Assembly (NCBI GenBank): GCA_022820125.1
Contig: JAJEGA010000125.1
Span: 1 to 64,000 of the forward strand
From: Anaerolineae bacterium
Lineage (GTDB): Bacteria > Chloroflexota > Anaerolineae > Aggregatilineales > Phototrophicaceae
Direction of reading: 5' to 3'
DNA: 64,000 nucleotides
The translations under genes and the position numbers were made by a program. The notes under the pieces are model-generated. The model was given only the letters and a program-made list of their open reading frames with translations, was not told the DNA's origin and did no database searches. Shown in pieces: positions 1 through 64,000 of the stretch (position 1 is its first letter; each line of letters opens with the position of its first letter).

Positions 1-223
1 ATCAGCAGATTTGGTGTCTGGTGAATATTTTTTGTCACGCAATCGTGTCAGAGTTTCCGGGCATTTTGCTGATTGCACGCGAAGCTACTGGCTCGTTATT
101 TTGTGTGAGCCAAGTCGTGACTTGCGAGGGACTGTGGTGAAAAATCTCTACCAAGCTCGGCATGGGCGATAACCAGCAAATTTCGCCTCGCCCGTCTCGA
201 ATAGCCACGGGGATGGAGGCAGC

Positions 224-655
224 ATGACCGACATCAAACTCAATCACCTCGCCATCGTCGTCGATGACATGCAAGCCGCGCTGCGTTTTTGGCGCGAGAG
301 CCTCGGTCTCTCGCAGGCGGGCGAGATCAAATCGGTCCCCGCCGAGGAAGTCGACATCGCCATCTTGAAACTGGGCGATGCCCAAATCGAACTGATTCAG
401 CCGACGACTGACGAGAGCGGCGTCGCCAAATATCTGGCGAAACGCGGACCCGGCCTGCACCACCTCTGCCTCGAAGTGCCTGACCTCGATGCCAAGCTCG
501 AAGAACTGAGCGCGCGCGGCTGCGAGCTTATCAACGAGAAGCCCCGCGATCGAGACGGACGCCGCTACGCCTTCATCCATCCCAAGAGCGCGGGCGGCGT
601 CTTGCTTGAACTCTACGAGGAGACCTCAGCAGATTGCCGGGCGGGTGGCAAATGA
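224..655 (+). CDS. mce: Methylmalonyl-CoA epimerase (VOC family)
   Basis: The 143-residue protein matches methylmalonyl-CoA epimerase, which interconverts the (R) and (S) forms of methylmalonyl-CoA in propionate and branched-chain catabolism. It has the two beta-alpha-beta-beta-beta halves of the vicinal oxygen chelate fold. Likely metal ligands are His8 in NHLAIVVDD, His80 in GLHHLCLEV and Glu129 in LLELYEE. A strong GGAGG lies 7 bases before the ATG at 224. The stop overlaps the ATG of the next gene (ATGA at 652-655), so the two are probably cotranscribed. No mutase subunit is in the window. The upstream 223 bases show no convincing gene. Confidence 0.9.
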   Translation: MTDIKLNHLAIVVDDMQAALRFWRESLGLSQAGEIKSVPAEEVDIAILKLGDAQIELIQPTTDESGVAKYLAKRGPGLHHLCLEVPDLDAKLEELSARGCELINEKPRDRDGRRYAFIHPKSAGGVLLELYEETSADCRAGGK

Positions 656-1998
656 GAAGATTGCCCGCCTTCGTTTTATTCGTCATGCTTGTTTTCAGTG
701 CCTTCGCGCAGGCTCAAACGTGCCCGGCGATGCAGGAAGAAGCGCTGGCGAAACTCGTTGAGCATTGCGCCGAACAGGAAGCGGGCGCGCTCTGCCTGGG
801 CGGGGCAACCGTGACGCCGGTCTATCGCCAATCGTGGGAAAGGGCTGCCTCGTTGGACGCGCCGGGCGACGCCGTCTCTATCGCTGGCATCGATTGGCTC
901 AGCGTCAGCAGCGAAGACCAGACCTGGGGCGTGGCGCGCGCTCGCTTCCCCGCTTATGCCGGCGATGGCTTTGAAGCGAGTGACTCGGCGCTGGTCGCCT
1001 TGGGCAATGTGGCGCTATTCCCGCAAGATGCGGCTGATCCGCCGGCGGCGCTCTTCGATGTCAAAGTGACAGCGGCGCAAGGGGCAAATCTGCGGGCGGC
1101 GCCCAATACCGATGCGCCTATCATCGCCCGGTTGGCCGTCAGCCGCGGCTTGAAAGCCGTCGGGCGACACCCCAGCGGCGCCTGGCTGCTGATATATGCG
1201 GCGCCCGAACTGCGCGGCTGGATCAGCCAGTCGGTCGTCTCCCAGCCAGCCGAGGGCTTGCCTGCGCTCGACGCCGACGCCGAAACGGCGCCACTGTGGC
1301 TGCCCTGGCATCGCTTCGATTTCCGCAGCGGCGTCGATGACGCCCCCTGCGCCGCCGCGCCCGAGAGCGGCATCCTGCTGCAAACCAGCAAGCTCGTCGC
1401 GCCGCGTCGATTCACAATCAATGCCGCGCGCCTAAGGCTGGCTGGCACTGCCTGGCTGCAAGCGCAAATCAGCAGCGGCATGTTGATCCACATCACCGAT
1501 GGCCGCGCTTGGATCTCCACCGCCGAGGGACAAGCAGCGCTAAGCGGCGGCCAATTCACCCGCGTCGCGTTGGAACGGGATAATGATGGCGAAATGAGGG
1601 CGACCGCGTTAACCGAACCCGCGGCATACAACTATCTGGAGTTGAGCGTTCTGCCGATTCGCGCGCTGCTATACGAGACGCGCGTCAGCCTCGATCGCTA
1701 CGCCTTGATCATGCCGGCGCCTGCGGACGGCGGCAGCCCGCTGGCGGCGCTGGAGTCCTCCGCGCCCTGCAAGTTCTCCGCCGTGTCTTCGGGCGCCAAC
1801 ATCCGCTCCCGCCCCGATCCGGAAGCGCCCATCATCGCCGTCATGGCATATCGCGAAAGCGCCGAACCCATCGCCCGTGGCATTGGCGCCGACAGCCGGC
1901 CCTGGTGGAAACTGGCTGATCGCGTCTGGGTGCGCGTGGACGCCACGGTCTCCGGCGGCAACTGCAACGATCTCCCCTTTCTGCGCGCCGAAGCATAA
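652..1998 (+). CDS. Exported protein with two bacterial SH3 domains
   Basis: The ATG at 652 overlaps the stop of mce and opens directly into a signal peptide (MRRLPAFVLFVMLVFSAFAQA), so I prefer it to an upstream in-frame TTG at 634. The 448-residue product has a bacterial SH3-like domain at about residues 136-198 (ANLRAAPNTDAPIIARL) and a second at about 373-445 (ANIRSRPDPEAPIIAVM). Both carry the usual NLR/NIR-x-RxxPxxxAPII pattern. The middle region is not recognised. SH3b domains usually bind peptidoglycan or cell-wall ligands, so an envelope-bound role is likely. No enzymatic domain is visible. Confidence 0.75.
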   Translation: MRRLPAFVLFVMLVFSAFAQAQTCPAMQEEALAKLVEHCAEQEAGALCLGGATVTPVYRQSWERAASLDAPGDAVSIAGIDWLSVSSEDQTWGVARARFPAYAGDGFEASDSALVALGNVALFPQDAADPPAALFDVKVTAAQGANLRAAPNTDAPIIARLAVSRGLKAVGRHPSGAWLLIYAAPELRGWISQSVVSQPAEGLPALDADAETAPLWLPWHRFDFRSGVDDAPCAAAPESGILLQTSKLVAPRRFTINAARLRLAGTAWLQAQISSGMLIHITDGRAWISTAEGQAALSGGQFTRVALERDNDGEMRATALTEPAAYNYLELSVLPIRALLYETRVSLDRYALIMPAPADGGSPLAALESSAPCKFSAVSSGANIRSRPDPEAPIIAVMAYRESAEPIARGIGADSRPWWKLADRVWVRVDATVSGGNCNDLPFLRAEA

Positions 1999-2046
1999 TC
2001 TCGGAGATTCCCTTTTTGTCGTGCCAATCTGAAAAAGAGGAGACTT

Positions 2047-2118
2047 TGTAGGGGCGATACTTGTATCGCCCGATTGCGGAATGTCGATTCTGTGGGCGAC
2101 CCAAGTATCGCCCCTACA
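2047..2118. repeat. 72-bp double-hairpin repeat, copy A
   Basis: The element runs from TGTAGGGGCG at the left end to CGCCCCTACA at the right end, which are inverted copies of each other. Each arm (2047-2071 and 2094-2118) is itself a small hairpin. The left arm has the stem GGGCGATAC / GTATCGCCC around a short loop. The right arm has the same outer stem but a mismatched centre. It lies between the SH3 gene and the csoR promoter. Related copies are at 8461, 10008, 55309, 58454, 59244 and 59525. Confidence 0.85.
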
Positions 2119-2163
2119 AGTCTAGCTTTTTCGATAGGCAACACGTCCATCGTCGTTTGTCTA

Positions 2164-2192
2164 TTGATTTGATCGGAAAAGTTCGCTATAGT
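2164..2192 (+). promoter_or_regulatory. Promoter of csoR-copA
   Basis: A -35 box TTGATT (2164-2169) and a -10 box TATAGT (2187-2192) are separated by exactly 17 bases. The -10 box runs into a palindromic operator at 2192-2209. The gene start at 2228 with a GGAG ribosome site follows. This is the layout expected for a repressor that blocks RNA polymerase in the absence of copper. Confidence 0.7.
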
Positions 2193-2209
2193 ATACCCAT
2201 AGGGGTATA
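2192..2209. promoter_or_regulatory. Predicted CsoR operator
   Basis: The 18-base site TATACCCATAGGGGTATA is a near-perfect palindrome with the TACCC / GGGTA core known from operators of CsoR-type copper sensors. It overlaps the -10 and start region of the promoter for csoR-copA, so binding should repress the operon and copper should relieve it. Confidence 0.7.
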
Positions 2210-2227
2210 GGTATTGGAGTTGACCGC

Positions 2228-2527
2228 ATGGCAACTGAAGTCTTGGCTCATGAGCATGCCCAGCGCGGCGCGTTCAACCGCAAAACGCTCAATCGCATCC
2301 GCCGCATCCAGGGGCAGCTTGCCGCTCTCGAAGCGATGATCAGCGCCGATGACGGCAGCTGCGAGGAGCGTGTCTTGCGTGCCCGCACCATCGAAAAAGG
2401 CATGTCGAGCTTAATCAATCATCTGTTCGACTGTTACATCGAAAACAGCTTGGCGCATGATTTGGGCAGCGATCCCCAAGGCGCGCTAAACGACATGCAG
2501 AAGATTCTCAAGCTGATAAACAGCTGA
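2228..2527 (+). CDS. csoR: CsoR/RcnR-family metal-sensing repressor
   Basis: The 99-residue protein is an all-helical DUF156 (CsoR/RcnR/FrmR) regulator, with the family hallmark [17 protein letters not shown] in the first helix. It lies 14 bases before copA and behind a CsoR-type operator, so a copper-sensing role for the operon is the simplest reading. Candidate ligands are Cys45, His65 and Cys69. In canonical CsoR the Cys-to-His distance is 25 residues and here it is 20, so these may not be the structural equivalents. The metal site is therefore less certain than the family. The ATG at 2228 has GGAG nine bases upstream. Confidence 0.85.
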
Positions 2528-2541
2528 TTGGAGCGCTTGCC

Positions 2542-4995
2542 ATGACAACCAAAGAAATCGCGCTGCCGGTTACCGGTATGACCTGCGCCATGTGCGTCAA
2601 GAATGTCGAGCGCAGCCTCAAGCGCGTCGATGGCGTCGCTGGGGTCGCGGTCAATCTGGCGACCGAGCGAGCGACGGTGCAATATGACGCCAGCGCTGTA
2701 TCGACCAGCGACATGGTCGAGCGCCTGGAGCAATCCGGCTACGGCGTCGCCGCGGCGACCATCAACCTGCCCATCACCGGCATGACCTGCGCCATGTGCC
2801 AGAAGAATGTGGCGCGCGCCCTGAATCGCAGCGACGGCGTCATCAGCGCCAGCGTCAACCTCGCCAGCGAAAAGGCCTGCGTGTCTTATCTGCCCGGCGT
2901 CGCCCGCCGCAGCGATTTGATCGCCGCCGTCGAGCATGCCGGTTATGGCGTCATCGACACGTCAGCCTCAGACGCGCCGGAAGACCAGGAAGCAGCCGCC
3001 CGCCAAGCCGAGATTGAGCGCCAGGCGCGCCTCGTCAAAATCGGCGCCGCATTCACCATCCCGCTGGCCATCCTCAGCATGACGCGCCACTTCCTGCATC
3101 AGGTTCCTATTCTGATGGACAACTTCGCCTTCCTGATGGACGATATCTGGCTCTTCATTTTCGGCGCGCTGACGACGCCCGTCATGCTGCTGCTCGGTCG
3201 GCAATACCTCAACGGCGCAGTAAAATCGCTGCGCAACGGCAGCGCCAATATGGATGTGCTGGTGGCGCTGGGCTCAAGCGCGGCTTACCTCTACGGCATC
3301 ATCGTGCTGCTGGGCATCGTCTTCGGCTTTTCCGATGTGGTTGGCAAGTCCGACTACTTTGAATCAGCCGCCGTCATCCTCACGCTGATCACGCTGGGCA
3401 AACTGCTGGAAGCGCGCGCCAAGGGCCGCGCCAGCGCCGCCATCAAACGGCTGATTGGCTTGGCGCCCAAGACCGCCGCGCTCATCAGCGATGGCAAAGA
3501 GAAGCAGATCCCCATCGACGAAGTCGCGCTCGGCGATATGCTGCTGGTCAAACCGGGCGAGCGGATACCGGTGGACGCCATCGTGACTGACGGGCGCTCC
3601 GCCGTCGATGAATCGATGCTCACCGGCGAAAGCCTGCCGGTCGACAAAGCCGTCGGCGATGAGGTCTATGGCGGCACGATTAATCAGCAGGGGAGGCTGG
3701 TCATCGAAGCGCAGCGCGTCGGCCGCGATACCGTGCTGGCGCAGATCATCCGCCTGGTCGAAGCGGCGCAAGGCAGCAAAGCGCCCATCCAAGCGATCGC
3801 CGACCGCGTCGCCGCCTATTTTGTGCCGCTGGTCATCGCGCTCGCCATCATCACGCTCTTCGGCTGGCTCACGATTGGCGGCGCGGACCTGCCGGCAGCC
3901 ACCCTCAACATGATCGCCGTGCTCGTCATCGCCTGCCCCTGCGCCCTGGGCTTGGCGACTCCGACCGCCATCATGGTCGGCAGCGGGCGCGGCGCCGAAG
4001 CCGGCATCCTCTTCCGCAGCAGCGAGGCGCTCGAGCGCGCTGGCAAAACCAGCGCCATACTGCTGGACAAAACCGGCACCGTCACCAGCGGGCAACCGGC
4101 CGTCTCCGACATCATCGCCGCGCCCGGCACAGACGCCGACACCGTGCTCCGCATCAGCGCCTCAGCCGAAGCGGTCAGCGAACATCCGCTGGCGCTCGCC
4201 GTGCTGGCGGAAGCTAAAGCCCAAGGCATCGCCACCCTGCCGCTGGAGACCTTTGAAGCGCTGCCGGGCCGCGGCATCAGCGCCACAATTGACGGCGCGC
4301 GCATTCTCGTCGGCAGCCCGCGCTTCATCATTGAGAACGACATTGACATCGGTCCGCTAAAAGCCGAGATCGCAGCGCTGCAAAGTCGCGGTCAAACGGT
4401 TGTCCTGCTCGCCATAGACGGGGCGCTTGCCGGCGCCATCGCCATCGGCGACACGGTCAAGCCCAGCTCGAAAGCGGCCATAAGCGCGCTGCAAGAACGC
4501 GGGCTGGATGTCGCACTGATCACCGGCGACAACCGTCAAACCGCCGATGCCATTGCGCGCGAAGTCGGCATTAAGCGCGTCCTGGCAGAGGTGCTGCCGG
4601 GCGATAAAGCGAGCTCTGTGCAACAGCTGCAACGCGACGGCGCGGTCGTCGCCATGGTCGGCGATGGCATCAATGACGCGCCCGCCCTGGCGCAAGCTGA
4701 TGTCGGTTTCGCCATCGAGGGCGGCGCCGATATCGCCATCGAAGCGGGCGATGTTACCTTGGTCGGTGGAGACTTGAAGGCGCTGGTCAGCGCGCTTGAG
4801 CTCAGCAAAGCGACCCTGCGCGCGATCCACCAGAACCTCTTCTGGGCTTTCATTTACAACATCGTGCTGATTCCGGTGGCGATGCTTGGCGGTCTGCTGC
4901 CGATGTTCGCGGCCGCGGCGATGGCGTTCTCGAGCGTGTTCGTGGTGAGTAACTCGCTGCGGTTGCGGAAGGCTCAGCATTCATTGCCAGCATAG
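2542..4995 (+). CDS. copA: Copper-exporting P1B-type ATPase
   Basis: The 817-residue protein is a Cu(I)-exporting P-type ATPase. Two N-terminal heavy-metal-associated domains carry GMTCAMC (Cys15/Cys18 and Cys83/Cys86). The membrane metal site is Cys465-Pro466-Cys467 ([11 protein letters not shown]). The phosphorylation site is Asp509 in [16 protein letters not shown] motif and the hinge [11 protein letters not shown] follow. The last membrane segments have IYN and the MAFSS motif typical of copper rather than zinc pumps. It is the second gene of the csoR operon. Its last 22 bases overlap the end of the convergent gene at 4974-5903. Confidence 0.95.
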
Positions 4996-5903
4996 TATGC
5001 CAGCTTCGACTCGAATCTCACTATCTCGTCAAGAAAGTCTATGTCGATGTCGAATTGCTCGACGTCGGGTGGATAGACGGCGATTGTGAGACTTGTGCAA
5101 GGCGTTCCATCACGACAAGACTCTACAAACGTACGTAGAATGTGCTGCACAATTTGTTCGCGCTTCAACGGCATTCTGCCATGTTGGGAACCGATTACCG
5201 GTACAACAACTTCACCGAAAACTGCTCGAGTTGAAAGGTATGTCCAGAGCGACCTAAGTGATAAAAGTAGCTCGTCTTCTGAAGAGCTAGCACGGCCATC
5301 TTGTGAAAGCTGGGTGTTAGCCAACATATAGAATCGACGGCCATCCTTCTCTATCGGTACAACCGTTCCCAACGGATATCTCGTTAGGGTGCGTCCACCG
5401 CTCCACTTATCGATTCTAGTCTCAATTTGGTACTTCTCTTGAGCAAGTGCGGCGTCCATTGCACTCTGTAGTGCGCTAGGTTTACCTGCAAAGTAATTGC
5501 GAATTAGTGCGCCTTGGACACTTTGCGCATTCAACATCCGACCATTAACATCGGCAACAAAGTATAGATTAGTGGGAACAACAAGAGCTCCCTTGGTTTG
5601 AAGGGCATCTATCAAGTGTATTGCTATATTCAAGTCGCGGTCTTTGAGTCCGTACCTAAACACGACTCTCGGACGAACATGCCAAATGGCGCACACGAAA
5701 CTGAACGCTACCACCACAAGAAAAGGAATCGGCCTATGTGCAACGATGTATGTTTCCATTTCTGGCCAAAAGAACGCGATAGCCTCAATCAGAAGCCAAA
5801 TCAAGCCAAATACGCCGATTCCACGCGCGGCGAACTTCTGCCAGGAAAAGCTGCCTTTCCAGTGGTAAAGCGATAATATCGGATGAATCTTCCATTTACT
5901 CAC
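4974..5903 (-). CDS. thsA: Type II Thoeris effector, two TM helices plus macro domain (ThsA-like)
   Basis: The 309-residue protein has two membrane helices (about residues 28-46 and 59-75) and then a cytosolic domain from about residue 95 to the end. That domain matches the macro domain of Thoeris ThsA, with [35 protein letters not shown] and [20 protein letters not shown]. In type II Thoeris the effector is a TM-macro protein that senses a nucleotide made by the partner TIR protein and attacks the membrane of infected cells. The GTG start at 5903 overlaps the stop of the upstream TIR gene (GTGA), so the two are translationally coupled. The 3' end overlaps copA by 22 bases in convergent orientation. 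The two-gene unit is visibly poorer in G+C than its surroundings, which suggests acquisition by transfer. Confidence 0.8.
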
Positions 5904-6403
5904 AGTCCGAGCATCTCATACGTCTCCTTTGTATAGTGGTAGGGACCTGTCTTTTCTTCCTTGCGATACTTTTGATGGCTGTCACCCCAGTGGTCGATGG
6001 CATATTTGATAATCTTCTGATGAAAACTCACATGGATCGCTAACTCTTCGCGGATTATAGCTGGACAGCGGTCGAGGTCACGGCTTCTCTTATTGTTGAG
6101 ATTGACAGCGATGATAGGGATGTCTAGCTTGAGTGCCTGTTCTTGCTCCCAGCGAACGAACTTGTGCAGATTCTTGGTGTGTTCGCCTATTAGGAGTACG
6201 AATAGTTTCGAGTTCTTGAGTCGCTCACGGAGCTTCTTCTTTATTGTCTCCTCGTTACTTGTAGGCAAGAGATTGTTCAGGTCGTGCGCATCATGGAACC
6301 CAAAGGACACATTAGAATTGGCATCCCACATCTGCATTGTCCTGTAGTATTGCATGTCGTTGTCGGCATCAAAAGCTACGTACGTTTTGTTTCGGTAAGG
6401 CAT
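5900..6403 (-). CDS. thsB: Thoeris TIR-like signal enzyme (ThsB, DUF1863)
   Basis: The 167-residue protein has the MTH538/DUF1863 TIR-like fold seen in ThsB. Strand one is KTYVAFDADND, followed by MWDANSNVSFGFHD, then IKKKLRERLKNSKLFVLLIGEHT and FVRWEQEQA. The Glu86/Glu88 pair after Trp85 is where the catalytic glutamate of TIR NADases lies. In Thoeris, ThsB responds to phage and converts NAD+ into a signalling nucleotide for ThsA. I chose the ATG at 6403 because GAGG lies 8 bases upstream. An in-frame TTG at 6415 would overlap that ribosome site. Which phage cue it senses cannot be seen. Confidence 0.82.
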   Translation of the reverse strand: MPYRNKTYVAFDADNDMQYYRTMQMWDANSNVSFGFHDAHDLNNLLPTSNEETIKKKLRERLKNSKLFVLLIGEHTKNLHKFVRWEQEQALKLDIPIIAVNLNNKRSRDLDRCPAIIREELAIHVSFHQKIIKYAIDHWGDSHQKYRKEEKTGPYHYTKETYEMLGL

Positions 6404-6760
6404 TGTTGTCCTCAATTGATTAGCTGAAGAAAAAGTACCTAACTATCCTAGCATCGTATCGCGCGCGGTACATTTGGGCGTCCGTAAATCTTACGTAAGA
6501 ACTTATTCTGTGTCCTCTGTGTACTTGGTGGAAAATCCAATCCCGCGACCATCCACTCACCACCCCACACCCCGCCCATGCCACCCTGTCCCCGACACCC
6601 GCCGACGTAACAATCCCATATCCCGCGCCTGCCATTGGCACAAAACACTTTATCGCGCGCCAAAGCCAATACCGCCCCAAATCGCCGCCAATCCCGCGTT
6701 TCGGCTTGGGACAACGCCCCATTTTACTGGCACAATCCGCGCCAATCTTCGCCATTCCTG
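6404..6760. other. Intergenic region upstream of thsB and the amidase
   Basis: This stretch separates two divergently transcribed genes. The first 90 bases are AT-rich and probably belong to the Thoeris islet. The rest is strikingly C-rich on the plus strand, especially at 6540-6605, with runs of CACCCC and CCCCG. Around 6505-6530 the words TCTGTGTCC and TCTGTGTAC recur within 16 bases. I see no RNA gene and no credible protein frame. Confidence 0.4.
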
Positions 6761-6769
6761 TGCTACACT
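6761..6769 (+). promoter_or_regulatory. Extended -10 promoter for the amidase gene
   Basis: TGCTACACT is an extended -10 element (TG, one base, then TACACT), 33 bases before the ATG at 6802. No good -35 box is seen at the expected distance, which is usual for extended -10 promoters. Confidence 0.4.
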
Positions 6770-6801
6770 CCCCCCGAAACCCGCAGCCCAAAGGAACTCC
6801 C

Positions 6802-8451
6802 ATGTCCCAATCCGACCCCGCCATCTCCCCCGACCACATCGCCGCCGCTGAATCCCTGCTCGGCTTGATCTTCAGCCCGGCCCAGCGCGAACAGATGCTC
6901 GAGATCCTAAACGGACGCCGCGAGCAATACGGTAGCATCCGCGCCGCCGACCTCGACAACAGCGTGCCGCTCGCGCTCAACTTCAGCGTGACTGCCAGCG
7001 ATTCCGCCCCCGCCGCCGTCCCGCGCAGCTATGCCATGAGCGCGCAGCCGCCCGTCACGCGACCCGCCGATCTCGAAGACGCCGCCTTCCTGCCGGTTAC
7101 GCAGCTGGCCGAGCTCATCCGCAGTCGCCAGGTGACCTCGCTTGAGTTGACCGAGATGTACCTGCAGCGGCTCAAGCGCTACGATCCCATGCTCGAATGC
7201 GTCGCCGCCTACACCGACGAGCTCGCGCTGGAACAAGCCAAACGCGCTGATGCCGAGATCGCCCGCGGGCTTTATCGCGGTCCGCTGCATGGCATCCCCT
7301 GGGGCGCCAAAGACCTGCTGGCGACGCGCGGCTATCCCACCCAGTGGGGCGCAAAGCCCTACGAAGGGCAGCAGCTTGATGTTGATGCCACGGTGGTCCA
7401 GCGCTTGGAGGAGGCGGGCGCCGTGCTCATCGCCAAGCTGACCCTGGGCGCGCTCGCCAACGGCGATGTCTGGTATGGCGGCACAACCAAGAACCCCTGG
7501 GATAGGAGCGAGGGCAGCAGTGGCTCATCAGCCGGCTCGGGCGCGGCGGTGGCTGCCGGCTTGGTCGGCTTCGCCATCGGCACCGAGACCATGGGCAGCA
7601 TCGTTTCGCCATCGTCTCGCTGCGGCGTCTCCGGCTTACGGCCCACCTACGGGCGCGTCAGCCGCTACGGCGCCATGGCGCTCAGCTGGAGCATGGACAA
7701 GATCGGTCCCATGTGCCGGTCGGTCGAGGATTGCGCCCTCGTCTTCAGCGCCATATACGGTCCCGATGGGCGCGACATGACGATCAGCCCGCAGCCTTTC
7801 AGCTGGGATCCGGCGCTTGACCCGCAGAGCCTGCGCATCGGTTATGTGGCGAGCGCCTTTGAAGCGGCGGATGCGGGCGAAACCGGCGCTCATCATCGCC
7901 AGCAGGGCGAGGAGCTGGAGCGCGTCAACGATGTCAACAGCGCCGCCGTGCTTGATGTGATGCGCGCGGAGGGCTTCGAGTTGACGCCCATCGAATTGCC
8001 GGATAGAAACATCAGCGCGCTCTGGCTGATTTTGGCGGCGGAAGCGGCGGCCGCCTTCGACCAAATCACGCGCGATGGCTCGGTCGAGACGATGAAGCGC
8101 CAGGACAATAGCGCCTGGCCCAACGTCTTCCGCGCCGCTCGCTTCATCCCGGCGGTCGAATACATCAATGCCAACCGCGTGCGCGCGCAACTGATGCGCG
8201 ACATGGCGCGCGTCATGAGCGAAGTGGACGTCTTCATCTCGCCCAGCTACGGCGGCAGCACCATGCAAATCACCAACTTCACTGGGCATCCCACAGTTGT
8301 CGCGCCCAATGGCTTCACCGATAAGCGCAGCCCCACCAGCATCACCTTCATCGGCGGGCTGTACAAAGAAGCCGAGACCCTCGCCGTTGCCAAAGCCTAC
8401 CAGGACGCGACCGACTGGCATCGGCAGCATCCGGATTTGGAGGCCCTCTAA
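6802..8451 (+). CDS. Amidase signature family hydrolase
   Basis: The 549-residue protein carries the amidase signature. The Lys - cis-Ser - Ser catalytic triad is readable as Lys170 (GAKDLLATRG), the GSSGSSAGSG loop at 238-247 and Ser266 in GTETMGSIVSPSS. It therefore hydrolyses or transfers from an amide bond. It is longer at the N terminus than GatA, and there are no gatB or gatC neighbours, so a tRNA amidotransferase role is unlikely. The substrate cannot be told from sequence. The ATG at 6802 follows AAGGA by seven bases. An upstream in-frame extension to 6706 has no ribosome site and overlaps the promoter. Confidence 0.85.
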   Translation: MSQSDPAISPDHIAAAESLLGLIFSPAQREQMLEILNGRREQYGSIRAADLDNSVPLALNFSVTASDSAPAAVPRSYAMSAQPPVTRPADLEDAAFLPVTQLAELIRSRQVTSLELTEMYLQRLKRYDPMLECVAAYTDELALEQAKRADAEIARGLYRGPLHGIPWGAKDLLATRGYPTQWGAKPYEGQQLDVDATVVQRLEEAGAVLIAKLTLGALANGDVWYGGTTKNPWDRSEGSSGSSAGSGAAVAAGLVGFAIGTETMGSIVSPSSRCGVSGLRPTYGRVSRYGAMALSWSMDKIGPMCRSVEDCALVFSAIYGPDGRDMTISPQPFSWDPALDPQSLRIGYVASAFEAADAGETGAHHRQQGEELERVNDVNSAAVLDVMRAEGFELTPIELPDRNISALWLILAAEAAAAFDQITRDGSVETMKRQDNSAWPNVFRAARFIPAVEYINANRVRAQLMRDMARVMSEVDVFISPSYGGSTMQITNFTGHPTVVAPNGFTDKRSPTSITFIGGLYKEAETLAVAKAYQDATDWHRQHPDLEAL

Positions 8452-8460
8452 TCAGGGTGT

Positions 8461-8485
8461 TGTAGGGGCGAGCCTTGGCTCGCCC
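8461..8485. repeat. Half copy of the double-hairpin repeat
   Basis: Only the left arm of the repeat is present. It starts TGTAGGGGCG and folds as GGGCGAGCC / GGCTCGCCC around a two-base loop. A different weak inverted repeat (GGCGGA ... TCCGCC, 8494-8519) follows where the right arm would be. It sits between the convergent amidase and queG genes and could serve both as a transcript end, although no T-run is present. Confidence 0.7.
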
Positions 8486-8552
8486 ACAAAAGGGGCGGAT
8501 TTTGCTGCGCGTTCCGCCTCCCTGATGCTTCAAGGAGTGGGTGGGGGTTGCC

Positions 8553-9686
8553 TTACCCCAACAGCGCCTCCACCTCGCCCCGGACGCGCGCATCGTCTTC
8601 GCGCCGGTGCAAGTCGCTCAGCAGCTTGCTGGCGTCCAGCTCCATCGTCCGCCAGAGCGCCCAAGCCGCATGCCCGCGCACCAGCGCGCTCTTGTCATAG
8701 AGCAGTTGAATCAAGTGGGGGATGGCGCGCTCGTTCCGCCAGTTGCCGGCGGCGATGCAGGCGTTGCGCACCATCTGCTCCCGCTTGATCCGCTCGATGG
8801 GACTGCGCCGGAACAGCGCCCGATAGCCGTCCTCAGTGGACATCAGGATGTCGGTCAGGGGCGGCGCCACGCGCTCGATATCGAAGGGCAGGAAGGCGAC
8901 CTCATCGGTCTCCTCGGCGAAGCGCTGAAAGGGGCAGGCATCCATGCAGATATCGCAGCCGAAGATCCAATTGCCGAAGCCGCTGCGCAGCTCGCGCTCG
9001 ATCCAGCCCTTATTCTCGATGGTGTGGTAGCTGATGCAGCGCCGCGCGTCCAGTACATAAGGCTTGGGGAAAGCATCCGTCGGGCAAGCGGCCAGGCAGC
9101 GCGCGCAAGTGCCGCACATGGTTTCGCGATGCGGCTCGTCGTAATCTTCGAATTCCAGCGAGGTGATGATCTCGCCGAGGAAGAAGCTCCCCCCGCGCCG
9201 GGGATGAATGAGCATGGAGTTCTTGCCGATGAAGCCCATGCCCGCCTGCTGCGCGTGGCTGCGCTCTAGCAGGGCGCCGGTATCGACATAAAACTTCTGC
9301 CCTATCGCCCGCCCGCTCGCCCCCGCCAGCCACTCGGCGAATTGCTCCAGGCGCAGCGCCAGCACCTTGTGGTAATCCAGCCCCCAGGCGTAAGCGGCGA
9401 TGCGCCCGCGCGCCGGGTCGTTCAGCGTGTCTTCATCGGCGAAGCGCGCGAAATAATCCAAGCCCACGAGGATGAGCGACTTTGCGCCCGGCATGATCTC
9501 GCGCAGATCCTGACGCCGGCGCAAGCGGTCTGCCCGCGCCAGATAGCCCATGGCGCCGTGCATGCCGCGTTCGATCCAGCGCAGGTAGGCATGCAGGGTG
9601 GGCGAGGGCGCAGCCGACGTGAGGCCGCAGAGGTTAAAGCCCAGGTCGCGGGCTTTTGCTTTGATCGCGGCTGCCGTCAGCGACAT
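8553..9686 (-). CDS. queG: Epoxyqueuosine reductase
   Basis: The 377-residue protein matches QueG, the cobalamin and iron-sulphur enzyme that reduces epoxyqueuosine to queuosine in the anticodon of tRNAs for Asp, Asn, His and Tyr. The N-terminal domain (LGFNLCGLTSAAPSP) is followed by a ferredoxin-type cluster site Cys191-x2-Cys194-x2-Cys197-x3-Cys201-Pro (CGTCARCLAACP). A second site GCDICMDACP comes after YVLDARRCISYHTIENKG. The C-terminal part has HEAT-like repeats (LVRGHAAWALWR), as in full-length QueG. The tgt gene for the earlier base exchange is at 51877-52995. The upstream HMA gene (9754-9963) reads in the same direction. Confidence 0.93.
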   Translation of the reverse strand: MSLTAAAIKAKARDLGFNLCGLTSAAPSPTLHAYLRWIERGMHGAMGYLARADRLRRRQDLREIMPGAKSLILVGLDYFARFADEDTLNDPARGRIAAYAWGLDYHKVLALRLEQFAEWLAGASGRAIGQKFYVDTGALLERSHAQQAGMGFIGKNSMLIHPRRGGSFFLGEIITSLEFEDYDEPHRETMCGTCARCLAACPTDAFPKPYVLDARRCISYHTIENKGWIERELRSGFGNWIFGCDICMDACPFQRFAEETDEVAFLPFDIERVAPPLTDILMSTEDGYRALFRRSPIERIKREQMVRNACIAAGNWRNERAIPHLIQLLYDKSALVRGHAAWALWRTMELDASKLLSDLHRREDDARVRGEVEALLG

Positions 9687-9753
9687 GGTCTACAGGCTCG
9701 CCCGCGCGTGGCCGGCCCTTTGAAACAAGGCGCTTGCGCGATGAGACGATTTT

Positions 9754-9963
9754 CTAGCGCGCCGCCGGCGGGTATTCGATTTCGGTGAGGGCGGCGACGA
9801 TGGCGTCCCAGGTGGCGGGCGCTTCGAAGTCAACTTCGATCGTCTGCTTGCGGGCATCGCCGTTGACGCTGGCGACGCCGTCCAACTCGCGCAGCTCGTT
9901 CTTTATCGCCTGCACACAGCCCATGCAGTGGATGTTGGGCACTTCAAATGTCTTGTTGGTCAT
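9754..9963 (-). CDS. Heavy-metal-associated domain copper chaperone (CopZ-like)
   Basis: This 69-residue protein is a single HMA domain with the metal-binding loop NIHCMGC (Cys13, Cys16). That matches free-standing copper chaperones that deliver Cu(I) to CopA-type pumps. It has an excellent AGGAGG ribosome site 8 bases before the ATG. It is not next to copA but 5 kb away, in front of queG. No CsoR-type operator is visible upstream. The bases before it hold a block of repeats. Confidence 0.85.
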   Translation of the reverse strand: MTNKTFEVPNIHCMGCVQAIKNELRELDGVASVNGDARKQTIEVDFEAPATWDAIVAALTEIEYPPAAR

Positions 9964-10007
9964 GGCATTGCCTCCTGCCTAACAATTCTATGCATTTTGC
10001 GTTTGTT

Positions 10008-10122
10008 GGGCGACCCAAGGGTCGCCCCTACAGATTTCGCCACGGCCGTAGAATGTGCGCCTCGCTGAGACGCCCGCTGCAATGGCGGAATAATTTGGGC
10101 GTTTCGGCGAAACGCCCCTACA
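10008..10122. repeat. Composite of double-hairpin repeats
   Basis: A right half-element of the GCGA class lies at 10008-10032 (ends CGCCCCTACA). Next to it, 10047-10122 is an element of the GCGT class. Its left arm is decayed (CGTAGAATGTGCGCCTCGC...) and its right arm is perfect (GGGCGTTTCGGCGAAACGCC, then CCTACA). The block fills the gap between the HMA chaperone gene and the end of gcdH. It shows that both sub-classes insert or persist in the same spot. Confidence 0.75.
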
Positions 10123-10132
10123 GATTCCGGCG

Positions 10133-11326
10133 TCACATGAACGCTTGTATGCCTGTCTGCGCCCGGCCCAATATCAGCGCGTGGATGTCGCTGGTGCCTT
10201 CGTAGGTATTGACCGCCTCCAGGTTCATTACATGGCGGATGACGTGGAATTCGTCAGCGATGCCGTTGCCGCCGTGCATGTCGCGCGAGCTGCGGGCGAT
10301 ATCCAGCGCGGCGCCGCAAGAGTTGCGCTTGACCAGCGAGATCATCTCCGGCGTCGCTTGCCCGCGGTCAAAGAGCCGCCCGACGCGCAAGGCGCCCTGC
10401 AAGGCAAATGCGATCTCGCTCATCATATTCGACAGCTTGAATTGGATCAACTGGTTGGCGGCCAGCGGTCGCCCAAACTGATGCCGGTCCAGCGTATATT
10501 GGCGGGCGGCATGCCAGCAGAATTCAGCGGCGCCCAGCGCGCCCCAGGCGATGCCGTAACGAGCGCGATTCAAGCAACCGAAGGGACCGCTTAAGCCCCG
10601 GGCTTTCGGCAGCAGGTTCTCATCAGGCGCGAAGACTTCGTCCATGACGATCTCGCCGGTGCTGCTGGCGCGCAGGCTGAACTTGCCTTCAATTGATGGC
10701 GTGGTCAAGCCGTCCATGCCGCGTTCAAGGATGAAGCCGCGGATGGCGCCGTCTTTGCCGTCCGCCTCGCCGTATGCTTTCGCCCAAACGATGAAGACAT
10801 CGGCGATTGGCGAGTTGGTGATCCACATTTTGCTCCCGTGCAAGATCCAGCCGCCATCGGTCTTGGTCGCGCGCGATTCCATCCCCCCGGGGTCGCTGCC
10901 ATGATTGGGTTCGGTCAAGCCGAAGCAGCCGACCCAATCGCCCCCCGCCAGCTTCGGCAAGTAACGCAGGCGCTGATCTTCGCTGCCGTAGGCGTAGATG
11001 GGGTACATGGTCAGCGCGCTCTGCACGCTCATGGCGCTGCGGTAGCCGCTATCGACCCGTTCGACCTCGCGGGCGATCAAGCCGTAGCTGACGTAGTTCA
11101 AGCCGGCGCCGCCGTAGGCTTCGGGCAGCGTCGCGCCTAACATGCCCAGCTCCGCCATCTCATAGTAGATCTCGCGATCGAAAGACTCGTGACGGTTCGC
11201 CTCCAGGATCCGCGGCATCAGCTTGCCCTGGCAATAATCGCGGGCGGCATCGCGCACCATGCGCTCTTCGTCGTCTAGCTGGTCTTCGAGCAAAAAGGGA
11301 TCATCCCACCGAAATTGGCTCGCCAT
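10133..11326 (-). CDS. gcdH: Glutaryl-CoA dehydrogenase (acyl-CoA dehydrogenase family)
   Basis: The 397-residue flavoprotein has the three acyl-CoA dehydrogenase domains. Segments typical of glutaryl-CoA dehydrogenase are [57 protein letters not shown] and the catalytic base Glu376 in [16 protein letters not shown]. It should oxidise and decarboxylate glutaryl-CoA to crotonyl-CoA in lysine and tryptophan or aromatic catabolism, passing electrons to ETF. No other gene of that pathway is in the window. It starts at 11326, divergent from uvrA. Confidence 0.88.
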
Positions 11327-11459
11327 TGAGGCTCCGTCAAATAATTGGCTTTCCTATGGTCTAATCATACCGATTTCCGGCGTCAAATTGAACGTGGAAT
11401 CAGCGCGCGCGGAAGGGCGCCGCCTTGATTTCTCCGTTTTCGCTGTGGCGACGCAAGGT

Positions 11460-11465
11460 TATAAT
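11460..11465 (+). promoter_or_regulatory. -10 box upstream of uvrA
   Basis: A consensus TATAAT at 11460-11465 lies about 98 bases before the uvrA start. The base pairs 17 upstream (TTTTCG) are a poor -35 match. The leader that would follow contains two small hairpins, at 11508-11521 and 11524-11536. No LexA-type site that I recognise is present. Confidence 0.45.
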
Positions 11466-11562
11466 AGGGACTCGGATTCGACTCATTAGACATGATGATT
11501 TCTGACCGGGCGAAGGCGCCCTTGGGAAGTTTTCCCTTGTTTGGTTGGCATTGGAAGCTGGC

Positions 11563-14463
11563 ATGCGGCAAGACAAAATCATCGTGCGCGGCGCGCGCGA
11601 ACATAATCTGAAGAATATCGATGTCGAGATCCCGCGGAATCGGCTCGTCGTCATCACTGGTTTGTCCGGCTCGGGCAAATCCTCGCTGGCTTTTGATACG
11701 ATCTTCGCCGAGGGGCAACGGCGTTATGTCGAGAGCTTGAGCAGCTACGCGCGCCAGTTTCTCGGCTTGATGGAAAAGCCGGATGTCGATCAGATCGAGG
11801 GACTGAGCCCGGCGGTATCCATCGATCAGAAGAGCGTCAGCCACAATCCGCGCTCGACCGTTGGCACTGTCACCGAGATTTACGATTATTTGCGCCTGCT
11901 TTATGCGCGCGTGGGCATCCCGCATTGCCCGATATGCGGCGCGGAAGTATCGGCGCAGAGCGCGCAGCAGATTGTCGATCAGATACAGAATATGCCCGCC
12001 GGCAGCCGCATTCAGGTGCTGGCGCCGGTGATACATCGGCAGAAGGGCAATCACGTCAAGGCGCTGGAAGACATCGGCAAGCAGGGTTTCGCGCGCGTTC
12101 GCGTCGATGGCGTCGTGCGCGATTTGGATGAAGAGATTGCGCTCGACCGATATGTCATCCACGACATCGAAATCGTTGTTGACCGTTTGGTGATACGCCA
12201 TTATGAAGCTGATCAGGCGGAGGACGCGACCGCCTTTGAAACCCGGCTGACCGACGCGGTGGAAACAGCGCTGGAACTGGGCGATGGCCGGATGATCGTG
12301 CAAGACGTAACCGATCGCGACCGGTCGGTGGATCATCTTTTCAGCGAGGATTTGGCTTGCCCCGAGGGGCATGGCAGCGTGCCCGAGCCGGAACCGCGCC
12401 TCTTCAGCTTCAATACGCCAAGCGGCGCTTGCCCGACTTGCCAAGGTTTGGGCTTCAGTCTGGAGATTGATCCGGACATGGTTGTGCCCGATAAGAGCAA
12501 GTCCATCGCTGATGGGGCGATCAGCGCTAACGGACACAGCGTGGAAGACAAACGCGGCTGGAATTGGAATGTCTACTGCAGCCTGGCGCGCGCTTATGAT
12601 TTTCGTCTTGATGCGCCCTGGCGGAAATTGAAAAAGAAGCATCAAGAACTGATGCTTTACGGCTCCGGCGACCGTCGCTTTGATGTGACCTACTACCACT
12701 CGAGCGGGGCGGAGCGCAGTTGGTCGACGCGCTTTGAGGGCGTCATACCCAACCTGGAGCGCCGTTATCAGCAAACTGAATCGGATTGGATCCGCAGCAA
12801 AATCCAGGAATATATGCGCGAGATTCCCTGCCGTTCCTGCGGCGGGCGGCGGCTGCGGCCCGAAGCGCTTTCGGTGACCATCGGTGGCGCCACCATTCAT
12901 GACATCACACACCTGCCAATTGATGAACTGCGAGATTGGGTGGAGTCGCTTCGTTGCGAGGACGCGATTCTAACGAGCCGCGAACAGCAGATCGCCCATC
13001 AGATCCTGCGCGAGTTGGATTCCCGGGTCGGTTTCCTCAGCAATGTCGGGCTGAATTATCTGTCGCTCTCGCGCAGCGCGGCAACGCTTAGCGGGGGAGA
13101 ATCACAACGGATTCGGCTGGCGACGCAGGTCGGCAGTCAACTCACGGGCGTGCTTTATGTCTTGGACGAGCCATCGATCGGTTTGCATCAGCGGGACAAT
13201 AAGCGGCTGATTCGCACGCTGACCGGCTTGCGCGATATCGGCAACACGGTGCTGGTTGTTGAGCACGATGAAGATACAATGCGCTCGTCGGACTGGTTGA
13301 TCGACCTGGGTCCCGGCGCGGGCGAACACGGGGGCGAGGTCGTGGCGGCTGGCACGCCCGATCAAGTGACGCTTGTTGAAGAGAGCTATACGGGCGCCTT
13401 CCTTTCCGGGCGCTTCCAGATTCCGCTGCCGGCGGGTCGTCGACCCGGATCGGGCGAATATTTGTCGCTGCGAGGGGCGCGCGCTAATAACCTGAAGAGC
13501 GTCGATATCGACTTTCCCTTATGCAAGCTGATTTGCGTGACCGGCGTAAGCGGCAGCGGCAAGTCTTCGCTGGTGGTGGAAACGCTGTATCGAAAGCTGG
13601 CGCAGTTGATTAATCGCAGCCGTGAACGAGCTGGCGAGCTTGATGACATCATCGGCGCGGACAAGATCGACAAGATCATCAATATCGACCAGAGCCCAAT
13701 CGGGCGGACGCCGCGCAGCAATCCAGGCACCTATACCAAGATGTTCGACGACATCCGCAGCCTCTTCGCCGAATTGCCGGAGAGCAAGATACGGGGCTAT
13801 AAGGCGGGGCGCTTCAGCTTCAATGTCAAGGGCGGGCGCTGCGAGAATTGCGAGGGGCAGGGGCTGATCAAGATTGAGATGCAGTTCCTGCCCGATGTTT
13901 ACGTGCAGTGCGAAGTCTGCCGCGGCACGCGCTACAACCGCGAGACGCTGCAAGTGCATTACAAGGGCAAGTCAATCTCCGATGTGCTCAATATGACCGT
14001 CAGCGAAGGCTTGGCTTTCTTCGAGAATCTGCCGCGGATACGCCGCAAGCTGGATACGCTGGCCGCGGTGGGCTTGGGCTATATTCGCATTGGGCAGCCG
14101 GCGACGACCTTGAGCGGCGGCGAAGCGCAGCGCATCAAGCTGAGCCGTGAACTATCCAAACGCGCCACTGGGCAGACGCTTTATATCCTTGATGAGCCGT
14201 CCACGGGCTTGCACGCGGTTGACGTCGAGAAGCTGATCAACGTCTTGCAGCAATTGGCGGACGCGGGCAACACCATCATCGTCATCGAGCACAATCTGGA
14301 TATTATCAAAGTCGCCGATCATATTATCGATCTGGGGCCGGAAGGCGGCGGCGGCGGCGGGGAAGTGATCGCCCAGGGTAGCCCGGAAGAAGTCGCGGCG
14401 ACGGTGGGAAGCTATACTGGCGAATACTTGCAGCCCTACCTTAGCCTGCCGCAGCCGGTCTGA
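11563..14463 (+). CDS. uvrA: Excinuclease ABC subunit A
   Basis: The 966-residue protein is a complete UvrA, the damage-recognition ATPase of nucleotide excision repair. The first ATPase has the Walker A loop [12 protein letters not shown], a CPICG zinc site and an [12 protein letters not shown] signature. The second has [15 protein letters not shown], a CENCEGQG ... CEVC zinc module and [12 protein letters not shown]. The conserved [11 protein letters not shown] and [11 protein letters not shown] Walker B regions are intact. I prefer the ATG at 11563 (GGAAG five bases upstream) to an in-frame TTG at 11545. A glycosyltransferase gene follows after 23 bases. Confidence 0.97.
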
Positions 14464-14486
14464 TTCCGCAGGGCGGGAGACTATCC

Positions 14487-15725
14487 GTGGCTTCCTTTTG
14501 GTTCATTTCCGCGCCGCTCTACAGCCACACCGATTGGGGTGGCTTCCTCAAGACGGCGCAGGCGCTGCAGAATAATGGCCACGACATCCTCTGGCTCAGC
14601 GAAGCCTCCTTGGAGCGGGCGCTGACCCAGAGCGGGCTGCCCTTCCGCGCCATTCGACAGACGGGCTGGCTCTGGCCCCCGCCGCCACCGCCTGATTTGA
14701 GTCAAATCCCGCCGCAAGCTGCCGTCAAGCTGCGCTACAAGCGGGCGCTGGACACCTGGCTGAGCGAGGCATTGGTGGCTGACGCGGTCGAGGCCTTGCT
14801 GGATTTGGAGGACGAAATCGGCGCGCCGGACGCGATTGTGTCCGATCCTTTTCTCAGCGCGTCAGCGATTGCGGCGGACATTCTGGATATACCGCTGATC
14901 ATCTGCGGCTGGCCCGCGCAGGCGACGCTCGACGAGCAGAGCCTGTTCCCGGTGCAGCGCGATTTGAGCAGCGACAGCCAGCAGCGGATTCAGCGATTAT
15001 GCGATCGCTTCGGCATCGAAGGCAGGAACTTCTCAAAAGGCACGGCGCCCTCAATCATCAGTGAATCGCTGCATGTGACCTATTTCACCCCGGATTGGTA
15101 TCAGTCCGAGTTGTCGACAATGCTGCCGCAGACGCAATTTGTCGGCGGTCGCGCCGAGGCGCCGGCCGATTCGCCGCCGCAATGGCTCTTGGATATCCCG
15201 CCGGAGAAGCCGCTTGGCTTGGTCACTTTGGGCACGAGCTTCACCGGCGATCTGGGCTTTTACAGCTGGGCGGCGCAGGCGGTCGCAAGCGCTGGCATGA
15301 TTCCAATTGTGACGATCGGCTGGAATCCGATCACGGCGGAGCAGAAAGCCGAACTGAAACGGGCGCTGCCGGCGGGCACAAGGCTGCTCAATTGGGCGCC
15401 TTATGATCATGTGCTGCCGCGCTGCCGGATCACGATTCATCACGGCGGCATGGGCACGACGCACTGCGCAGTCATACATGGCCTGCCGCAGATTGTGGCG
15501 CCGCACGCGGCTGATCAGCGGCTGCAAGGGCGGCGCGTCGCCGAAGCGAAAGTGGGTTTGCATTTGACGGCGCATGACGTGCGGCAGGGGCAGCTGCGCG
15601 AGGGTGTGCATGCGATTATGAAGGCGGAGTGGGTGCGCGAGAATGCGCGGCGTCTGGCGGCGGAGATGGCGGCGCTGGGCGGGGTCGCGCGGGCGGGGGA
15701 GTTGGTGGCGGGGGTTTTGGGTTAG
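14487..15725 (+). CDS. GT1-family glycosyltransferase (UGT/MGT-like)
   Basis: The 412-residue protein has the GT-B fold of GT1 enzymes, which move a sugar from a nucleotide donor to a small-molecule or lipid acceptor. The N-terminal half carries IVSDPFLSASAIAADILDIP. The C-terminal half has LVTLGTSFTGDLGFY, LLNWAPYDHVLPRC and the donor-binding loop ITIHHGGMGTTHCAVIHGLP with PHAADQRLQGRRVAE. The GTG start at 14487 follows GGGAGA. The acceptor is unknown. Its stop overlaps the end of the convergent rloB gene by four bases. Confidence 0.82.
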   Translation: MASFWFISAPLYSHTDWGGFLKTAQALQNNGHDILWLSEASLERALTQSGLPFRAIRQTGWLWPPPPPPDLSQIPPQAAVKLRYKRALDTWLSEALVADAVEALLDLEDEIGAPDAIVSDPFLSASAIAADILDIPLIICGWPAQATLDEQSLFPVQRDLSSDSQQRIQRLCDRFGIEGRNFSKGTAPSIISESLHVTYFTPDWYQSELSTMLPQTQFVGGRAEAPADSPPQWLLDIPPEKPLGLVTLGTSFTGDLGFYSWAAQAVASAGMIPIVTIGWNPITAEQKAELKRALPAGTRLLNWAPYDHVLPRCRITIHHGGMGTTHCAVIHGLPQIVAPHAADQRLQGRRVAEAKVGLHLTAHDVRQGQLREGVHAIMKAEWVRENARRLAAEMAALGGVARAGELVAGVLG

Positions 15726-16348
15726 GTGGATGAAAAACGGATTGACTTAATGAGTTTATACACACGGGTGCCAAGGCTTCGGAGCGGACGGTTAGCGCTT
15801 GTTCTGTCAAGCGTCTTGGCTTTGGCAATCGCATTGCTGGTTTCTGTTACATCAAAGTAGCGCTTGTTTGTAGCTTTTCCTTTCTTGTATGTTGGATCTT
15901 CGCTCTTGAGAACGTCAGTAACGGGTTTACATTTGCCACCTGATGTCCTGCCTGGAAGCCCGCGCAGTTCGTTCAGTTGCTTAAAATGCAACAATAGCCA
16001 AAGTTCGAAACACGGATAGCTTTCAGCCAAACTATACTTTTTCTGGCGTACTTGCTTTGCAGCGCTTTCAAGATCCCAGTGATCTTTATCAATTACAGCC
16101 CAATATTCATCTTCATCATTTGGGTCGTATTTCTTTGCGATTCTTTCTTTAGCTTTGTCAAGCGCCTTGATAACGCTATCTGGATCAGAATTGTCACCAC
16201 TCTGTTTTGCGAAGGAAACGTTGCTGAATCTGTCCTTGCCGATAAATCTCCTGATGTAATCCCTTTCAGTAGGACCTTCAGTAGCAACAACGATGCGCTT
16301 GTTGACTTCCCTCTGTCTTGAACCTCGTTTACCCTTGTTTCGAGCCAT
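15722..16348 (-). CDS. rloB: RloB/AbiLii-like protein (TOPRIM-like)
   Basis: The 208-residue protein matches the RloB family. An N-terminal VVATEGPTERDYIRRF has the conserved TEG-x-TE glutamates, and a TOPRIM-like acidic motif AVIDKDHWD follows. Further family features are SYPCFELWLLLHF and GGKCKP. RloB proteins occur beside AAA ATPases at restriction-modification and abortive-infection loci (rloA/rloB; AbiLi/AbiLii), where a nuclease-like activity is presumed. It starts six bases after the ATPase gene and is certainly cotranscribed with it. Codon use and lower G+C set the pair apart from their neighbours. The molecular target is not known. Confidence 0.8.
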   Translation of the reverse strand: MARNKGKRGSRQREVNKRIVVATEGPTERDYIRRFIGKDRFSNVSFAKQSGDNSDPDSVIKALDKAKERIAKKYDPNDEDEYWAVIDKDHWDLESAAKQVRQKKYSLAESYPCFELWLLLHFKQLNELRGLPGRTSGGKCKPVTDVLKSEDPTYKKGKATNKRYFDVTETSNAIAKAKTLDRTSANRPLRSLGTRVYKLIKSIRFSST

Positions 16349-16353
16349 GTGTA

Positions 16354-17730
16354 TTATTCAGTCCCAACTTCGTGAAGGATAGATAGTATTGGTATCGCTC
16401 CGAATCGACCGCCCAAGTATCCCTTTTCGATATTCATGTTGTCTGGGAGCTTGAACTCTTCAAGTGAGAACAAAGTCGATGAGTTTTTTCGGTCCTTTTC
16501 GATGAACCAAATCTCGTCGCGTCTCAACAAGTCAAAGTCGAGGAGACCGGTATCATGAGTCGTTACAATCAATTGGCTACGACCCTTGATGCTGCTGGTG
16601 AGGAACTGATCCAAGACGTTGTAAGTTAAGTGCGTATGCAAACTTCTATCAAGTTCGTCTATCACGAAAACATGATCCGATTGACCACTGTGCAACCGAA
16701 ATAGCGCCGGCAAGAGCGCAAGCAATCGCCGAGTGCCGTCCGATTCCGCCCTCAGGTCAAAGGGAACGGGTCGATCGTCGTTAGGACGATGGTGCAGAGT
16801 AACAAGCTTGTAGGCGGCGAATTTGCTTTCCGCGTCCACTGTAAGGTATTGTTCGTTGCCGTATCGTCCAAATATAGCTCTCTGATCGGTATCTTTGGGG
16901 ATTTGTTCAACGACTTCTTTTATATTCTTCGCGAAGTCTTCGGGCAAGTCAGATTCCGCGTTGAAATCAATCTGTTGAAGAGTAAACCCATCTATCCCTA
17001 GGTCGAAAACGTCGATTAGCTCCGTTAGCCGGCGCTCCAAATCATCATCTTTCATCAATCCAAGTCCAATGCCTTGAGCGGGAATCGAATCTGGAAAGAC
17101 AGGAAAAAGGGTCTGATCAAACCAATCGTAAATGTGTGCAAGAAATGGAATTCTCTGCTCGCCAAGTTCCAGTTCAAGTCGTTTGTATTGGGTCAAGAAC
17201 AATACGCGCGGATCACAGGACTCGGGTAAGAAATCCATGGGATCGTCATCATTTGTAACGAGTACGGGAATCTTGCCAAACTCTATGTTCGTCTTTCCGT
17301 CGACAGTTGTCTTCCGCTCAAAGATCATGTGCTCGGTATCAGGAAGTATCTCGTAAAGAGATTCCTTGTTTACTCGCTGCGAATCTACGGAAAAGAAATA
17401 TTGGAAACATTGCCCCATACCGCATTGGATCTCAAACAGGAATTCTGAGGGCTTCGCAGCACTCTCGCTGTCAAGTAGAAACGGAGTTAGTTCGTGGTAT
17501 TCTGTCGGCAATGATCCAGTCCTTATGAAGTTTTGAGCGAAGCTCATCGCCTTTATCAAATTGGTCTTTCCCGACGCGTTCGGTCCAAATATCACGCCCG
17601 TCTTCAATATGCGCATGTCCCGAACCTTATGAACGTGATCCGGATGCTCGTCAGATTCCCCTGCGAGCATCGAAAACTCAACATCGTCTTTAAAAGACAG
17701 GAAGTTCTCTACACAAAATCGAATCAACAT
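16354..17730 (-). CDS. rloA: AAA/ABC-type ATPase of an AbiL/RloAB-like defence pair
   Basis: The 458-residue protein is a P-loop ATPase of the AAA_15/AAA_21 type. It starts MLIRFCVENFLSFKDD, with Walker A GPNASGKT at 49-56. Walker B is VFVIDELDRSLH and the switch histidine is in IVTTHDTGLLD. The signature-like region is ESDGTRRLLALLP. These ATPases pair with RloB-type effectors in abortive infection. The start is set at 17730 because a perfect GGAGGTGA lies five bases before that ATG. A longer frame reaching 17988 overlaps the divergent gene and has no such site. A dyad-symmetric element lies in its leader. Confidence 0.8.
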   Translation of the reverse strand: MLIRFCVENFLSFKDDVEFSMLAGESDEHPDHVHKVRDMRILKTGVIFGPNASGKTNLIKAMSFAQNFIRTGSLPTEYHELTPFLLDSESAAKPSEFLFEIQCGMGQCFQYFFSVDSQRVNKESLYEILPDTEHMIFERKTTVDGKTNIEFGKIPVLVTNDDDPMDFLPESCDPRVLFLTQYKRLELELGEQRIPFLAHIYDWFDQTLFPVFPDSIPAQGIGLGLMKDDDLERRLTELIDVFDLGIDGFTLQQIDFNAESDLPEDFAKNIKEVVEQIPKDTDQRAIFGRYGNEQYLTVDAESKFAAYKLVTLHHRPNDDRPVPFDLRAESDGTRRLLALLPALFRLHSGQSDHVFVIDELDRSLHTHLTYNVLDQFLTSSIKGRSQLIVTTHDTGLLDFDLLRRDEIWFIEKDRKNSSTLFSLEEFKLPDNMNIEKGYLGGRFGAIPILSILHEVGTE

Positions 17731-17765
17731 GATTGTCACCTCCGTTCTGAAAGTGTGAAGCATCA

Positions 17766-17811
17766 TGTTACAACTATTGTCCGCGAATATGTGCGGAATT
17801 TCAATGTAACA
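17766..17811. promoter_or_regulatory. Nested dyad upstream of rloA
   Basis: TGTTACA (17766-17772) and TGTAACA (17805-17811) form an outer inverted repeat. CCGC (17781-17784) and GCGG (17793-17796) form an inner one, and both pairs share the same centre of symmetry. The element lies 36 bases upstream of the rloA start and 77 bases before the divergent gene at 17888. It could be an operator for a dimeric regulator, or a leader hairpin. Confidence 0.4.
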
Positions 17812-17887
17812 CAAGATAGCAGTATTCCGAACGTTCACGCTACAATACCCCCCACTGACCACCCACCTTACAGAAAGCGCTCTCAAC

Positions 17888-20800
17888 ATGAACCTCCCCC
17901 TCGACAACATCGGACGCTGGCGCTGCATCGGACCCTTCCGCGGCGGGCGCGTCGTCACCGTCGCCGGCGACCCCCGCGATATCGGCACATTCTACTTCGG
18001 CGCCTGCGCAGGCGGCGTCTGGAAGACCGACGATGCCGGGCAATACTGGCGCAACATCTCCGACGGTTACTTCAATACGGCGTCGGTCGGCGCGCTGGCA
18101 GTCTCCGAAGCCGATCCCAATGTCATCTACGCCGGCACGGGCGAGGCGACGATTCGCATTGACGTCTCGCATGGCGATGGCGTCTATAAGTCGGAGGACG
18201 CCGGGCGCAGTTGGAAGCATATCGGCTTGGGCGACACGCGCCATATCGGCAAGATTCGCATCCATCCGCAGGATCCGGATACGGTCTTTGTGGCGGCGCT
18301 GGGGCATGCCTTCGGTCGCAATCAGCAGCGCGGCGTCTTCCGCTCCACCGATGGCGGCGAGAACTGGGAGCGCGTTCTCTTCGTCAGCGACAAGGTGGGC
18401 GCGGTTGACTTGAGCATCGACGTTAATAATCCGCGCATCATCTACGCGACGATCTGGGAAGCCTATCGCAACTTCCACATGATCAGCAGCGGCGGCGAAG
18501 ACAGCGGCATCTGGCGCTCGATGGATGGGGGCGACACTTGGCAGAATATCTCCGGCAAGCAGGGTTTGCCCGGCGGCATCTTGGGCAAGGTTGGCATCGC
18601 GGCGTCGCCGGCGCAAGCGGGGCGCGTTTATGCCCTCGTTGAGCATGAAGCGGGCGGGATGTATCGCTCGGATGATTATGGCGATAGTTGGAAGTTCGTC
18701 GCGCGCAACAACGATATAATCTCGCGCGCCTGGTATTACATGCATTTGACGCCCGATCCACAAGATCCGGATACGGTATACGTCAACAACCTGCGCTTCT
18801 GGAAGTCGGTTGATGGCGGTAAGACCTATTCCGCGATTGGCACGCCGCATGGCGACAATCACGATCTTTGGATTGACCCGCAGAATCCGAAGCGCATGGT
18901 GCAAGGCAACGATGGCGGCGCCTGCGTTTCGCTCAATGGCGGCGCCACCTGGTCGAGCATCTTCAACCAGCCGACGGCGCAGTTTTATCACGTGGCGGCT
19001 GACAATCGCGAGCCCTATTTCGTCTACGGGACGCAGCAGGACAACAGCAGCATCGCCGTCCCCAGCCGCAACGAGAAATCGTCGCTGATGTGGATGGACG
19101 GCTTCATCGCCGGCTCGGGCGAAAGCGGCTACATCGCGGTCAAACCCGATGATGACGACATCATATTCGTCGGCGCGATCGGCAGCTCGCCCGGCGGCGG
19201 CAATTGCCTCCAGCGCTATGATCATCGCAGCAAGCAGCTTCGTTTGGTGACGACCTGGCCCGAGATGACAGCGGGCGAGGCGGCGGCTGATCTCGAATAT
19301 CGTTTCGCCTGGACCTATCCCATTGTGTTCTCGCCACACGATCCCAATACGCTCTACATCGGCGGGAATCGCATCATGAAATCCACGGACGAGGGGCATA
19401 GTTGGCAGCCGATCAGCCCGGACTTGACCCGCGCCGACCCGTCCACGCTGCAAGTCACCGGCGGACCGATCAATCGCGATGGCGCCGGCGCCGAAGTTTA
19501 CGCGACGGTCTTCGCGCTGGCTGTATCGCCCCATCAGCCGGGCTTGATTTGGGCTGGCTCGGACGATGGCTTGGCGCATATCAGCAGGGATAATGGCGAG
19601 ACCTGGGAGAATATTACGCCGGCAGAGCTGCCCGAATGGTCCATGATCAGCGCGCTGGAGCTATCGCCGCATGACGCGGCGACCTGTTATCTGGCGGCGA
19701 CCCGATACAAGCTGGACGACTACGCGCCCTATCTTTACAAGACGGACGATTACGGGCGGACCTGGCGGCGCATCAACAAGGGCATTCGCGCTGACGATTT
19801 CACGCGCGTCATTCGCTGTGACCCGGCGCGGCGCGGTCTCCTTTATGCCGGCACGGAAACGGGCGTCTACATTTCCTTTGACGACGGCATGAGCTGGCAG
19901 CGCTTCCAACTGAATCTGCCGGTGACGCCGGTCCACGATTTGCTGGTGAAGAATGGCGACCTTGTGGCAGCGACTCACGGCCGCTCGTTCTGGATTCTTG
20001 ATGACTTGTCTCGCCTGCGGCAGTTGACCGGCGATTTGGAGGGCAAGCGCGCGATCCTGCTGCAGCCGCGCGACACGCAGCGTATTCTGGAGAGCATCGA
20101 CGCGCGGCGCCTGGTCGATCAACCGGGCAAGACTTACCAGAGTTCGACTGGCGTTATGGCTGCTTATACGCACAGGGTCACGCCGGAAAATGAGGTCGAG
20201 CGCGAGTTTCTGGATTCGGGCGAGAACCTGCCGCGCGGTGTGCTGATAAGTTATTTCCTGGCGGAGGCGCCAGCCGACAAAATAAGGTTGAGCGTCGCCG
20301 ACGCCGACGGCAATCTTCTGCGCGAATTTATAAGCATGGACGATGCTGAACGGCAAAAGCAGAAGGAGAAGCCGGACCGATCAATCACCTATATCACTGC
20401 CAACGACGGCTGGAATCGCTTCGTCTGGGATATGCGCCTGCCGCTGTCACCGGCGATCAAAGGGAAGGATCCGCAGTTTGAACGGATGCCGGGCCCAACG
20501 GTTACGCCGGGGACCTATCAGATGACTTTGCAGGTTGGCGCTGAAGAACATACGCAGTCATTCTGTTTGATCAAGGACGCCACATCGTCAGCCTCCGCCG
20601 ACGATTCGCAGCAGCAGTTTGACCTTTTGCTGGCGATATACCAGCTATACTCGGATGCAACAGAGACCGTCAACGATATGCGGCGCCAGCGCGGGCAATT
20701 GAAGCGTTTGGTTGAACGCTTGGCGGCGAATGACGAACATAGCGAGATTGTCGATCAGGCGAGCGCGCTTCGCGAGCTCATTCTTTTAATTGAAAAAGGT

Positions 20801-21055
20801 ATTTTCATTCCCGAATTGCGCGAGGGCTGGGCGGGGCGGCTGAACCAGGGCACGGACCCTTTGCGGCGGCTCAGCGCCTTGCCCTCGGTGGTGGCTTTGG
20901 GCGAGTTCCCGCCGACCACGCAAGCCTGCGCGGTCTACGAAAAACTTGCCGCGATCATTGGCGGACGGATGCGCGAGTTCGCTGCCTTGAGTCAGGGCGA
21001 AGTCGCTGCCTTCAATCGAATGCTGGCGGAAAAGGGCGTCGCGTTGATCGGGTAA
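17888..21055 (+). CDS. VPS10/BNR-repeat (Asp-box) beta-propeller protein
   Basis: The 1055-residue protein is a large beta-propeller of the kind annotated as glycosyl hydrolase or VPS10 (sortilin) domain protein. I count about ten Asp-box motifs, among them SEDAGRSW, STDGGENW, SMDGGDTW, SDDYGDSW, STDEGHSW, SRDNGETW and SFDDGMSW. A C-terminal part after about residue 700 contains a beta-rich region (FVWDMRLPLSP) and helical tail segments. I see no signal peptide: the protein begins MNLPLDNIGRWRCIGPFRGGR. Enzymatic activity cannot be inferred, because Asp boxes are structural. It is transcribed divergently from rloA. Confidence 0.75.
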   Translation: MNLPLDNIGRWRCIGPFRGGRVVTVAGDPRDIGTFYFGACAGGVWKTDDAGQYWRNISDGYFNTASVGALAVSEADPNVIYAGTGEATIRIDVSHGDGVYKSEDAGRSWKHIGLGDTRHIGKIRIHPQDPDTVFVAALGHAFGRNQQRGVFRSTDGGENWERVLFVSDKVGAVDLSIDVNNPRIIYATIWEAYRNFHMISSGGEDSGIWRSMDGGDTWQNISGKQGLPGGILGKVGIAASPAQAGRVYALVEHEAGGMYRSDDYGDSWKFVARNNDIISRAWYYMHLTPDPQDPDTVYVNNLRFWKSVDGGKTYSAIGTPHGDNHDLWIDPQNPKRMVQGNDGGACVSLNGGATWSSIFNQPTAQFYHVAADNREPYFVYGTQQDNSSIAVPSRNEKSSLMWMDGFIAGSGESGYIAVKPDDDDIIFVGAIGSSPGGGNCLQRYDHRSKQLRLVTTWPEMTAGEAAADLEYRFAWTYPIVFSPHDPNTLYIGGNRIMKSTDEGHSWQPISPDLTRADPSTLQVTGGPINRDGAGAEVYATVFALAVSPHQPGLIWAGSDDGLAHISRDNGETWENITPAELPEWSMISALELSPHDAATCYLAATRYKLDDYAPYLYKTDDYGRTWRRINKGIRADDFTRVIRCDPARRGLLYAGTETGVYISFDDGMSWQRFQLNLPVTPVHDLLVKNGDLVAATHGRSFWILDDLSRLRQLTGDLEGKRAILLQPRDTQRILESIDARRLVDQPGKTYQSSTGVMAAYTHRVTPENEVEREFLDSGENLPRGVLISYFLAEAPADKIRLSVADADGNLLREFISMDDAERQKQKEKPDRSITYITANDGWNRFVWDMRLPLSPAIKGKDPQFERMPGPTVTPGTYQMTLQVGAEEHTQSFCLIKDATSSASADDSQQQFDLLLAIYQLYSDATETVNDMRRQRGQLKRLVERLAANDEHSEIVDQASALRELILLIEKGIFIPELREGWAGRLNQGTDPLRRLSALPSVVALGEFPPTTQACAVYEKLAAIIGGRMREFAALSQGEVAAFNRMLAEKGVALIG

Positions 21056-21065
21056 TCGCACGAAA

Positions 21066-21086
21066 CTGTCTCTATTTGGGAGACAG
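21066..21086. terminator. Hairpin between convergent genes
   Basis: CTGTCTC (21066-21072) and GAGACAG (21080-21086) pair perfectly around a seven-base loop. The hairpin lies 10 bases after the stop of the BNR gene and before the end of the convergent PBP-like gene. There is no T-run on either side, so it is only a candidate terminator. Confidence 0.35.
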
Positions 21087-21159
21087 CGCCAGCGCGTCGA
21101 TGATGCTAGCGGCCGGCGGCGTCGGATTTGCCGATTGCCTTCGGCGGAAGAATGCGCCC

Positions 21160-22572
21160 TTAGGACTGCGCCAATGTCCGAATCAGCGCTTGGCCGACTG
21201 AGAGCAGTCTTGAGAGATCGTCATTGTCTTCCAGAATGATCGCGAATGCGTAGGACTGTTGATCAGCGCCCGCGCTAAAGCCATTTAGCCAGATCTGGGA
21301 TGCTTCGCCCGATTGCGAGCGGGCGACTTGCGCGCCGGTGTCGCCCTTGATGGTAGCGACAGGCAAAATGGACCAGGCTTGGCGCATGACGCCCCGCAGT
21401 TCCTTAGCCACCTCAGCGCTGATGACTGGCGTCGACGGGGAAAGACCGTTCGTGTTTTGCCACTGCTGCTTGCCGGGCAGTTTCGTGGCGGCGTGAATGG
21501 TTGGCATTCTGATGCTGCCGTCGGTGGCCACCGCCGCCATGATAGCCGCCATGTGCAAGGGCGTCGTGGTCAGATTGCCTTGGCCAAGCGCGGCGCGTTC
21601 GCCCAGAGCGCCGTTCTCAAGCGCTTCGGCTGAAAGCGCGCTGGGCAATTCTATCGGTTCCGGCTGCGGGAAACCGTCCAGCGCGACCGGATTGTGAAAC
21701 ATAAACTGTCTTGAGATCGCGTTCAGGTTCATCGCAGGCTCGGCGAGAAAATACGTATGAAAGGGGGCCGGGCAACCATAGATGTAGGCGCCGATCAGCG
21801 TGAGCTCGGTCGCGTCCGGCCTGATGGCGCACTCAATCGAAAAGCCATCTTCGAATTCAACCGCTGCGGCCGATTGCGGGTAGAGCTTGGACTGGTCAGA
21901 GCGCGACCGAAGCGCCTCCGCCAGCAAGACGGTATACATCGTGCCGCCAAGTTGATAATGGCTTTGCAGCGCGCGGTTGAAGAAGGGTTGTCCCTCAGCG
22001 GCCACCAATTCATCCCAATCGGCATCAAGGTTATTGGGGTCGAAGCTGGGCTGGCTGAACAGCGCTGCCACTTCACCGTTCCAGGCGTTTAGAACGACGG
22101 CGGCGCCTCGAAAGTCGCCCCAAGCGGATGCCAGCGCATCCTGTAATTCAGCGTCTAACGCAAGCCTGATATCGGACCCGATCTGAGGGCTTCGCAGCAG
22201 ATTGCGTTTGAAATAGTCGCCCAGCGATCTTACTTCGCGCGAGCCGGACAGTAGCTCGTCGAAGGCGGCTTCGGCGCCGCTGACCCCATAGCGCAGGCTA
22301 TAATAACCGACCGCGCTAAAGGCCGAGGAACGCGGATAACGGCGCTGCAAAACGCCCGCCTCGGCAACAGTATCGGCGAGCAGCCGCCCCTCGCGGTCGT
22401 AGATGCTTCCGCGTTGAATCGAAGCCAGCGCTTCTATCCGCCGGGGATTGTCGTCGCGCAGGAGCAGCGAGTCCCGTCCAGCGAAAGCCCAATAAGCGGC
22501 CGACAAGCCAACTGCCAGCATTGACGCGAGCGAGCCGGCAAGCAGGTGTCGGATACCGCGACTGAACTGCAC
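21160..22572 (-). CDS. PbpA-like transpeptidase-fold protein lacking catalytic motifs
   Basis: The 470-residue protein has the layout of a class B penicillin-binding protein of the PbpA type: a membrane anchor near residues 9-30, a short dimerisation region (RGSIYDREGRLLADT) and a transpeptidase domain (AVVLNAWNGEVAALFSQPSFDPN). The catalytic motifs are gone. Where PGSTFK is expected it has LGGTMY, so Ser and Lys are Gly210 and Tyr213. The SxN region reads YGCPAPF. The KTG region reads KGDTGAQ (409-415), with Asp411 at the KTG lysine position. The usual GQG motif is kept (GQGNLTTTPLHMAA). The GTG start directly follows the SEDS gene stop, with GGGAG upstream. It is probably a pseudoenzyme that partners the SEDS protein. 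Confidence 0.75.
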   Translation of the reverse strand: MQFSRGIRHLLAGSLASMLAVGLSAAYWAFAGRDSLLLRDDNPRRIEALASIQRGSIYDREGRLLADTVAEAGVLQRRYPRSSAFSAVGYYSLRYGVSGAEAAFDELLSGSREVRSLGDYFKRNLLRSPQIGSDIRLALDAELQDALASAWGDFRGAAVVLNAWNGEVAALFSQPSFDPNNLDADWDELVAAEGQPFFNRALQSHYQLGGTMYTVLLAEALRSRSDQSKLYPQSAAAVEFEDGFSIECAIRPDATELTLIGAYIYGCPAPFHTYFLAEPAMNLNAISRQFMFHNPVALDGFPQPEPIELPSALSAEALENGALGERAALGQGNLTTTPLHMAAIMAAVATDGSIRMPTIHAATKLPGKQQWQNTNGLSPSTPVISAEVAKELRGVMRQAWSILPVATIKGDTGAQVARSQSGEASQIWLNGFSAGADQQSYAFAIILEDNDDLSRLLSVGQALIRTLAQS

Positions 22573-23880
22573 CTAGCGCGCTCCCGAACGCGGCCTGGGC
22601 GCAGCCGAGGCGGAAAGGCGCAGCAAGAGCCCGATCATTATGAAGCAGACGAGAAGAGAACTGCCGCCATAACTGATGAACGGCAGTGTTACTCCAGTCA
22701 AGGGCAGGAGCTTCAGGACGCCGGCCATGATCATGAGAGCTTGCGTGATCAGCATCAGGGTCAATCCCGCGGCCAGCAGCTTGTGAAAGGCGCGGCCGCT
22801 ATGCCTTTGCGCGATAGACAGGCCACGATGGGCGAGGACGGCAAAACTGCTCAAAACGCCGACCACGCCCAGCAGCCCCCATTCTTCCGCCAGCGCGGCG
22901 AAGACGAAGTCGGAATGCGCCACCGGGATATAAAAGGGCGAGCCGAGGCCCGCGCCGGTTCCAAATATGCCGCCTGCGCTGAAAGCCATCAGGCTCTGTA
23001 CAATTTGATAGGCGCGTCCGTCGGCTTCAGGCCAGGGGTCCAGCCAAATATCGACGCGCAGCTTCACTACGTCAAACAAGTGATAGGCGACGGCGGCGGC
23101 GAGGATGATTAGCAGGGCGCCGCCAAAGAGAATGCGCAGGTCGCAAGTTGTTAGGTATAGCAGTAAGAGGAACACTATGAAGAAGAGCATGGCGGCGCCC
23201 AGGTCGCGCTGCCAGATGAGTATCACCAGCGAGAGCAGCCACATCGAGAGAATCGGACCCGCCAGGCGCGGCAAATAAGGGTGCCTATTGGCGGCGTCGC
23301 CCGGGTTCGCGCCGCTGGCCGCGCTCTGCTCGCCGAGGTAACTCGCCATAAAAGCCACCAGAATGACCTTCATGATTTCCGATGGTTGAAAATAAACGGC
23401 GCCGACATTCAGCCAAAGCCGCGGCGCGAAGTCGAAGCCGGAAGGATTGCGGCCGAAGACGATGGTGGCGAGCAGCAGCAGAAGCGCGGCCGCTAGAACC
23501 AGGTAGCGATAGACGCGCAGCCAGCGCAATAGCTGGGGAAAGAGGGCGGCGAAGAGCATAGCCGCGACGCTGATCACGAGCCAGAGCGCCTGCCGATCGG
23601 CGAATGGCGGCGCCAGTCTTTCAATGGCGACGAGCCCCCAGCCGCTCAAGAAGATCGCCAAAGGGAAGAGCAGCCGGTCGCGCGCCGGGAGGTAGCGATT
23701 CAAGAGTGTCGCGCCAGCCAGCGCGCAGGCTGTCCATATCGCCAACCCGGGCCAAACATTGGGTCCGGCGGGCCGCGTTAAGGCAATGGCAGCCATGCCG
23801 GCAAACACCGACATGCCAGCGAAAACCAGCAAGAGGCGATGGTGGCGCTCGCTCGCGGACGCAGGCGCCGGCGGTCTCAT
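22573..23880 (-). CDS. SEDS peptidoglycan polymerase (FtsW/RodA/SpoVE family)
   Basis: The 435-residue polytopic protein is a SEDS glycosyltransferase that polymerises lipid II into glycan strands. Family landmarks are LNVGAVYFQPSEIMKV, IWQRDLGAAMLFF, the catalytic-region motif VAHSDFVFAALAEEWG, and LPLTGVTLPFISYGGSSL near the end. Whether it acts in division (FtsW) or elongation (RodA) cannot be decided. It lies between mtnP and the PBP-like gene in a cluster with FHA proteins, as found in Actinobacteria and Chloroflexota. Confidence 0.9.
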   Translation of the reverse strand: MRPPAPASASERHHRLLLVFAGMSVFAGMAAIALTRPAGPNVWPGLAIWTACALAGATLLNRYLPARDRLLFPLAIFLSGWGLVAIERLAPPFADRQALWLVISVAAMLFAALFPQLLRWLRVYRYLVLAAALLLLLATIVFGRNPSGFDFAPRLWLNVGAVYFQPSEIMKVILVAFMASYLGEQSAASGANPGDAANRHPYLPRLAGPILSMWLLSLVILIWQRDLGAAMLFFIVFLLLLYLTTCDLRILFGGALLIILAAAVAYHLFDVVKLRVDIWLDPWPEADGRAYQIVQSLMAFSAGGIFGTGAGLGSPFYIPVAHSDFVFAALAEEWGLLGVVGVLSSFAVLAHRGLSIAQRHSGRAFHKLLAAGLTLMLITQALMIMAGVLKLLPLTGVTLPFISYGGSSLLVCFIMIGLLLRLSASAAPRPRSGAR

Positions 23881-23892
23881 CGTCCCCCCGCT

Positions 23893-24771
23893 TTAATCGG
23901 CATCAAGCCCCAGCACGCGCGCCAGGATCGGGCGCAATCTCTCGATCACCTGTGGGTCCATTGCGTCGGGCGATGTCATGACGGCGGTTTCGAGGGCGGT
24001 ATGCGCTGGCGTTTCCTGGTCTTCATCCAGCTGTGTGATCGCTTCGACCAGAGCCTGCTGCACCGTCGCTATGTTTTTGACCATGGTTTGAACCACCATG
24101 TCCGAGGTGACTGCTTCCTCCGCCTCATGCCAGCTGTCATAATCGGTGACGTGCGCCAGCGATGCGTAATCGATTTCGGCTTCGCGCGCCAGGAAGGCTT
24201 CGGGCGCGGCGGTCATGCCGATAAGATCGCAGCCCCAGTTGCGGAACAGATGGCTTTCGGCGCGGGTGGCGAAACGCGGTCCGTCTTCGATCAAGAAAAC
24301 GCCGCGGCGATGCGCCGTCCCGCCGACTGCTTCGACCGCGTCGGCGATGAGCTGACGCAGATAATCGCTCATCGGGTCGGCGACCGATACGTGGGCGACT
24401 ACGCCATCCTCAAAGAAAGATCGCGCGCGTGTGTGAATGGTGTAATCGACGATTTGATCGGGCGTGATGATATGGCCCGGCGCGTAATCTTCGCGCAGCG
24501 AGCCGACAGCGTTGACGGCGATGATGAAGCGGACGCCCAGCGACTTCAGCGCGTAGATGTTGGCGCGATAGGGCAGCGTCGATGGCGCAAGCGCGTGCCC
24601 CTCGCCATGGCGCGGCAGAAAGGCGACGCGCTTCCCGCCCAGACTGCCGACGCGGATCGCGCCGCTTGGCGCGCCAAAAGGCGTATCAAGCGCAAGCGTT
24701 TCAACATCGGAAATCGCCGCCATGTTATAGAGACCCGAGCCGCCGATTACTGCCGTCTTAATAGATTCCAT
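23893..24771 (-). CDS. mtnP: 5'-methylthioadenosine phosphorylase
   Basis: The 292-residue protein belongs to the nucleoside phosphorylase family PNP/MTAP. Motifs include AVIGGSGLYNM, LPRHGEGH (phosphate site), LKSLGVRFIIAVNAVGSL, EDGPRFATRAES and CDLIGMTAAPEAFLAREAEIDYASL. It should split methylthioadenosine into adenine and 5-methylthioribose-1-phosphate, the substrate of MtnA encoded at 43421-44464. The gene is wedged between fhaB and the SEDS gene and reads with them. That placement is likely opportunistic rather than functional. Confidence 0.9.
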   Translation of the reverse strand: MESIKTAVIGGSGLYNMAAISDVETLALDTPFGAPSGAIRVGSLGGKRVAFLPRHGEGHALAPSTLPYRANIYALKSLGVRFIIAVNAVGSLREDYAPGHIITPDQIVDYTIHTRARSFFEDGVVAHVSVADPMSDYLRQLIADAVEAVGGTAHRRGVFLIEDGPRFATRAESHLFRNWGCDLIGMTAAPEAFLAREAEIDYASLAHVTDYDSWHEAEEAVTSDMVVQTMVKNIATVQQALVEAITQLDEDQETPAHTALETAVMTSPDAMDPQVIERLRPILARVLGLDAD

Positions 24772-24839
24772 CGTCTCCTCCTCTGCGCGTTGGCTTCGCG
24801 CCTTCGGTTACAGCGGCGCTGAATTGCCGAGAATGCCAT

Positions 24840-25295
24840 TCACGGAATCTCTTCCGTTCCCAGCGACAGCCGGTAGCTGAATCTGCCGATACCGATCACA
24901 TCGCCGTCCGCCAAAATAGCGCGCTGCTGGATGGCAGCGTCGTTGAGGCGGGTGCCGTTTCGGCTGCGCCGATCTTCCAGCCACCACTGCCCATCCTCCA
25001 GGACGATCCACGCATGTTCGCCGCTGGCGAAGTCGTCTTCGACCACCACCGTGTTGCTGGCGGACCGCCCGAGCGTCGTAATCGCGCGCAGTGGGTAGCG
25101 TTCGCCTGCGCCATCTGGCTGGCTTGAACCGCGCGTTTGTCTTGTCAGGTAGCCACGCGCCGCCCGCGCCATTGCCAATTGACGCTCTGACTGCCGCATG
25201 CTGCGCCAGACGATGGCGAAGAGCAGCGCCAGAAATCCAATAAGGCTCAAACCCGCGAGCAGACGCAATATGAATACGGCGACTTCGACGCTCAA
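24840..25295 (-). CDS. Membrane-anchored FHA-domain protein (FhaB-like)
   Basis: The 151-residue protein has one N-terminal membrane helix (about residues 4-30) and a C-terminal FHA domain. Its phosphothreonine-binding motifs are TLGRSASNTVVV, the DDFASGEHAWI loop and RRSRNGTRLND. FhaB/FipA proteins read threonine phosphorylation at the division and wall-synthesis machinery. It lies 9 bases after the FhaA-like gene and upstream of the SEDS and PBP-like genes, which supports that role. No kinase gene is in the window. Confidence 0.85.
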   Translation of the reverse strand: MSVEVAVFILRLLAGLSLIGFLALLFAIVWRSMRQSERQLAMARAARGYLTRQTRGSSQPDGAGERYPLRAITTLGRSASNTVVVEDDFASGEHAWIVLEDGQWWLEDRRSRNGTRLNDAAIQQRAILADGDVIGIGRFSYRLSLGTEEIP

Positions 25296-25304
25296 GGCAT
25301 TGAC

Positions 25305-25691
25305 CTAGCTTGGCGGCAGGACCCGCGTCGTACCGTCACCATCGCCGCTCCCGTTGTCGTCGGCGCGTACCGATACGGTGGGCGGGGCCAGAAGCTGGTA
25401 TCCGGATTCCTCGCTCAGATTGGCGATGAGCGCAGCCAAACGCAGCGGCAATTCGGAAAATTGCGCTGCGAGGCTGGCGGCTCTATTCGGGTGAAGATAT
25501 ATGGCGTAAGCATCCGGCGCGGCGGGCTTGCTCTCGCGCGCATGAGCCGGGCGGGCTTGGTCTTCCATCGCCCGCAGGAGCAAAAGAGCGATATCGCGCG
25601 CGTTGATCGAGAGGCGGAACAAGCGGGCAAACGCGCCTTCAAGCAGGTCCTGGATTTGACGTTCCAGCGTGTCGATTGAATGAGCGCCCAT
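25305..25691 (-). CDS. DUF3662 (FhaA N-terminal) domain protein
   Basis: The 128-residue protein matches the N-terminal DUF3662 region of FhaA (LERQIQDLLEGAFARLFRLSI, RDIALLLLRAMEDQ, AYAIYLHP). Actinobacterial FhaA carries a C-terminal FHA domain, which is absent here. The protein ends after a Gly/Asp-rich stretch and TTRVLPPS. The FHA function may be supplied by the next gene. The ATG is only six bases from a TATAAT box, which suggests a leaderless transcript. Confidence 0.75.
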   Translation of the reverse strand: MGAHSIDTLERQIQDLLEGAFARLFRLSINARDIALLLLRAMEDQARPAHARESKPAAPDAYAIYLHPNRAASLAAQFSELPLRLAALIANLSEESGYQLLAPPTVSVRADDNGSGDGDGTTRVLPPS

Positions 25692-25697
25692 AACTGC

Positions 25698-25725
25698 ATT
25701 ATAGACGAGACCTGCTAAGGGGCAA
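25698..25725 (-). promoter_or_regulatory. Promoter of the FHA/SEDS cluster
   Basis: Reading the minus strand, TTGCCC (25720-25725) is followed after 16 bases by a consensus TATAAT (25698-25703). The start codon of the DUF3662 gene begins six bases further on, so transcription would start at or next to the ATG. Confidence 0.55.
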
Positions 25726-25825
25726 ACGGGAAGGTATCGCTGTTGATCCCGTCCGGACTCAGCCTGGCACAGGTTATGGACGCTCGCTCGGCAGCCGCTG
25801 GCCTCAGCTTGTTGGCGTCTCGCGA

Positions 25826-27157
25826 TCAGCTGCGCGGGATATAATCAAGCCAGGCGTCGAATATCTCGAACTGGCTGCTGTTGGTTTCGCGCAGGGATTC
25901 TCTCAATTGCTCAAGTTCCTGCCGCTTGGCGCGTTCGATTTGCGATTTCGTTTCGGCGCCGCTGCGCTCTTCTTTGCTGCGCACCTGCAGAATGTGATAG
26001 CCAAACTCGCTTTTGACGGGACCGACGAGCGCGCCGATCTCCGCGCTTTCAATCGCCGCGCGGAATTCGCGCACGTAGTTGCCAACGTAGGATTCTCCCA
26101 ATTCGCCGCCGCGGGCGCCGCTGCCGGGGTCGGTCGATATGGCGCGCGCCAGCGCCGCGAAAGTCTCGCCATCATTTAAAGCTTGCAGGGCTTGCGCGGC
26201 TGTCTGCTCATCCTCGACCAGAATGTGCCGGACATCAGCATATAGCAGCGCGCCATCATCGGGAACGAGGGCGTCGGCGAGCGAGGCTTCCAGCGCATTG
26301 CGCTCAAAGAAGCGATCAACAGTTTCGGCGGCGACGCCGGCGCGGTCGAGATAGGCGCGGTAATCTTCTTCATTCTGCTTGAAGTTCTCGCGCGCTTCGT
26401 CGGCGCTTAGCGTCGGCTCGACGACCGTCGGCTGTGGCGTGACTTCTGGTTCAGCGGTCACTTCTGTAGCGATTGCCGCGGGGTCGGGCGTCTCCGTGGG
26501 CGCTGGCGTATTCGTCGGCGTGGGCGAAACAAAGGGCGTCGGCGTGACAGTCGGCTCAGGCGTTGCAGTCGGTTCGACGCCAATAAGCGCGACTTCCGTG
26601 GGGTCAAAGCCGAAGAATTCTTCGACAGCTTGGCGCACGGCGGCTTCGTCTACCCGGATATTACGCGAAGCGGCTTCGGCGGCGAGCAGCCTGTCGTCAA
26701 CCATATCGTTGATCACGCGCAGCCCGAGCTGGTCTGGCACATTCGCCTCGCTGAGCCAAGTTTTGTAGGGCTCTTGCTGCGCCAGCTGTTGCATATCGAA
26801 GCCCGAGGACTGCATCTGATTAAGCTGCAGCAGGAGTCGATTTCGTTCCAACTGATACTCCTGCCGGAACTCCCGAACCGTGATATTTACGCCATTGACT
26901 GTTGCGACAGTCTGGTTGGGGACAATGAATTGTTCGATGGCGAAGGGAATCGCAATCAACAATGCGAGCACAGCGACCAGGGCGATGACGCCACGAATGA
27001 CCCATTTCTGCAATTGCTCTTCTTTTTCGGCGCGGCTGACGTAGGACGAATCGGCTTGGCTTTGTGGGTTGCCTTCACCGCCTTGGCCTGCAGCTGCCGC
27101 TTGCGTTCGGCGCCGCCTCCGTTTGGGCGCGCCAGTCGTTTGAGCCTTCTTCGACAT
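25826..27157 (-). CDS. Membrane-anchored PpiC/SurA-type peptidyl-prolyl isomerase
   Basis: The 443-residue protein begins with a basic tail (PKRRRRRTQAA), then a membrane helix near residues 52-74, so most of it is outside the cytoplasm. A SurA-like N-terminal domain (TVATVNGVNITVREFRQEY) and a Pro/Thr-rich linker (TATPEPTVTPTPFVSPTPTN) follow. A parvulin domain comes next (DVRHILVEDEQTAAQALQAL, STDPGSGARGGELGE, FGYHILQVRSKEE). It should help fold exported proteins. It follows the ribosomal protein genes in the same direction. Confidence 0.87.
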   Translation of the reverse strand: MSKKAQTTGAPKRRRRRTQAAAAGQGGEGNPQSQADSSYVSRAEKEEQLQKWVIRGVIALVAVLALLIAIPFAIEQFIVPNQTVATVNGVNITVREFRQEYQLERNRLLLQLNQMQSSGFDMQQLAQQEPYKTWLSEANVPDQLGLRVINDMVDDRLLAAEAASRNIRVDEAAVRQAVEEFFGFDPTEVALIGVEPTATPEPTVTPTPFVSPTPTNTPAPTETPDPAAIATEVTAEPEVTPQPTVVEPTLSADEARENFKQNEEDYRAYLDRAGVAAETVDRFFERNALEASLADALVPDDGALLYADVRHILVEDEQTAAQALQALNDGETFAALARAISTDPGSGARGGELGESYVGNYVREFRAAIESAEIGALVGPVKSEFGYHILQVRSKEERSGAETKSQIERAKRQELEQLRESLRETNSSQFEIFDAWLDYIPRS

Positions 27158-27254
27158 GTATCGCTGAGCTCCTGAGATGGTATCCGTCTTAGGCTATGCG
27201 CATTGGTCCGGAAGCCCGGCGCCGGGTTTAGCCGCTTGCCGAGCCGCGCCTTGA

Positions 27255-27566
27255 CTAATCGGCAACGACATAGGGCAGCAGCGCCAGATGGCGCGCGCGC
27301 TTGATTTCACGCGCCAGTTCGCGCTGGCAGCGCGAGCAATTGCCGGTTTGACGCCGGGGCTTGATCTTGCCGCTCTCGCTGACATAACGGGAGAGCATAT
27401 CGAGATCTTTGTAATCGAAGCATCTGCCTTTCGGGCAGTAGGTGGAACGGCCGCGGCGACGCCGTCCTCGCCGTCGTCTCTGGGGGCCGCCTCGCCGGCC
27501 CGCAGAGCGATCTTGCGGGGGCCTGGATTGACGCTGCGTCGGTCTGCTTTCGGTGTTTTCACTCAC
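27255..27566 (-). CDS. rpsR: 30S ribosomal protein bS18
   Basis: The 103-residue protein has a basic Arg-rich N-terminal tail and the S18 core [18 protein letters not shown] followed by [19 protein letters not shown]. Four cysteines (YCPKGRC and NCSRC) make it a zinc-binding (C+) form. It lies downstream of rpsF. In many bacteria ssb separates the two and rplI follows; both are missing here. Confidence 0.95.
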
Positions 27567-27653
27567 GAGTCTTTTTCTCCATCCGCTGCAAATTCTGACC
27601 TGGGGTCTTATGTCAAGCGCGATTGCGATTGTACATTGACGGGCTTTACTTGA

Positions 27654-27968
27654 TTAGGCGGGCTGCTTGACTTCGCCTTCTTCACGGACAAGCAGGTAGC
27701 GGAGCACTGAATCAGAGAGCTTCAATTCAGTCTCCAATTCATCAATGTGGTCTGGTTGAATCGCGGCGCGTATCAGAACATAGTGGCCCTCGCGCTGGCC
27801 GCCGATAGGGTAAGCCAGACGGCGCCGGCCGAATAGCTTGCGGTCGACGCTTTTGACCACGCCGTTTTCGCCCAGTTCGATATAACTGATGACTTGATCA
27901 ATGGCTTGGTTGACTTCTTCGTCTGAGGGCAGCATTCGGACGATGAACGTGAGTTCGTAGTCTCTCAT
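27654..27968 (-). CDS. rpsF: 30S ribosomal protein bS6
   Basis: The 104-residue protein starts MRDYELTFIVR and has VVKSVDRKLFGRRRLAYPI with the S6 beta-strand pattern (GHYVLIRAAI). S6 pairs with S18 on the platform of the small subunit, which fits the neighbouring rpsR. The ATG is preceded by AGGAAAGGA. The 87-base gap to rpsR contains no ssb. Confidence 0.95.
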   Translation of the reverse strand: MRDYELTFIVRMLPSDEEVNQAIDQVISYIELGENGVVKSVDRKLFGRRRLAYPIGGQREGHYVLIRAAIQPDHIDELETELKLSDSVLRYLLVREEGEVKQPA

Positions 27969-28069
27969 GGTGTTCCTTTCCTCGGATGATAGCCCCGCCT
28001 ATGGGAGTTTCGGCGAAGCGGAAAGCTGTCATTCAATTGTGAGCGCTCATGTTAATCTAGGCCGCTGCG

Positions 28070-29542
28070 TTATGCAATGCCGCCTTTGGCTGAAGACCGG
28101 CGCGCGTCGTCCAACATCAGCTTGGAGCTGGCGACGCAAAGCGCGACGATCAGCCAGAACCAGGTGATGGATGACTGAAAATCCAGGCGAAAGAAATAAA
28201 GGTCGGCGATTGCGTTAACCAGACCAGTGAACAAGGCGACATGATAACCCAAGTGAATCGCGGCGAATTCCGGATGGTCTCTGGCGGTATGCCAGGCGCG
28301 GCGGCCGTAGGCGAAAACGCCAGCCATCGTCAGCAGGAAGATAACGAGGCCAGTGAGCCCGATCTGATTCGCCATCATCAAGTACATATTGGCGACGTTG
28401 GCATAAATGTCGATCTCGGGCGCGCCGGTGAATCCCAAGCCCATAATCGGATAGCGGGCGATGACCTCGAGCGAATCGGTCCATTCGCCGATGCGCATTT
28501 GGGTCGCGAGGTCGGCGCCTTGAAAAGCCTGGATGAGCCGATCAAAGTAGACTTGCGTCTGCGGCAAGAGCAGGAAGATCAGCCCGGCGGCGATCAGCGC
28601 TGGGATGAGCCGGCGGTAGCGCAGCAGAGCGAGCATGAACAAGCCCGCGCCCAAAGCGAGGAATGAAGCGCGCGATGCCGTCAACAACAGCGCCAGGGCG
28701 ACCATCCCAAAGACGCCGAAAGTCAGCCAGCGCCAAGGCAAGACGGGCCGCTTCGCGACGACCTGGGGCGCTATCATCAAGGCGGCGGTCGCCAAAATCC
28801 CGCCCAGGGCGTTGGGGTCGACCCAGGTGCCGATCGCCCGCTCCGCCAGCGCCGGATTGTCTTCGATATAGCGTATTACGCCGCCAGCGGGGTAGCCGAT
28901 TCGCGACAATCTTATGAGCAGCGCTTCAGCCAAGGCGTCCGGCGCGATATAGAGGGCGACCGCCAACAGGGCTTGCGCGCCGATCGCCAAGATGATGACC
29001 AAAACAAGACGCCGCAGCATGGCTGGGCTGCGCAATAGATCCGTGAGGATGAACACCATGCTTATGCTCAGCAAGGTTTCGGCGAACTGACGAATAATGG
29101 CGGATGTCGGGCTGGCATGGCGCAAGCCGAGGGCGAAAGCGAGCACGAGCCACATCACATAGATCGTGATCAGCGCATGCACCGGCGTCAGGCGCAGGCG
29201 GCCCCGGCGCCCGGTCATCCATTGAAATAGGTAGACCATCAGGAATCCGCCAAGCGCCAGATCCAGCAGGGTGGGGGTGATCGCGATTTTGACCGGGAAG
29301 ACGCCGAAGGGCAACAGCATAACGACGCCGATTATGGCGTAGAGCGCCGCGCTGACATCGGTGATGACATAGAGCGCGGCCAGCGCGCCAACGATGGCGG
29401 CGATCGCCAGCCAAGGTCCGATGACGGCGATCAGCAAGCCGATGCCTGCGCCGGCAATGCCGATGCCGAAACCGACCGCGATCGCGTAATGGCGGCGATC
29501 AAGCCGGCTGATCCTGACTTGCAGTCCATTGGCCGCTCTCAT
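28070..29542 (-). CDS. O-antigen ligase/polymerase family membrane protein
   Basis: The 490-residue protein is polytopic with about 11-12 membrane helices and a Wzy_C-type loop (TASRASFLALGAGLFMLALL, then MRIGEWTDSLEVIARYPIMG and GLGFTGAPE). This family ligates or polymerises surface polysaccharide outside the membrane. The ATG at 29542 overlaps the stop of the previous gene (ATGA), which decides the start over a longer frame. It is the last gene of the glycan cluster. Confidence 0.8.
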   Translation of the reverse strand: MRAANGLQVRISRLDRRHYAIAVGFGIGIAGAGIGLLIAVIGPWLAIAAIVGALAALYVITDVSAALYAIIGVVMLLPFGVFPVKIAITPTLLDLALGGFLMVYLFQWMTGRRGRLRLTPVHALITIYVMWLVLAFALGLRHASPTSAIIRQFAETLLSISMVFILTDLLRSPAMLRRLVLVIILAIGAQALLAVALYIAPDALAEALLIRLSRIGYPAGGVIRYIEDNPALAERAIGTWVDPNALGGILATAALMIAPQVVAKRPVLPWRWLTFGVFGMVALALLLTASRASFLALGAGLFMLALLRYRRLIPALIAAGLIFLLLPQTQVYFDRLIQAFQGADLATQMRIGEWTDSLEVIARYPIMGLGFTGAPEIDIYANVANMYLMMANQIGLTGLVIFLLTMAGVFAYGRRAWHTARDHPEFAAIHLGYHVALFTGLVNAIADLYFFRLDFQSSITWFWLIVALCVASSKLMLDDARRSSAKGGIA

Positions 29543-31782
29543 GGCGCCGCTCTCCGCCAAACTGCTTGAATCGCCAGCAGCGCCAATCCGAACCAGGTGA
29601 TCAGGCTCACTAGCGCGCCAATGGCATAACTGCGCGGCGCGAATTCCAGGCTCAGCGAGTGCTCGCCCGCCGGGATCTCCACCGCGATCAAGCCCGCGTA
29701 GGCGCGGACAATCGGCACAGAGAAGCCGTTCAGGCGCGCCTCCCAACCCGGATAATGAGGCATGGAAAGTGAAAGAATCGCATTCTCCGCCGTGTCGATG
29801 TCCAGCGTGATGACTTCGGGCGCGAAGGAATTCACGGCGACGGCGCCCGCGACGGCGGCATCGGGCAGCTCGAGCGTCGGCGGCTGCTGCAGTATGATTT
29901 TCTCTCGTTCATCAAAGCGCGCGTCTTCCATGAGTTGGAGCGCCCAGTCATCGCTATCGACAAGAGCGGCTTCATAATAAAGGATAGCGAAGGGGCGCGG
30001 ATCCTCAAGCTGGTGCAGATAAACCGCGCCATCCTTATCGAATCCGCGCTCAATGACGCCGCTGGGTATCGAGAGCGATTGCGACCCGCTGAAGATATAT
30101 TTTACCGAGAACAACTCCCAAGCCAACGGGTTGTCCACATAATCGCGGTAGATGATCGATTGCGGTCCCTTGAGAAATAGCGGACTGATGCCGCGCATAT
30201 CCATGATGCCGTACAAGCTGCCGAAGTTATCGCGCAGTCCGCGGAAGCCGTCGACGCGAAATGGTCCCGAATCCTGGTCGCCCAATACGGCTTGGATCAA
30301 AGGCGGCGGCGCAAGCGGAAGCTGTTCGCTGGCGGGAATGGAATCGTAGTTGGCGGGATGATCGATATTGACCGAGATCAGTTCAAAGGCGATAAGCGCG
30401 ATTAGGGCGAGCTGCGGGCGCCAGCCTTGCGGCGCTCGCAAGAAATGGCGCAAAACGGCATAAGACGCGGCGGCGACCAGGGCGCTGCGCGACGCGATTT
30501 CAAATAGATTGCTCCAGGCGGCCGCGTTATGAGCCCAGGCGACAAACAGACCGAGAGCGACCAGAATCATCAGCGCGCAAAAGCGCCGCCAATAGCGCAA
30601 GGCGCGCTGGCGGTGGGCGCTGTTTGGCCATGCGGCGGCGGCGGCGATGCCAAGACCGGCTAATATAGCCAGGCTCATGGCGACCAGCAAGGCGGCTCGT
30701 TCTTGCCCGCGAAAGAAGCGCAGCCCCGGGATCAGGTTATAGCTGGCATGATAGAAGGCGCTGTTTTCGCCCAGGCTGTGCGCGGCGGCGGCAAGGGCAA
30801 CTACAAGCCAGAAGCGGCTTTCGCCTTGCCGGCGGGCGACGGCGACGGCGACCAGGAAGAGCGCCGGGATGCCGACGTAGAGCGGCGACCATTGGCTGAC
30901 GGAACCGGGGAAGACGACTTGGGCAATGTCTCGGAAGGGGAATCCGTTGCCCTTTGCCACAAATCCCAAGCTCTCGCGGCTGGTGTGCGTCAGATACTCG
31001 ATGCCGGGGAAGAGCGTTACGGCTGTCGCGCCTAGCGCCACCATTGCAAATATCAGAAGTCCACGAAGAAGCGCCCGCCAGCCCAGCTTGCCAAGGTGAC
31101 AGCGATAGGCTAGGTAGGCGGCCGCCAGGTATGACGCAAACCAGCTCGTCTGCGGATGACCCGCCAGCCAGGACAAGCCCAATGCGAAGCCCGCCAGCGC
31201 AATGAATCTATGTGTTAGCGCTCGTTGGCGCGTCGCTTCGAGGATGCCCAACAGCGTCAAGGGCAGCCAGGTCGCCGCCTCCAGCACAGCCAGCTGCAGT
31301 GGCGGGTAGCCGGTGACGTATCCGCCGTAGCCGATGACTGCCGCCGCCGTCAGCCCCGCCAGATGGCTCAATCGGTTTCCTAAGGTCAGCCGCCGAATGA
31401 AGGTGTACATCAACAGCGTGAAGACCAGGACGTGGGCGGTCATTTCCATTTGGAGCGCATTGTAGGTCCAGCCGCCCGCGAGATGACTGAGCGCGATTGT
31501 GACCCAGCGCGGCGGATAAAAGACGGCTGCCTGCGTATCGGCTATGAAGGGCAATCCGCCATTGTTGTAGGGGTTCCACAGCGGTATTTCGCCGCGCGTC
31601 AATCGCTCGTATTGATAGGCGCCAAAGGCGACGAACTGCCCGGAAAAGTCGCCTTGTTTCAGCGATGCCTGATCAGCCGCGATTGGCGTGAAAAGCCGCC
31701 AGAAGAACAGCAGCCAAAGCAGAAGCAGGGCGACAATGGCGCGGAGATCCTCTTGTCTGCTCAGTTGATGGAGTCGTGTCAT
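29539..31782 (-). CDS. YfhO-like multi-pass membrane protein (GT-C type)
   Basis: The 747-residue protein has about a dozen membrane helices and a C-terminal soluble domain. The first loop (DFSGQFVAFGAYQYERLTRG, then EIPLWNPYNNGGLPFIADTQ) is the hallmark of the YfhO family of GT-C-type proteins, which are thought to transfer sugars from lipid carriers. The end VEIPAGEHSLSLEFAPRSYA also fits. The ATG at 31782 was chosen because the frame upstream runs into the preceding gene. It is part of the glycan operon. Confidence 0.75.
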   Translation of the reverse strand: MTRLHQLSRQEDLRAIVALLLLWLLFFWRLFTPIAADQASLKQGDFSGQFVAFGAYQYERLTRGEIPLWNPYNNGGLPFIADTQAAVFYPPRWVTIALSHLAGGWTYNALQMEMTAHVLVFTLLMYTFIRRLTLGNRLSHLAGLTAAAVIGYGGYVTGYPPLQLAVLEAATWLPLTLLGILEATRQRALTHRFIALAGFALGLSWLAGHPQTSWFASYLAAAYLAYRCHLGKLGWRALLRGLLIFAMVALGATAVTLFPGIEYLTHTSRESLGFVAKGNGFPFRDIAQVVFPGSVSQWSPLYVGIPALFLVAVAVARRQGESRFWLVVALAAAAHSLGENSAFYHASYNLIPGLRFFRGQERAALLVAMSLAILAGLGIAAAAAWPNSAHRQRALRYWRRFCALMILVALGLFVAWAHNAAAWSNLFEIASRSALVAAASYAVLRHFLRAPQGWRPQLALIALIAFELISVNIDHPANYDSIPASEQLPLAPPPLIQAVLGDQDSGPFRVDGFRGLRDNFGSLYGIMDMRGISPLFLKGPQSIIYRDYVDNPLAWELFSVKYIFSGSQSLSIPSGVIERGFDKDGAVYLHQLEDPRPFAILYYEAALVDSDDWALQLMEDARFDEREKIILQQPPTLELPDAAVAGAVAVNSFAPEVITLDIDTAENAILSLSMPHYPGWEARLNGFSVPIVRAYAGLIAVEIPAGEHSLSLEFAPRSYAIGALVSLITWFGLALLAIQAVWRRAAP

Positions 31783-31793
31783 CCAAGCCGCCG

Positions 31794-32918
31794 TCAATTG
31801 ATCGTCCGATAAAAGGCGATGGTCTCGCCCGCGATCGCATCCCAGTCGAAATGCCGGCTCAACTGCAAGGCGCCGGTTCGCAGCCGCTTCAATCGCTCGC
31901 GCTCGCGCATCAAGCGCAGGATCGCGCCTTGGATGGCATCGCTTGAGGCGGGCGGGACCAGCCAAAGATTCTCGCTATGGACAAAGGCGTCGACATTCAC
32001 CGCCGGTTCGGTTGTCAAGATAGCGCAGCCGCAGTGAATGGCTGCTATCAGACTGCTGCGCCGGTATGACGCGCCATCGGCGAAGGGCAGCGCCATGAGA
32101 TCAATCGTTTTGAAACAGGCGGCTGCTTCGCGCTCGGGCAGGTAGCCGGTCCAGTGAATGGCGTCGGCGAGCCCGAGTCGCTCAATGCGATCTTCCAGCG
32201 CGGTCAGATAAGCGGCGTCCTCATCCGAGCCGACATTGTTGCGCTTTTCGCCAATGAACAGAAGCCGCAGATCGTGCCCGGCGGCGCGAAGGGCCGCCAG
32301 CGCCTCGATCAAGCAGTCGATGCCCTTTATCGCGTTCACGAATCCAAAATGGCCGAGCACAAAAGTATTGGCGTCGGCGGGGGCCCGCCAATGCGCGTTT
32401 ACCTTGTCGCCTTCGCTGCAATCCGCCCGGGGGATGCTGCTTCCAATTGGAATGAGGCGGCGCTTGGGCAAGCCTGTCAGGCGGCGATCATCCTCTTGAT
32501 TGGTGGTGATGATGCCGGCGGAAGAACGCGCCAGGCGCATTACGATCCAGTCGCGGAGCGGGCCCGCTTTGGGAAAGAGATAGGGGTATCGCAGATCATG
32601 GAATGTTGTAACGAGCGGGGCGTCAAGCGCAGCCGGCAAGAAGTGAATGAAGGGCGACATATCGTAGGCTGAGGTCTGATATTGCAGATTGACGACATCG
32701 AGACCGTGTCGGCGCGCCCAGGCTCGAATCCTTGGCAGGCAGCCGGGTCCCCAGCTGCGGACGGTAGAGATGTTCAGGTCTGCCTCGGCGGATCCTTGGC
32801 GGCTGAGGATATGGACTTGATGCCCGCGGTCGCGGATGCGTTCCGCCAGCCTCTTGGTAAAATCGCCGACGCCGCCGGGCATTGGCGGAAACTCGCCGGT
32901 GATCAATCCGATCTTCAT
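31794..32918 (-). CDS. GT4-family glycosyltransferase
   Basis: The 374-residue protein begins MKIGLITGEFPPMPGGVGDF, the typical GT4 N-terminal strand with a Gly-rich loop. The second half has FVLGHFGFVNAIKGID, LLFIGEKRN, IHWTGYLPEREAAACF and a short acidic region near DLMALPFADG. It lacks a clear E-x7-E motif, so the donor sugar is uncertain. The start ATG overlaps the stop of the upstream GT2 gene (ATGA at 32915-32918). It should add a sugar to the surface glycan made by this cluster. Confidence 0.82.
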   Translation of the reverse strand: MKIGLITGEFPPMPGGVGDFTKRLAERIRDRGHQVHILSRQGSAEADLNISTVRSWGPGCLPRIRAWARRHGLDVVNLQYQTSAYDMSPFIHFLPAALDAPLVTTFHDLRYPYLFPKAGPLRDWIVMRLARSSAGIITTNQEDDRRLTGLPKRRLIPIGSSIPRADCSEGDKVNAHWRAPADANTFVLGHFGFVNAIKGIDCLIEALAALRAAGHDLRLLFIGEKRNNVGSDEDAAYLTALEDRIERLGLADAIHWTGYLPEREAAACFKTIDLMALPFADGASYRRSSLIAAIHCGCAILTTEPAVNVDAFVHSENLWLVPPASSDAIQGAILRLMRERERLKRLRTGALQLSRHFDWDAIAGETIAFYRTIN

Positions 32919-33895
32919 AATCTGGCTTTCAAACCTCGGCGCAGCACTTGCCAATAAATGCGCGCGCGCCGCGCCCTGAGCTCGCGTTTGTGGCCCAGCG
33001 CGCCCTTCAAGCTCTCCAGGCAAAGCTGCCAACTAAACTGCAGCAACAAGATTGCGCGCAGGGTTAGATACGGCAAGTATCCATGATGCTTGCGGAAATA
33101 ACGGAGCTTGCTCGACTGGAAGTGGATTTGCTTATGGGCGCCGACTTGCTCGCTGCTCTTGCCGCCATGATGCGTGATGATGGCGCCGCCGTGATAAAAG
33201 ACCCGCCAGCTGGCTGATTTGGCGCGCCGACAATAATCCAGCTCTTCCGAGTACATGATGTAACCCTCGTCGAGCCCGCCGATGGAATCGTAGACTTCGC
33301 GCCGAAGCATAAGCGCCGAGCCCTGCACCCAGTCCGCCTCGATGATATCGCTGTCTTTCGTGTCGAACATCCGGTAGTTGCGCTCGACGCTTGGCGGCGC
33401 CCACGAGGCGAGCCAGGTGCTTTCGAAGATGCCAGTCGCAAGCGTGGGGAAGCGCCGGCGGGTTGATTGATGGCTGCCGTTGCTGTTCAGTGTATGCGGG
33501 CCCAGAATGCCCACCTGCGGCTGCCCGCTCATAAACTCAAGCATGCGCGCGAGCGCGCCCGGGTTGACTTCCGTATCCGGATTGAGCAAGAGCAGAAAAT
33601 CGCCTCGCGCCCGTTTTAATCCGATATTGTTGCCGCGGGTAAAGCCGATGTTGCTCGATTGAGGCAACAGGTCGACCTCGGGGTGTTTTTCGCGAACCAG
33701 GTCGACGCTGCCATCACTGCTGGCGGAATCCACCACGATGATCTCGGTGTTGAATTCGCGACTCTCGCCTGGTCGTTCTGAACGCGTCGCCCGCTGCAAA
33801 CTTGTCAGGCATTTGTCCAGCAGGTCACGCACATTCCAACTGACGATGATGACGGAAAGGTCGACCAAAGCGCGTTCCCTCGAGTGGTCATTCAT
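32915..33895 (-). CDS. GT2-family glycosyltransferase (rhamnosyltransferase-like)
   Basis: The 326-residue protein has the GT-A nucleotide-binding core SVIIVSWNVRDLLDKCL, EIIVVDSASSDGS and NNIGLKRARGDFLLLLNPDT, which contains the DxD-like metal site. The catalytic-side EADWVQGSALMLRREV and YSEELDYCRRAKSASWRV are typical of WbbL-like rhamnosyltransferases. GDP-rhamnose synthesis genes lie 1-3 kb upstream in the same direction, so a D-rhamnosyl donor is possible. The last 50 residues are basic and may be membrane-associated. Confidence 0.85.
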   Translation of the reverse strand: MNDHSRERALVDLSVIIVSWNVRDLLDKCLTSLQRATRSERPGESREFNTEIIVVDSASSDGSVDLVREKHPEVDLLPQSSNIGFTRGNNIGLKRARGDFLLLLNPDTEVNPGALARMLEFMSGQPQVGILGPHTLNSNGSHQSTRRRFPTLATGIFESTWLASWAPPSVERNYRMFDTKDSDIIEADWVQGSALMLRREVYDSIGGLDEGYIMYSEELDYCRRAKSASWRVFYHGGAIITHHGGKSSEQVGAHKQIHFQSSKLRYFRKHHGYLPYLTLRAILLLQFSWQLCLESLKGALGHKRELRARRARIYWQVLRRGLKARL

Positions 33896-33995
33896 CTCGC
33901 AGTTTAACAGGCTTGACGGGGCTGTGTCAGCGGTCAGTGTCGACGCGACCTGCGCGTCCCTCGGCTATTTCGCGCGCGCTTGCAGGCGGAATTAA

Positions 33996-34813
33996 TCAGC
34001 GCCGAGCGAGCGCAAATAGGGTCTCGGCGTTGTCGCTGGTATGCCGCGCCATTTCTTCAGCCGGCAGGCGATGCAATTCCGCCAGTTTTTCGTTGATATA
34101 GCGGACATAAGCCGGTTCATTGCGTTTCCCACGCCGCTGTTGTGGCGCGAGAAAGGGCCCATCAGTCTCAATCAAGATTCGGTTTAGGGGAAGGCGCCGC
34201 GCAATTTCCCGCAGCGCATCCGCTTTCTTGTAGGTGAGCGGACCGGTAAAGCCGAGATAGAATCCCAGCTCAAGCGCGCGTTCAGCGACTGCAGCGGCAG
34301 CGGAAAAGGAATGCAATACACCCAAACGCATTCGGCGCTCCGGCGGGATAGCGGCCGCCCAGTTTTGCACAATTGCCATCAAGTCTTCGCTCGCCGACGG
34401 GGCTGTGTCTACGCGCCCCTCGCGGTTGTGGATGATCACTGGCAATTTCAATTCCGAGGCGAGGGCGAGTTGTGATTCGAAGGCGCGCCATTGCGCCGGC
34501 TTCGGGCTCTTGTCCCAATGGTAGTCGAGGCCGATTTCGCCAATCGCCACCACCTGTGGCGCGCTGGCAAGCGGGCGCAACTCGTCGAGCATAGCTTGGT
34601 TGAAATCGGCGCTGCTATTGGGATGGATGCCGACGGCGGCAAAGACGCCGTTTTCGCCCGCAGCCACTTCAAGCGCCTGCCGGCAGCTTGAGAGATCTAT
34701 CGCGGGGACGATGATGCGCCGGACGCCAGCGTCGTGGGCGCGCTGGAGCGCCGCCGCCCGATCACGATCGTATTGATGAAAGTATAGATGGCAATGGGTG
34801 TCAACCAGCTCCA

Positions 34814-34814
<1 letters not shown>
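33996..34814 (-). CDS. tatD: TatD-family metal-dependent DNase
   Basis: The 272-residue protein is a TatD amidohydrolase-fold nuclease. The metal ligands are readable: VDTHCHLYF near the start, GEIGLDYHW, PVIIHNREG, VLHSFS and ETDGPFLAP. TatD proteins are 3'-5' exonucleases involved in DNA repair and quality control. The start codon shares one base with the gmd stop (TGATG), so the gene is coupled to the sugar genes although its function is unrelated. Confidence 0.9.
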
Positions 34815-35806
<992 letters not shown>

Positions 35807-36760
35807 TTACGATTCACGCAGGCGTTGACGGCAGTCGTCCAGGACATCGCGCAGAGTGGCGTCAAAAGCGTATTCGGGCCGCCAGCCGGTATCGCGGCGA
35901 AGTTTGCAGGACGCGCCGCGAATTTCCGGCACATCGACCGGGCGCAAACGGGCTGGATCGACGCGAATTTCGATCTCGATATCCGTTAGGCAGAGCAGCC
36001 TGTCGAGAAGCTGCCGTATGCTATGCGCCAAGCCCGATGCGATATTATAGGCTTCGCCCGCCGCGCCCGCGTCGACGATCAGGTGGTAGGCGCGCGCGAT
36101 ATCGCGGACATCGGTGAAATCTCGCTTTGCCTCCAGGTTGCCTACCTTTATAACCGCGTCGCTCTTTCCTGCCTCAATCGCCGCGATCTGCTTGGCGAAG
36201 GCTGGCGCGACGAAGCGGTCGTTCTGGCCCGGACCGATGTGATTGAAGGGTCGGGCGCGCATAATCGGCAAGCCGTGGCTGAGGTAATACTGCAAGCCCA
36301 ACATGTCTTGGGCGACCTTGCTTACGCTGTAGGGGTTGGTCGGGCGGATCGCCGTGTCTTCGGACAAGGGCAACTGGTCTGGCTTAACGGCGCCGTAGAT
36401 TTCAGCCGAGCTGACGATTAGCATGCGGGGCTGGATTTCGAGCTCCAGGCAGGCATTAATAATGTTAAGCTGGGCGCGGATATTATTCTCCAAGGTCTCC
36501 CAGGGGGCTTCAAAGGAGCGGGGCACGAAGGCTTGCGCCGCCAGATGATAAATGGCGTCCGGGCGGCATTCCGCCAGCAAACCGCGAACCTTTCCGTAAT
36601 CTTTCAGGTCAATGCGGCGCTGCTCGCTTACCGCTCGGTGGACCGATTCGCTGGGGAAGAGCGTGGTCCCGATCATGCGCGCCTCTGGTTGCACGCTGCC
36701 AATATGCGCTGACAGATGATGGCCCACGAATCCACCGGCGCCAGTGATCAATACGCGCAA
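35807..36760 (-). CDS. rmd: GDP-4-keto-6-deoxy-D-mannose reductase
   Basis: The 317-residue short-chain epimerase/reductase begins RVLITGAGGFVGHHLSAHI and has the Ser/Tyr-x3-Lys active site (IVSSAEIYG, NPYSVSKVAQ) and RPFNHIGPGQNDRFV. With gmd next to it, it most likely reduces GDP-4-keto-6-deoxymannose to GDP-D-rhamnose. A GDP-fucose synthase is less likely because it resembles Rmd rather than WcaG. The TTG at 36760 is chosen as start: it opens directly into the first beta-strand and has AGGA eight bases upstream. Confidence 0.85.
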   Translation of the reverse strand: MRVLITGAGGFVGHHLSAHIGSVQPEARMIGTTLFPSESVHRAVSEQRRIDLKDYGKVRGLLAECRPDAIYHLAAQAFVPRSFEAPWETLENNIRAQLNIINACLELEIQPRMLIVSSAEIYGAVKPDQLPLSEDTAIRPTNPYSVSKVAQDMLGLQYYLSHGLPIMRARPFNHIGPGQNDRFVAPAFAKQIAAIEAGKSDAVIKVGNLEAKRDFTDVRDIARAYHLIVDAGAAGEAYNIASGLAHSIRQLLDRLLCLTDIEIEIRVDPARLRPVDVPEIRGASCKLRRDTGWRPEYAFDATLRDVLDDCRQRLRES

Positions 36761-36830
36761 AGTTTCATCCTTTTGAACGCGAGCGCTGGCAGATGAATGT
36801 GAGACTGGCGAAGGGTTGAGCCCGCTTGTC

Positions 36831-39407
36831 TCAGCCAATTGGATTGCCCGAATTGTCGTGCGCCAGCAGCAGGCTCTCGACATAGTCTCGATGGTATACG
36901 CGCCCGCGCAGCCGCAGCGCGATGTAATGCGCGTAGACCCAGCCCCCTCGATCGGCGTAGCTGGTCTTGAGCCATTCAGAATTTTCGGTTATGCCGCTGA
37001 TCGCAACTTGCGCCCCAGCCGGAAGCATGGCGATCGACTCGGCGTTGACGCTTGGATCTCGCCGCAAGTGCAGCATGGCGCCGGGGTCAAGTGCGACATG
37101 GCCGATGACCCCCGCCATCATATCATCCGATGGCGGGATCGGCGTGGGCCCGGAGGCGCCGGCGCTGCGAATGCTGCCGCGCGACTGCGAGCTGATTTGC
37201 GGCGCCACGGTCTCGTCAAGGGCGCGCAGTGTGCTGACGAGCACGGGATCACCGTTCAGCAGCAGTTGGATATAGCTGGCGCTGACCCACCCTCTCACGA
37301 TCTCGCCCGCGTCGGTCGCGTAGTCCACAAACGCCCATTCATTCGCCGCGTCGAGCCCAATCAGAGTCAGCTCAGTATTGGGCGCCAATTGCGTCATCAC
37401 TTCGCTCTCGGGGCTGTTTGCCATACGCAGATTGAGCAAGGCGTTTGGATTCAAGCCCTGAACGCGAACCGACACATGGTCGGACAAGGCGGGCGGCCGC
37501 ACGTCGGTATTGGTGGTGCTGCCTGCCCGATTTTGCCTTACCATCGGCAAGCTGGCCAAGCGCTGAGGTTCGCCTTTTTCATCATAGACTTGCAGGTAAT
37601 AAGCGTTCGCCCAGCCCACAAGCGCGCCGCTGTCCACAGTTTGGTACATGACAAAGAGCCAGGTGTCGGCCGGCGCCAGGTCTTGCGCTGGGTAGAGCGA
37701 CGCGGCTGGATCAGCTGTATAGCCGCTAAGATCGATAGGCAGCTCGGCCGATTCTCCAGCGAGGAATTTGGTCATTCCGCGGCGGCCCAGCACAATCAGT
37801 TCGCTCCTCCCCGGCAGCAGGCCCAGGGATAAAGCATCGCTGGACGGATATTGACGCAGTTGCAATCTAGCGCTTGGATCTAGATCGACGATGGCGTAAG
37901 GACCTACGACAAGCGACGGTCCTGCCGCTGAAGCCGGGTCCGGCTCGCTGGCGGCAGCGGATTCGGAGACCGCTTCAATTGCCTCTGTCGATTCCGGCTC
38001 AAGCGCGGAATCGGTATCCGATGCTTCTTCAGTTGACGGCGCCTCATCAATCGGCGACATCGCGTCGGACGCGTCCGTATCGGCGGCGCTATCGGCAACT
38101 GGCGGCTCAGTTTCGTCTAGGGCGGCTTCTTGCATCAGCGGCGGCGCGGCAGTTATGCGGCGCATCAGGCTGGTCTCGGCGATCAAAAGACGGGGCGCGG
38201 TGAAGGCGCTGCCGGGCAAGGCAATCAGGTTGTAATAGGAACCGGGATAAAAGTTGCTGGCCGGCGCCTCGACCGTTCCGCTGAGATCGCCGATGTCTAG
38301 CATCATCGACATCGATTGTTTTCCCGGCACAATTTGCGCGGCGCCGCCATCGTCGCCAAATTGGACATCCGCGGCGACGATGGCGCCGCTCCCCAACTTG
38401 AGCCGACTAACGGAGCTATCTGGCACGGCGTTAATCAGGCTGACAAGGGCTGAAGCGGCGGTCAGGTCTTGCAGCGAGTCCGTAAAAGAAACAGGATTCA
38501 GCGAGGCGGGGGAGCCCACGACGGCAACGGTCTGCATTTGTCCCGCATTGACCTCCAGCGCAGTCGACGAGATGACCGTGCCGCCGAGGCTCAAGGTAAG
38601 CTGATGTGAGCCACTGAGCACGGCAATATGCGCCGACGGCTGGGCGAAAGCCAACGCGGGGATAATCATGAGATCGTTGATTTTGAGATCGATGGGCGCG
38701 GCGCCCCGCACGGCATGGATGAAGCGTATGCGACCGCTGGAGTCATCGGCATCCGCGGGCGCAGTCGCATGCAAGAGCTGCAGCTCGCTCGCATCGCCGT
38801 GGATTAGCAGCATGTTGCTGGCGCCGGCTGCCAGGGTCGCGCGGAAGTCGTGGCGCGCCACATCGCCATCCGCGTTAGCGGACGTCAAGCTGAAATCAAC
38901 CTGACCGGCGGGCAAATCAAAAGTGCCAAGCGACGCGCCGGGCGCAATGGACCCGCCAGCCAGCCGCTCATCCGCGGACGTCAAGCTTACGATGTCAATG
39001 GTGTCATCCAGCGCGTTGACAATTGAAAGGCGCGTCAAACCGAATTCCAGCGCGCTCAGATCGTCGGGCACGATGCGCGCGCGTTCGCTCGCGTCCGCTG
39101 TCAGCACAATCGCGGAGGCATCGCCGCCAATGCTGACGGGCTGAAGAATCAACTGCGTTGCCGCGCCGGCGACGGTTGCCACTAACTCGGCATCGCCAGC
39201 GGGCAAGCCAAAAAAAGCGGAGTCGTCGCCGTATGCCAGATCGGCGGCAGCCAACTCGCCATTGAGGTAGACATCAAGTATTGGAAGGTCGGACGCGACG
39301 TGGACAATGCGGGCGCGCGGGGACGCTTGAGCGTAAAGGGCGCCTGCCCAAAGGGCTCCGCTTGCAATCACAATAAGCAGAGTCGCCAAATATCTTCTGT
39401 TAATCAT
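36831..39407 (-). CDS. Secreted DUF4397 and SH3-domain protein
   Basis: The 858-residue protein has a signal peptide (MINRRYLATLLIVIASGALW). The N-terminal half holds DUF4397-type repeats (RARIVHVASDLPILDVYLNG; RIRFIHAVRGAAPIDLKIND; and a third LVSLINAVPDSSVSRLKLG). An acidic Glu/Asp/Ser/Thr-rich linker at about residues 425-500 follows. Then come three bacterial SH3-like repeats (ARLQLRQYPSSDALSLGLL; ALLNLRMANSPESEVMTQL; AMLHLRRDPSVNAESIAML). It is probably bound to the cell wall. The same SH3 type occurs in the protein at 652-1998. Confidence 0.75.
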   Translation of the reverse strand: MINRRYLATLLIVIASGALWAGALYAQASPRARIVHVASDLPILDVYLNGELAAADLAYGDDSAFFGLPAGDAELVATVAGAATQLILQPVSIGGDASAIVLTADASERARIVPDDLSALEFGLTRLSIVNALDDTIDIVSLTSADERLAGGSIAPGASLGTFDLPAGQVDFSLTSANADGDVARHDFRATLAAGASNMLLIHGDASELQLLHATAPADADDSSGRIRFIHAVRGAAPIDLKINDLMIIPALAFAQPSAHIAVLSGSHQLTLSLGGTVISSTALEVNAGQMQTVAVVGSPASLNPVSFTDSLQDLTAASALVSLINAVPDSSVSRLKLGSGAIVAADVQFGDDGGAAQIVPGKQSMSMMLDIGDLSGTVEAPASNFYPGSYYNLIALPGSAFTAPRLLIAETSLMRRITAAPPLMQEAALDETEPPVADSAADTDASDAMSPIDEAPSTEEASDTDSALEPESTEAIEAVSESAAASEPDPASAAGPSLVVGPYAIVDLDPSARLQLRQYPSSDALSLGLLPGRSELIVLGRRGMTKFLAGESAELPIDLSGYTADPAASLYPAQDLAPADTWLFVMYQTVDSGALVGWANAYYLQVYDEKGEPQRLASLPMVRQNRAGSTTNTDVRPPALSDHVSVRVQGLNPNALLNLRMANSPESEVMTQLAPNTELTLIGLDAANEWAFVDYATDAGEIVRGWVSASYIQLLLNGDPVLVSTLRALDETVAPQISSQSRGSIRSAGASGPTPIPPSDDMMAGVIGHVALDPGAMLHLRRDPSVNAESIAMLPAGAQVAISGITENSEWLKTSYADRGGWVYAHYIALRLRGRVYHRDYVESLLLAHDNSGNPIG

Positions 39408-39508
39408 GGTTGCTAACCCCGTTCCACGAGATTCGGCTAATCATCTATCCGTATCAGCGCAAGAGGAGCGGAGTTGTTTACATAGCGCGCCTGTCTTCGG
39501 CGTATAAA

Positions 39509-40851
<1,343 letters not shown>

Positions 40852-40875
40852 TGAGCAAGCGCGCTTATGGGTTGA

Positions 40876-41841
40876 TCAGTTAGCGCCGAGCAAGCGCTCA
40901 AGTTTGCCGTCGTCATCAGCCAGCGAATGCAAGCGATCGACGAAATCCCTCAGCTTGAATTTGTGATTCTGCGTGCCTACGACTTCCAAGGCATAAGTCG
41001 CGCTCAGGGCGCCGATCTGCCCGCAGAGCTTGAGGGGCAGCTTATTGCTCAGCCCGAATATGAAGCCAGCGCGATAGGCGTCGCCGGCGCCGGTCGGGTC
41101 GGCGATTGCGGCCGGCGGGAATGCCGCCACTTCGATGATTTCGCCATCACTATAGATCTTGGAGCCGTTTTCGCTTTCGGTGATGACGACGATCTCGGCG
41201 CGCTCGCGCAAATCGTCGAGCGTGTAGCCGGTCTTTTCGTAGATGACGCTGGCTTCGTAGATATTCACAATAAGCAAATAGGCGCCCTCGAGGCCGCGCC
41301 GCAGCTCGGCGCCATCCAAACGCGCCACCTGCTGGCCCGGGTCGTAGATGAAGCGCAAGTCCCGCGCCCGGCACTCGTCGCAGAGATTGATCATGGCGAC
41401 CGGGTCATTCGGCGAGATGACCACGAGATCGGGCTGTCGGCTGATGACATCGGCGATGCGATAATCGCGCGCCAGGTTCATCGCGCCGCCATAAAAGAAA
41501 GCCAATTGATTGTTGTCATCGTCGGTATTGGCGAAGAATGATGCGGTGAATACCTCATCGATCTGGATCACGGTGGCGCAATCGACGCCGCTGCTCTCAA
41601 GCCAGCGCCGATAATCGCCGAAGTCGCGCCCGACAGTGCCCATCAATTTGGGGCGCAAGCCGAAATTCGCCAGCGTGAAGGCGATATTGGCGGCGACGCC
41701 GCCCCAGTGCTTGGTCATATCATCGACCAGGAAACTGAGACTCATGTTGTGCAGCTCATCGGGAATGAAGTGTCGCTGAAAGCTGCCGGGGAAGCGCATC
41801 AGATAATCATAGGCGATAGAACCGGTAACAAGGATTTCCAT
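40876..41841 (-). CDS. PfkB-family kinase, probably adenosine kinase
   Basis: The 321-residue protein has the PfkB fold. The N-terminal motif is MTKHWGGVAANIAFTLANFG and the catalytic anion hole is ADPTGAGDAYRAGF with its Asp base. Position next to ahcY suggests it phosphorylates the adenosine released by that enzyme; several bacterial adenosine kinases are of this type. A sugar kinase cannot be excluded. It starts at 41841, divergent from the gene at 42021. Confidence 0.78.
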   Translation of the reverse strand: MEILVTGSIAYDYLMRFPGSFQRHFIPDELHNMSLSFLVDDMTKHWGGVAANIAFTLANFGLRPKLMGTVGRDFGDYRRWLESSGVDCATVIQIDEVFTASFFANTDDDNNQLAFFYGGAMNLARDYRIADVISRQPDLVVISPNDPVAMINLCDECRARDLRFIYDPGQQVARLDGAELRRGLEGAYLLIVNIYEASVIYEKTGYTLDDLRERAEIVVITESENGSKIYSDGEIIEVAAFPPAAIADPTGAGDAYRAGFIFGLSNKLPLKLCGQIGALSATYALEVVGTQNHKFKLRDFVDRLHSLADDDGKLERLLGAN

Positions 41842-41977
41842 CGTGGCATTCCGCAGTTATGTTGATGGCACAAGCGCGCAGTATAACGCAATTGATTAGG
41901 GCGCGGTACGGAGGATTCCGCGCTTTACCGGCTGAACTGGCGCTGACTTGCAATTTAGTGATTGGCGTGGCGACAGA

Positions 41978-41986
41978 TGATATACT
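41978..41986 (+). promoter_or_regulatory. Extended -10 promoter for the nicotinate phosphoribosyltransferase
   Basis: TGATATACT is an extended -10 (TG, A, TATACT). The hexamer 17 bases upstream (GTGATT, 41958-41963) is a weak -35. It lies 35 bases before the gene start at 42021. Confidence 0.5.
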
Positions 41987-42020
41987 TTCTGTGATTTGAC
42001 GCTTCTAGTAGCCGCATGCG

Positions 42021-43385
42021 TTGGCGAAGGTGGCGCGCGACTTGTCAATTTTTGATCGCAAACGCCTGAAAGCGAAGGACTTCGCCTTGCCGGCAGCGGC
42101 TTTGCGGCGCGGCTTTTATGCCGATCGCTACTTCGCCAATAGCCGGCAGTTGCTTTCGGCGCTGGCGAAAACCGGCTACCGCTACCGCGGGGAGAATCCG
42201 CGAAGCCTTGCTGGAGCGCAAACGCTTGAAGTCGGCGAGATCGAGGTGGAGGCGCAGATATTCAATCGCCGCTCGCCACTGGCGCTGATCGCCGGCGTCG
42301 ATCACGCGCTCGCTCAGTTGCGCTGCGCCACCGGTTTCTTTGATGATTGCGATAACTGGGTGGAGACTTGGGCGGCCCTGGAGGTCGACGCAGTGCAGGA
42401 CGGCGTGTTGACCTATTATGATGGCGACCCGCAGAATGTGCTCACCGTGCTTGAAATCCGCGGGTCCTATCGCGATTTTGCCGTGCTTGAGACCTCACTG
42501 CTCGGTGTGCTTTCACGCGCGAGCCGGGTCGCCACCAATGTCTACGAGGTCTTAAAAGCGGCGGCGGGCAAATCGGTGCTGTTTTTCCCGGCGCGTTTCG
42601 ACCTGCCCGAAGCGCAAGCGATTGACGGCTATGCCTACTGGCTGGCGCTGCGGCGCTTTCATCGCGATACTGGCATTGAAGTGAGGCCCCTGGCGAGCAC
42701 CGACGCGCAGGCGTCGCTGTGGGGCGGCGCCGGCGTCGGCACGATTCCGCACGCGATGATCGCCTGCTTTCTGGCGGATAGCGCCGAGACGATGGTGCAG
42801 TTCGCGCGCCATATTCCGCTTGAGACGCCACGCATCCTGCTGGCTGATTTCAACAACGATGTGGTCGCCGACAGCCGCGCGACCTTGGCCGCCTTCTGGC
42901 CCCATTACGCCGCCGCCTATCAAGCCTCCGACAGCGACGGATTGACGCGCTGGCGGCTGAACGGCGTGCGGCTTGATACCAGCGCAACCTTGCGCGATCG
43001 CTCGCTGCCGGGCGAGGCGGAGACGGGCGTCAGCCCAAAGCTGGTCTTCACCGTGCGCGAGGCTTTGAACAGCGCGTGGGAGAGTTGGGGCGTCCCGCGC
43101 GAATTGGAAGCGGTCGCGCGCGATTTCTGCCGCGGCGCCCAAATTGTAGTATCGGGGGGATTCAACCTGGAACGGGTCGCGCGCTTCGAACGCGAGGGCG
43201 CGCCGGTTGATAGTTATGGCATCGGCTCGGCTTTCTTGGCGAATGATCGCCGTACAAACTCCGATTTTACGATGGACATCGTTCGAGTGAAAGTTGAGGG
43301 CCGCTGGGTCAACATGCCGAAGGTGGGGCGGCGCCCTTGCGATAACCCCGATTTGGAGCGGGTTGATCTCAGCGAGCTTGGTTGA
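42021..43385 (+). CDS. pncB: Nicotinate phosphoribosyltransferase family protein
   Basis: The 454-residue protein matches the NAPRTase/NAMPT superfamily. Recognisable parts are LRRGFYADRYFANSRQLL near the N terminus (the usual TDLYQL-type segment), VLEIRGSYRDFAVLETSLLG, VLFFPARFDLPEAQAIDGYA, the GVGTIPHAMIACF loop and IVVSGGFNLERVARF. It should make nicotinate mononucleotide for NAD synthesis. The TTG start at 42021 is uncertain; a GTG at 42030 is also possible. A nicotinamidase-like hydrolase is encoded nearby at 44470-45393. Confidence 0.8.
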   Translation: MAKVARDLSIFDRKRLKAKDFALPAAALRRGFYADRYFANSRQLLSALAKTGYRYRGENPRSLAGAQTLEVGEIEVEAQIFNRRSPLALIAGVDHALAQLRCATGFFDDCDNWVETWAALEVDAVQDGVLTYYDGDPQNVLTVLEIRGSYRDFAVLETSLLGVLSRASRVATNVYEVLKAAAGKSVLFFPARFDLPEAQAIDGYAYWLALRRFHRDTGIEVRPLASTDAQASLWGGAGVGTIPHAMIACFLADSAETMVQFARHIPLETPRILLADFNNDVVADSRATLAAFWPHYAAAYQASDSDGLTRWRLNGVRLDTSATLRDRSLPGEAETGVSPKLVFTVREALNSAWESWGVPRELEAVARDFCRGAQIVVSGGFNLERVARFEREGAPVDSYGIGSAFLANDRRTNSDFTMDIVRVKVEGRWVNMPKVGRRPCDNPDLERVDLSELG

Positions 43386-43420
43386 CACTAGCGCGCCATC
43401 ATCAAGATTCGAAAACGGAG

Positions 43421-44464
43421 CTATATCTCTTCTCCGGCGACCGCCCGGCGCAAGCTCGCATTGAAGGGCGGGCGGGCGATGCCGCGCTCAGTGACGATGC
43501 CGCTGAGATAGCGATGCGGCGTGACGTCAAATGCCGGGTTGCGCGCCTTGAAATGCGCGGGAACGATAGGATTGCCGTAGGGGGTGGTTACTTCAGCCGG
43601 GTCGCGCTGCTCAATAGGGATCTGTGCGCCGCTGCTCAAAGCGAGATCGATGGTTGATGTCGGCGCCACCGTATAAAAGGGGATGCCGTGCGCCTGAGCC
43701 ATGATCGCCAATTGGTAGGTGCCGATTTTGTTGGCGACATCGCCATTGGCGGCGATGCGATCGGCGCCGACGAGAATGATATCGACCTCGCCCTGCCCCA
43801 TGTAATAACCGGCGGCGGCATCTGGGATGATGTCGTAGCTGACGCCCAGCCGATCCAGCTCCCAGGCGCTCAAGCGCGAACCTTGCAAACGGGGGCGGGT
43901 CTCGTCCAGCAACACGTGAATCTTCTTGCCTAGCTCGAAAGCGGAGCGGACAACGCCGAGCGCCGTGCCATAATCCACGGTGGCCAGCGCGCCGGTATTG
44001 CAATGATGCAGAATGGTCGCGCCATCCGGGACCAGCGCCGCGCCGCGTTGCGCCATGCGTTTGTTGATGGCGACATCCTCATCGGCGATCCGCTTGGCCG
44101 CCTGCAGCAGAACATCACGAAGGTCATCCGGATTGCTGAATTCGTCGCTGGCGGCGATTTCGAGCAGCTTGTCCACCGCCCAAGCCAGATTGACGGCGGT
44201 GGGGCGCGCCGCTTTCAGCAGCTCGGCGGCTTTCCGCAAGTCTTGCGCCAGCGCGCCGATGGCATCGGCTTTACTTGCTCGCGCGGCAAGCGCCATGCCG
44301 AAGCCGGCGGCCGCGCCAATAGCGGGAGCGCCTCGTACGGTCATGTTCTGTATGCTCTCGGCGACGGCTTCCGCTGTCTCCAGCCGGACGAATTCCAGCT
44401 TCCAGGGCAATGCCCGCTGGTCAATCATCTTGACGGCGCCGCTATCCCATTCAACCGTTCGCAT
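43421..44464 (-). CDS. mtnA: Methylthioribose-1-phosphate isomerase
   Basis: The 347-residue protein belongs to the eIF2B-like family. It has NMTVRGAPAIGAAAGFGM, the catalytic Cys155 in HHCNTGALATVDYGTALG and Asp235 in VGADRIAANGDVANKIGTY, which correspond to the known Cys/Asp pair of MtnA. It isomerises methylthioribose-1-phosphate to the ribulose form in methionine salvage, downstream of MtnP (23893-24771). I prefer the ATG at 44464 to an in-frame TTG at 44473 that overlaps the previous gene. Confidence 0.93.
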   Translation of the reverse strand: MRTVEWDSGAVKMIDQRALPWKLEFVRLETAEAVAESIQNMTVRGAPAIGAAAGFGMALAARASKADAIGALAQDLRKAAELLKAARPTAVNLAWAVDKLLEIAASDEFSNPDDLRDVLLQAAKRIADEDVAINKRMAQRGAALVPDGATILHHCNTGALATVDYGTALGVVRSAFELGKKIHVLLDETRPRLQGSRLSAWELDRLGVSYDIIPDAAAGYYMGQGEVDIILVGADRIAANGDVANKIGTYQLAIMAQAHGIPFYTVAPTSTIDLALSSGAQIPIEQRDPAEVTTPYGNPIVPAHFKARNPAFDVTPHRYLSGIVTERGIARPPFNASLRRAVAGEEI

Positions 44465-44469
44465 TGTGT

Positions 44470-45393
44470 TCAACCTATCGCCTCAGTCGTGCTGGAGAAG
44501 GTCAAGCCATTCGCGCGGTGACGCTGATATTCCTCGTTTGCCAGCGCGTCGAAGTCGATGCCGGGGACCTGAACTGAAGACATGCCATCTTCCAGAATGC
44601 GCAGCCGCTGTATGCGCTCGGGACGCCGCGCCAGCGCCCGCATCATTGAATTCACCGTCTCCAAAACGCAGTGGCTCTTGGCTTGCCCGGCAAGATATGC
44701 CAGGTCGTAGCTTTCGAGCTGGCGCAAGAGGGCGTGATTGAAGCCGCCTTGCGGATGATCGGCGACTTTGATCTCGGGTTCGAAAATAGAATAGTGCTCC
44801 GTCTGCGGGATGAACCCTTTGCTCAGCATCAGCGGCTGGCTTTGTCGCGCGGCCGAGTGGTAGCAGAGCGCTTCATAAAGGGAGGGCGACAAATTGTGCC
44901 CAGGGGCGCCGACCATCGTGTGGAAGGGCCAAATCATCAGCTGCTTCCGGTGCTGGCGTTCCAGCCGCGCAACGTAGCGCTTGGACCACGCTTCTTCATA
45001 GAGCGGCTGCCATTCTCCCGCCTCTGCCTCAGCAGCGCTGATGACCGTCATCGGCGGCGGATGCTGCCCGGCTGCGTCCCGCCACCAGGTGGAGAAGAAA
45101 ATCTGCAGCGGATAGTGGCTGTCCAGCGAGAGGAAGATCTTGCTGATTTGCCTGACATGCCGGTAGATCCATTCCACCAGTCGGCGGCAGTCTTCAACCG
45201 CGACGGGCACGGGCAGCGCGCCATCGCTGTGAATGAAGTCGATCTGCATATCAACCAGAACCAGCGCGATGCTCGGGTCGTCGAAGGCGGCGGGCGGCAG
45301 GCTCAGCTTGGCGCCAGCCTCAACCGCCGCCGAAATATCCGGCGGAAAGCGCTGGCCGACCCGCTTCGGATCATAAAAGGCGGGAAGGGACAT
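44470..45393 (-). CDS. Isochorismatase-family cysteine hydrolase, nicotinamidase-like
   Basis: The 307-residue protein has the isochorismatase/nicotinamidase core. The catalytic Asp48 is in LVLVDMQIDFIH, metal-type residues are in SLDSHYPLQIF, and the nucleophilic cysteine is in AGQAKSHCVLETV. It is about 100 residues longer than PncA, with an N-terminal extension and a large insertion around EEAWSKRYVARLERQHRKQL. With a nicotinate phosphoribosyltransferase gene 1.1 kb away, nicotinamide deamidation is plausible but not proven. Confidence 0.72.
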   Translation of the reverse strand: MSLPAFYDPKRVGQRFPPDISAAVEAGAKLSLPPAAFDDPSIALVLVDMQIDFIHSDGALPVPVAVEDCRRLVEWIYRHVRQISKIFLSLDSHYPLQIFFSTWWRDAAGQHPPPMTVISAAEAEAGEWQPLYEEAWSKRYVARLERQHRKQLMIWPFHTMVGAPGHNLSPSLYEALCYHSAARQSQPLMLSKGFIPQTEHYSIFEPEIKVADHPQGGFNHALLRQLESYDLAYLAGQAKSHCVLETVNSMMRALARRPERIQRLRILEDGMSSVQVPGIDFDALANEEYQRHRANGLTFSSTTEAIG

Positions 45394-45410
45394 GCTGCCG
45401 GAAGGCGCCG

Positions 45411-46097
45411 CTAATTGAACTGTTCAATCAAGGCGCCCAACTGTTCAACCGTCGGCTGGTTGCTGAAGGGCGTGAGCTGCGGCATACCGTTGCCGAGCTG
45501 GAAGAAGACGGTCGGCGTGCCCTGGACTTCCAGTTGCGTGGCGTACTGCGTATCAATATCGACCTGGGTCGCATCGCGCGCGCATTCAAGCAGATCCGCG
45601 TAAGACATATTCATCACATCTGCGAAACTGCGCGCCGAATTATCGTTGAAGCGTCTGGCGCTGGCTAATTCGTAGAGTCGGTCATGCGCGGTCCAGAAGG
45701 CGCCGGGGCGCAGCGTATCGGCGCATTCAGCGAGTTGCGCGCTGAGGCGTGAATAAGCGGGATCGACAACAGGCGTGAAGCGATATTCGAAGCGCGCCAT
45801 GCCTTTGGCGACATATTGAGTGATGAGTTGATCGACGGTGGACTTGTAGCGCTGGCAGTGGCTGCAGAGGAAATCTTCAAAGGCGATAATCGTGATCGGC
45901 GCCGCCGGGTCACCCAGAACGAAGCCGCCGTCATCTCGCCGCCCCTGCGGGATCTGCGAATAATCGAATGTTCCCTCGCTGAGGGATGTCTGGCTGGAGA
46001 GCAAGACCAAGACTACCGCAACCGCAACAGCGATTATTACAACCGCGCCCAGGATCAGCATATTGCGCTGGGGCGCGCTTTTGGTTTTTTGCGCCAC
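45411..46097 (-). CDS. Membrane-anchored DsbA-like thioredoxin-fold protein
   Basis: The 228-residue protein has an N-terminal membrane anchor (residues 13-34), then a DSBA-type thioredoxin domain. The redox motif is Cys-Ser-His-Cys in FEDFLCSHCQRYKS and the cis-proline loop is VQGTPTVFFQLG. It should exchange disulphides in exported proteins. Two further cysteines (AECADTL and LLECARD) are in the helical insert. A gene with the opposite direction starts about 220 bases away. Confidence 0.85.
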   Translation of the reverse strand: MAQKTKSAPQRNMLILGAVVIIAVAVAVVLVLLSSQTSLSEGTFDYSQIPQGRRDDGGFVLGDPAAPITIIAFEDFLCSHCQRYKSTVDQLITQYVAKGMARFEYRFTPVVDPAYSRLSAQLAECADTLRPGAFWTAHDRLYELASARRFNDNSARSFADVMNMSYADLLECARDATQVDIDTQYATQLEVQGTPTVFFQLGNGMPQLTPFSNQPTVEQLGALIEQFN

Positions 46098-46319
46098 GTC
46101 ACTATCCTCGTCAACTACTTTGGGGGACCCGCAACCGCAACCGCAATCGCCGAGCCCGGCTAGATTCTCAAATCCTACATAGCAATTAACCGCTCGTCAA
46201 TTGTGTTGCCGGGCATTCCGCCTGAGTTTACATCTGATTTTCAGTCAAAGCATGGCTTATACTGTAAGAATGCCGGTCATATCGCCGTCATCGTCCAATT
46301 GATGGAGAGTTGGCGTCTA

Positions 46320-47645
46320 ATGCGAATGGATGAATTGATTGAGAAAAAGCGCGACGGTCATGCGCTGACCGAGAGCGAGATTCGCTTCTTCATCGGCGGC
46401 TTCACAGCCGGCGAGATCCCCGATTATCAGGTGGCGGCGCTGCTGATGGCGATTTACTTTCAAGGAATGAACCGCGCCGAAACGGCGCGCCTGACGATGG
46501 CGATGGCGGAATCGGGCGATATGCTTGATCTATCGGACCTATGCGATTACGCGGTCGACAAGCACTCATCGGGCGGCGTGGGCGATAAGACAAGTTTAGT
46601 TGTGCTGCCCTTGATGGCGTCCTTTGGCGCGCCAATCGCCAAGATGAGCGGCCGCGGGCTGGGCGCGACCGGCGGCACGCTGGACAAGCTGGAGTCGATC
46701 AGCGGTTTCAAGGTCAACCTGTCAGAAAGCGAGTTCCGGCGAATCGCGAGCGAGACGGGCTTGGTCATCGCTGGGCAGAGCAAGAGCCTGGCGCCAGCCG
46801 ATGGGCTGATTTACGCGCTGCGCGATGTCACTGGCACGGTCGCCAGCCGGTCCCTCATCGCCAGCAGCATCATGAGCAAAAAGCTGGCGGCTGGCGCGAG
46901 CGGCATTGTGCTCGATGTCAAGCTGGGGCGCGGCGCCTTTATGCAGACGCTTGACGAAGCGCGCGCATTGGCGACCGCGATGGTGCAGATTGGCGTCGAT
47001 GCCGGGCGCGATATGGTGGCGCTGCTATCCGATGTGAATCAACCACTTGGCGTGGCGGTTGGCAACGCGCTGGAAGTGGCGGAGGCGGTCAGCACTTTGC
47101 GCGGCGAGGGACCGGCGGATTTCCACCAGCATTGTGTGGAGGTGGCGGCGCATATGCTGCGGCTGGCTGGGCGTGGCGAGCGCTGGACCGAGCTGGCGGA
47201 GGCGCGCGCGCAAGCCGACCGCGTCTTGAAAAAGGGCGCGGCTTTGGAATATCTGAGGCGCATGGTGGAGGCGCAAGGCGGCGAGGTCTCGCAGATTGAC
47301 GACCCGCGCAAGCTGCCAAAAGCGAAGCTTCGTTACAATTTGCATGCGCGCGAGAGCGGCTGCCTGGCAGCCGTCTTGGCTGACCAAATCGCCCGGGCGA
47401 CGTTGACGTTGGGCGCTGGGCGGCGGACGAAAGAGGACGCGATTGATCATGCTGTCGGCGTTGAAGTTCACTGCAATGTCGGCGACCACGTTACTGCCGG
47501 CGATCTGCTGATGACGATCCACGCCAATGAGGAAGCCAGTTTACAGGCGGCGCTGGAAGAACTCGGCGCGGCGGTCGAATACAGCGCTTCGCCGGTGGCG
47601 CCATTGCCGCTTTTCCATGGCCTGGTTGATGGTCGGGCGCTTTAG
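46320..47645 (+). CDS. Pyrimidine-nucleoside (thymidine) phosphorylase
   Basis: The 441-residue protein begins MRMDELIEKKRDGHALT, very close to the usual start of the family. It contains YAVDKHSSGGVGDKTSLVV with the phosphate-binding KHSSGG, KMSGRGLGATGGTLDKLESI and SIMSKKLAAGASGIVLDVK. It phosphorolyses thymidine or uridine. The ATG at 46320 is set by a GGAGAG ten bases upstream; an ATG at 46302 is the alternative. Its end overlaps the convergent lipoprotein gene by four bases. Confidence 0.92.
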   Translation: MRMDELIEKKRDGHALTESEIRFFIGGFTAGEIPDYQVAALLMAIYFQGMNRAETARLTMAMAESGDMLDLSDLCDYAVDKHSSGGVGDKTSLVVLPLMASFGAPIAKMSGRGLGATGGTLDKLESISGFKVNLSESEFRRIASETGLVIAGQSKSLAPADGLIYALRDVTGTVASRSLIASSIMSKKLAAGASGIVLDVKLGRGAFMQTLDEARALATAMVQIGVDAGRDMVALLSDVNQPLGVAVGNALEVAEAVSTLRGEGPADFHQHCVEVAAHMLRLAGRGERWTELAEARAQADRVLKKGAALEYLRRMVEAQGGEVSQIDDPRKLPKAKLRYNLHARESGCLAAVLADQIARATLTLGAGRRTKEDAIDHAVGVEVHCNVGDHVTAGDLLMTIHANEEASLQAALEELGAAVEYSASPVAPLPLFHGLVDGRAL

Positions 47646-48418
47646 TCTGAAACCGGGACGAGTTGATCGCCGTCGTAGCGGAATCGGTTTATTGGCGCAT
47701 CGACCCAATAGCCGTCTTCAAATCGAACGAGTCCATTGATTCCAAGATATTCGGTCGCGCTTATTGATTTGCCCTCCGCCAATGCCGCAAGCGCCAAGCC
47801 CGCGATGTCATAGGTTAGTGTCGCAAGCAAGTTAGGCGGCGGCGCATACAGCGCGCTCTTGAGGTATCGCTCGCTGAATGCCGCGCCTGGCAGTGAGCCG
47901 CTGCTTTCGAAACTCAAACTCGCAGGGTCGTCAGAGAGAATGCGCGTTTGCGCCAGCATCTGGAGGTCGCCGCTCTGGCGCTCCGTTGCCAGGTCTGGGT
48001 TGGCGGCGTAGAGACTGTTTTCATCCGCGCGGTCGTAGCCCCAATTGCCGACCAAAATCAGCGCTTTGTCATTTGCCAATTGCGCCGACCTGTGGGTGGC
48101 GGCTGGACCAAGCGCGATGATCGCCGCGACCGCCGGATCCAAATTAAGCGCCTTGATGCGAGCGATGGCCGATGCCAGCGTGCCGCCATCATCAACAGCC
48201 AGCAACTGCGCCTTCGTTGGCTCGGCATCGCTAAAAGCCAGCTGAACCGCATAAAGCGCGTTGTAGCCGATCTCGCGATACTGCCCTTCGAAAGGCGCGA
48301 GCAAGGCGACTTTCGCCGGCAATTCAGGAGTAACCGCGCCACAGGCTGCCAGCGCCAGCGCCAACAGCAGGAGCATGACTATGCGGATGAATTCGAGCGG
48401 GGGGCGGTCAGCACGCAT
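47642..48418 (-). CDS. Lipoprotein with periplasmic-binding-protein type 1 fold
   Basis: The 258-residue protein has a lipoprotein signal ending in ALALAACG, where the cysteine would be lipidated. The body (KVALLAPFEGQYREIGYNAL, then YAVQLAFSD, LLAVDDGGTLASAIARIKAL, AAIIALGPAATHRS, ALILVGNW) follows the Leu/Ile/Val-binding-protein type. It is shorter than transport binding proteins (about 350-400) and no permease genes are near, so it may sense rather than transport. The start overlaps the end of mltG by 11 bases. Confidence 0.75.
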   Translation of the reverse strand: MRADRPPLEFIRIVMLLLLALALAACGAVTPELPAKVALLAPFEGQYREIGYNALYAVQLAFSDAEPTKAQLLAVDDGGTLASAIARIKALNLDPAVAAIIALGPAATHRSAQLANDKALILVGNWGYDRADENSLYAANPDLATERQSGDLQMLAQTRILSDDPASLSFESSGSLPGAAFSERYLKSALYAPPPNLLATLTYDIAGLALAALAEGKSISATEYLGINGLVRFEDGYWVDAPINRFRYDGDQLVPVSD

Positions 48419-49529
48419 TGGCGAGGTGCTCTTCAAAGGTGATGGCGAAATTGTGGTAATGCGAGTTATCGCAGGCGGCGCGAAAGTAGTAAAAGCCCGA
48501 TTCAGCCGGGTGAACCGCAGCCCGAATCGCCGAAAGGCTGGGGCTGGCGATCGGCCCCGGCGGGATGCCGGCCTGTAGATAGGTGTTGTAGGCGGATTGA
48601 ACATCGTAGTAATCGGCGCGGGTGATCTGGGGCCACCAGCGGCCGCGCGCCCCTTGAATGCCGTACTGCACCGTAGGGTCGGCTTCCAGCTTCATGCCTA
48701 TATCCAGCCGATTGCGGTACACGCTCGCGATCATCGGGTGCTCGTCGCGCCAGACCGCTTCCCGCTCGATGATGGACGCCAGGCTGACGGCTTGATGCAG
48801 CGTGAGATTCTGCGCCAGCGCTTCGTCGCGGGTGGCATTGCCGACGCGATCTTGAAAGGTGCGCAGCAGCATGTCCCGCAAGCCCGCCGGCGAGATGCCC
48901 GGCGGCAGTTGATAGGTATCGGGGAACATAAAACCTTCCAGCGACGCGCCGGGCGGGATGCCGGCCCAGGCGGCGAATTCCGCCGGGATGGGCGCGCCTT
49001 CATCAACCAGCGGCAGAAAATCGGCGCCGCTGAAGCCAAAGAGGCTGTTGCGGTCGATATGCTCCGCCAGCTCTTCAATGCGCGCCCCTTCCAACGTGCG
49101 GAAGAGGATGAAGCTCTTGCTGGAGTCGGTCAGGATTTCGGCGATTTGCTTGATGGATTGCGTCTGATTCAGGAAGTAGACCCCCGCTTCAAAGCGCCGG
49201 GTATAACCTTCCAAGCGCGCGTAATCCAAAAACAAGCTTGTGTCTCGAATAAGACTGGCGTCGGCCAGCGCTTGGGCAATCGCGCCCGCGGCCGTTCCAG
49301 AGGGGATGCTAAATCGTATTGGGCTGGCGTCGGCGCTGAAAGGCGCGCTGAGTTCTGAACTGCGATTGCTCAGCTGCAGGCGCAGAATGGCGGCTCGCGC
49401 CGCGGCAAAAACCTGACCGTCAGACGCGAGCAAAGCGGCGGCCAGCAATCCAATAGCGAGAATCGCCAGCAGTATGCCCAGGAAGAAGCATCCTCGCGCC
49501 GCGCGTCGCAATAGCTTGCCTTCGCCCAT
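48408..49529 (-). CDS. mltG: Endolytic murein transglycosylase
   Basis: The 373-residue protein has an N-terminal membrane helix (about residues 15-34), a LysM-like region (RFSIPSGTAAGAIAQALADA) and the YceG catalytic domain. The catalytic glutamate is in LASIIEREAVW, followed by MIASVYRNRLDIGMKLEADP, VQYGI and YNTYLQAGIPPGPIASPS. MltG cuts nascent glycan strands and sets their length. The lipoprotein gene follows with an overlap. Confidence 0.92.
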   Translation of the reverse strand: MGEGKLLRRAARGCFFLGILLAILAIGLLAAALLASDGQVFAAARAAILRLQLSNRSSELSAPFSADASPIRFSIPSGTAAGAIAQALADASLIRDTSLFLDYARLEGYTRRFEAGVYFLNQTQSIKQIAEILTDSSKSFILFRTLEGARIEELAEHIDRNSLFGFSGADFLPLVDEGAPIPAEFAAWAGIPPGASLEGFMFPDTYQLPPGISPAGLRDMLLRTFQDRVGNATRDEALAQNLTLHQAVSLASIIEREAVWRDEHPMIASVYRNRLDIGMKLEADPTVQYGIQGARGRWWPQITRADYYDVQSAYNTYLQAGIPPGPIASPSLSAIRAAVHPAESGFYYFRAACDNSHYHNFAITFEEHLANAC

Positions 49530-49585
49530 AACTTCTAGGTGCAGCCATCATCGTACGCAGGCCAGCGTTTGCGGTCAAGCGCAAC

Positions 49586-50860
49586 TCAGTCTTCCGCGCT
49601 GGCGATGGCAGTCGCTGTCGCACTCATGTCCGCTTGCGAATTGTTGATGGCGATGTCTTCAAAGGATCGCAAGACGGTTACCCAAGTGCGCCCCGGCTTC
49701 AACATAATCGGCGTTTCGTCGCCATAGATCAAGGAGAGCGCCCCGCCGCGATTGTGGTGCAAACGGCGCCAATTGCCGCGGTAGAGTTTTCCTTCGCGCA
49801 TGACCAAAGCCGGCCCCTGGCCCCAAAGCGCAACTTCAGAAGATTCGTTAAGGGCGCCGGGCTCAAAAAGATCGGGGCGCCGCTTGTGAAGGACCTGCAG
49901 CATGACCAGATTGTCCGCCCATAACTGGGTGTTGTCGGCGGCGTCTAAATGCGGCAAGCCGTCGCTGTATCGCAGGTAACGCCCGCTGTCTTCGTCATAC
50001 TGCCAGCGGGTGTCCGTGCGGTCGTACCAGTTCATGTAGATATCGTTGATGTCTCTGCCACCGTCATCGGGCTTTAGGTCGAAGGCGAATCCGGCGGCGC
50101 GAAAACCGATATTGACATCACGCTGGCTGGCGGTTTGCCACATTTGCCGGGTATCGCCGAAGAGCGTGTGCTCGTACCCACGATCGATCACGCTTTGGTC
50201 GCGGCAGAAGCCGGCGCTTTCGCAGTTGTCGCCCAAAGAAGGCGAGAGCAGCAAGTAGCGATTGAGGCGCGCTTTGTAGATATCGCGCACCGGTCCGCTG
50301 GTGCCGGAATAAGCGAGCAATGCCGCGTACATCGTGAGCAGTTCCATATCGACCAGGCGCGCACTGCGCACGGAACCGACCTTTTCGGGCGCATTGCTGC
50401 GGAAGATCGCTGCGAAACGCGTGACGCCGCCTTCCGATTCCATCTCGAATACGAGATCGGCTTGATTGATCGCGTGTTGCGGCCGCACTTTGGGCGGCCA
50501 ATTGGATACCTTGACGATGAGATTGCGCCGCGCCCGCGCCTCTTCGTTTGGATAAGGCAAGCCCGTCAACGGATTGACGCCGCTTGGGTAGCTTATTGGC
50601 CCCACCGCTTCCGAGCGCTGCGGGGCGTAAAAATCGGACACCGCCGTTTGAATCAGTCGCGGCGCTTTCAACGCATTGTCCGCTGTAGCCGCGGCGGTTG
50701 GGATCGGCGTCGAAGTAGCTGTCGGGCGCGGCGTTGAGGTGGCGGCAGATGCCTTGGGCTCGCTTTGCGCGAGGTTGATGAGCGTCCAGATCGCCAAGCC
50801 GGCCGCCAGGATGCAGACGCGCGCCAAAGTCGATAATCTCATCCGGCCTAAAACTGCCAA
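49586..50860 (-). CDS. DUF3048 (YerB-like) exported protein
   Basis: The 424-residue protein has an N-terminal signal or anchor (STLARVCILAAGLAIWTLIN), a Thr/Pro-rich stretch and then DUF3048: GVNPLTGLPYPNEEARARRN, NWPPKVRPQHAINQADLVFE, RFAAIFRSNAPEKVGSVRSA, ARLVDMELLTMYAALLAYSG. The function of this family is unknown, although it occurs widely in monoderm bacteria. A TTG at 50860 has GGGAG eight bases upstream and is preferred over the ATG at 50842. Confidence 0.78.
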   Translation of the reverse strand: MAVLGRMRLSTLARVCILAAGLAIWTLINLAQSEPKASAATSTPRPTATSTPIPTAAATADNALKAPRLIQTAVSDFYAPQRSEAVGPISYPSGVNPLTGLPYPNEEARARRNLIVKVSNWPPKVRPQHAINQADLVFEMESEGGVTRFAAIFRSNAPEKVGSVRSARLVDMELLTMYAALLAYSGTSGPVRDIYKARLNRYLLLSPSLGDNCESAGFCRDQSVIDRGYEHTLFGDTRQMWQTASQRDVNIGFRAAGFAFDLKPDDGGRDINDIYMNWYDRTDTRWQYDEDSGRYLRYSDGLPHLDAADNTQLWADNLVMLQVLHKRRPDLFEPGALNESSEVALWGQGPALVMREGKLYRGNWRRLHHNRGGALSLIYGDETPIMLKPGRTWVTVLRSFEDIAINNSQADMSATATAIASAED

Positions 50861-50890
50861 TGCTCACTCTCCCGTAGTCAAGCCGCCAAT

Positions 50891-50918
50891 AGTATAGGCA
50901 TGTGCCGCTGACTTCCAA
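50891..50918 (-). promoter_or_regulatory. Promoter of the DUF3048 gene
   Basis: On the minus strand, TTGGAA (50913-50918) is followed after 16 bases by TATACT (50891-50896), 30 bases before the TTG start. It overlaps the divergent promoter at 50908-50935. Confidence 0.5.
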
Positions 50919-50935
50919 TACGTAGTCAGTATAAT
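50908..50935 (+). promoter_or_regulatory. Promoter of the PIG-L deacetylase gene
   Basis: CTGACT (50908-50913) and a consensus TATAAT (50930-50935) are 16 bases apart, 41 bases before the ATG at 50977. Its -35 overlaps the -35 of the opposite promoter, so the two genes could compete for polymerase. Confidence 0.5.
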
Positions 50936-50976
50936 AGGAGAATCGTAAGTTAGCCCGTGGGCAAGTCGGATATTCG

Positions 50977-51840
50977 ATGGTGAGCCGCCGTCTGCTGATC
51001 AGTTACGCGCATCCGGATGATGAGAGCTTTGGATTGGGCGCCGCCATTCCCAAATGGATTGATGATGGCGTCGAGGTGTTTTTGATTTGCGCGACCAATG
51101 GCGATGTCGGCCACGTGCCGGAAGCGCTGCGCGGCCGGTTCGCATCAGTCGCCGAATTGCGCTTGAGCGAATTGGCTTGCGCGCGGCAGTATCTGAAGTT
51201 CAAAGACGTCTTCATGCTGGGATATCGCGACAGCGGCATGACAGGCAGCGAGACGGCGAGCCATCCCGATTGTTTGGCTTTCCGCTGGCGGCATCATCCG
51301 GCGCAGGTTACCGAGCGCGTGGCGGAGGTGATGCGCCAGGCGCAGCCCCAGGTTGTGATCACCTTTAATCGCTACGGTGGCTATGGGCATCCCGATCATA
51401 TTGCGATTCAACGGGCGACCTCGCGCGCCTTCGAGCGGCTGCGCGCGGAAGCTGCGCGTGACGATGCTTACGCGCCCCAGCGACTCTACTACGCTGCCTA
51501 TCCCAGAATATCGCTGCGGATGCGCATTTGGCGAGCGCGGCTGAAAGGGCAAGACCCCCGCCGGATGGGCATCAACCAGGATGTAGATACGCTGAAGTCG
51601 CTCAGCCATATTGAGCCGGTTCATGCTCGCGTGCCAATTGCGCCCTATCTCGATATCTGGGAAAAAGCGAGCCGCTGCCACGCCAGCCAAGGGGGCGGGC
51701 GCATAACAAGGACATCGCGCTTGCTGCGGCGCCTGCTCTACCGCAAGCAAGGCTTCACACGTGTTTATCCGCCGCCAAATCACGATAAGGCGGACGAAGA
51801 CGACTTGTTCGCCAGCGTCGTTCTGAATGAGAGAGGATGA
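50977..51840 (+). CDS. PIG-L/LmbE-family zinc deacetylase
   Basis: The 287-residue protein has the zinc-binding AHPDDE motif at residues 11-16 (His12, Asp15) and the second zinc segment YGGYGHPDHIAIQRA. These deacetylate N-acetylglucosamine groups on small molecules or glycolipids (for example mycothiol and bacillithiol precursors). The substrate here is unknown: no thiol-synthesis gene is close. The gene ends convergently with tgt. Confidence 0.85.
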   Translation: MVSRRLLISYAHPDDESFGLGAAIPKWIDDGVEVFLICATNGDVGHVPEALRGRFASVAELRLSELACARQYLKFKDVFMLGYRDSGMTGSETASHPDCLAFRWRHHPAQVTERVAEVMRQAQPQVVITFNRYGGYGHPDHIAIQRATSRAFERLRAEAARDDAYAPQRLYYAAYPRISLRMRIWRARLKGQDPRRMGINQDVDTLKSLSHIEPVHARVPIAPYLDIWEKASRCHASQGGGRITRTSRLLRRLLYRKQGFTRVYPPPNHDKADEDDLFASVVLNERG

Positions 51841-51876
51841 CTGGCGGGCAAGAGCGTGATACAAGCCAGCCGTCGC

Positions 51877-52995
51877 TTACTTCGCGCTTAGTACGGGCGC
51901 CCGATAGCGCGCCAGGAATTGCGCCGCATACGCTTTCAATTTGCCGTCGATTATCGCGCGGCGCATATTCTCCACATGGCGCGTGAGAAAGTCAATGTTA
52001 TGCAGGCTTAGCAAATAATGCGCCAGCAGTTCTTTTGCCACCACGAGATGCCGCAGGTAGGCGCGCGAAAACTGGCTGGCGTAGTTGTCTAAGCGCGCAT
52101 CCAGCGACGCTTCGTCTTGCTTGAAGCGAGCGTTGCGCAGGTTGATGCGACCGTGATGCGTGAAGGCGGCGCCATGGCGAGCAAGCCGCGTCGGTATGAC
52201 GCAGTCAAAGATGTCTACGCCGCGCATGACGCCTTCGACCAGATCATCGGGCTCGCCGACGCCCATCAAATAGCGCGGTCTGTTGCCTGGCAGGCAGGGC
52301 AGCGTTTCATCCAGGGTCGCGTACATTTCCGCTTTGCTTTCGCCGACGGCTAACCCGCCGATGGCGTAGCCTTTGAGATCCATAGCAGAAGCGAAGCGCG
52401 CGGAATCTTGTCTTAGATCGGGGAAGACGCCGCCTTGCACGATGCCAAAAAGGGCTTGCTCGTTATCGTCGGGATGCGCTTCGCGGCATTGCGCCAGCCA
52501 GCGATGCGTGCGCTCAACAGCGGCGGCGACTTGCTCGCGATCGCTTGGCGGCGGGCATTGATCGAAAGCCATGATGATATCGGCGCCAAGATTCTGTTGG
52601 ATTTCCATAGAAGCCTTGGGATCGAGCCGCTTCGCGCTGCCGTCCAGATGACTGCGGAAGGTGACGCCGTCATCGTCGATTCGGTTGATCTGCGCCAGGC
52701 TAAATACCTGAAAGCCGCCCGAATCAGTCAAGACAGGACCGTTCCAGTTCATGAATTGATGCAAGCCGCCCAACTCCCGCACCAGCTGATCGCCGGGCCG
52801 CAAGAACAGGTGATAAGTATTGGCGAGAATAAGATTGACATCAAGCGCCTGCAGGTCTCGCGGGGGCATGGCTTTGACGGCGCCGCTGGTGCCGACGGGC
52901 GCGAATACTGGCGTGGGGATTTCGCCGTGCGGCGTGTGCAAGATGCCGGCGCGCGCCCTGCCATCTGTCGCGACGAGCTCAAAATCGAAAGCCAT
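51877..52995 (-). CDS. tgt: tRNA-guanine transglycosylase lacking zinc-site cysteines
   Basis: The 372-residue protein is a bacterial Tgt. It has LTDSGGFQVFSLAQ with the catalytic-base region, GGLAVGES, and the nucleophile Asp264 in VDIFDCVIPTRLARHG. It exchanges guanine 34 for preQ1 in tRNA, in the pathway finished by QueG (8553-9686). In E. coli Tgt zinc is held by Cys302, Cys304, Cys307 and His333. The gap-free equivalent here reads LDNYAS at 302-307, so all three cysteines are missing, while a His remains in SLHNID. Flanking SRAYLRHL is well kept, so this is not a frameshift. The structural zinc is probably lost. Confidence 0.9.
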   Translation of the reverse strand: MAFDFELVATDGRARAGILHTPHGEIPTPVFAPVGTSGAVKAMPPRDLQALDVNLILANTYHLFLRPGDQLVRELGGLHQFMNWNGPVLTDSGGFQVFSLAQINRIDDDGVTFRSHLDGSAKRLDPKASMEIQQNLGADIIMAFDQCPPPSDREQVAAAVERTHRWLAQCREAHPDDNEQALFGIVQGGVFPDLRQDSARFASAMDLKGYAIGGLAVGESKAEMYATLDETLPCLPGNRPRYLMGVGEPDDLVEGVMRGVDIFDCVIPTRLARHGAAFTHHGRINLRNARFKQDEASLDARLDNYASQFSRAYLRHLVVAKELLAHYLLSLHNIDFLTRHVENMRRAIIDGKLKAYAAQFLARYRAPVLSAK

Positions 52996-53099
52996 GATTT
53001 TCCCCGTTGAGATGGCGCCGCCTGATTTTGTCGGAACGCTGCTTTACGAGCGCGCCGGCGACTGTCGTTCGCGCCCGGCGCCCGCTTGCGATCGCAGGA

Positions 53100-53108
53100 A
53101 TTATAGCA
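53100..53108 (-). promoter_or_regulatory. Extended -10 promoter of tgt
   Basis: On the minus strand the sequence TGCTATAAT is a perfect extended -10. No -35 box is seen. The predicted leader is about 97 bases, GC-rich, and shows no preQ1 riboswitch pattern that I recognise. Confidence 0.5.
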
Positions 53109-53194
53109 CAGCGCCAGTTCATCTTTGCTTTGAAGGCGCTGGCGTCCAAGTCCTGTGAGACCTGTCGGATTTCGGGGCAGTCATTCCACGCTGC

Positions 53195-53203
53195 TGCTAT
53201 ACT
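53195..53203 (+). promoter_or_regulatory. Extended -10 promoter of alr
   Basis: TGCTATACT forms an extended -10 about 83 bases before the alr start. The hexamer 17 bases upstream does not resemble a -35 box. Confidence 0.45.
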
Positions 53204-53286
53204 GCCTTCCTAGAAATTGACGCTGGGAAAGACGAATCGCCTACAGAATAGGCAGGCTGGATTTGGGCCGGGATTCGGCATTGGAT

Positions 53287-54450
53287 ATGGCAGTCGCGCG
53301 CGCGCCAGCCGATGAGCGTCTGGCGGCTGGGCGGGTGCTGGCTTTTCCCAGTCAGGTAGAGATTGATCTTGGCGCCTTGGCTTCTAACGTCCGCTGGATA
53401 AAGTCGCGAGCAGGCGACGCCGCCTTGATGGCGGTGGTCAAAGCCAACGCCTATGGGCACGGCGCTGCGGCGGTTGCTCGCGCGGCGCTGCAAAACGGCG
53501 CTGAAATGCTGGCGGTCGCCAATATGGCGGAGGCGCTTGAGCTGCGCCAAGCGGGCATAGGCGCGCCCGTCCTCGTCTTGAGCTATGTGCCGATTCAAGC
53601 GATACCAACGGCGATTGCGCATGACCTGAGCTTGACGCTATTCGATGAAGATTTTGCCCGGCGGTGCATTGCCGCGACGGACGGGAGCCGCGCCCCGCTC
53701 AAGGTCCACGTCAAGGTCGATACCGGCATGGGGCGGCTCGGAGTAAATCCGCGGGCGACTCTCGCGCTTTGCTGCCAGTTGCGAAATGCGGCCGGCATAA
53801 GGCTGGAGGGCCTGTATACCCATTTTGCCACGGCTGATGATGACCCGAGTTTTATGCGAGTTCAACTGAAGATCTTCAAGCGCGTACTGTCTCAGTTGTG
53901 CAGCGAGGACATCCGCGTCAAGCATATTCACGCCGCTAATTCCGCCGCCCTGCTTAATGCCGGTGAAAGCACTTTTACTGTCGTCAGGCCCGGGGTCTTG
54001 CTTTACGGGCTGGCGCCGATGGCGGGAAGCGGGATCGAGGCGCATCTGAAGCCGGTCATGTCCTGGAAGACGCAGATTGCGCAGGTGAAGACTCTGCCGC
54101 CCGGGTCACCGGTCGGCTATGGCAAAGCCTACCGCACCTGCGGCCATGAGACCCTGGCGGTGGCGCCGGTTGGCTACGCCGATGGCTTGCGCCGGACGCC
54201 CTTCAGCTGGCGCGAGGTCCTGATTCATGGCTTGCGCGCGCCAGTGGTTGGGCGTGTCAGCATGGAGAAAATCACGATTAACGTCAGCCACATCGCAGGT
54301 GTGCAGGCGGGTGATGAGGTGGCGCTGCTGGGGCGGCAGGGCGACGACAGAATCAGCGCGGAAGAAATCGCCGGCTGGATCCACAGCAACAATTATGAGC
54401 TTGTGACCACAGTCGCGCCGCGAGTCCCGCGTTGCTATCTTGAACCCTGA
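53287..54450 (+). CDS. alr: Alanine racemase
   Basis: The 387-residue PLP enzyme interconverts L- and D-alanine for peptidoglycan. The PLP lysine is Lys52 in MAVVKANAYGHG. Other marks are KVDTGMGRLGV, GLYTHFATAD, the HAANSAALL segment, RPGVLLYG, PVGYGKAYRT, VAPVGYADGLRR and VGRVSMEKITINVS. In most racemases the last motif reads GRVCMDQ; here Ser-Met-Glu replaces Cys-Met-Asp. The start is uncertain: the ATG at 53287 gives a normal length, but an in-frame TTG at 53263 is possible. Confidence 0.92.
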   Translation: MAVARAPADERLAAGRVLAFPSQVEIDLGALASNVRWIKSRAGDAALMAVVKANAYGHGAAAVARAALQNGAEMLAVANMAEALELRQAGIGAPVLVLSYVPIQAIPTAIAHDLSLTLFDEDFARRCIAATDGSRAPLKVHVKVDTGMGRLGVNPRATLALCCQLRNAAGIRLEGLYTHFATADDDPSFMRVQLKIFKRVLSQLCSEDIRVKHIHAANSAALLNAGESTFTVVRPGVLLYGLAPMAGSGIEAHLKPVMSWKTQIAQVKTLPPGSPVGYGKAYRTCGHETLAVAPVGYADGLRRTPFSWREVLIHGLRAPVVGRVSMEKITINVSHIAGVQAGDEVALLGRQGDDRISAEEIAGWIHSNNYELVTTVAPRVPRCYLEP

Positions 54451-54463
54451 GATTCAACGCAGT

Positions 54464-55141
54464 CTAAGCCAACAGCTTACGCAATTCGGCGGCAATCCGC
54501 TCCGCCGGCGCGCCAAATTGGAAGCGCATGATCCAGCGTCCGCGGTCATCGAGCAGGTATGAACCGGCGCTGTGATTCACGTTGTAAGCGCCGTTCGCCA
54601 AATCGCCGCTGACTTCAAACGCGAGCCCGAATGGGGCGCCGATCTCCCGCACATCATTTTCGCCGCGGGTCAAGGCAATGATGCCGTCCAGCTCGCGGAA
54701 TTCAAGAAAGCGGCGCAGGACCGCTGGCCTATCCCGCCTTCCATCGACGCTGACAAATACAAATGCCATCTGTTCCGCCAACGCGCCGAGCATAACTTTG
54801 ACCTGCTGAAAATCATTTAAGGTCAGCGGGCAGATGTCGGGGCAGTTGGTGAAGCCAAATGTCAGGAGGGCAAAACGATTGCGCAGCTGGCTGCTGTTGA
54901 AAGGCTCGCCATGCTGATCGGTCAGCGTAAAATCCGGAACCATGACTGGTGGCGCTATGGCGATCGCGCCGTCAAAGTCGGCTTTGCCTTCAACCCTAAA
55001 GGCTTCGCTTTGGATCGGGCCGGCTTGCCGCAGATGCTCCTGTACGTGGTAAAGCGCCAGCGCCGCTATGCCGAGAAGCAAGCCGGCGATCACGCTATAA
55101 AGCAGTCGATGGATAATTGCTGGGTTTCGCTTGCTTTTCAC
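54464..55141 (-). CDS. SCO1/SenC-family copper protein
   Basis: The 225-residue protein has an N-terminal membrane helix (LLYSVIAGLLLGIAALALYH) and a thioredoxin-like SCO domain. The copper ligands are Cys-Pro-Asp-Ile-Cys in FTNCPDICPLTLNDF and the His of NVNHSAGSYLLDD. SCO proteins help build the CuA centre of cytochrome c oxidase. GTG at 55141 has AGGAA nine bases upstream and begins a sensible anchor, so the longer frame to 55303 is not used. Confidence 0.88.
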   Translation of the reverse strand: MKSKRNPAIIHRLLYSVIAGLLLGIAALALYHVQEHLRQAGPIQSEAFRVEGKADFDGAIAIAPPVMVPDFTLTDQHGEPFNSSQLRNRFALLTFGFTNCPDICPLTLNDFQQVKVMLGALAEQMAFVFVSVDGRRDRPAVLRRFLEFRELDGIIALTRGENDVREIGAPFGLAFEVSGDLANGAYNVNHSAGSYLLDDRGRWIMRFQFGAPAERIAAELRKLLA

Positions 55142-55308
55142 TGATGATTCCTGGCGCTCTGCCCGGCGCGGTCGGCAAGCGCATTCTAGCAGCAACGCCA
55201 GCGCGGATGAAGCTGGAGCATGCGCTCTGCCCGATCCGCATTTGAGGCTAGCGCGTTGGAAGTGTATCCATTTCGGTTGAATGTAGAAAACATCATCATT
55301 CAAGCATC

Positions 55309-55376
55309 TGTAGGGGCGAGCCTTGGCTCGCCCACTTGATAATCTCCGGCGGGCGATTCACAGAATCGCCCCTACA
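55309..55376. repeat. Double-hairpin repeat, copy D
   Basis: This 68-bp copy has left arm stem GGGCGAGCC / GGCTCGCCC and right arm stem GGGCGATTC / GAATCGCCC, with the shared ends TGTAGGGGCG and CGCCCCTACA. The two arms use different core sequences but both stay paired. It sits about 84 bases before the gcv promoter. Confidence 0.85.
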
Positions 55377-55459
55377 ATTTTCGCTAAAAGATGATGTCGA
55401 CGCTGAAAGAATATTACGTTTGACGTGAATTTCAACCGACTTCGATACACTACCGCGCG

Positions 55460-55488
55460 TTGCGAATTAGCTTGAAAGCCGATAGAAT
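55460..55488 (+). promoter_or_regulatory. Promoter of the gcv operon
   Basis: TTGCGA (55460-55465) and TAGAAT (55483-55488) are 17 bases apart. Transcription would begin near 55495, a few bases before the glycine aptamer. Confidence 0.65.
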
Positions 55489-55499
55489 GAAACTGTCGC

Positions 55500-55625
55500 A
55501 GGAAGAGAGATTCTGTCGCCGAACAGAACGCCGAAGGGGCAAGCGACAAGTTCGCCAACTTGCGTGAAACTCTCAGGCAAAAGGACTCTTGGGGCGAGGA
55601 CCTCTGAAGGTCAGGCAGACCGACA
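55500..55625 (+). ncRNA. Glycine riboswitch (single aptamer)
   Basis: The glycine aptamer core is directly readable: GCCGAAGGGGCAAG at 55530-55543 and GAAACTCTCAGGCAAAAGGA at 55566-55585. Stem P1 pairs AAGAG (55503-55507) with CTCTT (55586-55590). A second full aptamer is absent. Instead a short hairpin (GACCT / AGGTC, 55599-55612) follows, as in singlet glycine riboswitches with a reduced ghost aptamer. An intrinsic terminator comes next, and gcvH starts 60 bases after the aptamer region, so glycine should switch the cleavage genes on. Confidence 0.9.
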
Positions 55626-55664
55626 GGGCGCATACTCGGCATGAGCTGCGCCCTTTTTCTTTGT
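55626..55664 (+). terminator. Riboswitch-controlled intrinsic terminator
   Basis: GGGCGCA (55626-55632) pairs with TGCGCCC (55647-55653), with an inner CTC / GAG extension, followed directly by TTTTTCTTT. Its position between the aptamer and gcvH suggests that glycine binding prevents its formation. Confidence 0.8.
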
Positions 55665-55685
55665 TTATGCTTGAGGAGAAAAACG

Positions 55686-56078
55686 ATGGGCGATTGGAAA
55701 ACACCGGCGAATCTCAAATATGCGGAGACGGACGAGTGGTTCGCCGCGGATGGCGCTGTGGTGACGATTGGCATCACCGATTATGCGCAGGATCAACTGA
55801 ACGACATCGTCTACGTCGAGTTCAGAGATGCGGGCGAAGAGCTTGACGCTGGCGATTCATTTGGCGAAGTGGAATCGGTCAAGGCGGCTTCCGAGTTATA
55901 CAGTGCGGTCGCCGGCGAGATTATCGAAGTCAATTCAGCGCTGGAAGACGCGCCCGAGACGGTGAATGCCGATCCCTTCGGCGCCGGTTGGATGGTCAAG
56001 GTCAGGACGAGCGACCTGGCCCCGCTTGGCGGATTGATGGACGCGGCCGCTTATGACGCCTACTGCGACAGTCGTTAA
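55686..56078 (+). CDS. gcvH: Glycine cleavage system H protein
   Basis: The 130-residue lipoyl carrier shuttles the aminomethyl group of glycine between P and T proteins. The lipoylated lysine is Lys66 in GEVESVKAASELYSAVAGE. Other conserved parts are KYAETDEWF, GITDYAQDQLNDIVYVE and GAGWMVKV. GGAG lies 10 bases before the ATG. It is the first gene of the riboswitch-controlled operon. No gcvT is present in the window, so the T protein must be encoded elsewhere. Confidence 0.95.
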   Translation: MGDWKTPANLKYAETDEWFAADGAVVTIGITDYAQDQLNDIVYVEFRDAGEELDAGDSFGEVESVKAASELYSAVAGEIIEVNSALEDAPETVNADPFGAGWMVKVRTSDLAPLGGLMDAAAYDAYCDSR

Positions 56079-56169
56079 ATGACGCCCGTTGTGGCTTGCA
56101 CTGCGGGCGAGGAATTACGCGGCGTCTTGATCGCTAGCGCCGGAAATAGGCAAGAGAGGCAGATCACAC

Positions 56170-57504
56170 TTGAGCTATATACCGCATACCCCATTTGAAA
56201 CGCAGCAGATGTTAGTGGAGATCGGCGTCGCGACCATTGATGAGCTATTCGAGGCAGTGCCGGCGACGCACCGCTTTCCCAAATTGGATTTGCCGCCGCC
56301 GATGAGCGAGATGGAGGTGGCGGCTGAAATGCTGGCGATCAGCGAGGCGAACGATCACGCGCAAGACTTCGCCATCTTTCGCGGCGCTGGCGCTTATCAC
56401 CACTTTATCCCATCGGTGGTGAATCATATGCTGCTGCGCGGCGAGTTTTACACCGCTTATACGCCTTATCAGCCGGAGATTTCGCAGGGCACGCTGCAGG
56501 CGACTTACGAATATCAATCCATGATGTGCGCGCTCACGGGTATGGACGCCGCCAACGCCAGCCACTATGACGGCGCCACCAGCCTCGCCGAAGCCATCAC
56601 TGTCGCCCTGGAAGCGACGCGCCACCGACGCAAAAAGGTAATCCTTAGCCACGCCATCCACCCGCATTACCGCGAAGTCGCCCGCACCTACCACCAGGGC
56701 CGCGATATCCGCATCATCGGCGACCGCGGCCGCGGCGAAGTCGTCGACCTGATGGAGATGCTCGACGAAAACACCGCCATGCTCGCGGTCCAGTATCCCG
56801 ATTTCTTCGGCCAAATTGATGACCTGTCGACGCTCGCCGATGCTGTGCATGACGCGGGGGCGCTGCTCGTCATGGTCGCCAACCCGATGGCGCTGTCGAT
56901 CTTCAAGAGCCCGGGCGAGCTCGGCGCCGATATTGTCGTTGGCGAGGGGCAGCCGATGGGCGTGCCGCTGGGCTATGGCGGGCCCTACCTTGGTTATTTC
57001 GCCATCCGCCAGAAATATGTGCGCCGCATCGCGGGGCGGATCATCGGCGAGACGCTCGACGCCGATGGCAAGCGCGCCTTTGTCATGACCCTGCGCCCGC
57101 GCGAGCAAGACATCAAGCGCGAGCGCGCCACCAGCAATATCTGCACCAATCAAGGGCTGATGGCGCTTTCGGCATCAGTCTACATGGCGTTGATGGGCAA
57201 GAACGGCTTGCGGCATGTGGGCGAACTCAACTATCACAAAGCGCATTACGCCGCCAATGAGATCAACCGATTGGACGGATACAGCGTCGACATGAGCAAA
57301 CCCTTCTTTAACGAATTTGTCGTCGCCTGTCCCCGCCCGATCGCCCGGATCAACGAGGCGCTGCTGGCTGAGGGCATCATCGGCGGTTATGACCTGGGAG
57401 CGCATTATTATCATCTGACCGACCGCATGCTGCTCTGCGTCACCGAGATGAACGCCAAAGAAGAAATCGACCGCCTGGTCGAGATCCTGGGAGGGCTGGG
57501 CTGA
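56170..57504 (+). CDS. gcvPA: Glycine dehydrogenase (decarboxylating) subunit 1
   Basis: The 444-residue protein is the N-terminal half of the split P protein. It begins SYIPHTPFETQQMLVEIGV and has FRGAGAYHHFIPSVVNHML, EFYTAYTPYQPEISQGTLQA, DAANASHYDGATSLAEA and GYGGPYLGYFAIRQKYVRRI. It lacks the PLP lysine, which is in subunit 2. The start is a TTG at 56170 with AGAGAGG upstream. Its stop and the ATG of gcvPB share one base (TGATG), so they are coupled. Confidence 0.95.
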   Translation: MSYIPHTPFETQQMLVEIGVATIDELFEAVPATHRFPKLDLPPPMSEMEVAAEMLAISEANDHAQDFAIFRGAGAYHHFIPSVVNHMLLRGEFYTAYTPYQPEISQGTLQATYEYQSMMCALTGMDAANASHYDGATSLAEAITVALEATRHRRKKVILSHAIHPHYREVARTYHQGRDIRIIGDRGRGEVVDLMEMLDENTAMLAVQYPDFFGQIDDLSTLADAVHDAGALLVMVANPMALSIFKSPGELGADIVVGEGQPMGVPLGYGGPYLGYFAIRQKYVRRIAGRIIGETLDADGKRAFVMTLRPREQDIKRERATSNICTNQGLMALSASVYMALMGKNGLRHVGELNYHKAHYAANEINRLDGYSVDMSKPFFNEFVVACPRPIARINEALLAEGIIGGYDLGAHYYHLTDRMLLCVTEMNAKEEIDRLVEILGGLG

Positions 57505-59096
57505 TGACTACCGAACTCTTGCAGCCTCTGATCTACGACATCGGCTCGCCGGGGCGTATGGGCGTCAACCTGCCCGAATGCGATGTGCCCAAGGTCGAGC
57601 TGCCGGCGGCGCTGATGCGCGAGGATTTGCCGCTGCCCGAGGTCAGCGAAGTGCAAGTCGTGCGCCACTTCGTCAAGCTGAGCAAGCTCAATTATTCCAT
57701 CGATCAGGGCTTGTACCCGCTTGGCTCCTGCACGATGAAATACAACCCCAAGATAAACGAGGACGCGGCGCGCCTGCCAGGCTTCGCCCAGTTGCACCCG
57801 CTGACCGATGAGAGCGGCTCGCAGGGGGCGCTCTTTCTGATGCGCGAGCTGCAGAAATGGCTGGGCGAGATCAGCGGCTTTGATGCCGTCAGCTTGACGC
57901 CGGCGGCTGGCGCCCAGGGTGAATTCGCCGGCATCCTCATGATCCGCCAATATCACCGCGACCGCGGCGAAGGTCAGCGCGATCTCATTCTCGTGCCAAA
58001 CAGCGCCCACGGCACCAACCCGGCCACGGTGACCATGGCTGGCATGCACGTTCATGAACTGCCATCCAACGACCGGGGCAATGTCGATATGGACGCCCTG
58101 CACGCCGCCTGCGAGGGCGAACTGCGCGATCGCATCGCCGGCATGATGGTCACTGTGCCGAGCACCTTGGGCTTGTTCGAATCGACTATCCTTGAAGTGA
58201 TCGCGACCGTGCACGACGCCGGCGGATTGATGTATATGGATGGCGCCAATATGAACGCGCTGATGGCGGCTGTCAAGCCGGGTGAACTAGGCTTTGATGT
58301 CATGCACTACAACCTGCACAAGACCTTCTCCACGCCTCACGGCGGCGGGGGGCCGGGCAGCGGCGCCGTCGGCGTCAACGATAAGCTGGCGCCTTACCTG
58401 CCGGGTCCTATCGTGGAGATTGTGGAGGAGGGGGCTGCGGACACCGAAGAACCTGTAGGGGCGACTCTTGAGTCGCCCGAACACGGACGTGGGATGACGC
58501 GGGCGAGCCAAGGCTCGCCCCTACAAACCTCGGCGGGGGAAGGGGATAGGCCGCCGCTCTATGGATTCGTCATGCCGGAGAAGAGCATCGGCCGCCTGAA
58601 AGCCTTTCACGGCAACTTCGGCATGCACCTGCGCGCCTTCGCCTACATCCGCGTCTACGGCGACAGCGGCATCCGCGACGTGACGCGCTACGCCGTGCTC
58701 AACGCCAACTACCTGCGCGCCAAATTGATGCGGACCTACAAGGTGCCGTATCCGCGCTATTGCGGGCATGAGTTTGTGCTGGAGGGGCATTTCGAGGATG
58801 CCGCTGATGTGCACGCCCTCGATATATCCAAGCGGCTGATGGATTACGGCTTCCACCCGCCCACCAATTACTTCCCGCTGATCGTGCCCGAGGCGCTGCT
58901 GATCGAGCCGACCGAGACCGAGACCAAAGTCGATCTGGACGAGTTCGTCGAGGCGATGGAGCGCATCGCGGAAGAAGCGCGCCGCGACCCCGAGCTGCTG
59001 CGAAATGCGCCCCACACCGCGCCCGTGCGCCGGCTGGACGAGGTGCGCGCGGCTAAGGAGCTGGTGCTCTGCTGCGCGCCGGCGCTGTCTCGCTAA
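57504..59096 (+). CDS. gcvPB: Glycine dehydrogenase (decarboxylating) subunit 2 with a repeat-derived insert
   Basis: The 530-residue subunit carries PLP on Lys273 (MHYNLHKTFSTPHGGGGPGS) and decarboxylates glycine together with GcvPA. It starts GSPGRMGVNLPECDVPKVEL and has LYPLGSCTMKYNPKINE, LTPAAGAQGEFAGILMIRQY and PNSAHGTNPATV. It is longer than the usual size of about 480-490 residues because a loop between LPGPIVEIV and PEKSIGRLKAFHGNFG is extended. Residues 317-341 of that loop are encoded by a complete 72-bp repeat element (58454-58525) in frame. The insert lies in a surface loop and flanking motifs are intact, so the enzyme could still work. Confidence 0.93.
   Translation: MTTELLQPLIYDIGSPGRMGVNLPECDVPKVELPAALMREDLPLPEVSEVQVVRHFVKLSKLNYSIDQGLYPLGSCTMKYNPKINEDAARLPGFAQLHPLTDESGSQGALFLMRELQKWLGEISGFDAVSLTPAAGAQGEFAGILMIRQYHRDRGEGQRDLILVPNSAHGTNPATVTMAGMHVHELPSNDRGNVDMDALHAACEGELRDRIAGMMVTVPSTLGLFESTILEVIATVHDAGGLMYMDGANMNALMAAVKPGELGFDVMHYNLHKTFSTPHGGGGPGSGAVGVNDKLAPYLPGPIVEIVEEGAADTEEPVGATLESPEHGRGMTRASQGSPLQTSAGEGDRPPLYGFVMPEKSIGRLKAFHGNFGMHLRAFAYIRVYGDSGIRDVTRYAVLNANYLRAKLMRTYKVPYPRYCGHEFVLEGHFEDAADVHALDISKRLMDYGFHPPTNYFPLIVPEALLIEPTETETKVDLDEFVEAMERIAEEARRDPELLRNAPHTAPVRRLDEVRAAKELVLCCAPALSR
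58454..58525. repeat. Double-hairpin repeat inside gcvPB, copy E
   Basis: A full 72-bp element (24 codons) lies in frame within gcvPB. The left arm stem is GGGCGACTC / GAGTCGCCC and the right arm stem GGGCGAGCC / GGCTCGCCC, with intact TGTAGGGGCG and CGCCCCTACA ends. It is read as VGATLESPEHGR, then GMTRASQGSPLQ. The bases AACC occur immediately before and immediately after the element, which may be a 4-bp target duplication or chance. Confidence 0.9.
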
Positions 59097-59243
59097 TTTG
59101 CGGGCGATGAGACTGGGCGCCCTTGCGCGCTTCTGAAACCTGCGCGAAGCGGCGACTCAATAAGCCGCCCGCTGCGCCACTCCACCTGCCTCAACCAAGG
59201 AACTTAGTAATTCCAATAAAGTAATGCAACATATAAAGGACGT

Positions 59244-59315
59244 TGTAGGGGCGTCTCGCTGAGACGCCCTCTTTCCCCGCCACGTTTTTGGGCGTTTCGG
59301 CGAAACGCCCCTACA
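59244..59315. repeat. Double-hairpin repeat, copy F
   Basis: This 72-bp element is of the GCGT class. The left stem is GGGCGTCTC / GAGACGCCC and the right stem GGGCGTTTC / GAAACGCCC, with the common outer ends. It lies 147 bases after the gcvPB stop. Confidence 0.85.
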
Positions 59316-59524
59316 GGTCAGTATTTGCATGACTTACTTGGTGTTACTTTGCAGCACGCATGCTGCGTCGATACGCTGTGGCGGCTAGACGGGAACAATG
59401 CGCATTAGGCCTGGTTCTAGGCTTGATTGCGCGCTCGTCGTCTACAGTAGGCTGCATGTTCAGGGCAATCGCTTCAAATTAAATTGCGCTGATAAATAAC
59501 AGTTTCCCCTCACATTTCGTAATC
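59316..59524. other. Intergenic region between two repeats
   Basis: Together with 59097-59243 and 59600-59693 this belongs to a gap of about 640 bases between gcvPB and the PfkB gene. Apart from the two repeats I see no frame, RNA gene or convincing terminator. The stretch is of mixed composition with AT-rich ends. Confidence 0.5.
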
Positions 59525-59599
59525 TGTAGGGGCGTTTCGCTGAAACGCCCGCAAAATTTATGTCATATTCAACGGGCGTATCGGCGATACGCCCCTACA
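59525..59599. repeat. Double-hairpin repeat, copy G
   Basis: This 75-bp element is of the GCGT class. The left stem is GGGCGTTTC / GAAACGCCC and the right stem GGGCGTATC / GATACGCCC, with intact outer ends. It is 209 bases from copy F. Confidence 0.85.
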
Positions 59600-59693
59600 T
59601 TTTCACAATTTTCGTGGCGAACGACACATAATGATTTTGAAGCGATTGCTCTGTGCTGCATGTTGCCTGGCGCCCAATTTGCCTCGCAAGTCA

Positions 59694-59702
59694 TGATACA
59701 AT
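59694..59702 (+). promoter_or_regulatory. Extended -10 promoter of the PfkB gene
   Basis: TGATACAAT is an extended -10 (TG, A, TACAAT), 37 bases before the ATG at 59739. No -35 box is obvious. Confidence 0.4.
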
Positions 59703-59738
59703 CGAGATAATGTCGACGCGGAGGAACGCCAAGCCGAA

Positions 59739-60668
59739 ATGTCGCGGATCTATATCATCGGAGCGCTCGTTTACGACATTGTCTTTCATGTGTCGGATTG
59801 GGTCGCCCCCAATCAGGCGGTGCATGCCAGCCAGGTGACGCTGTCGCCCGGCGGCAAGGCGCTGAACCAGGCGACGGCCGCCCGGCGGTTGGGCGCGGAA
59901 GATGTCCGCCTTGTTGGCTGCGTAGGGGATGATTTCTTTGGCGCGGAAATGCTGGCGGCTATGCGCCAAGAGGGTGTGAATATCGAGCAGGTTCGACGGC
60001 TAGAGACCAGCATGACGAGCATCGCCAGCATCATTGTCAAGGATAGCCTGCCCGGTTTCATCGGCGCTCCCAGCGCCAGCCGCATGATTAACGATGATCA
60101 TATACGTCAGGCGCTGGCCGGCATAAACGCGGGCGATATCCTGCTGCTCAATTTTGAAATCCCCCAGCCATTGGTTCAATTCGCCCTGCAGCTGGGACGG
60201 GAAGCCGGCGCCATAACCGTGCTTAATCCAGCGCCGTTCTTCACCCGCGATGCCTTTGACGGCGATTATTTTAGTTTGGTCGATGTAATCATTCCCAACA
60301 AGATGGAGGCGCAACTGATACTCGATTGCGCGTCTGACAATGTCGACGAGCTGGCTGGCGGGCTAAGGCGCCTGGGCATAGGGACGATCGTCTTGACGAT
60401 AGGCGAAGCCGGCAGCATTCTGTACCAGAACGAGACCAGAATCGAGCAGCCTGCGTTCGAGATCGCCGCGGTGGATACGACTGGCGCCAGCGATGCCTTT
60501 GTCGGCGCCTATTGTCTGGGAATTTCAAAAGCCTGGCGCCAGCGGAAGACGCTGGCATTTGCGGCCGCCGCGGCCGGCATGGCATGTACGCGGCCAGGCA
60601 CTATGTCGTCGCTGCCAACACTCGCCGAAGCGCAAGCGCTAATGGCATCGCGCGACGCCGGAGGCTGA
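59739..60668 (+). CDS. PfkB-family carbohydrate kinase (ribokinase-like)
   Basis: The 309-residue protein has the PfkB N-terminal signature SPGGKALNQATAARRLGAED, VRLVGCVGDDFFG, NPAPFFTRDA and the C-terminal catalytic motif AVDTTGASDAFVGAY. The anion hole reads Gly-Ala-Ser-Asp instead of Gly-Ala-Gly-Asp. It should phosphorylate a sugar or nucleoside; resemblance to ribokinase is the best guess. GGAGGAA lies 12 bases before the ATG. Confidence 0.85.
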   Translation: MSRIYIIGALVYDIVFHVSDWVAPNQAVHASQVTLSPGGKALNQATAARRLGAEDVRLVGCVGDDFFGAEMLAAMRQEGVNIEQVRRLETSMTSIASIIVKDSLPGFIGAPSASRMINDDHIRQALAGINAGDILLLNFEIPQPLVQFALQLGREAGAITVLNPAPFFTRDAFDGDYFSLVDVIIPNKMEAQLILDCASDNVDELAGGLRRLGIGTIVLTIGEAGSILYQNETRIEQPAFEIAAVDTTGASDAFVGAYCLGISKAWRQRKTLAFAAAAAGMACTRPGTMSSLPTLAEAQALMASRDAGG

Positions 60669-60721
60669 GCAGCCAAGCTGGCGTAACCTCGCTGACCTAA
60701 ACGGGTTTAGAGACATACATA

Positions 60722-61336
60722 ATGAAGTTTCTATTTTCTAAGCGAATCGACTTCACGGAGCTCGACGACAAGGACCTGGTCGCGCTGGCGAAGGAGAACA
60801 AGGCGGCTTTTGGCGAGTTGTACGAGCGCTATCTGCCAAAGATTTACAGCTATGTCTACTATCGAACGGGCAATGTACATGATGCGGAGGACTTGACCGC
60901 CAAAGTTTTTTTCCGCGCGCTGTCGCATATTGACAACTTTGTTGAGAAAGGCGCGCCCTTTCAGGCTTGGCTTTATCGGATCGCGCATAACCTGGTGGCA
61001 AATTGGCACCGCGATCGAAGCCGGCGGAAGATCATCGCGCTGGACGACTACGTGGCGGATTCGCTAAAGTCGGAAGCGCCTGATCGCTTGACGGAAGAAT
61101 CGGAGGAGCGGAACCAACTGCTGGAAGCGGTTCGCCGTTTGCCGGAAGATCGTCAACAGCTGCTGCTTCTGAAATTCGTCGAGCAAATGTCGAACGCGGA
61201 AATCGGCACGATTATGGGACGGACGGAAGGCGCCATCAAGTCACTATATCATCGAACCTTGCTGGCGCTGCGTGAAGACATGAATCAGATGCCGCCGGGC
61301 GAACTGAACCGGCGGCAGGGCGGAGAAGAGGGCTAA
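60722..61336 (+). CDS. ECF-type sigma factor
   Basis: The 204-residue protein has sigma region 2 (AFGELYERYLPKIYSYVYYR, DAEDLTAKVFFRALSHI, AWLYRIAHNLVANWHRDR) and region 4 (RLPEDRQQLLLLKFVEQMSN, IGTIMGRTEGAIKSLYHRTL). It lacks regions 1 and 3, so it is an ECF sigma factor. A small membrane protein gene follows after 8 bases and is the candidate anti-sigma factor. No matching promoter pair could be recognised. Confidence 0.92.
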   Translation: MKFLFSKRIDFTELDDKDLVALAKENKAAFGELYERYLPKIYSYVYYRTGNVHDAEDLTAKVFFRALSHIDNFVEKGAPFQAWLYRIAHNLVANWHRDRSRRKIIALDDYVADSLKSEAPDRLTEESEERNQLLEAVRRLPEDRQQLLLLKFVEQMSNAEIGTIMGRTEGAIKSLYHRTLLALREDMNQMPPGELNRRQGGEEG

Positions 61337-61344
61337 AGCAATCA

Positions 61345-61728
61345 ATGTCAACATCAGCCGACAACCAAATGCGCGACTTGCTGGATGCCATCACAGCGCG
61401 GCTGCAGCGCGGTGAAGCCATCGATCCGCCGGTGGCGCGCTCCGATGACGCTCAAGACGAGTTGGAAGAATTCGTGGAAGTGGTGGGGGCGCTTCACGCG
61501 TCCTTGAAGCCGCTGAGCCCAAATCAGGAATTCGCCGAAGACCTGCGCGCCGAGCTCCTTGACGGGCGAGCTGGCTTCTTCAGGCGCTCGCGGCGGATGC
61601 CAGCGCGGCTTTCGCTCGCGGCGATTTTGGCGCTTTTCGCCGGCTGCGTTCTGTTATTGCTGCGCCGGGTATTCGGCTCCGAGACCGCGCATGATGTGCC
61701 GGAAGAAGTGGTGGCTACCCCGCTATAG
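61345..61728 (+). CDS. Small membrane protein, candidate anti-sigma factor
   Basis: The 127-residue protein has an acidic N-terminal cytosolic part (SDDAQDELEEFVEVVGALHA) and one membrane helix (about residues 88-110, LSLAAILALFAGCVLLLLRR) with a short tail outside. It lies directly behind the ECF sigma gene and probably shares its transcript. No zinc-binding HxxxCxxC motif of classical anti-sigma factors is present. The role is inferred from position only. Confidence 0.6.
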   Translation: MSTSADNQMRDLLDAITARLQRGEAIDPPVARSDDAQDELEEFVEVVGALHASLKPLSPNQEFAEDLRAELLDGRAGFFRRSRRMPARLSLAAILALFAGCVLLLLRRVFGSETAHDVPEEVVATPL

Positions 61729-61772
61729 CCGCCAGGATGCCTTCATTTCTTATTCATGCTCGGGCGCGGGTT

Positions 61773-61781
61773 TGCTATATT
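61773..61781 (+). promoter_or_regulatory. Extended -10 promoter of the AlkZ-like gene
   Basis: TGCTATATT is an extended -10 about 33 bases before the ATG at 61814. TTCATG (61753-61758), 17 bases upstream, is a weak -35. Confidence 0.4.
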
Positions 61782-61813
61782 TTCGCGTTGCCGTCGTTGA
61801 TCTGGAATGAGCC

Positions 61814-62914
61814 ATGCCGACGCAAACGCTTTCGCTGCGTCAATTGAATCGCACTCTGCTCGCGCGGCAGCGCTTGCTAGCGCGACATTGCCTCGATTGC
61901 GCGACTGCAATCGAGTCTTTGCTTGGCATGCAATCGCAGATTCCCAATCCGCCATATATTGGATTGTGGACGCGCCTGGCTGGTTTTGGCAAGTCGGAGC
62001 TTAGGGCTGCGCTGGAACGGCGCGAGGTGGCGCGGGCGCCTTGGATCCGCTCGACCTTGCACCTGGTTACGGCCGGCGACCATCAGCAGTTCCAAGCCAT
62101 CATCCAGCCGGCGCTGGCGCGGGGCTTGCGCTCATTTTTCGGGGCGCGCGCCAAGGGGTTGGATATTGAGCGGCTGATTGAGATTGCCAAACCGTATCTG
62201 GAAGCGGAGACGCCGGCAATCGGCGCCTTGCGGAATATGCTGCAGGAACATGTGCCGGAGGCGGATAAACAAGCGATGGCTTACGCCGTGCGCAGTTATT
62301 TGCCCTTGGTTCAAGTCCCGCCGAGCGGCGCCTGGGGCGTCGGCACGCGCGCGACCTATACCACGGCGGAGCGCTGGCTCGGTCCGGCGACGCCCGCGGA
62401 TCTGGAATCGCTCTTCCGCCGCTACCTGGCCGCCTTTGGGCCCGCTGATGTGATGGACTTCCAAACCTGGAGCGGCATGACGAGCCTTAAACCACGACTG
62501 CAAGGGGCGCTTACGACGCTCGCCGCTTATCAAGATGAAGGCGGTCGCGTCCTCTACGATCTGCCCGATCAGCCGATCCTCGACGGAGACCTGCCGGCGC
62601 CGATCCGCTTTTTGCCCGAATACGACAATATTCTGATCGCTCACAGAGACCGCAGCCGAATCTTGCCCGAGGCGCAGCGCAAGAAAGTCTTCGTCTCGGC
62701 TGGTCGCGTGCTTGGGTCGGTCCTTATTGATGGATTCGTCGCCGCTATATGGAGAGCCAAGCGTGAAAAGGCGGAAACGACCATTAGGGTGTCGCTGTTC
62801 GACGAGCAGCCAGACGCGGTCCTGGCTTCGATTGAAGCTGAAGGTTTGGGTTTGGCTCAATTCATCGCTGATGGCGCCGGGCGAAACCGGGTGGAATTCG
62901 CGCCACAGGCTTGA
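61814..62914 (+). CDS. Winged-helix AlkZ/HTH_42-type DNA glycosylase-like protein
   Basis: The 366-residue protein matches the HTH_42 (DUF1006) family, which includes DNA glycosylases AlkZ and YcaQ/AlkX. The catalytic Q-x-Q motif is present as Gln40-Ser-Gln42 in LLGMQSQIPNPP. Further family marks are RSTLHLVTAGDHQQFQAI, GVGTRATYTTAERWLG and RFLPEYDNILIAHRDRSRIL. AlkZ proteins unhook interstrand crosslinks or toxins bound to DNA. The substrate here is unknown and no biosynthetic cluster is close. Confidence 0.8.
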   Translation: MPTQTLSLRQLNRTLLARQRLLARHCLDCATAIESLLGMQSQIPNPPYIGLWTRLAGFGKSELRAALERREVARAPWIRSTLHLVTAGDHQQFQAIIQPALARGLRSFFGARAKGLDIERLIEIAKPYLEAETPAIGALRNMLQEHVPEADKQAMAYAVRSYLPLVQVPPSGAWGVGTRATYTTAERWLGPATPADLESLFRRYLAAFGPADVMDFQTWSGMTSLKPRLQGALTTLAAYQDEGGRVLYDLPDQPILDGDLPAPIRFLPEYDNILIAHRDRSRILPEAQRKKVFVSAGRVLGSVLIDGFVAAIWRAKREKAETTIRVSLFDEQPDAVLASIEAEGLGLAQFIADGAGRNRVEFAPQA

Positions 62915-63010
62915 GACGGCGCGGCGCGCTCTATGCCAGTTGGCGATTCGATGGTAGCCTTCGCTAGCGAGAAATCGACGGCAGCGGCGAGCGACAAGGG
63001 CAGGGCAGAC

Positions 63011-64000
63011 ATGGCGCCGGCAGCAAAAATCACCGCTTTGCGCGGCATGCGTGATGTATTCAACGCCGAATATGAGCGGCGCCGTCGGGTTCAGCAGACG
63101 CTGGAACGGCACTTCCGGCTTTACGGCTACCTGCCGATCGACTTGCCAATCCTGGAAAATACCGAACTCTACCTGAGAAAGTCGGGCGAGGATATCAGCG
63201 CCCGATTGTACGAATTCGATTTCAAGAACCGGCGCATTGCCTTGCGTCCCGAGTTAACGGCTTCGGTTGCGCGCGCCTACGTCGAAAGCCTGCGGGACGA
63301 GCCGCTTCCGTTGAGGCTTCAATACAGCGGGCCGGTCTTCCGCTATGAGAAGCCGCAGCAGAATCGATATCGACAGTTCACGATGACGGGCGCGGAACTG
63401 CTTGGCGCGGGCGGCGCCGCCGTTGACGCCGAGTTGCTGCATCTCGCTTGCCGCGGGCTGGAGCAGGTTGGCATAAACGACTACAAGCTGGTGATAGGGC
63501 ATACTGCCGCGCTGGAAGGCTTCTTGCGGCAATTGGGGCTGCGCAAGCAACTGCTCAACCAACTGCTGCGAAATATGGAAAACCTGCGCAAGCGCGGCTT
63601 GCGGCACGTGGTTGAGTCGCTGCAATCACTTGTCCCCGAGTTCGATTACGCGGCCGATGAGGGTGACCGGGTTGCTGACGCCGATGCCGGATCGGGGCAG
63701 CAATTGATCAGTGTGCTGCGTGAAATGACAGATGGCGAGGCGCGGCAGGCGATCACCGACTTTTTGCGCAGCCTGAATATTCGGATCGACGCCAAGCGCG
63801 ATGAGGGCGAGATTATCGACCGCTTGCTGCACAAAATCCGCGAAGATGAGCAGGGACCCAAGCTGCGCGTCGCGCTGGATTATATGGCGCGGCTGGGCGA
63901 ATTGCGCGGCTCGCCGGCTGATGTACTGCCGCGGGCGCGCGCGCTGGCGGCGGAATACAAGCTCAAAGGCCGGGCGATGTCGGCGCTGGCGGATACGCTC
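63011..64000 (+). CDS. hisS: Histidyl-tRNA synthetase family protein (3' end beyond window)
   Basis: An open frame runs from the ATG at 63011 to the window end without a stop (330 codons). It has class II motifs of HisRS: ALRGMRDVFNAEYERRRRVQ, RLYEFDFKNRRIALRPELTA (motif 2 entry) and GPVFRYEKPQQNRYRQFTMT with GAELLG. AGGGCAGGG lies just before the ATG; in-frame ATGs at 62933 and 62951 lack such a site. HisZ, the regulatory paralogue in histidine synthesis, cannot be excluded because the C-terminal anticodon domain is outside the window. Confidence 0.8.
   Translation, partial: MAPAAKITALRGMRDVFNAEYERRRRVQQTLERHFRLYGYLPIDLPILENTELYLRKSGEDISARLYEFDFKNRRIALRPELTASVARAYVESLRDEPLPLRLQYSGPVFRYEKPQQNRYRQFTMTGAELLGAGGAAVDAELLHLACRGLEQVGINDYKLVIGHTAALEGFLRQLGLRKQLLNQLLRNMENLRKRGLRHVVESLQSLVPEFDYAADEGDRVADADAGSGQQLISVLREMTDGEARQAITDFLRSLNIRIDAKRDEGEIIDRLLHKIREDEQGPKLRVALDYMARLGELRGSPADVLPRARALAAEYKLKGRAMSALADTL

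Follow-up and report, generated by a model that had tools for sequence, protein, structure and literature searches.

Does a class B penicillin-binding protein (bPBP) that has lost its catalytic residues still serve the SEDS glycosyltransferase next to it? The question is raised by two adjoining genes in the window, i.e. the whole stretch of 64,000 nucleotides of Anaerolineae DNA that was analysed. Glycan polymerisation by SEDS proteins requires a bPBP partner, and the role of the latter, transpeptidation versus SEDS activation, has been argued from mutants of a few model bacteria. The features of the locus are:

21160-22572, minus strand: pseudo-class-B PBP (PbpA-type), 470 amino acids, catalytic residues lost
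22480-22563, minus strand: N-terminal helix, residues 4-31, predicted by AlphaFold2, a probable membrane anchor
22198-22458, minus strand: pedestal/PBP_dimer_2 region, residues 39-125, conserved to the same extent as in intact relatives
21220-22107, minus strand: transpeptidase-fold domain (PF00905), residues 156-451, from Pfam and predicted fold
21934-21951, minus strand: SxxK site, residues 208-213, LGGTMY (Ser210 replaced by Gly, Lys213 by Tyr)
21760-21777, minus strand: SxN site, residues 266-271, GCPAPF, a conserved replacement motif
21322-21342, minus strand: KTG region, residues 411-417, DTGAQVA, homologous residue Gln415
22573-23880, minus strand: cognate SEDS glycosyltransferase, 435 amino acids, catalytic Asp324 kept, adjoining the PBP
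23893-24771, minus strand: PNP/MTA phosphorylase-family protein, conserved neighbour
24840-25295, minus strand: FhaB-like FHA-domain protein, conserved neighbour
25305-25691, minus strand: FhaA N-terminal-domain protein, conserved neighbour

The open reading frame of the pseudo-PBP starts with GTG. Pfam Transpeptidase matched with E 1.5e-17 and PBP_dimer_2 with E 1.8e-9; with the single N-terminal helix the protein has the domain architecture by which a class B PBP is recognized. In pairwise and profile searches M. tuberculosis PbpA and related PBPs were among the nearest solved structures by sequence. An AlphaFold2 model, computed with an alignment of 45 rows, had a pLDDT of 88 and a pTM of 0.87, and the top PDB matches of this model in Foldseek were PbpA-type PBPs (4mnr, TM 0.74/0.83; 3un7, TM 0.73/0.77). 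By domain content, profile and predicted fold the protein is a PbpA-type class B PBP. The catalytic motifs were aligned with M. tuberculosis PbpA (3lo7, 3un7) as a reference. Its PGSTFK pairs with LGGTMY and its SCN with GCP (residues 266-268). This agrees with the original prediction that Gly210 and Tyr213 occupy the SxxK positions and that SxN is lost. The prediction had further placed Asp411 at the KTG lysine. Here the absence of a lysine stood, yet the position did not: pairwise alignment alone gives Asp411, whereas the family profile and an alignment of 112 loci give Gln415; neither has a lysine. Because the fold is kept while SxxK, SxN and KTG are lost, the protein appears to be a class B PBP homologue which, judged by its motifs, would have no transpeptidase activity. 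Beside the SxN site are Cys248 (21829-21831) and Cys267 (21772-21774), a pair shared by the pseudo forms and some intact relatives, which probably forms a structural disulfide.

A survey of this locus across Chloroflexota, as had been proposed with the prediction, demonstrated that the loss is shared by 84 genomes from 15 families, all in Anaerolineae, the class of the window. The search set, from which the loci were fetched, consisted of 400 genomes of the phylum and 61 relatives; the alignment comprised 84 pseudo and 28 motif-intact loci. A lysine at position 213 was present in 28/28 intact loci and in 0/84 Anaerolineae pseudo loci, therefore the motif loss is not due to chance. Ser210 was still there in 14 of the pseudo loci, each time without the lysine, and in none of the 84 pseudo forms does the active-site helix begin with a Ser-x-x-Lys. 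Asn268 of SxN was likewise retained in none of the 84, Ser266 in two, and the KTG lysine column contained a lysine in two. All 28 intact loci possessed serine and lysine of SxxK as well as serine and asparagine of SxN. The SxN site of the pseudo forms is replaced by a conserved xCPxPF; 18 loci (fused or short forms, mostly of family groups f2 and f3) have also dropped this region and kept the N-terminal half. Twenty-six of the 28 intact loci aligned belong to other Chloroflexota classes and two to Anaerolineae (G088, G128); further genomes of the latter class gave weak matches only. Since G088 and G128 are intact, the loss is clade-wide, short of class-universal.

The conserved replacement motif raised the possibility of a non-canonical enzyme in which a remodelled site (Cys267-Pro, Tyr or Gln213) carries out a different reaction, e.g. 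a thiol-based acyl transfer. Cys267 is indeed invariant wherever the SxN region exists (66/66). However, M. tuberculosis PbpA and some of the intact relatives also have the Cys248/Cys267 pair, beside SxN; it looks ancestral, and a structural disulfide is therefore likelier than a new nucleophile. Furthermore, residues 210, 213 and 415 are free to vary among pseudo forms, and the short forms are entirely devoid of the cysteine. We consider such an enzyme very improbable.

The SEDS partner has kept its catalytic residue. As claimed in the prediction, its catalytic-region motif AHSDFVFAALAEEWG is intact and includes Asp324, which corresponds by motif to D262 of E. coli RodA. The catalytic aspartate was present in 86/86 SEDS partners of pseudo-PBPs, a set with a few duplicate loci. 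In the window the TAG stop codon of the SEDS gene is immediately followed by the GTG of the PBP in the same frame, and in 30 of 84 genomes both proteins are encoded by a single ORF; PF01098, PBP_dimer_2 and PF00905 were all found in the six fused ORFs scanned. On the SEDS tree the fusion state takes five changes, at least four of them forced by well-supported branches. Pseudo and intact forms are separated by one split (SH-aLRT 90) in this quick tree, which does not give the direction of change. Among 34 genomes of the genus, 29 carried the SEDS gene together with the pseudo-PBP gene; the other five (G405, G413, G419, G426, G429) had neither. As both genes are missing in these five, the module is dispensable and not universally essential. 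Co-occurrence and fusion thus provide the genetic pairing by which a SEDS-bPBP synthase is recognized.

Is the pseudo-PBP simply a redundant bPBP drifting toward loss? Selection was examined by dN/dS (NG86, close pairs). Values were 0.15-0.33 for the pedestal, 0.30-0.45 for the transpeptidase domain and 0.09-0.28 for the SEDS protein. Mean pairwise identity of residues 321-470 was 45% among intact forms and 31% among pseudo forms; that of residues 39-125 did not fall (39% intact, 44% pseudo), and residues 126-230 were conserved at 44%. The pseudo-PBP is under purifying selection, more so outside the catalytic domain than within it; constraint is relaxed in the catalytic part and not in the pedestal region, thought to touch the SEDS protein. 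The higher dN/dS of the transpeptidase domain and the absence of the pair from five genus genomes would fit a decaying gene. Ratios well below 1, an ORF that is open in 84 genomes from 15 families, the recurrent fusions to an intact SEDS and the joint loss of both genes speak against it, and we give decay hardly any credence.

If the protein is non-catalytic, crosslinks would come from elsewhere. The host genome (95% complete) encodes three SEDS proteins and seven PF00905 proteins. Of its three transglycosylase-domain proteins two also have PF00905, i.e. they are class A PBPs; in addition there are four YkuD and five Mur-ligase-domain proteins. MrdA and two orphan class B PBPs have intact sites, and all 30 genomes of the genus that were read have GSVWK, SCD and GKTGT in MrdA (contig C50). 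With an intact MrdA and other transpeptidases, the capacity for crosslinking in trans is present. This is in line with the proposal made beforehand that another enzyme does the crosslinking, for which MrdA, the two orphan class B PBPs, the two class A PBPs and the four YkuD proteins are the candidates.

Taken together, the pseudo-PBP is likely a dedicated activating subunit of the third SEDS polymerase, with crosslinking carried out by other enzymes. The prediction of a pure activator or scaffold gains support, at the level of sequence, from the loss in 84 genomes, the SEDS aspartate kept in all 86 partners, co-presence and co-absence, and repeated fusion. The protein would have been kept as activator and scaffold because a SEDS protein polymerises glycan only with a bPBP partner. 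Given that the catalytic residues are gone and the protein is retained and often fused, its only remaining task is most likely to turn on the polymerase. An fhaA-fhaB-SEDS-pbpA locus with a regular PbpA-type bPBP may have been the starting point. On the branch toward most Anaerolineae this bPBP would have lost its acyl-enzyme machinery, with the membrane helix, the pedestal and the overall fold being kept. The pseudo-PBP would then have been retained as SEDS activator and scaffold, both genes would have been fused repeatedly into one chain, and the crosslinks in glycan made by the third SEDS would have been left to MrdA, class A PBPs, orphan bPBPs and LD-transpeptidases. We infer that the protein activates its SEDS partner, does not bind penicillin and relies on crosslinking in trans.

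Studies in model bacteria make such a role plausible. Activation of the SEDS protein by the bPBP has been proposed for SEDS-bPBP synthases (PMC6207328, PMC8078798, PMC10449877). The transmembrane helix of PBP2 alone stimulates RodA (PMC10449877), and an engineered RodA-PBP2 fusion polymerised glycan when PBP2 was blocked by mecillinam, which required RodA D262 (PMC6207328). B. subtilis can divide with a transpeptidase-dead PBP2B, and dead S. aureus PBP1 likewise supports division (PMC8078798); SpoVD activity is to some extent dispensable (PMC12713402). Such dead mutants show that what is required can be the presence of the bPBP and not its activity as a transpeptidase (PMC8078798, PMC12713402).

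Three observations count against the activator reading: the five genus genomes without the module, the fold largely retained in most lineages, and the conserved CPxPF. As a bare activator has no obvious need for the fold and for CPxPF, another role of the domain, e.g. binding or dimerisation, is possible. The transpeptidase-fold domain could be kept mainly for binding or sensing, with stem peptide, nascent glycan or another envelope protein as its ligand, and would then position or regulate the SEDS protein instead of activating it. The intact predicted fold, the new CPxPF with invariant Cys248 and Cys267, and the conservation of residues 126-230 point in this direction. Yet the 18 loci without the SxN/CPxPF region retain the SEDS and the pedestal, and constraint is weakest in the C-terminal part. 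We consider a binding or sensing module unlikely and prefer the activating subunit.

A second case of a bPBP with a damaged active site was found in the same genome. In FtsI of the dcw cluster (G000:C33:43043-44878; L001, L205, L287:7041-8789; order ftsI-mraY-murD-ftsW-murG-murC, names from sequence and cluster order) GSIMQ replaces GSxxK. In the genus the SxxK lysine of FtsI was gone in 32 of 33 genomes read and kept in G432 alone (G419, of the 34, is outside this count). SxN was partly lost (SLD, SLH) and KTG was mostly KPG. The lysine was also gone in two more lineages of the family, G512 with G523, and G468; it is present in locus L281 (GSVFK). IQ-TREE gave three independent losses of the FtsI lysine within the family. 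As most lysine-less FtsI have kept the serine, a reduced rather than a zero activity is possible. Two of the three SEDS proteins, FtsW included, may pair with non-catalytic bPBPs; glycan synthesis at the septum and by the third system would then proceed independently of cognate transpeptidation, and the fusions would be self-contained, beta-lactam-indifferent polymerases. We regard the case for this as evenly balanced.

Was the transpeptidase lost because antibiotics then cannot trap the SEDS pair? Selection for beta-lactam indifference concerns the reason for the loss and does not conflict with the activator mechanism. Acylation chemistry is lost in two bPBPs of the genus, and the bin names of many relatives suggest metagenome-assembled genomes from sponges, a source we deduce from the names. 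The sites of MrdA and of the two orphan bPBPs are intact, however, and of all explanations this one seems to us the most remote.

How does the locus compare with known systems? The closest is RodA-PbpA (PBP2b) of actinobacteria in the fhaA-fhaB-pstP-rodA-pbpA-pknAB locus, which resembles the window in its domain types (PBP_dimer_2 plus transpeptidase, SEDS) and shares FhaA and FhaB as neighbours. Actinobacterial PbpA is acylated by penicillin (3upo), whereas the window protein is without any catalytic motif. The actinobacterial locus further has a kinase and a phosphatase; the window locus has none adjacent, and its relatives have fusions. With RodA-PBP2 and FtsW-FtsI the window pair shares the SEDS catalytic aspartate and, in the bPBP, a single N-terminal helix and the pedestal; unlike the window pair, the known members have a working transpeptidase. 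The catalytically dead bPBPs (B. subtilis PBP2B, S. aureus PBP1, C. difficile SpoVD S311A) are engineered point mutants, whereas in Anaerolineae the loss has become fixed in a large part of the class, accompanied by further remodelling. We found no description of natural pseudo-bPBPs or natural SEDS-bPBP fusions in the open-licence literature, which is no proof of novelty. The locus constitutes a natural experiment: most of the class sampled has given up the transpeptidase chemistry of this protein yet retains the protein as a partner, and fusion has occurred repeatedly; three further losses concern the catalytic lysine of FtsI. For work on SEDS activation, the fused chains, being transpeptidase-free, are attractive single-polypeptide systems. 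Also, annotation as a PBP alone is insufficient to infer a beta-lactam target.

The order SurA/PPIase-FhaA-FHA-MTA phosphorylase-SEDS-PBP was kept in most named loci. Among the ORFs identified at 14487-27157 of the window there was no PP2C phosphatase and no Ser/Thr kinase. The locus is adjoined by a large Sortilin/Vps10-type BNR-repeat protein (17888-21055, plus strand) with 70-89% identity in genus relatives. An RloB-domain protein and an AAA ATPase (15722-17988, minus strand) matched the PADLOC AbiLii/AbiLi models and are a candidate anti-phage defence pair.
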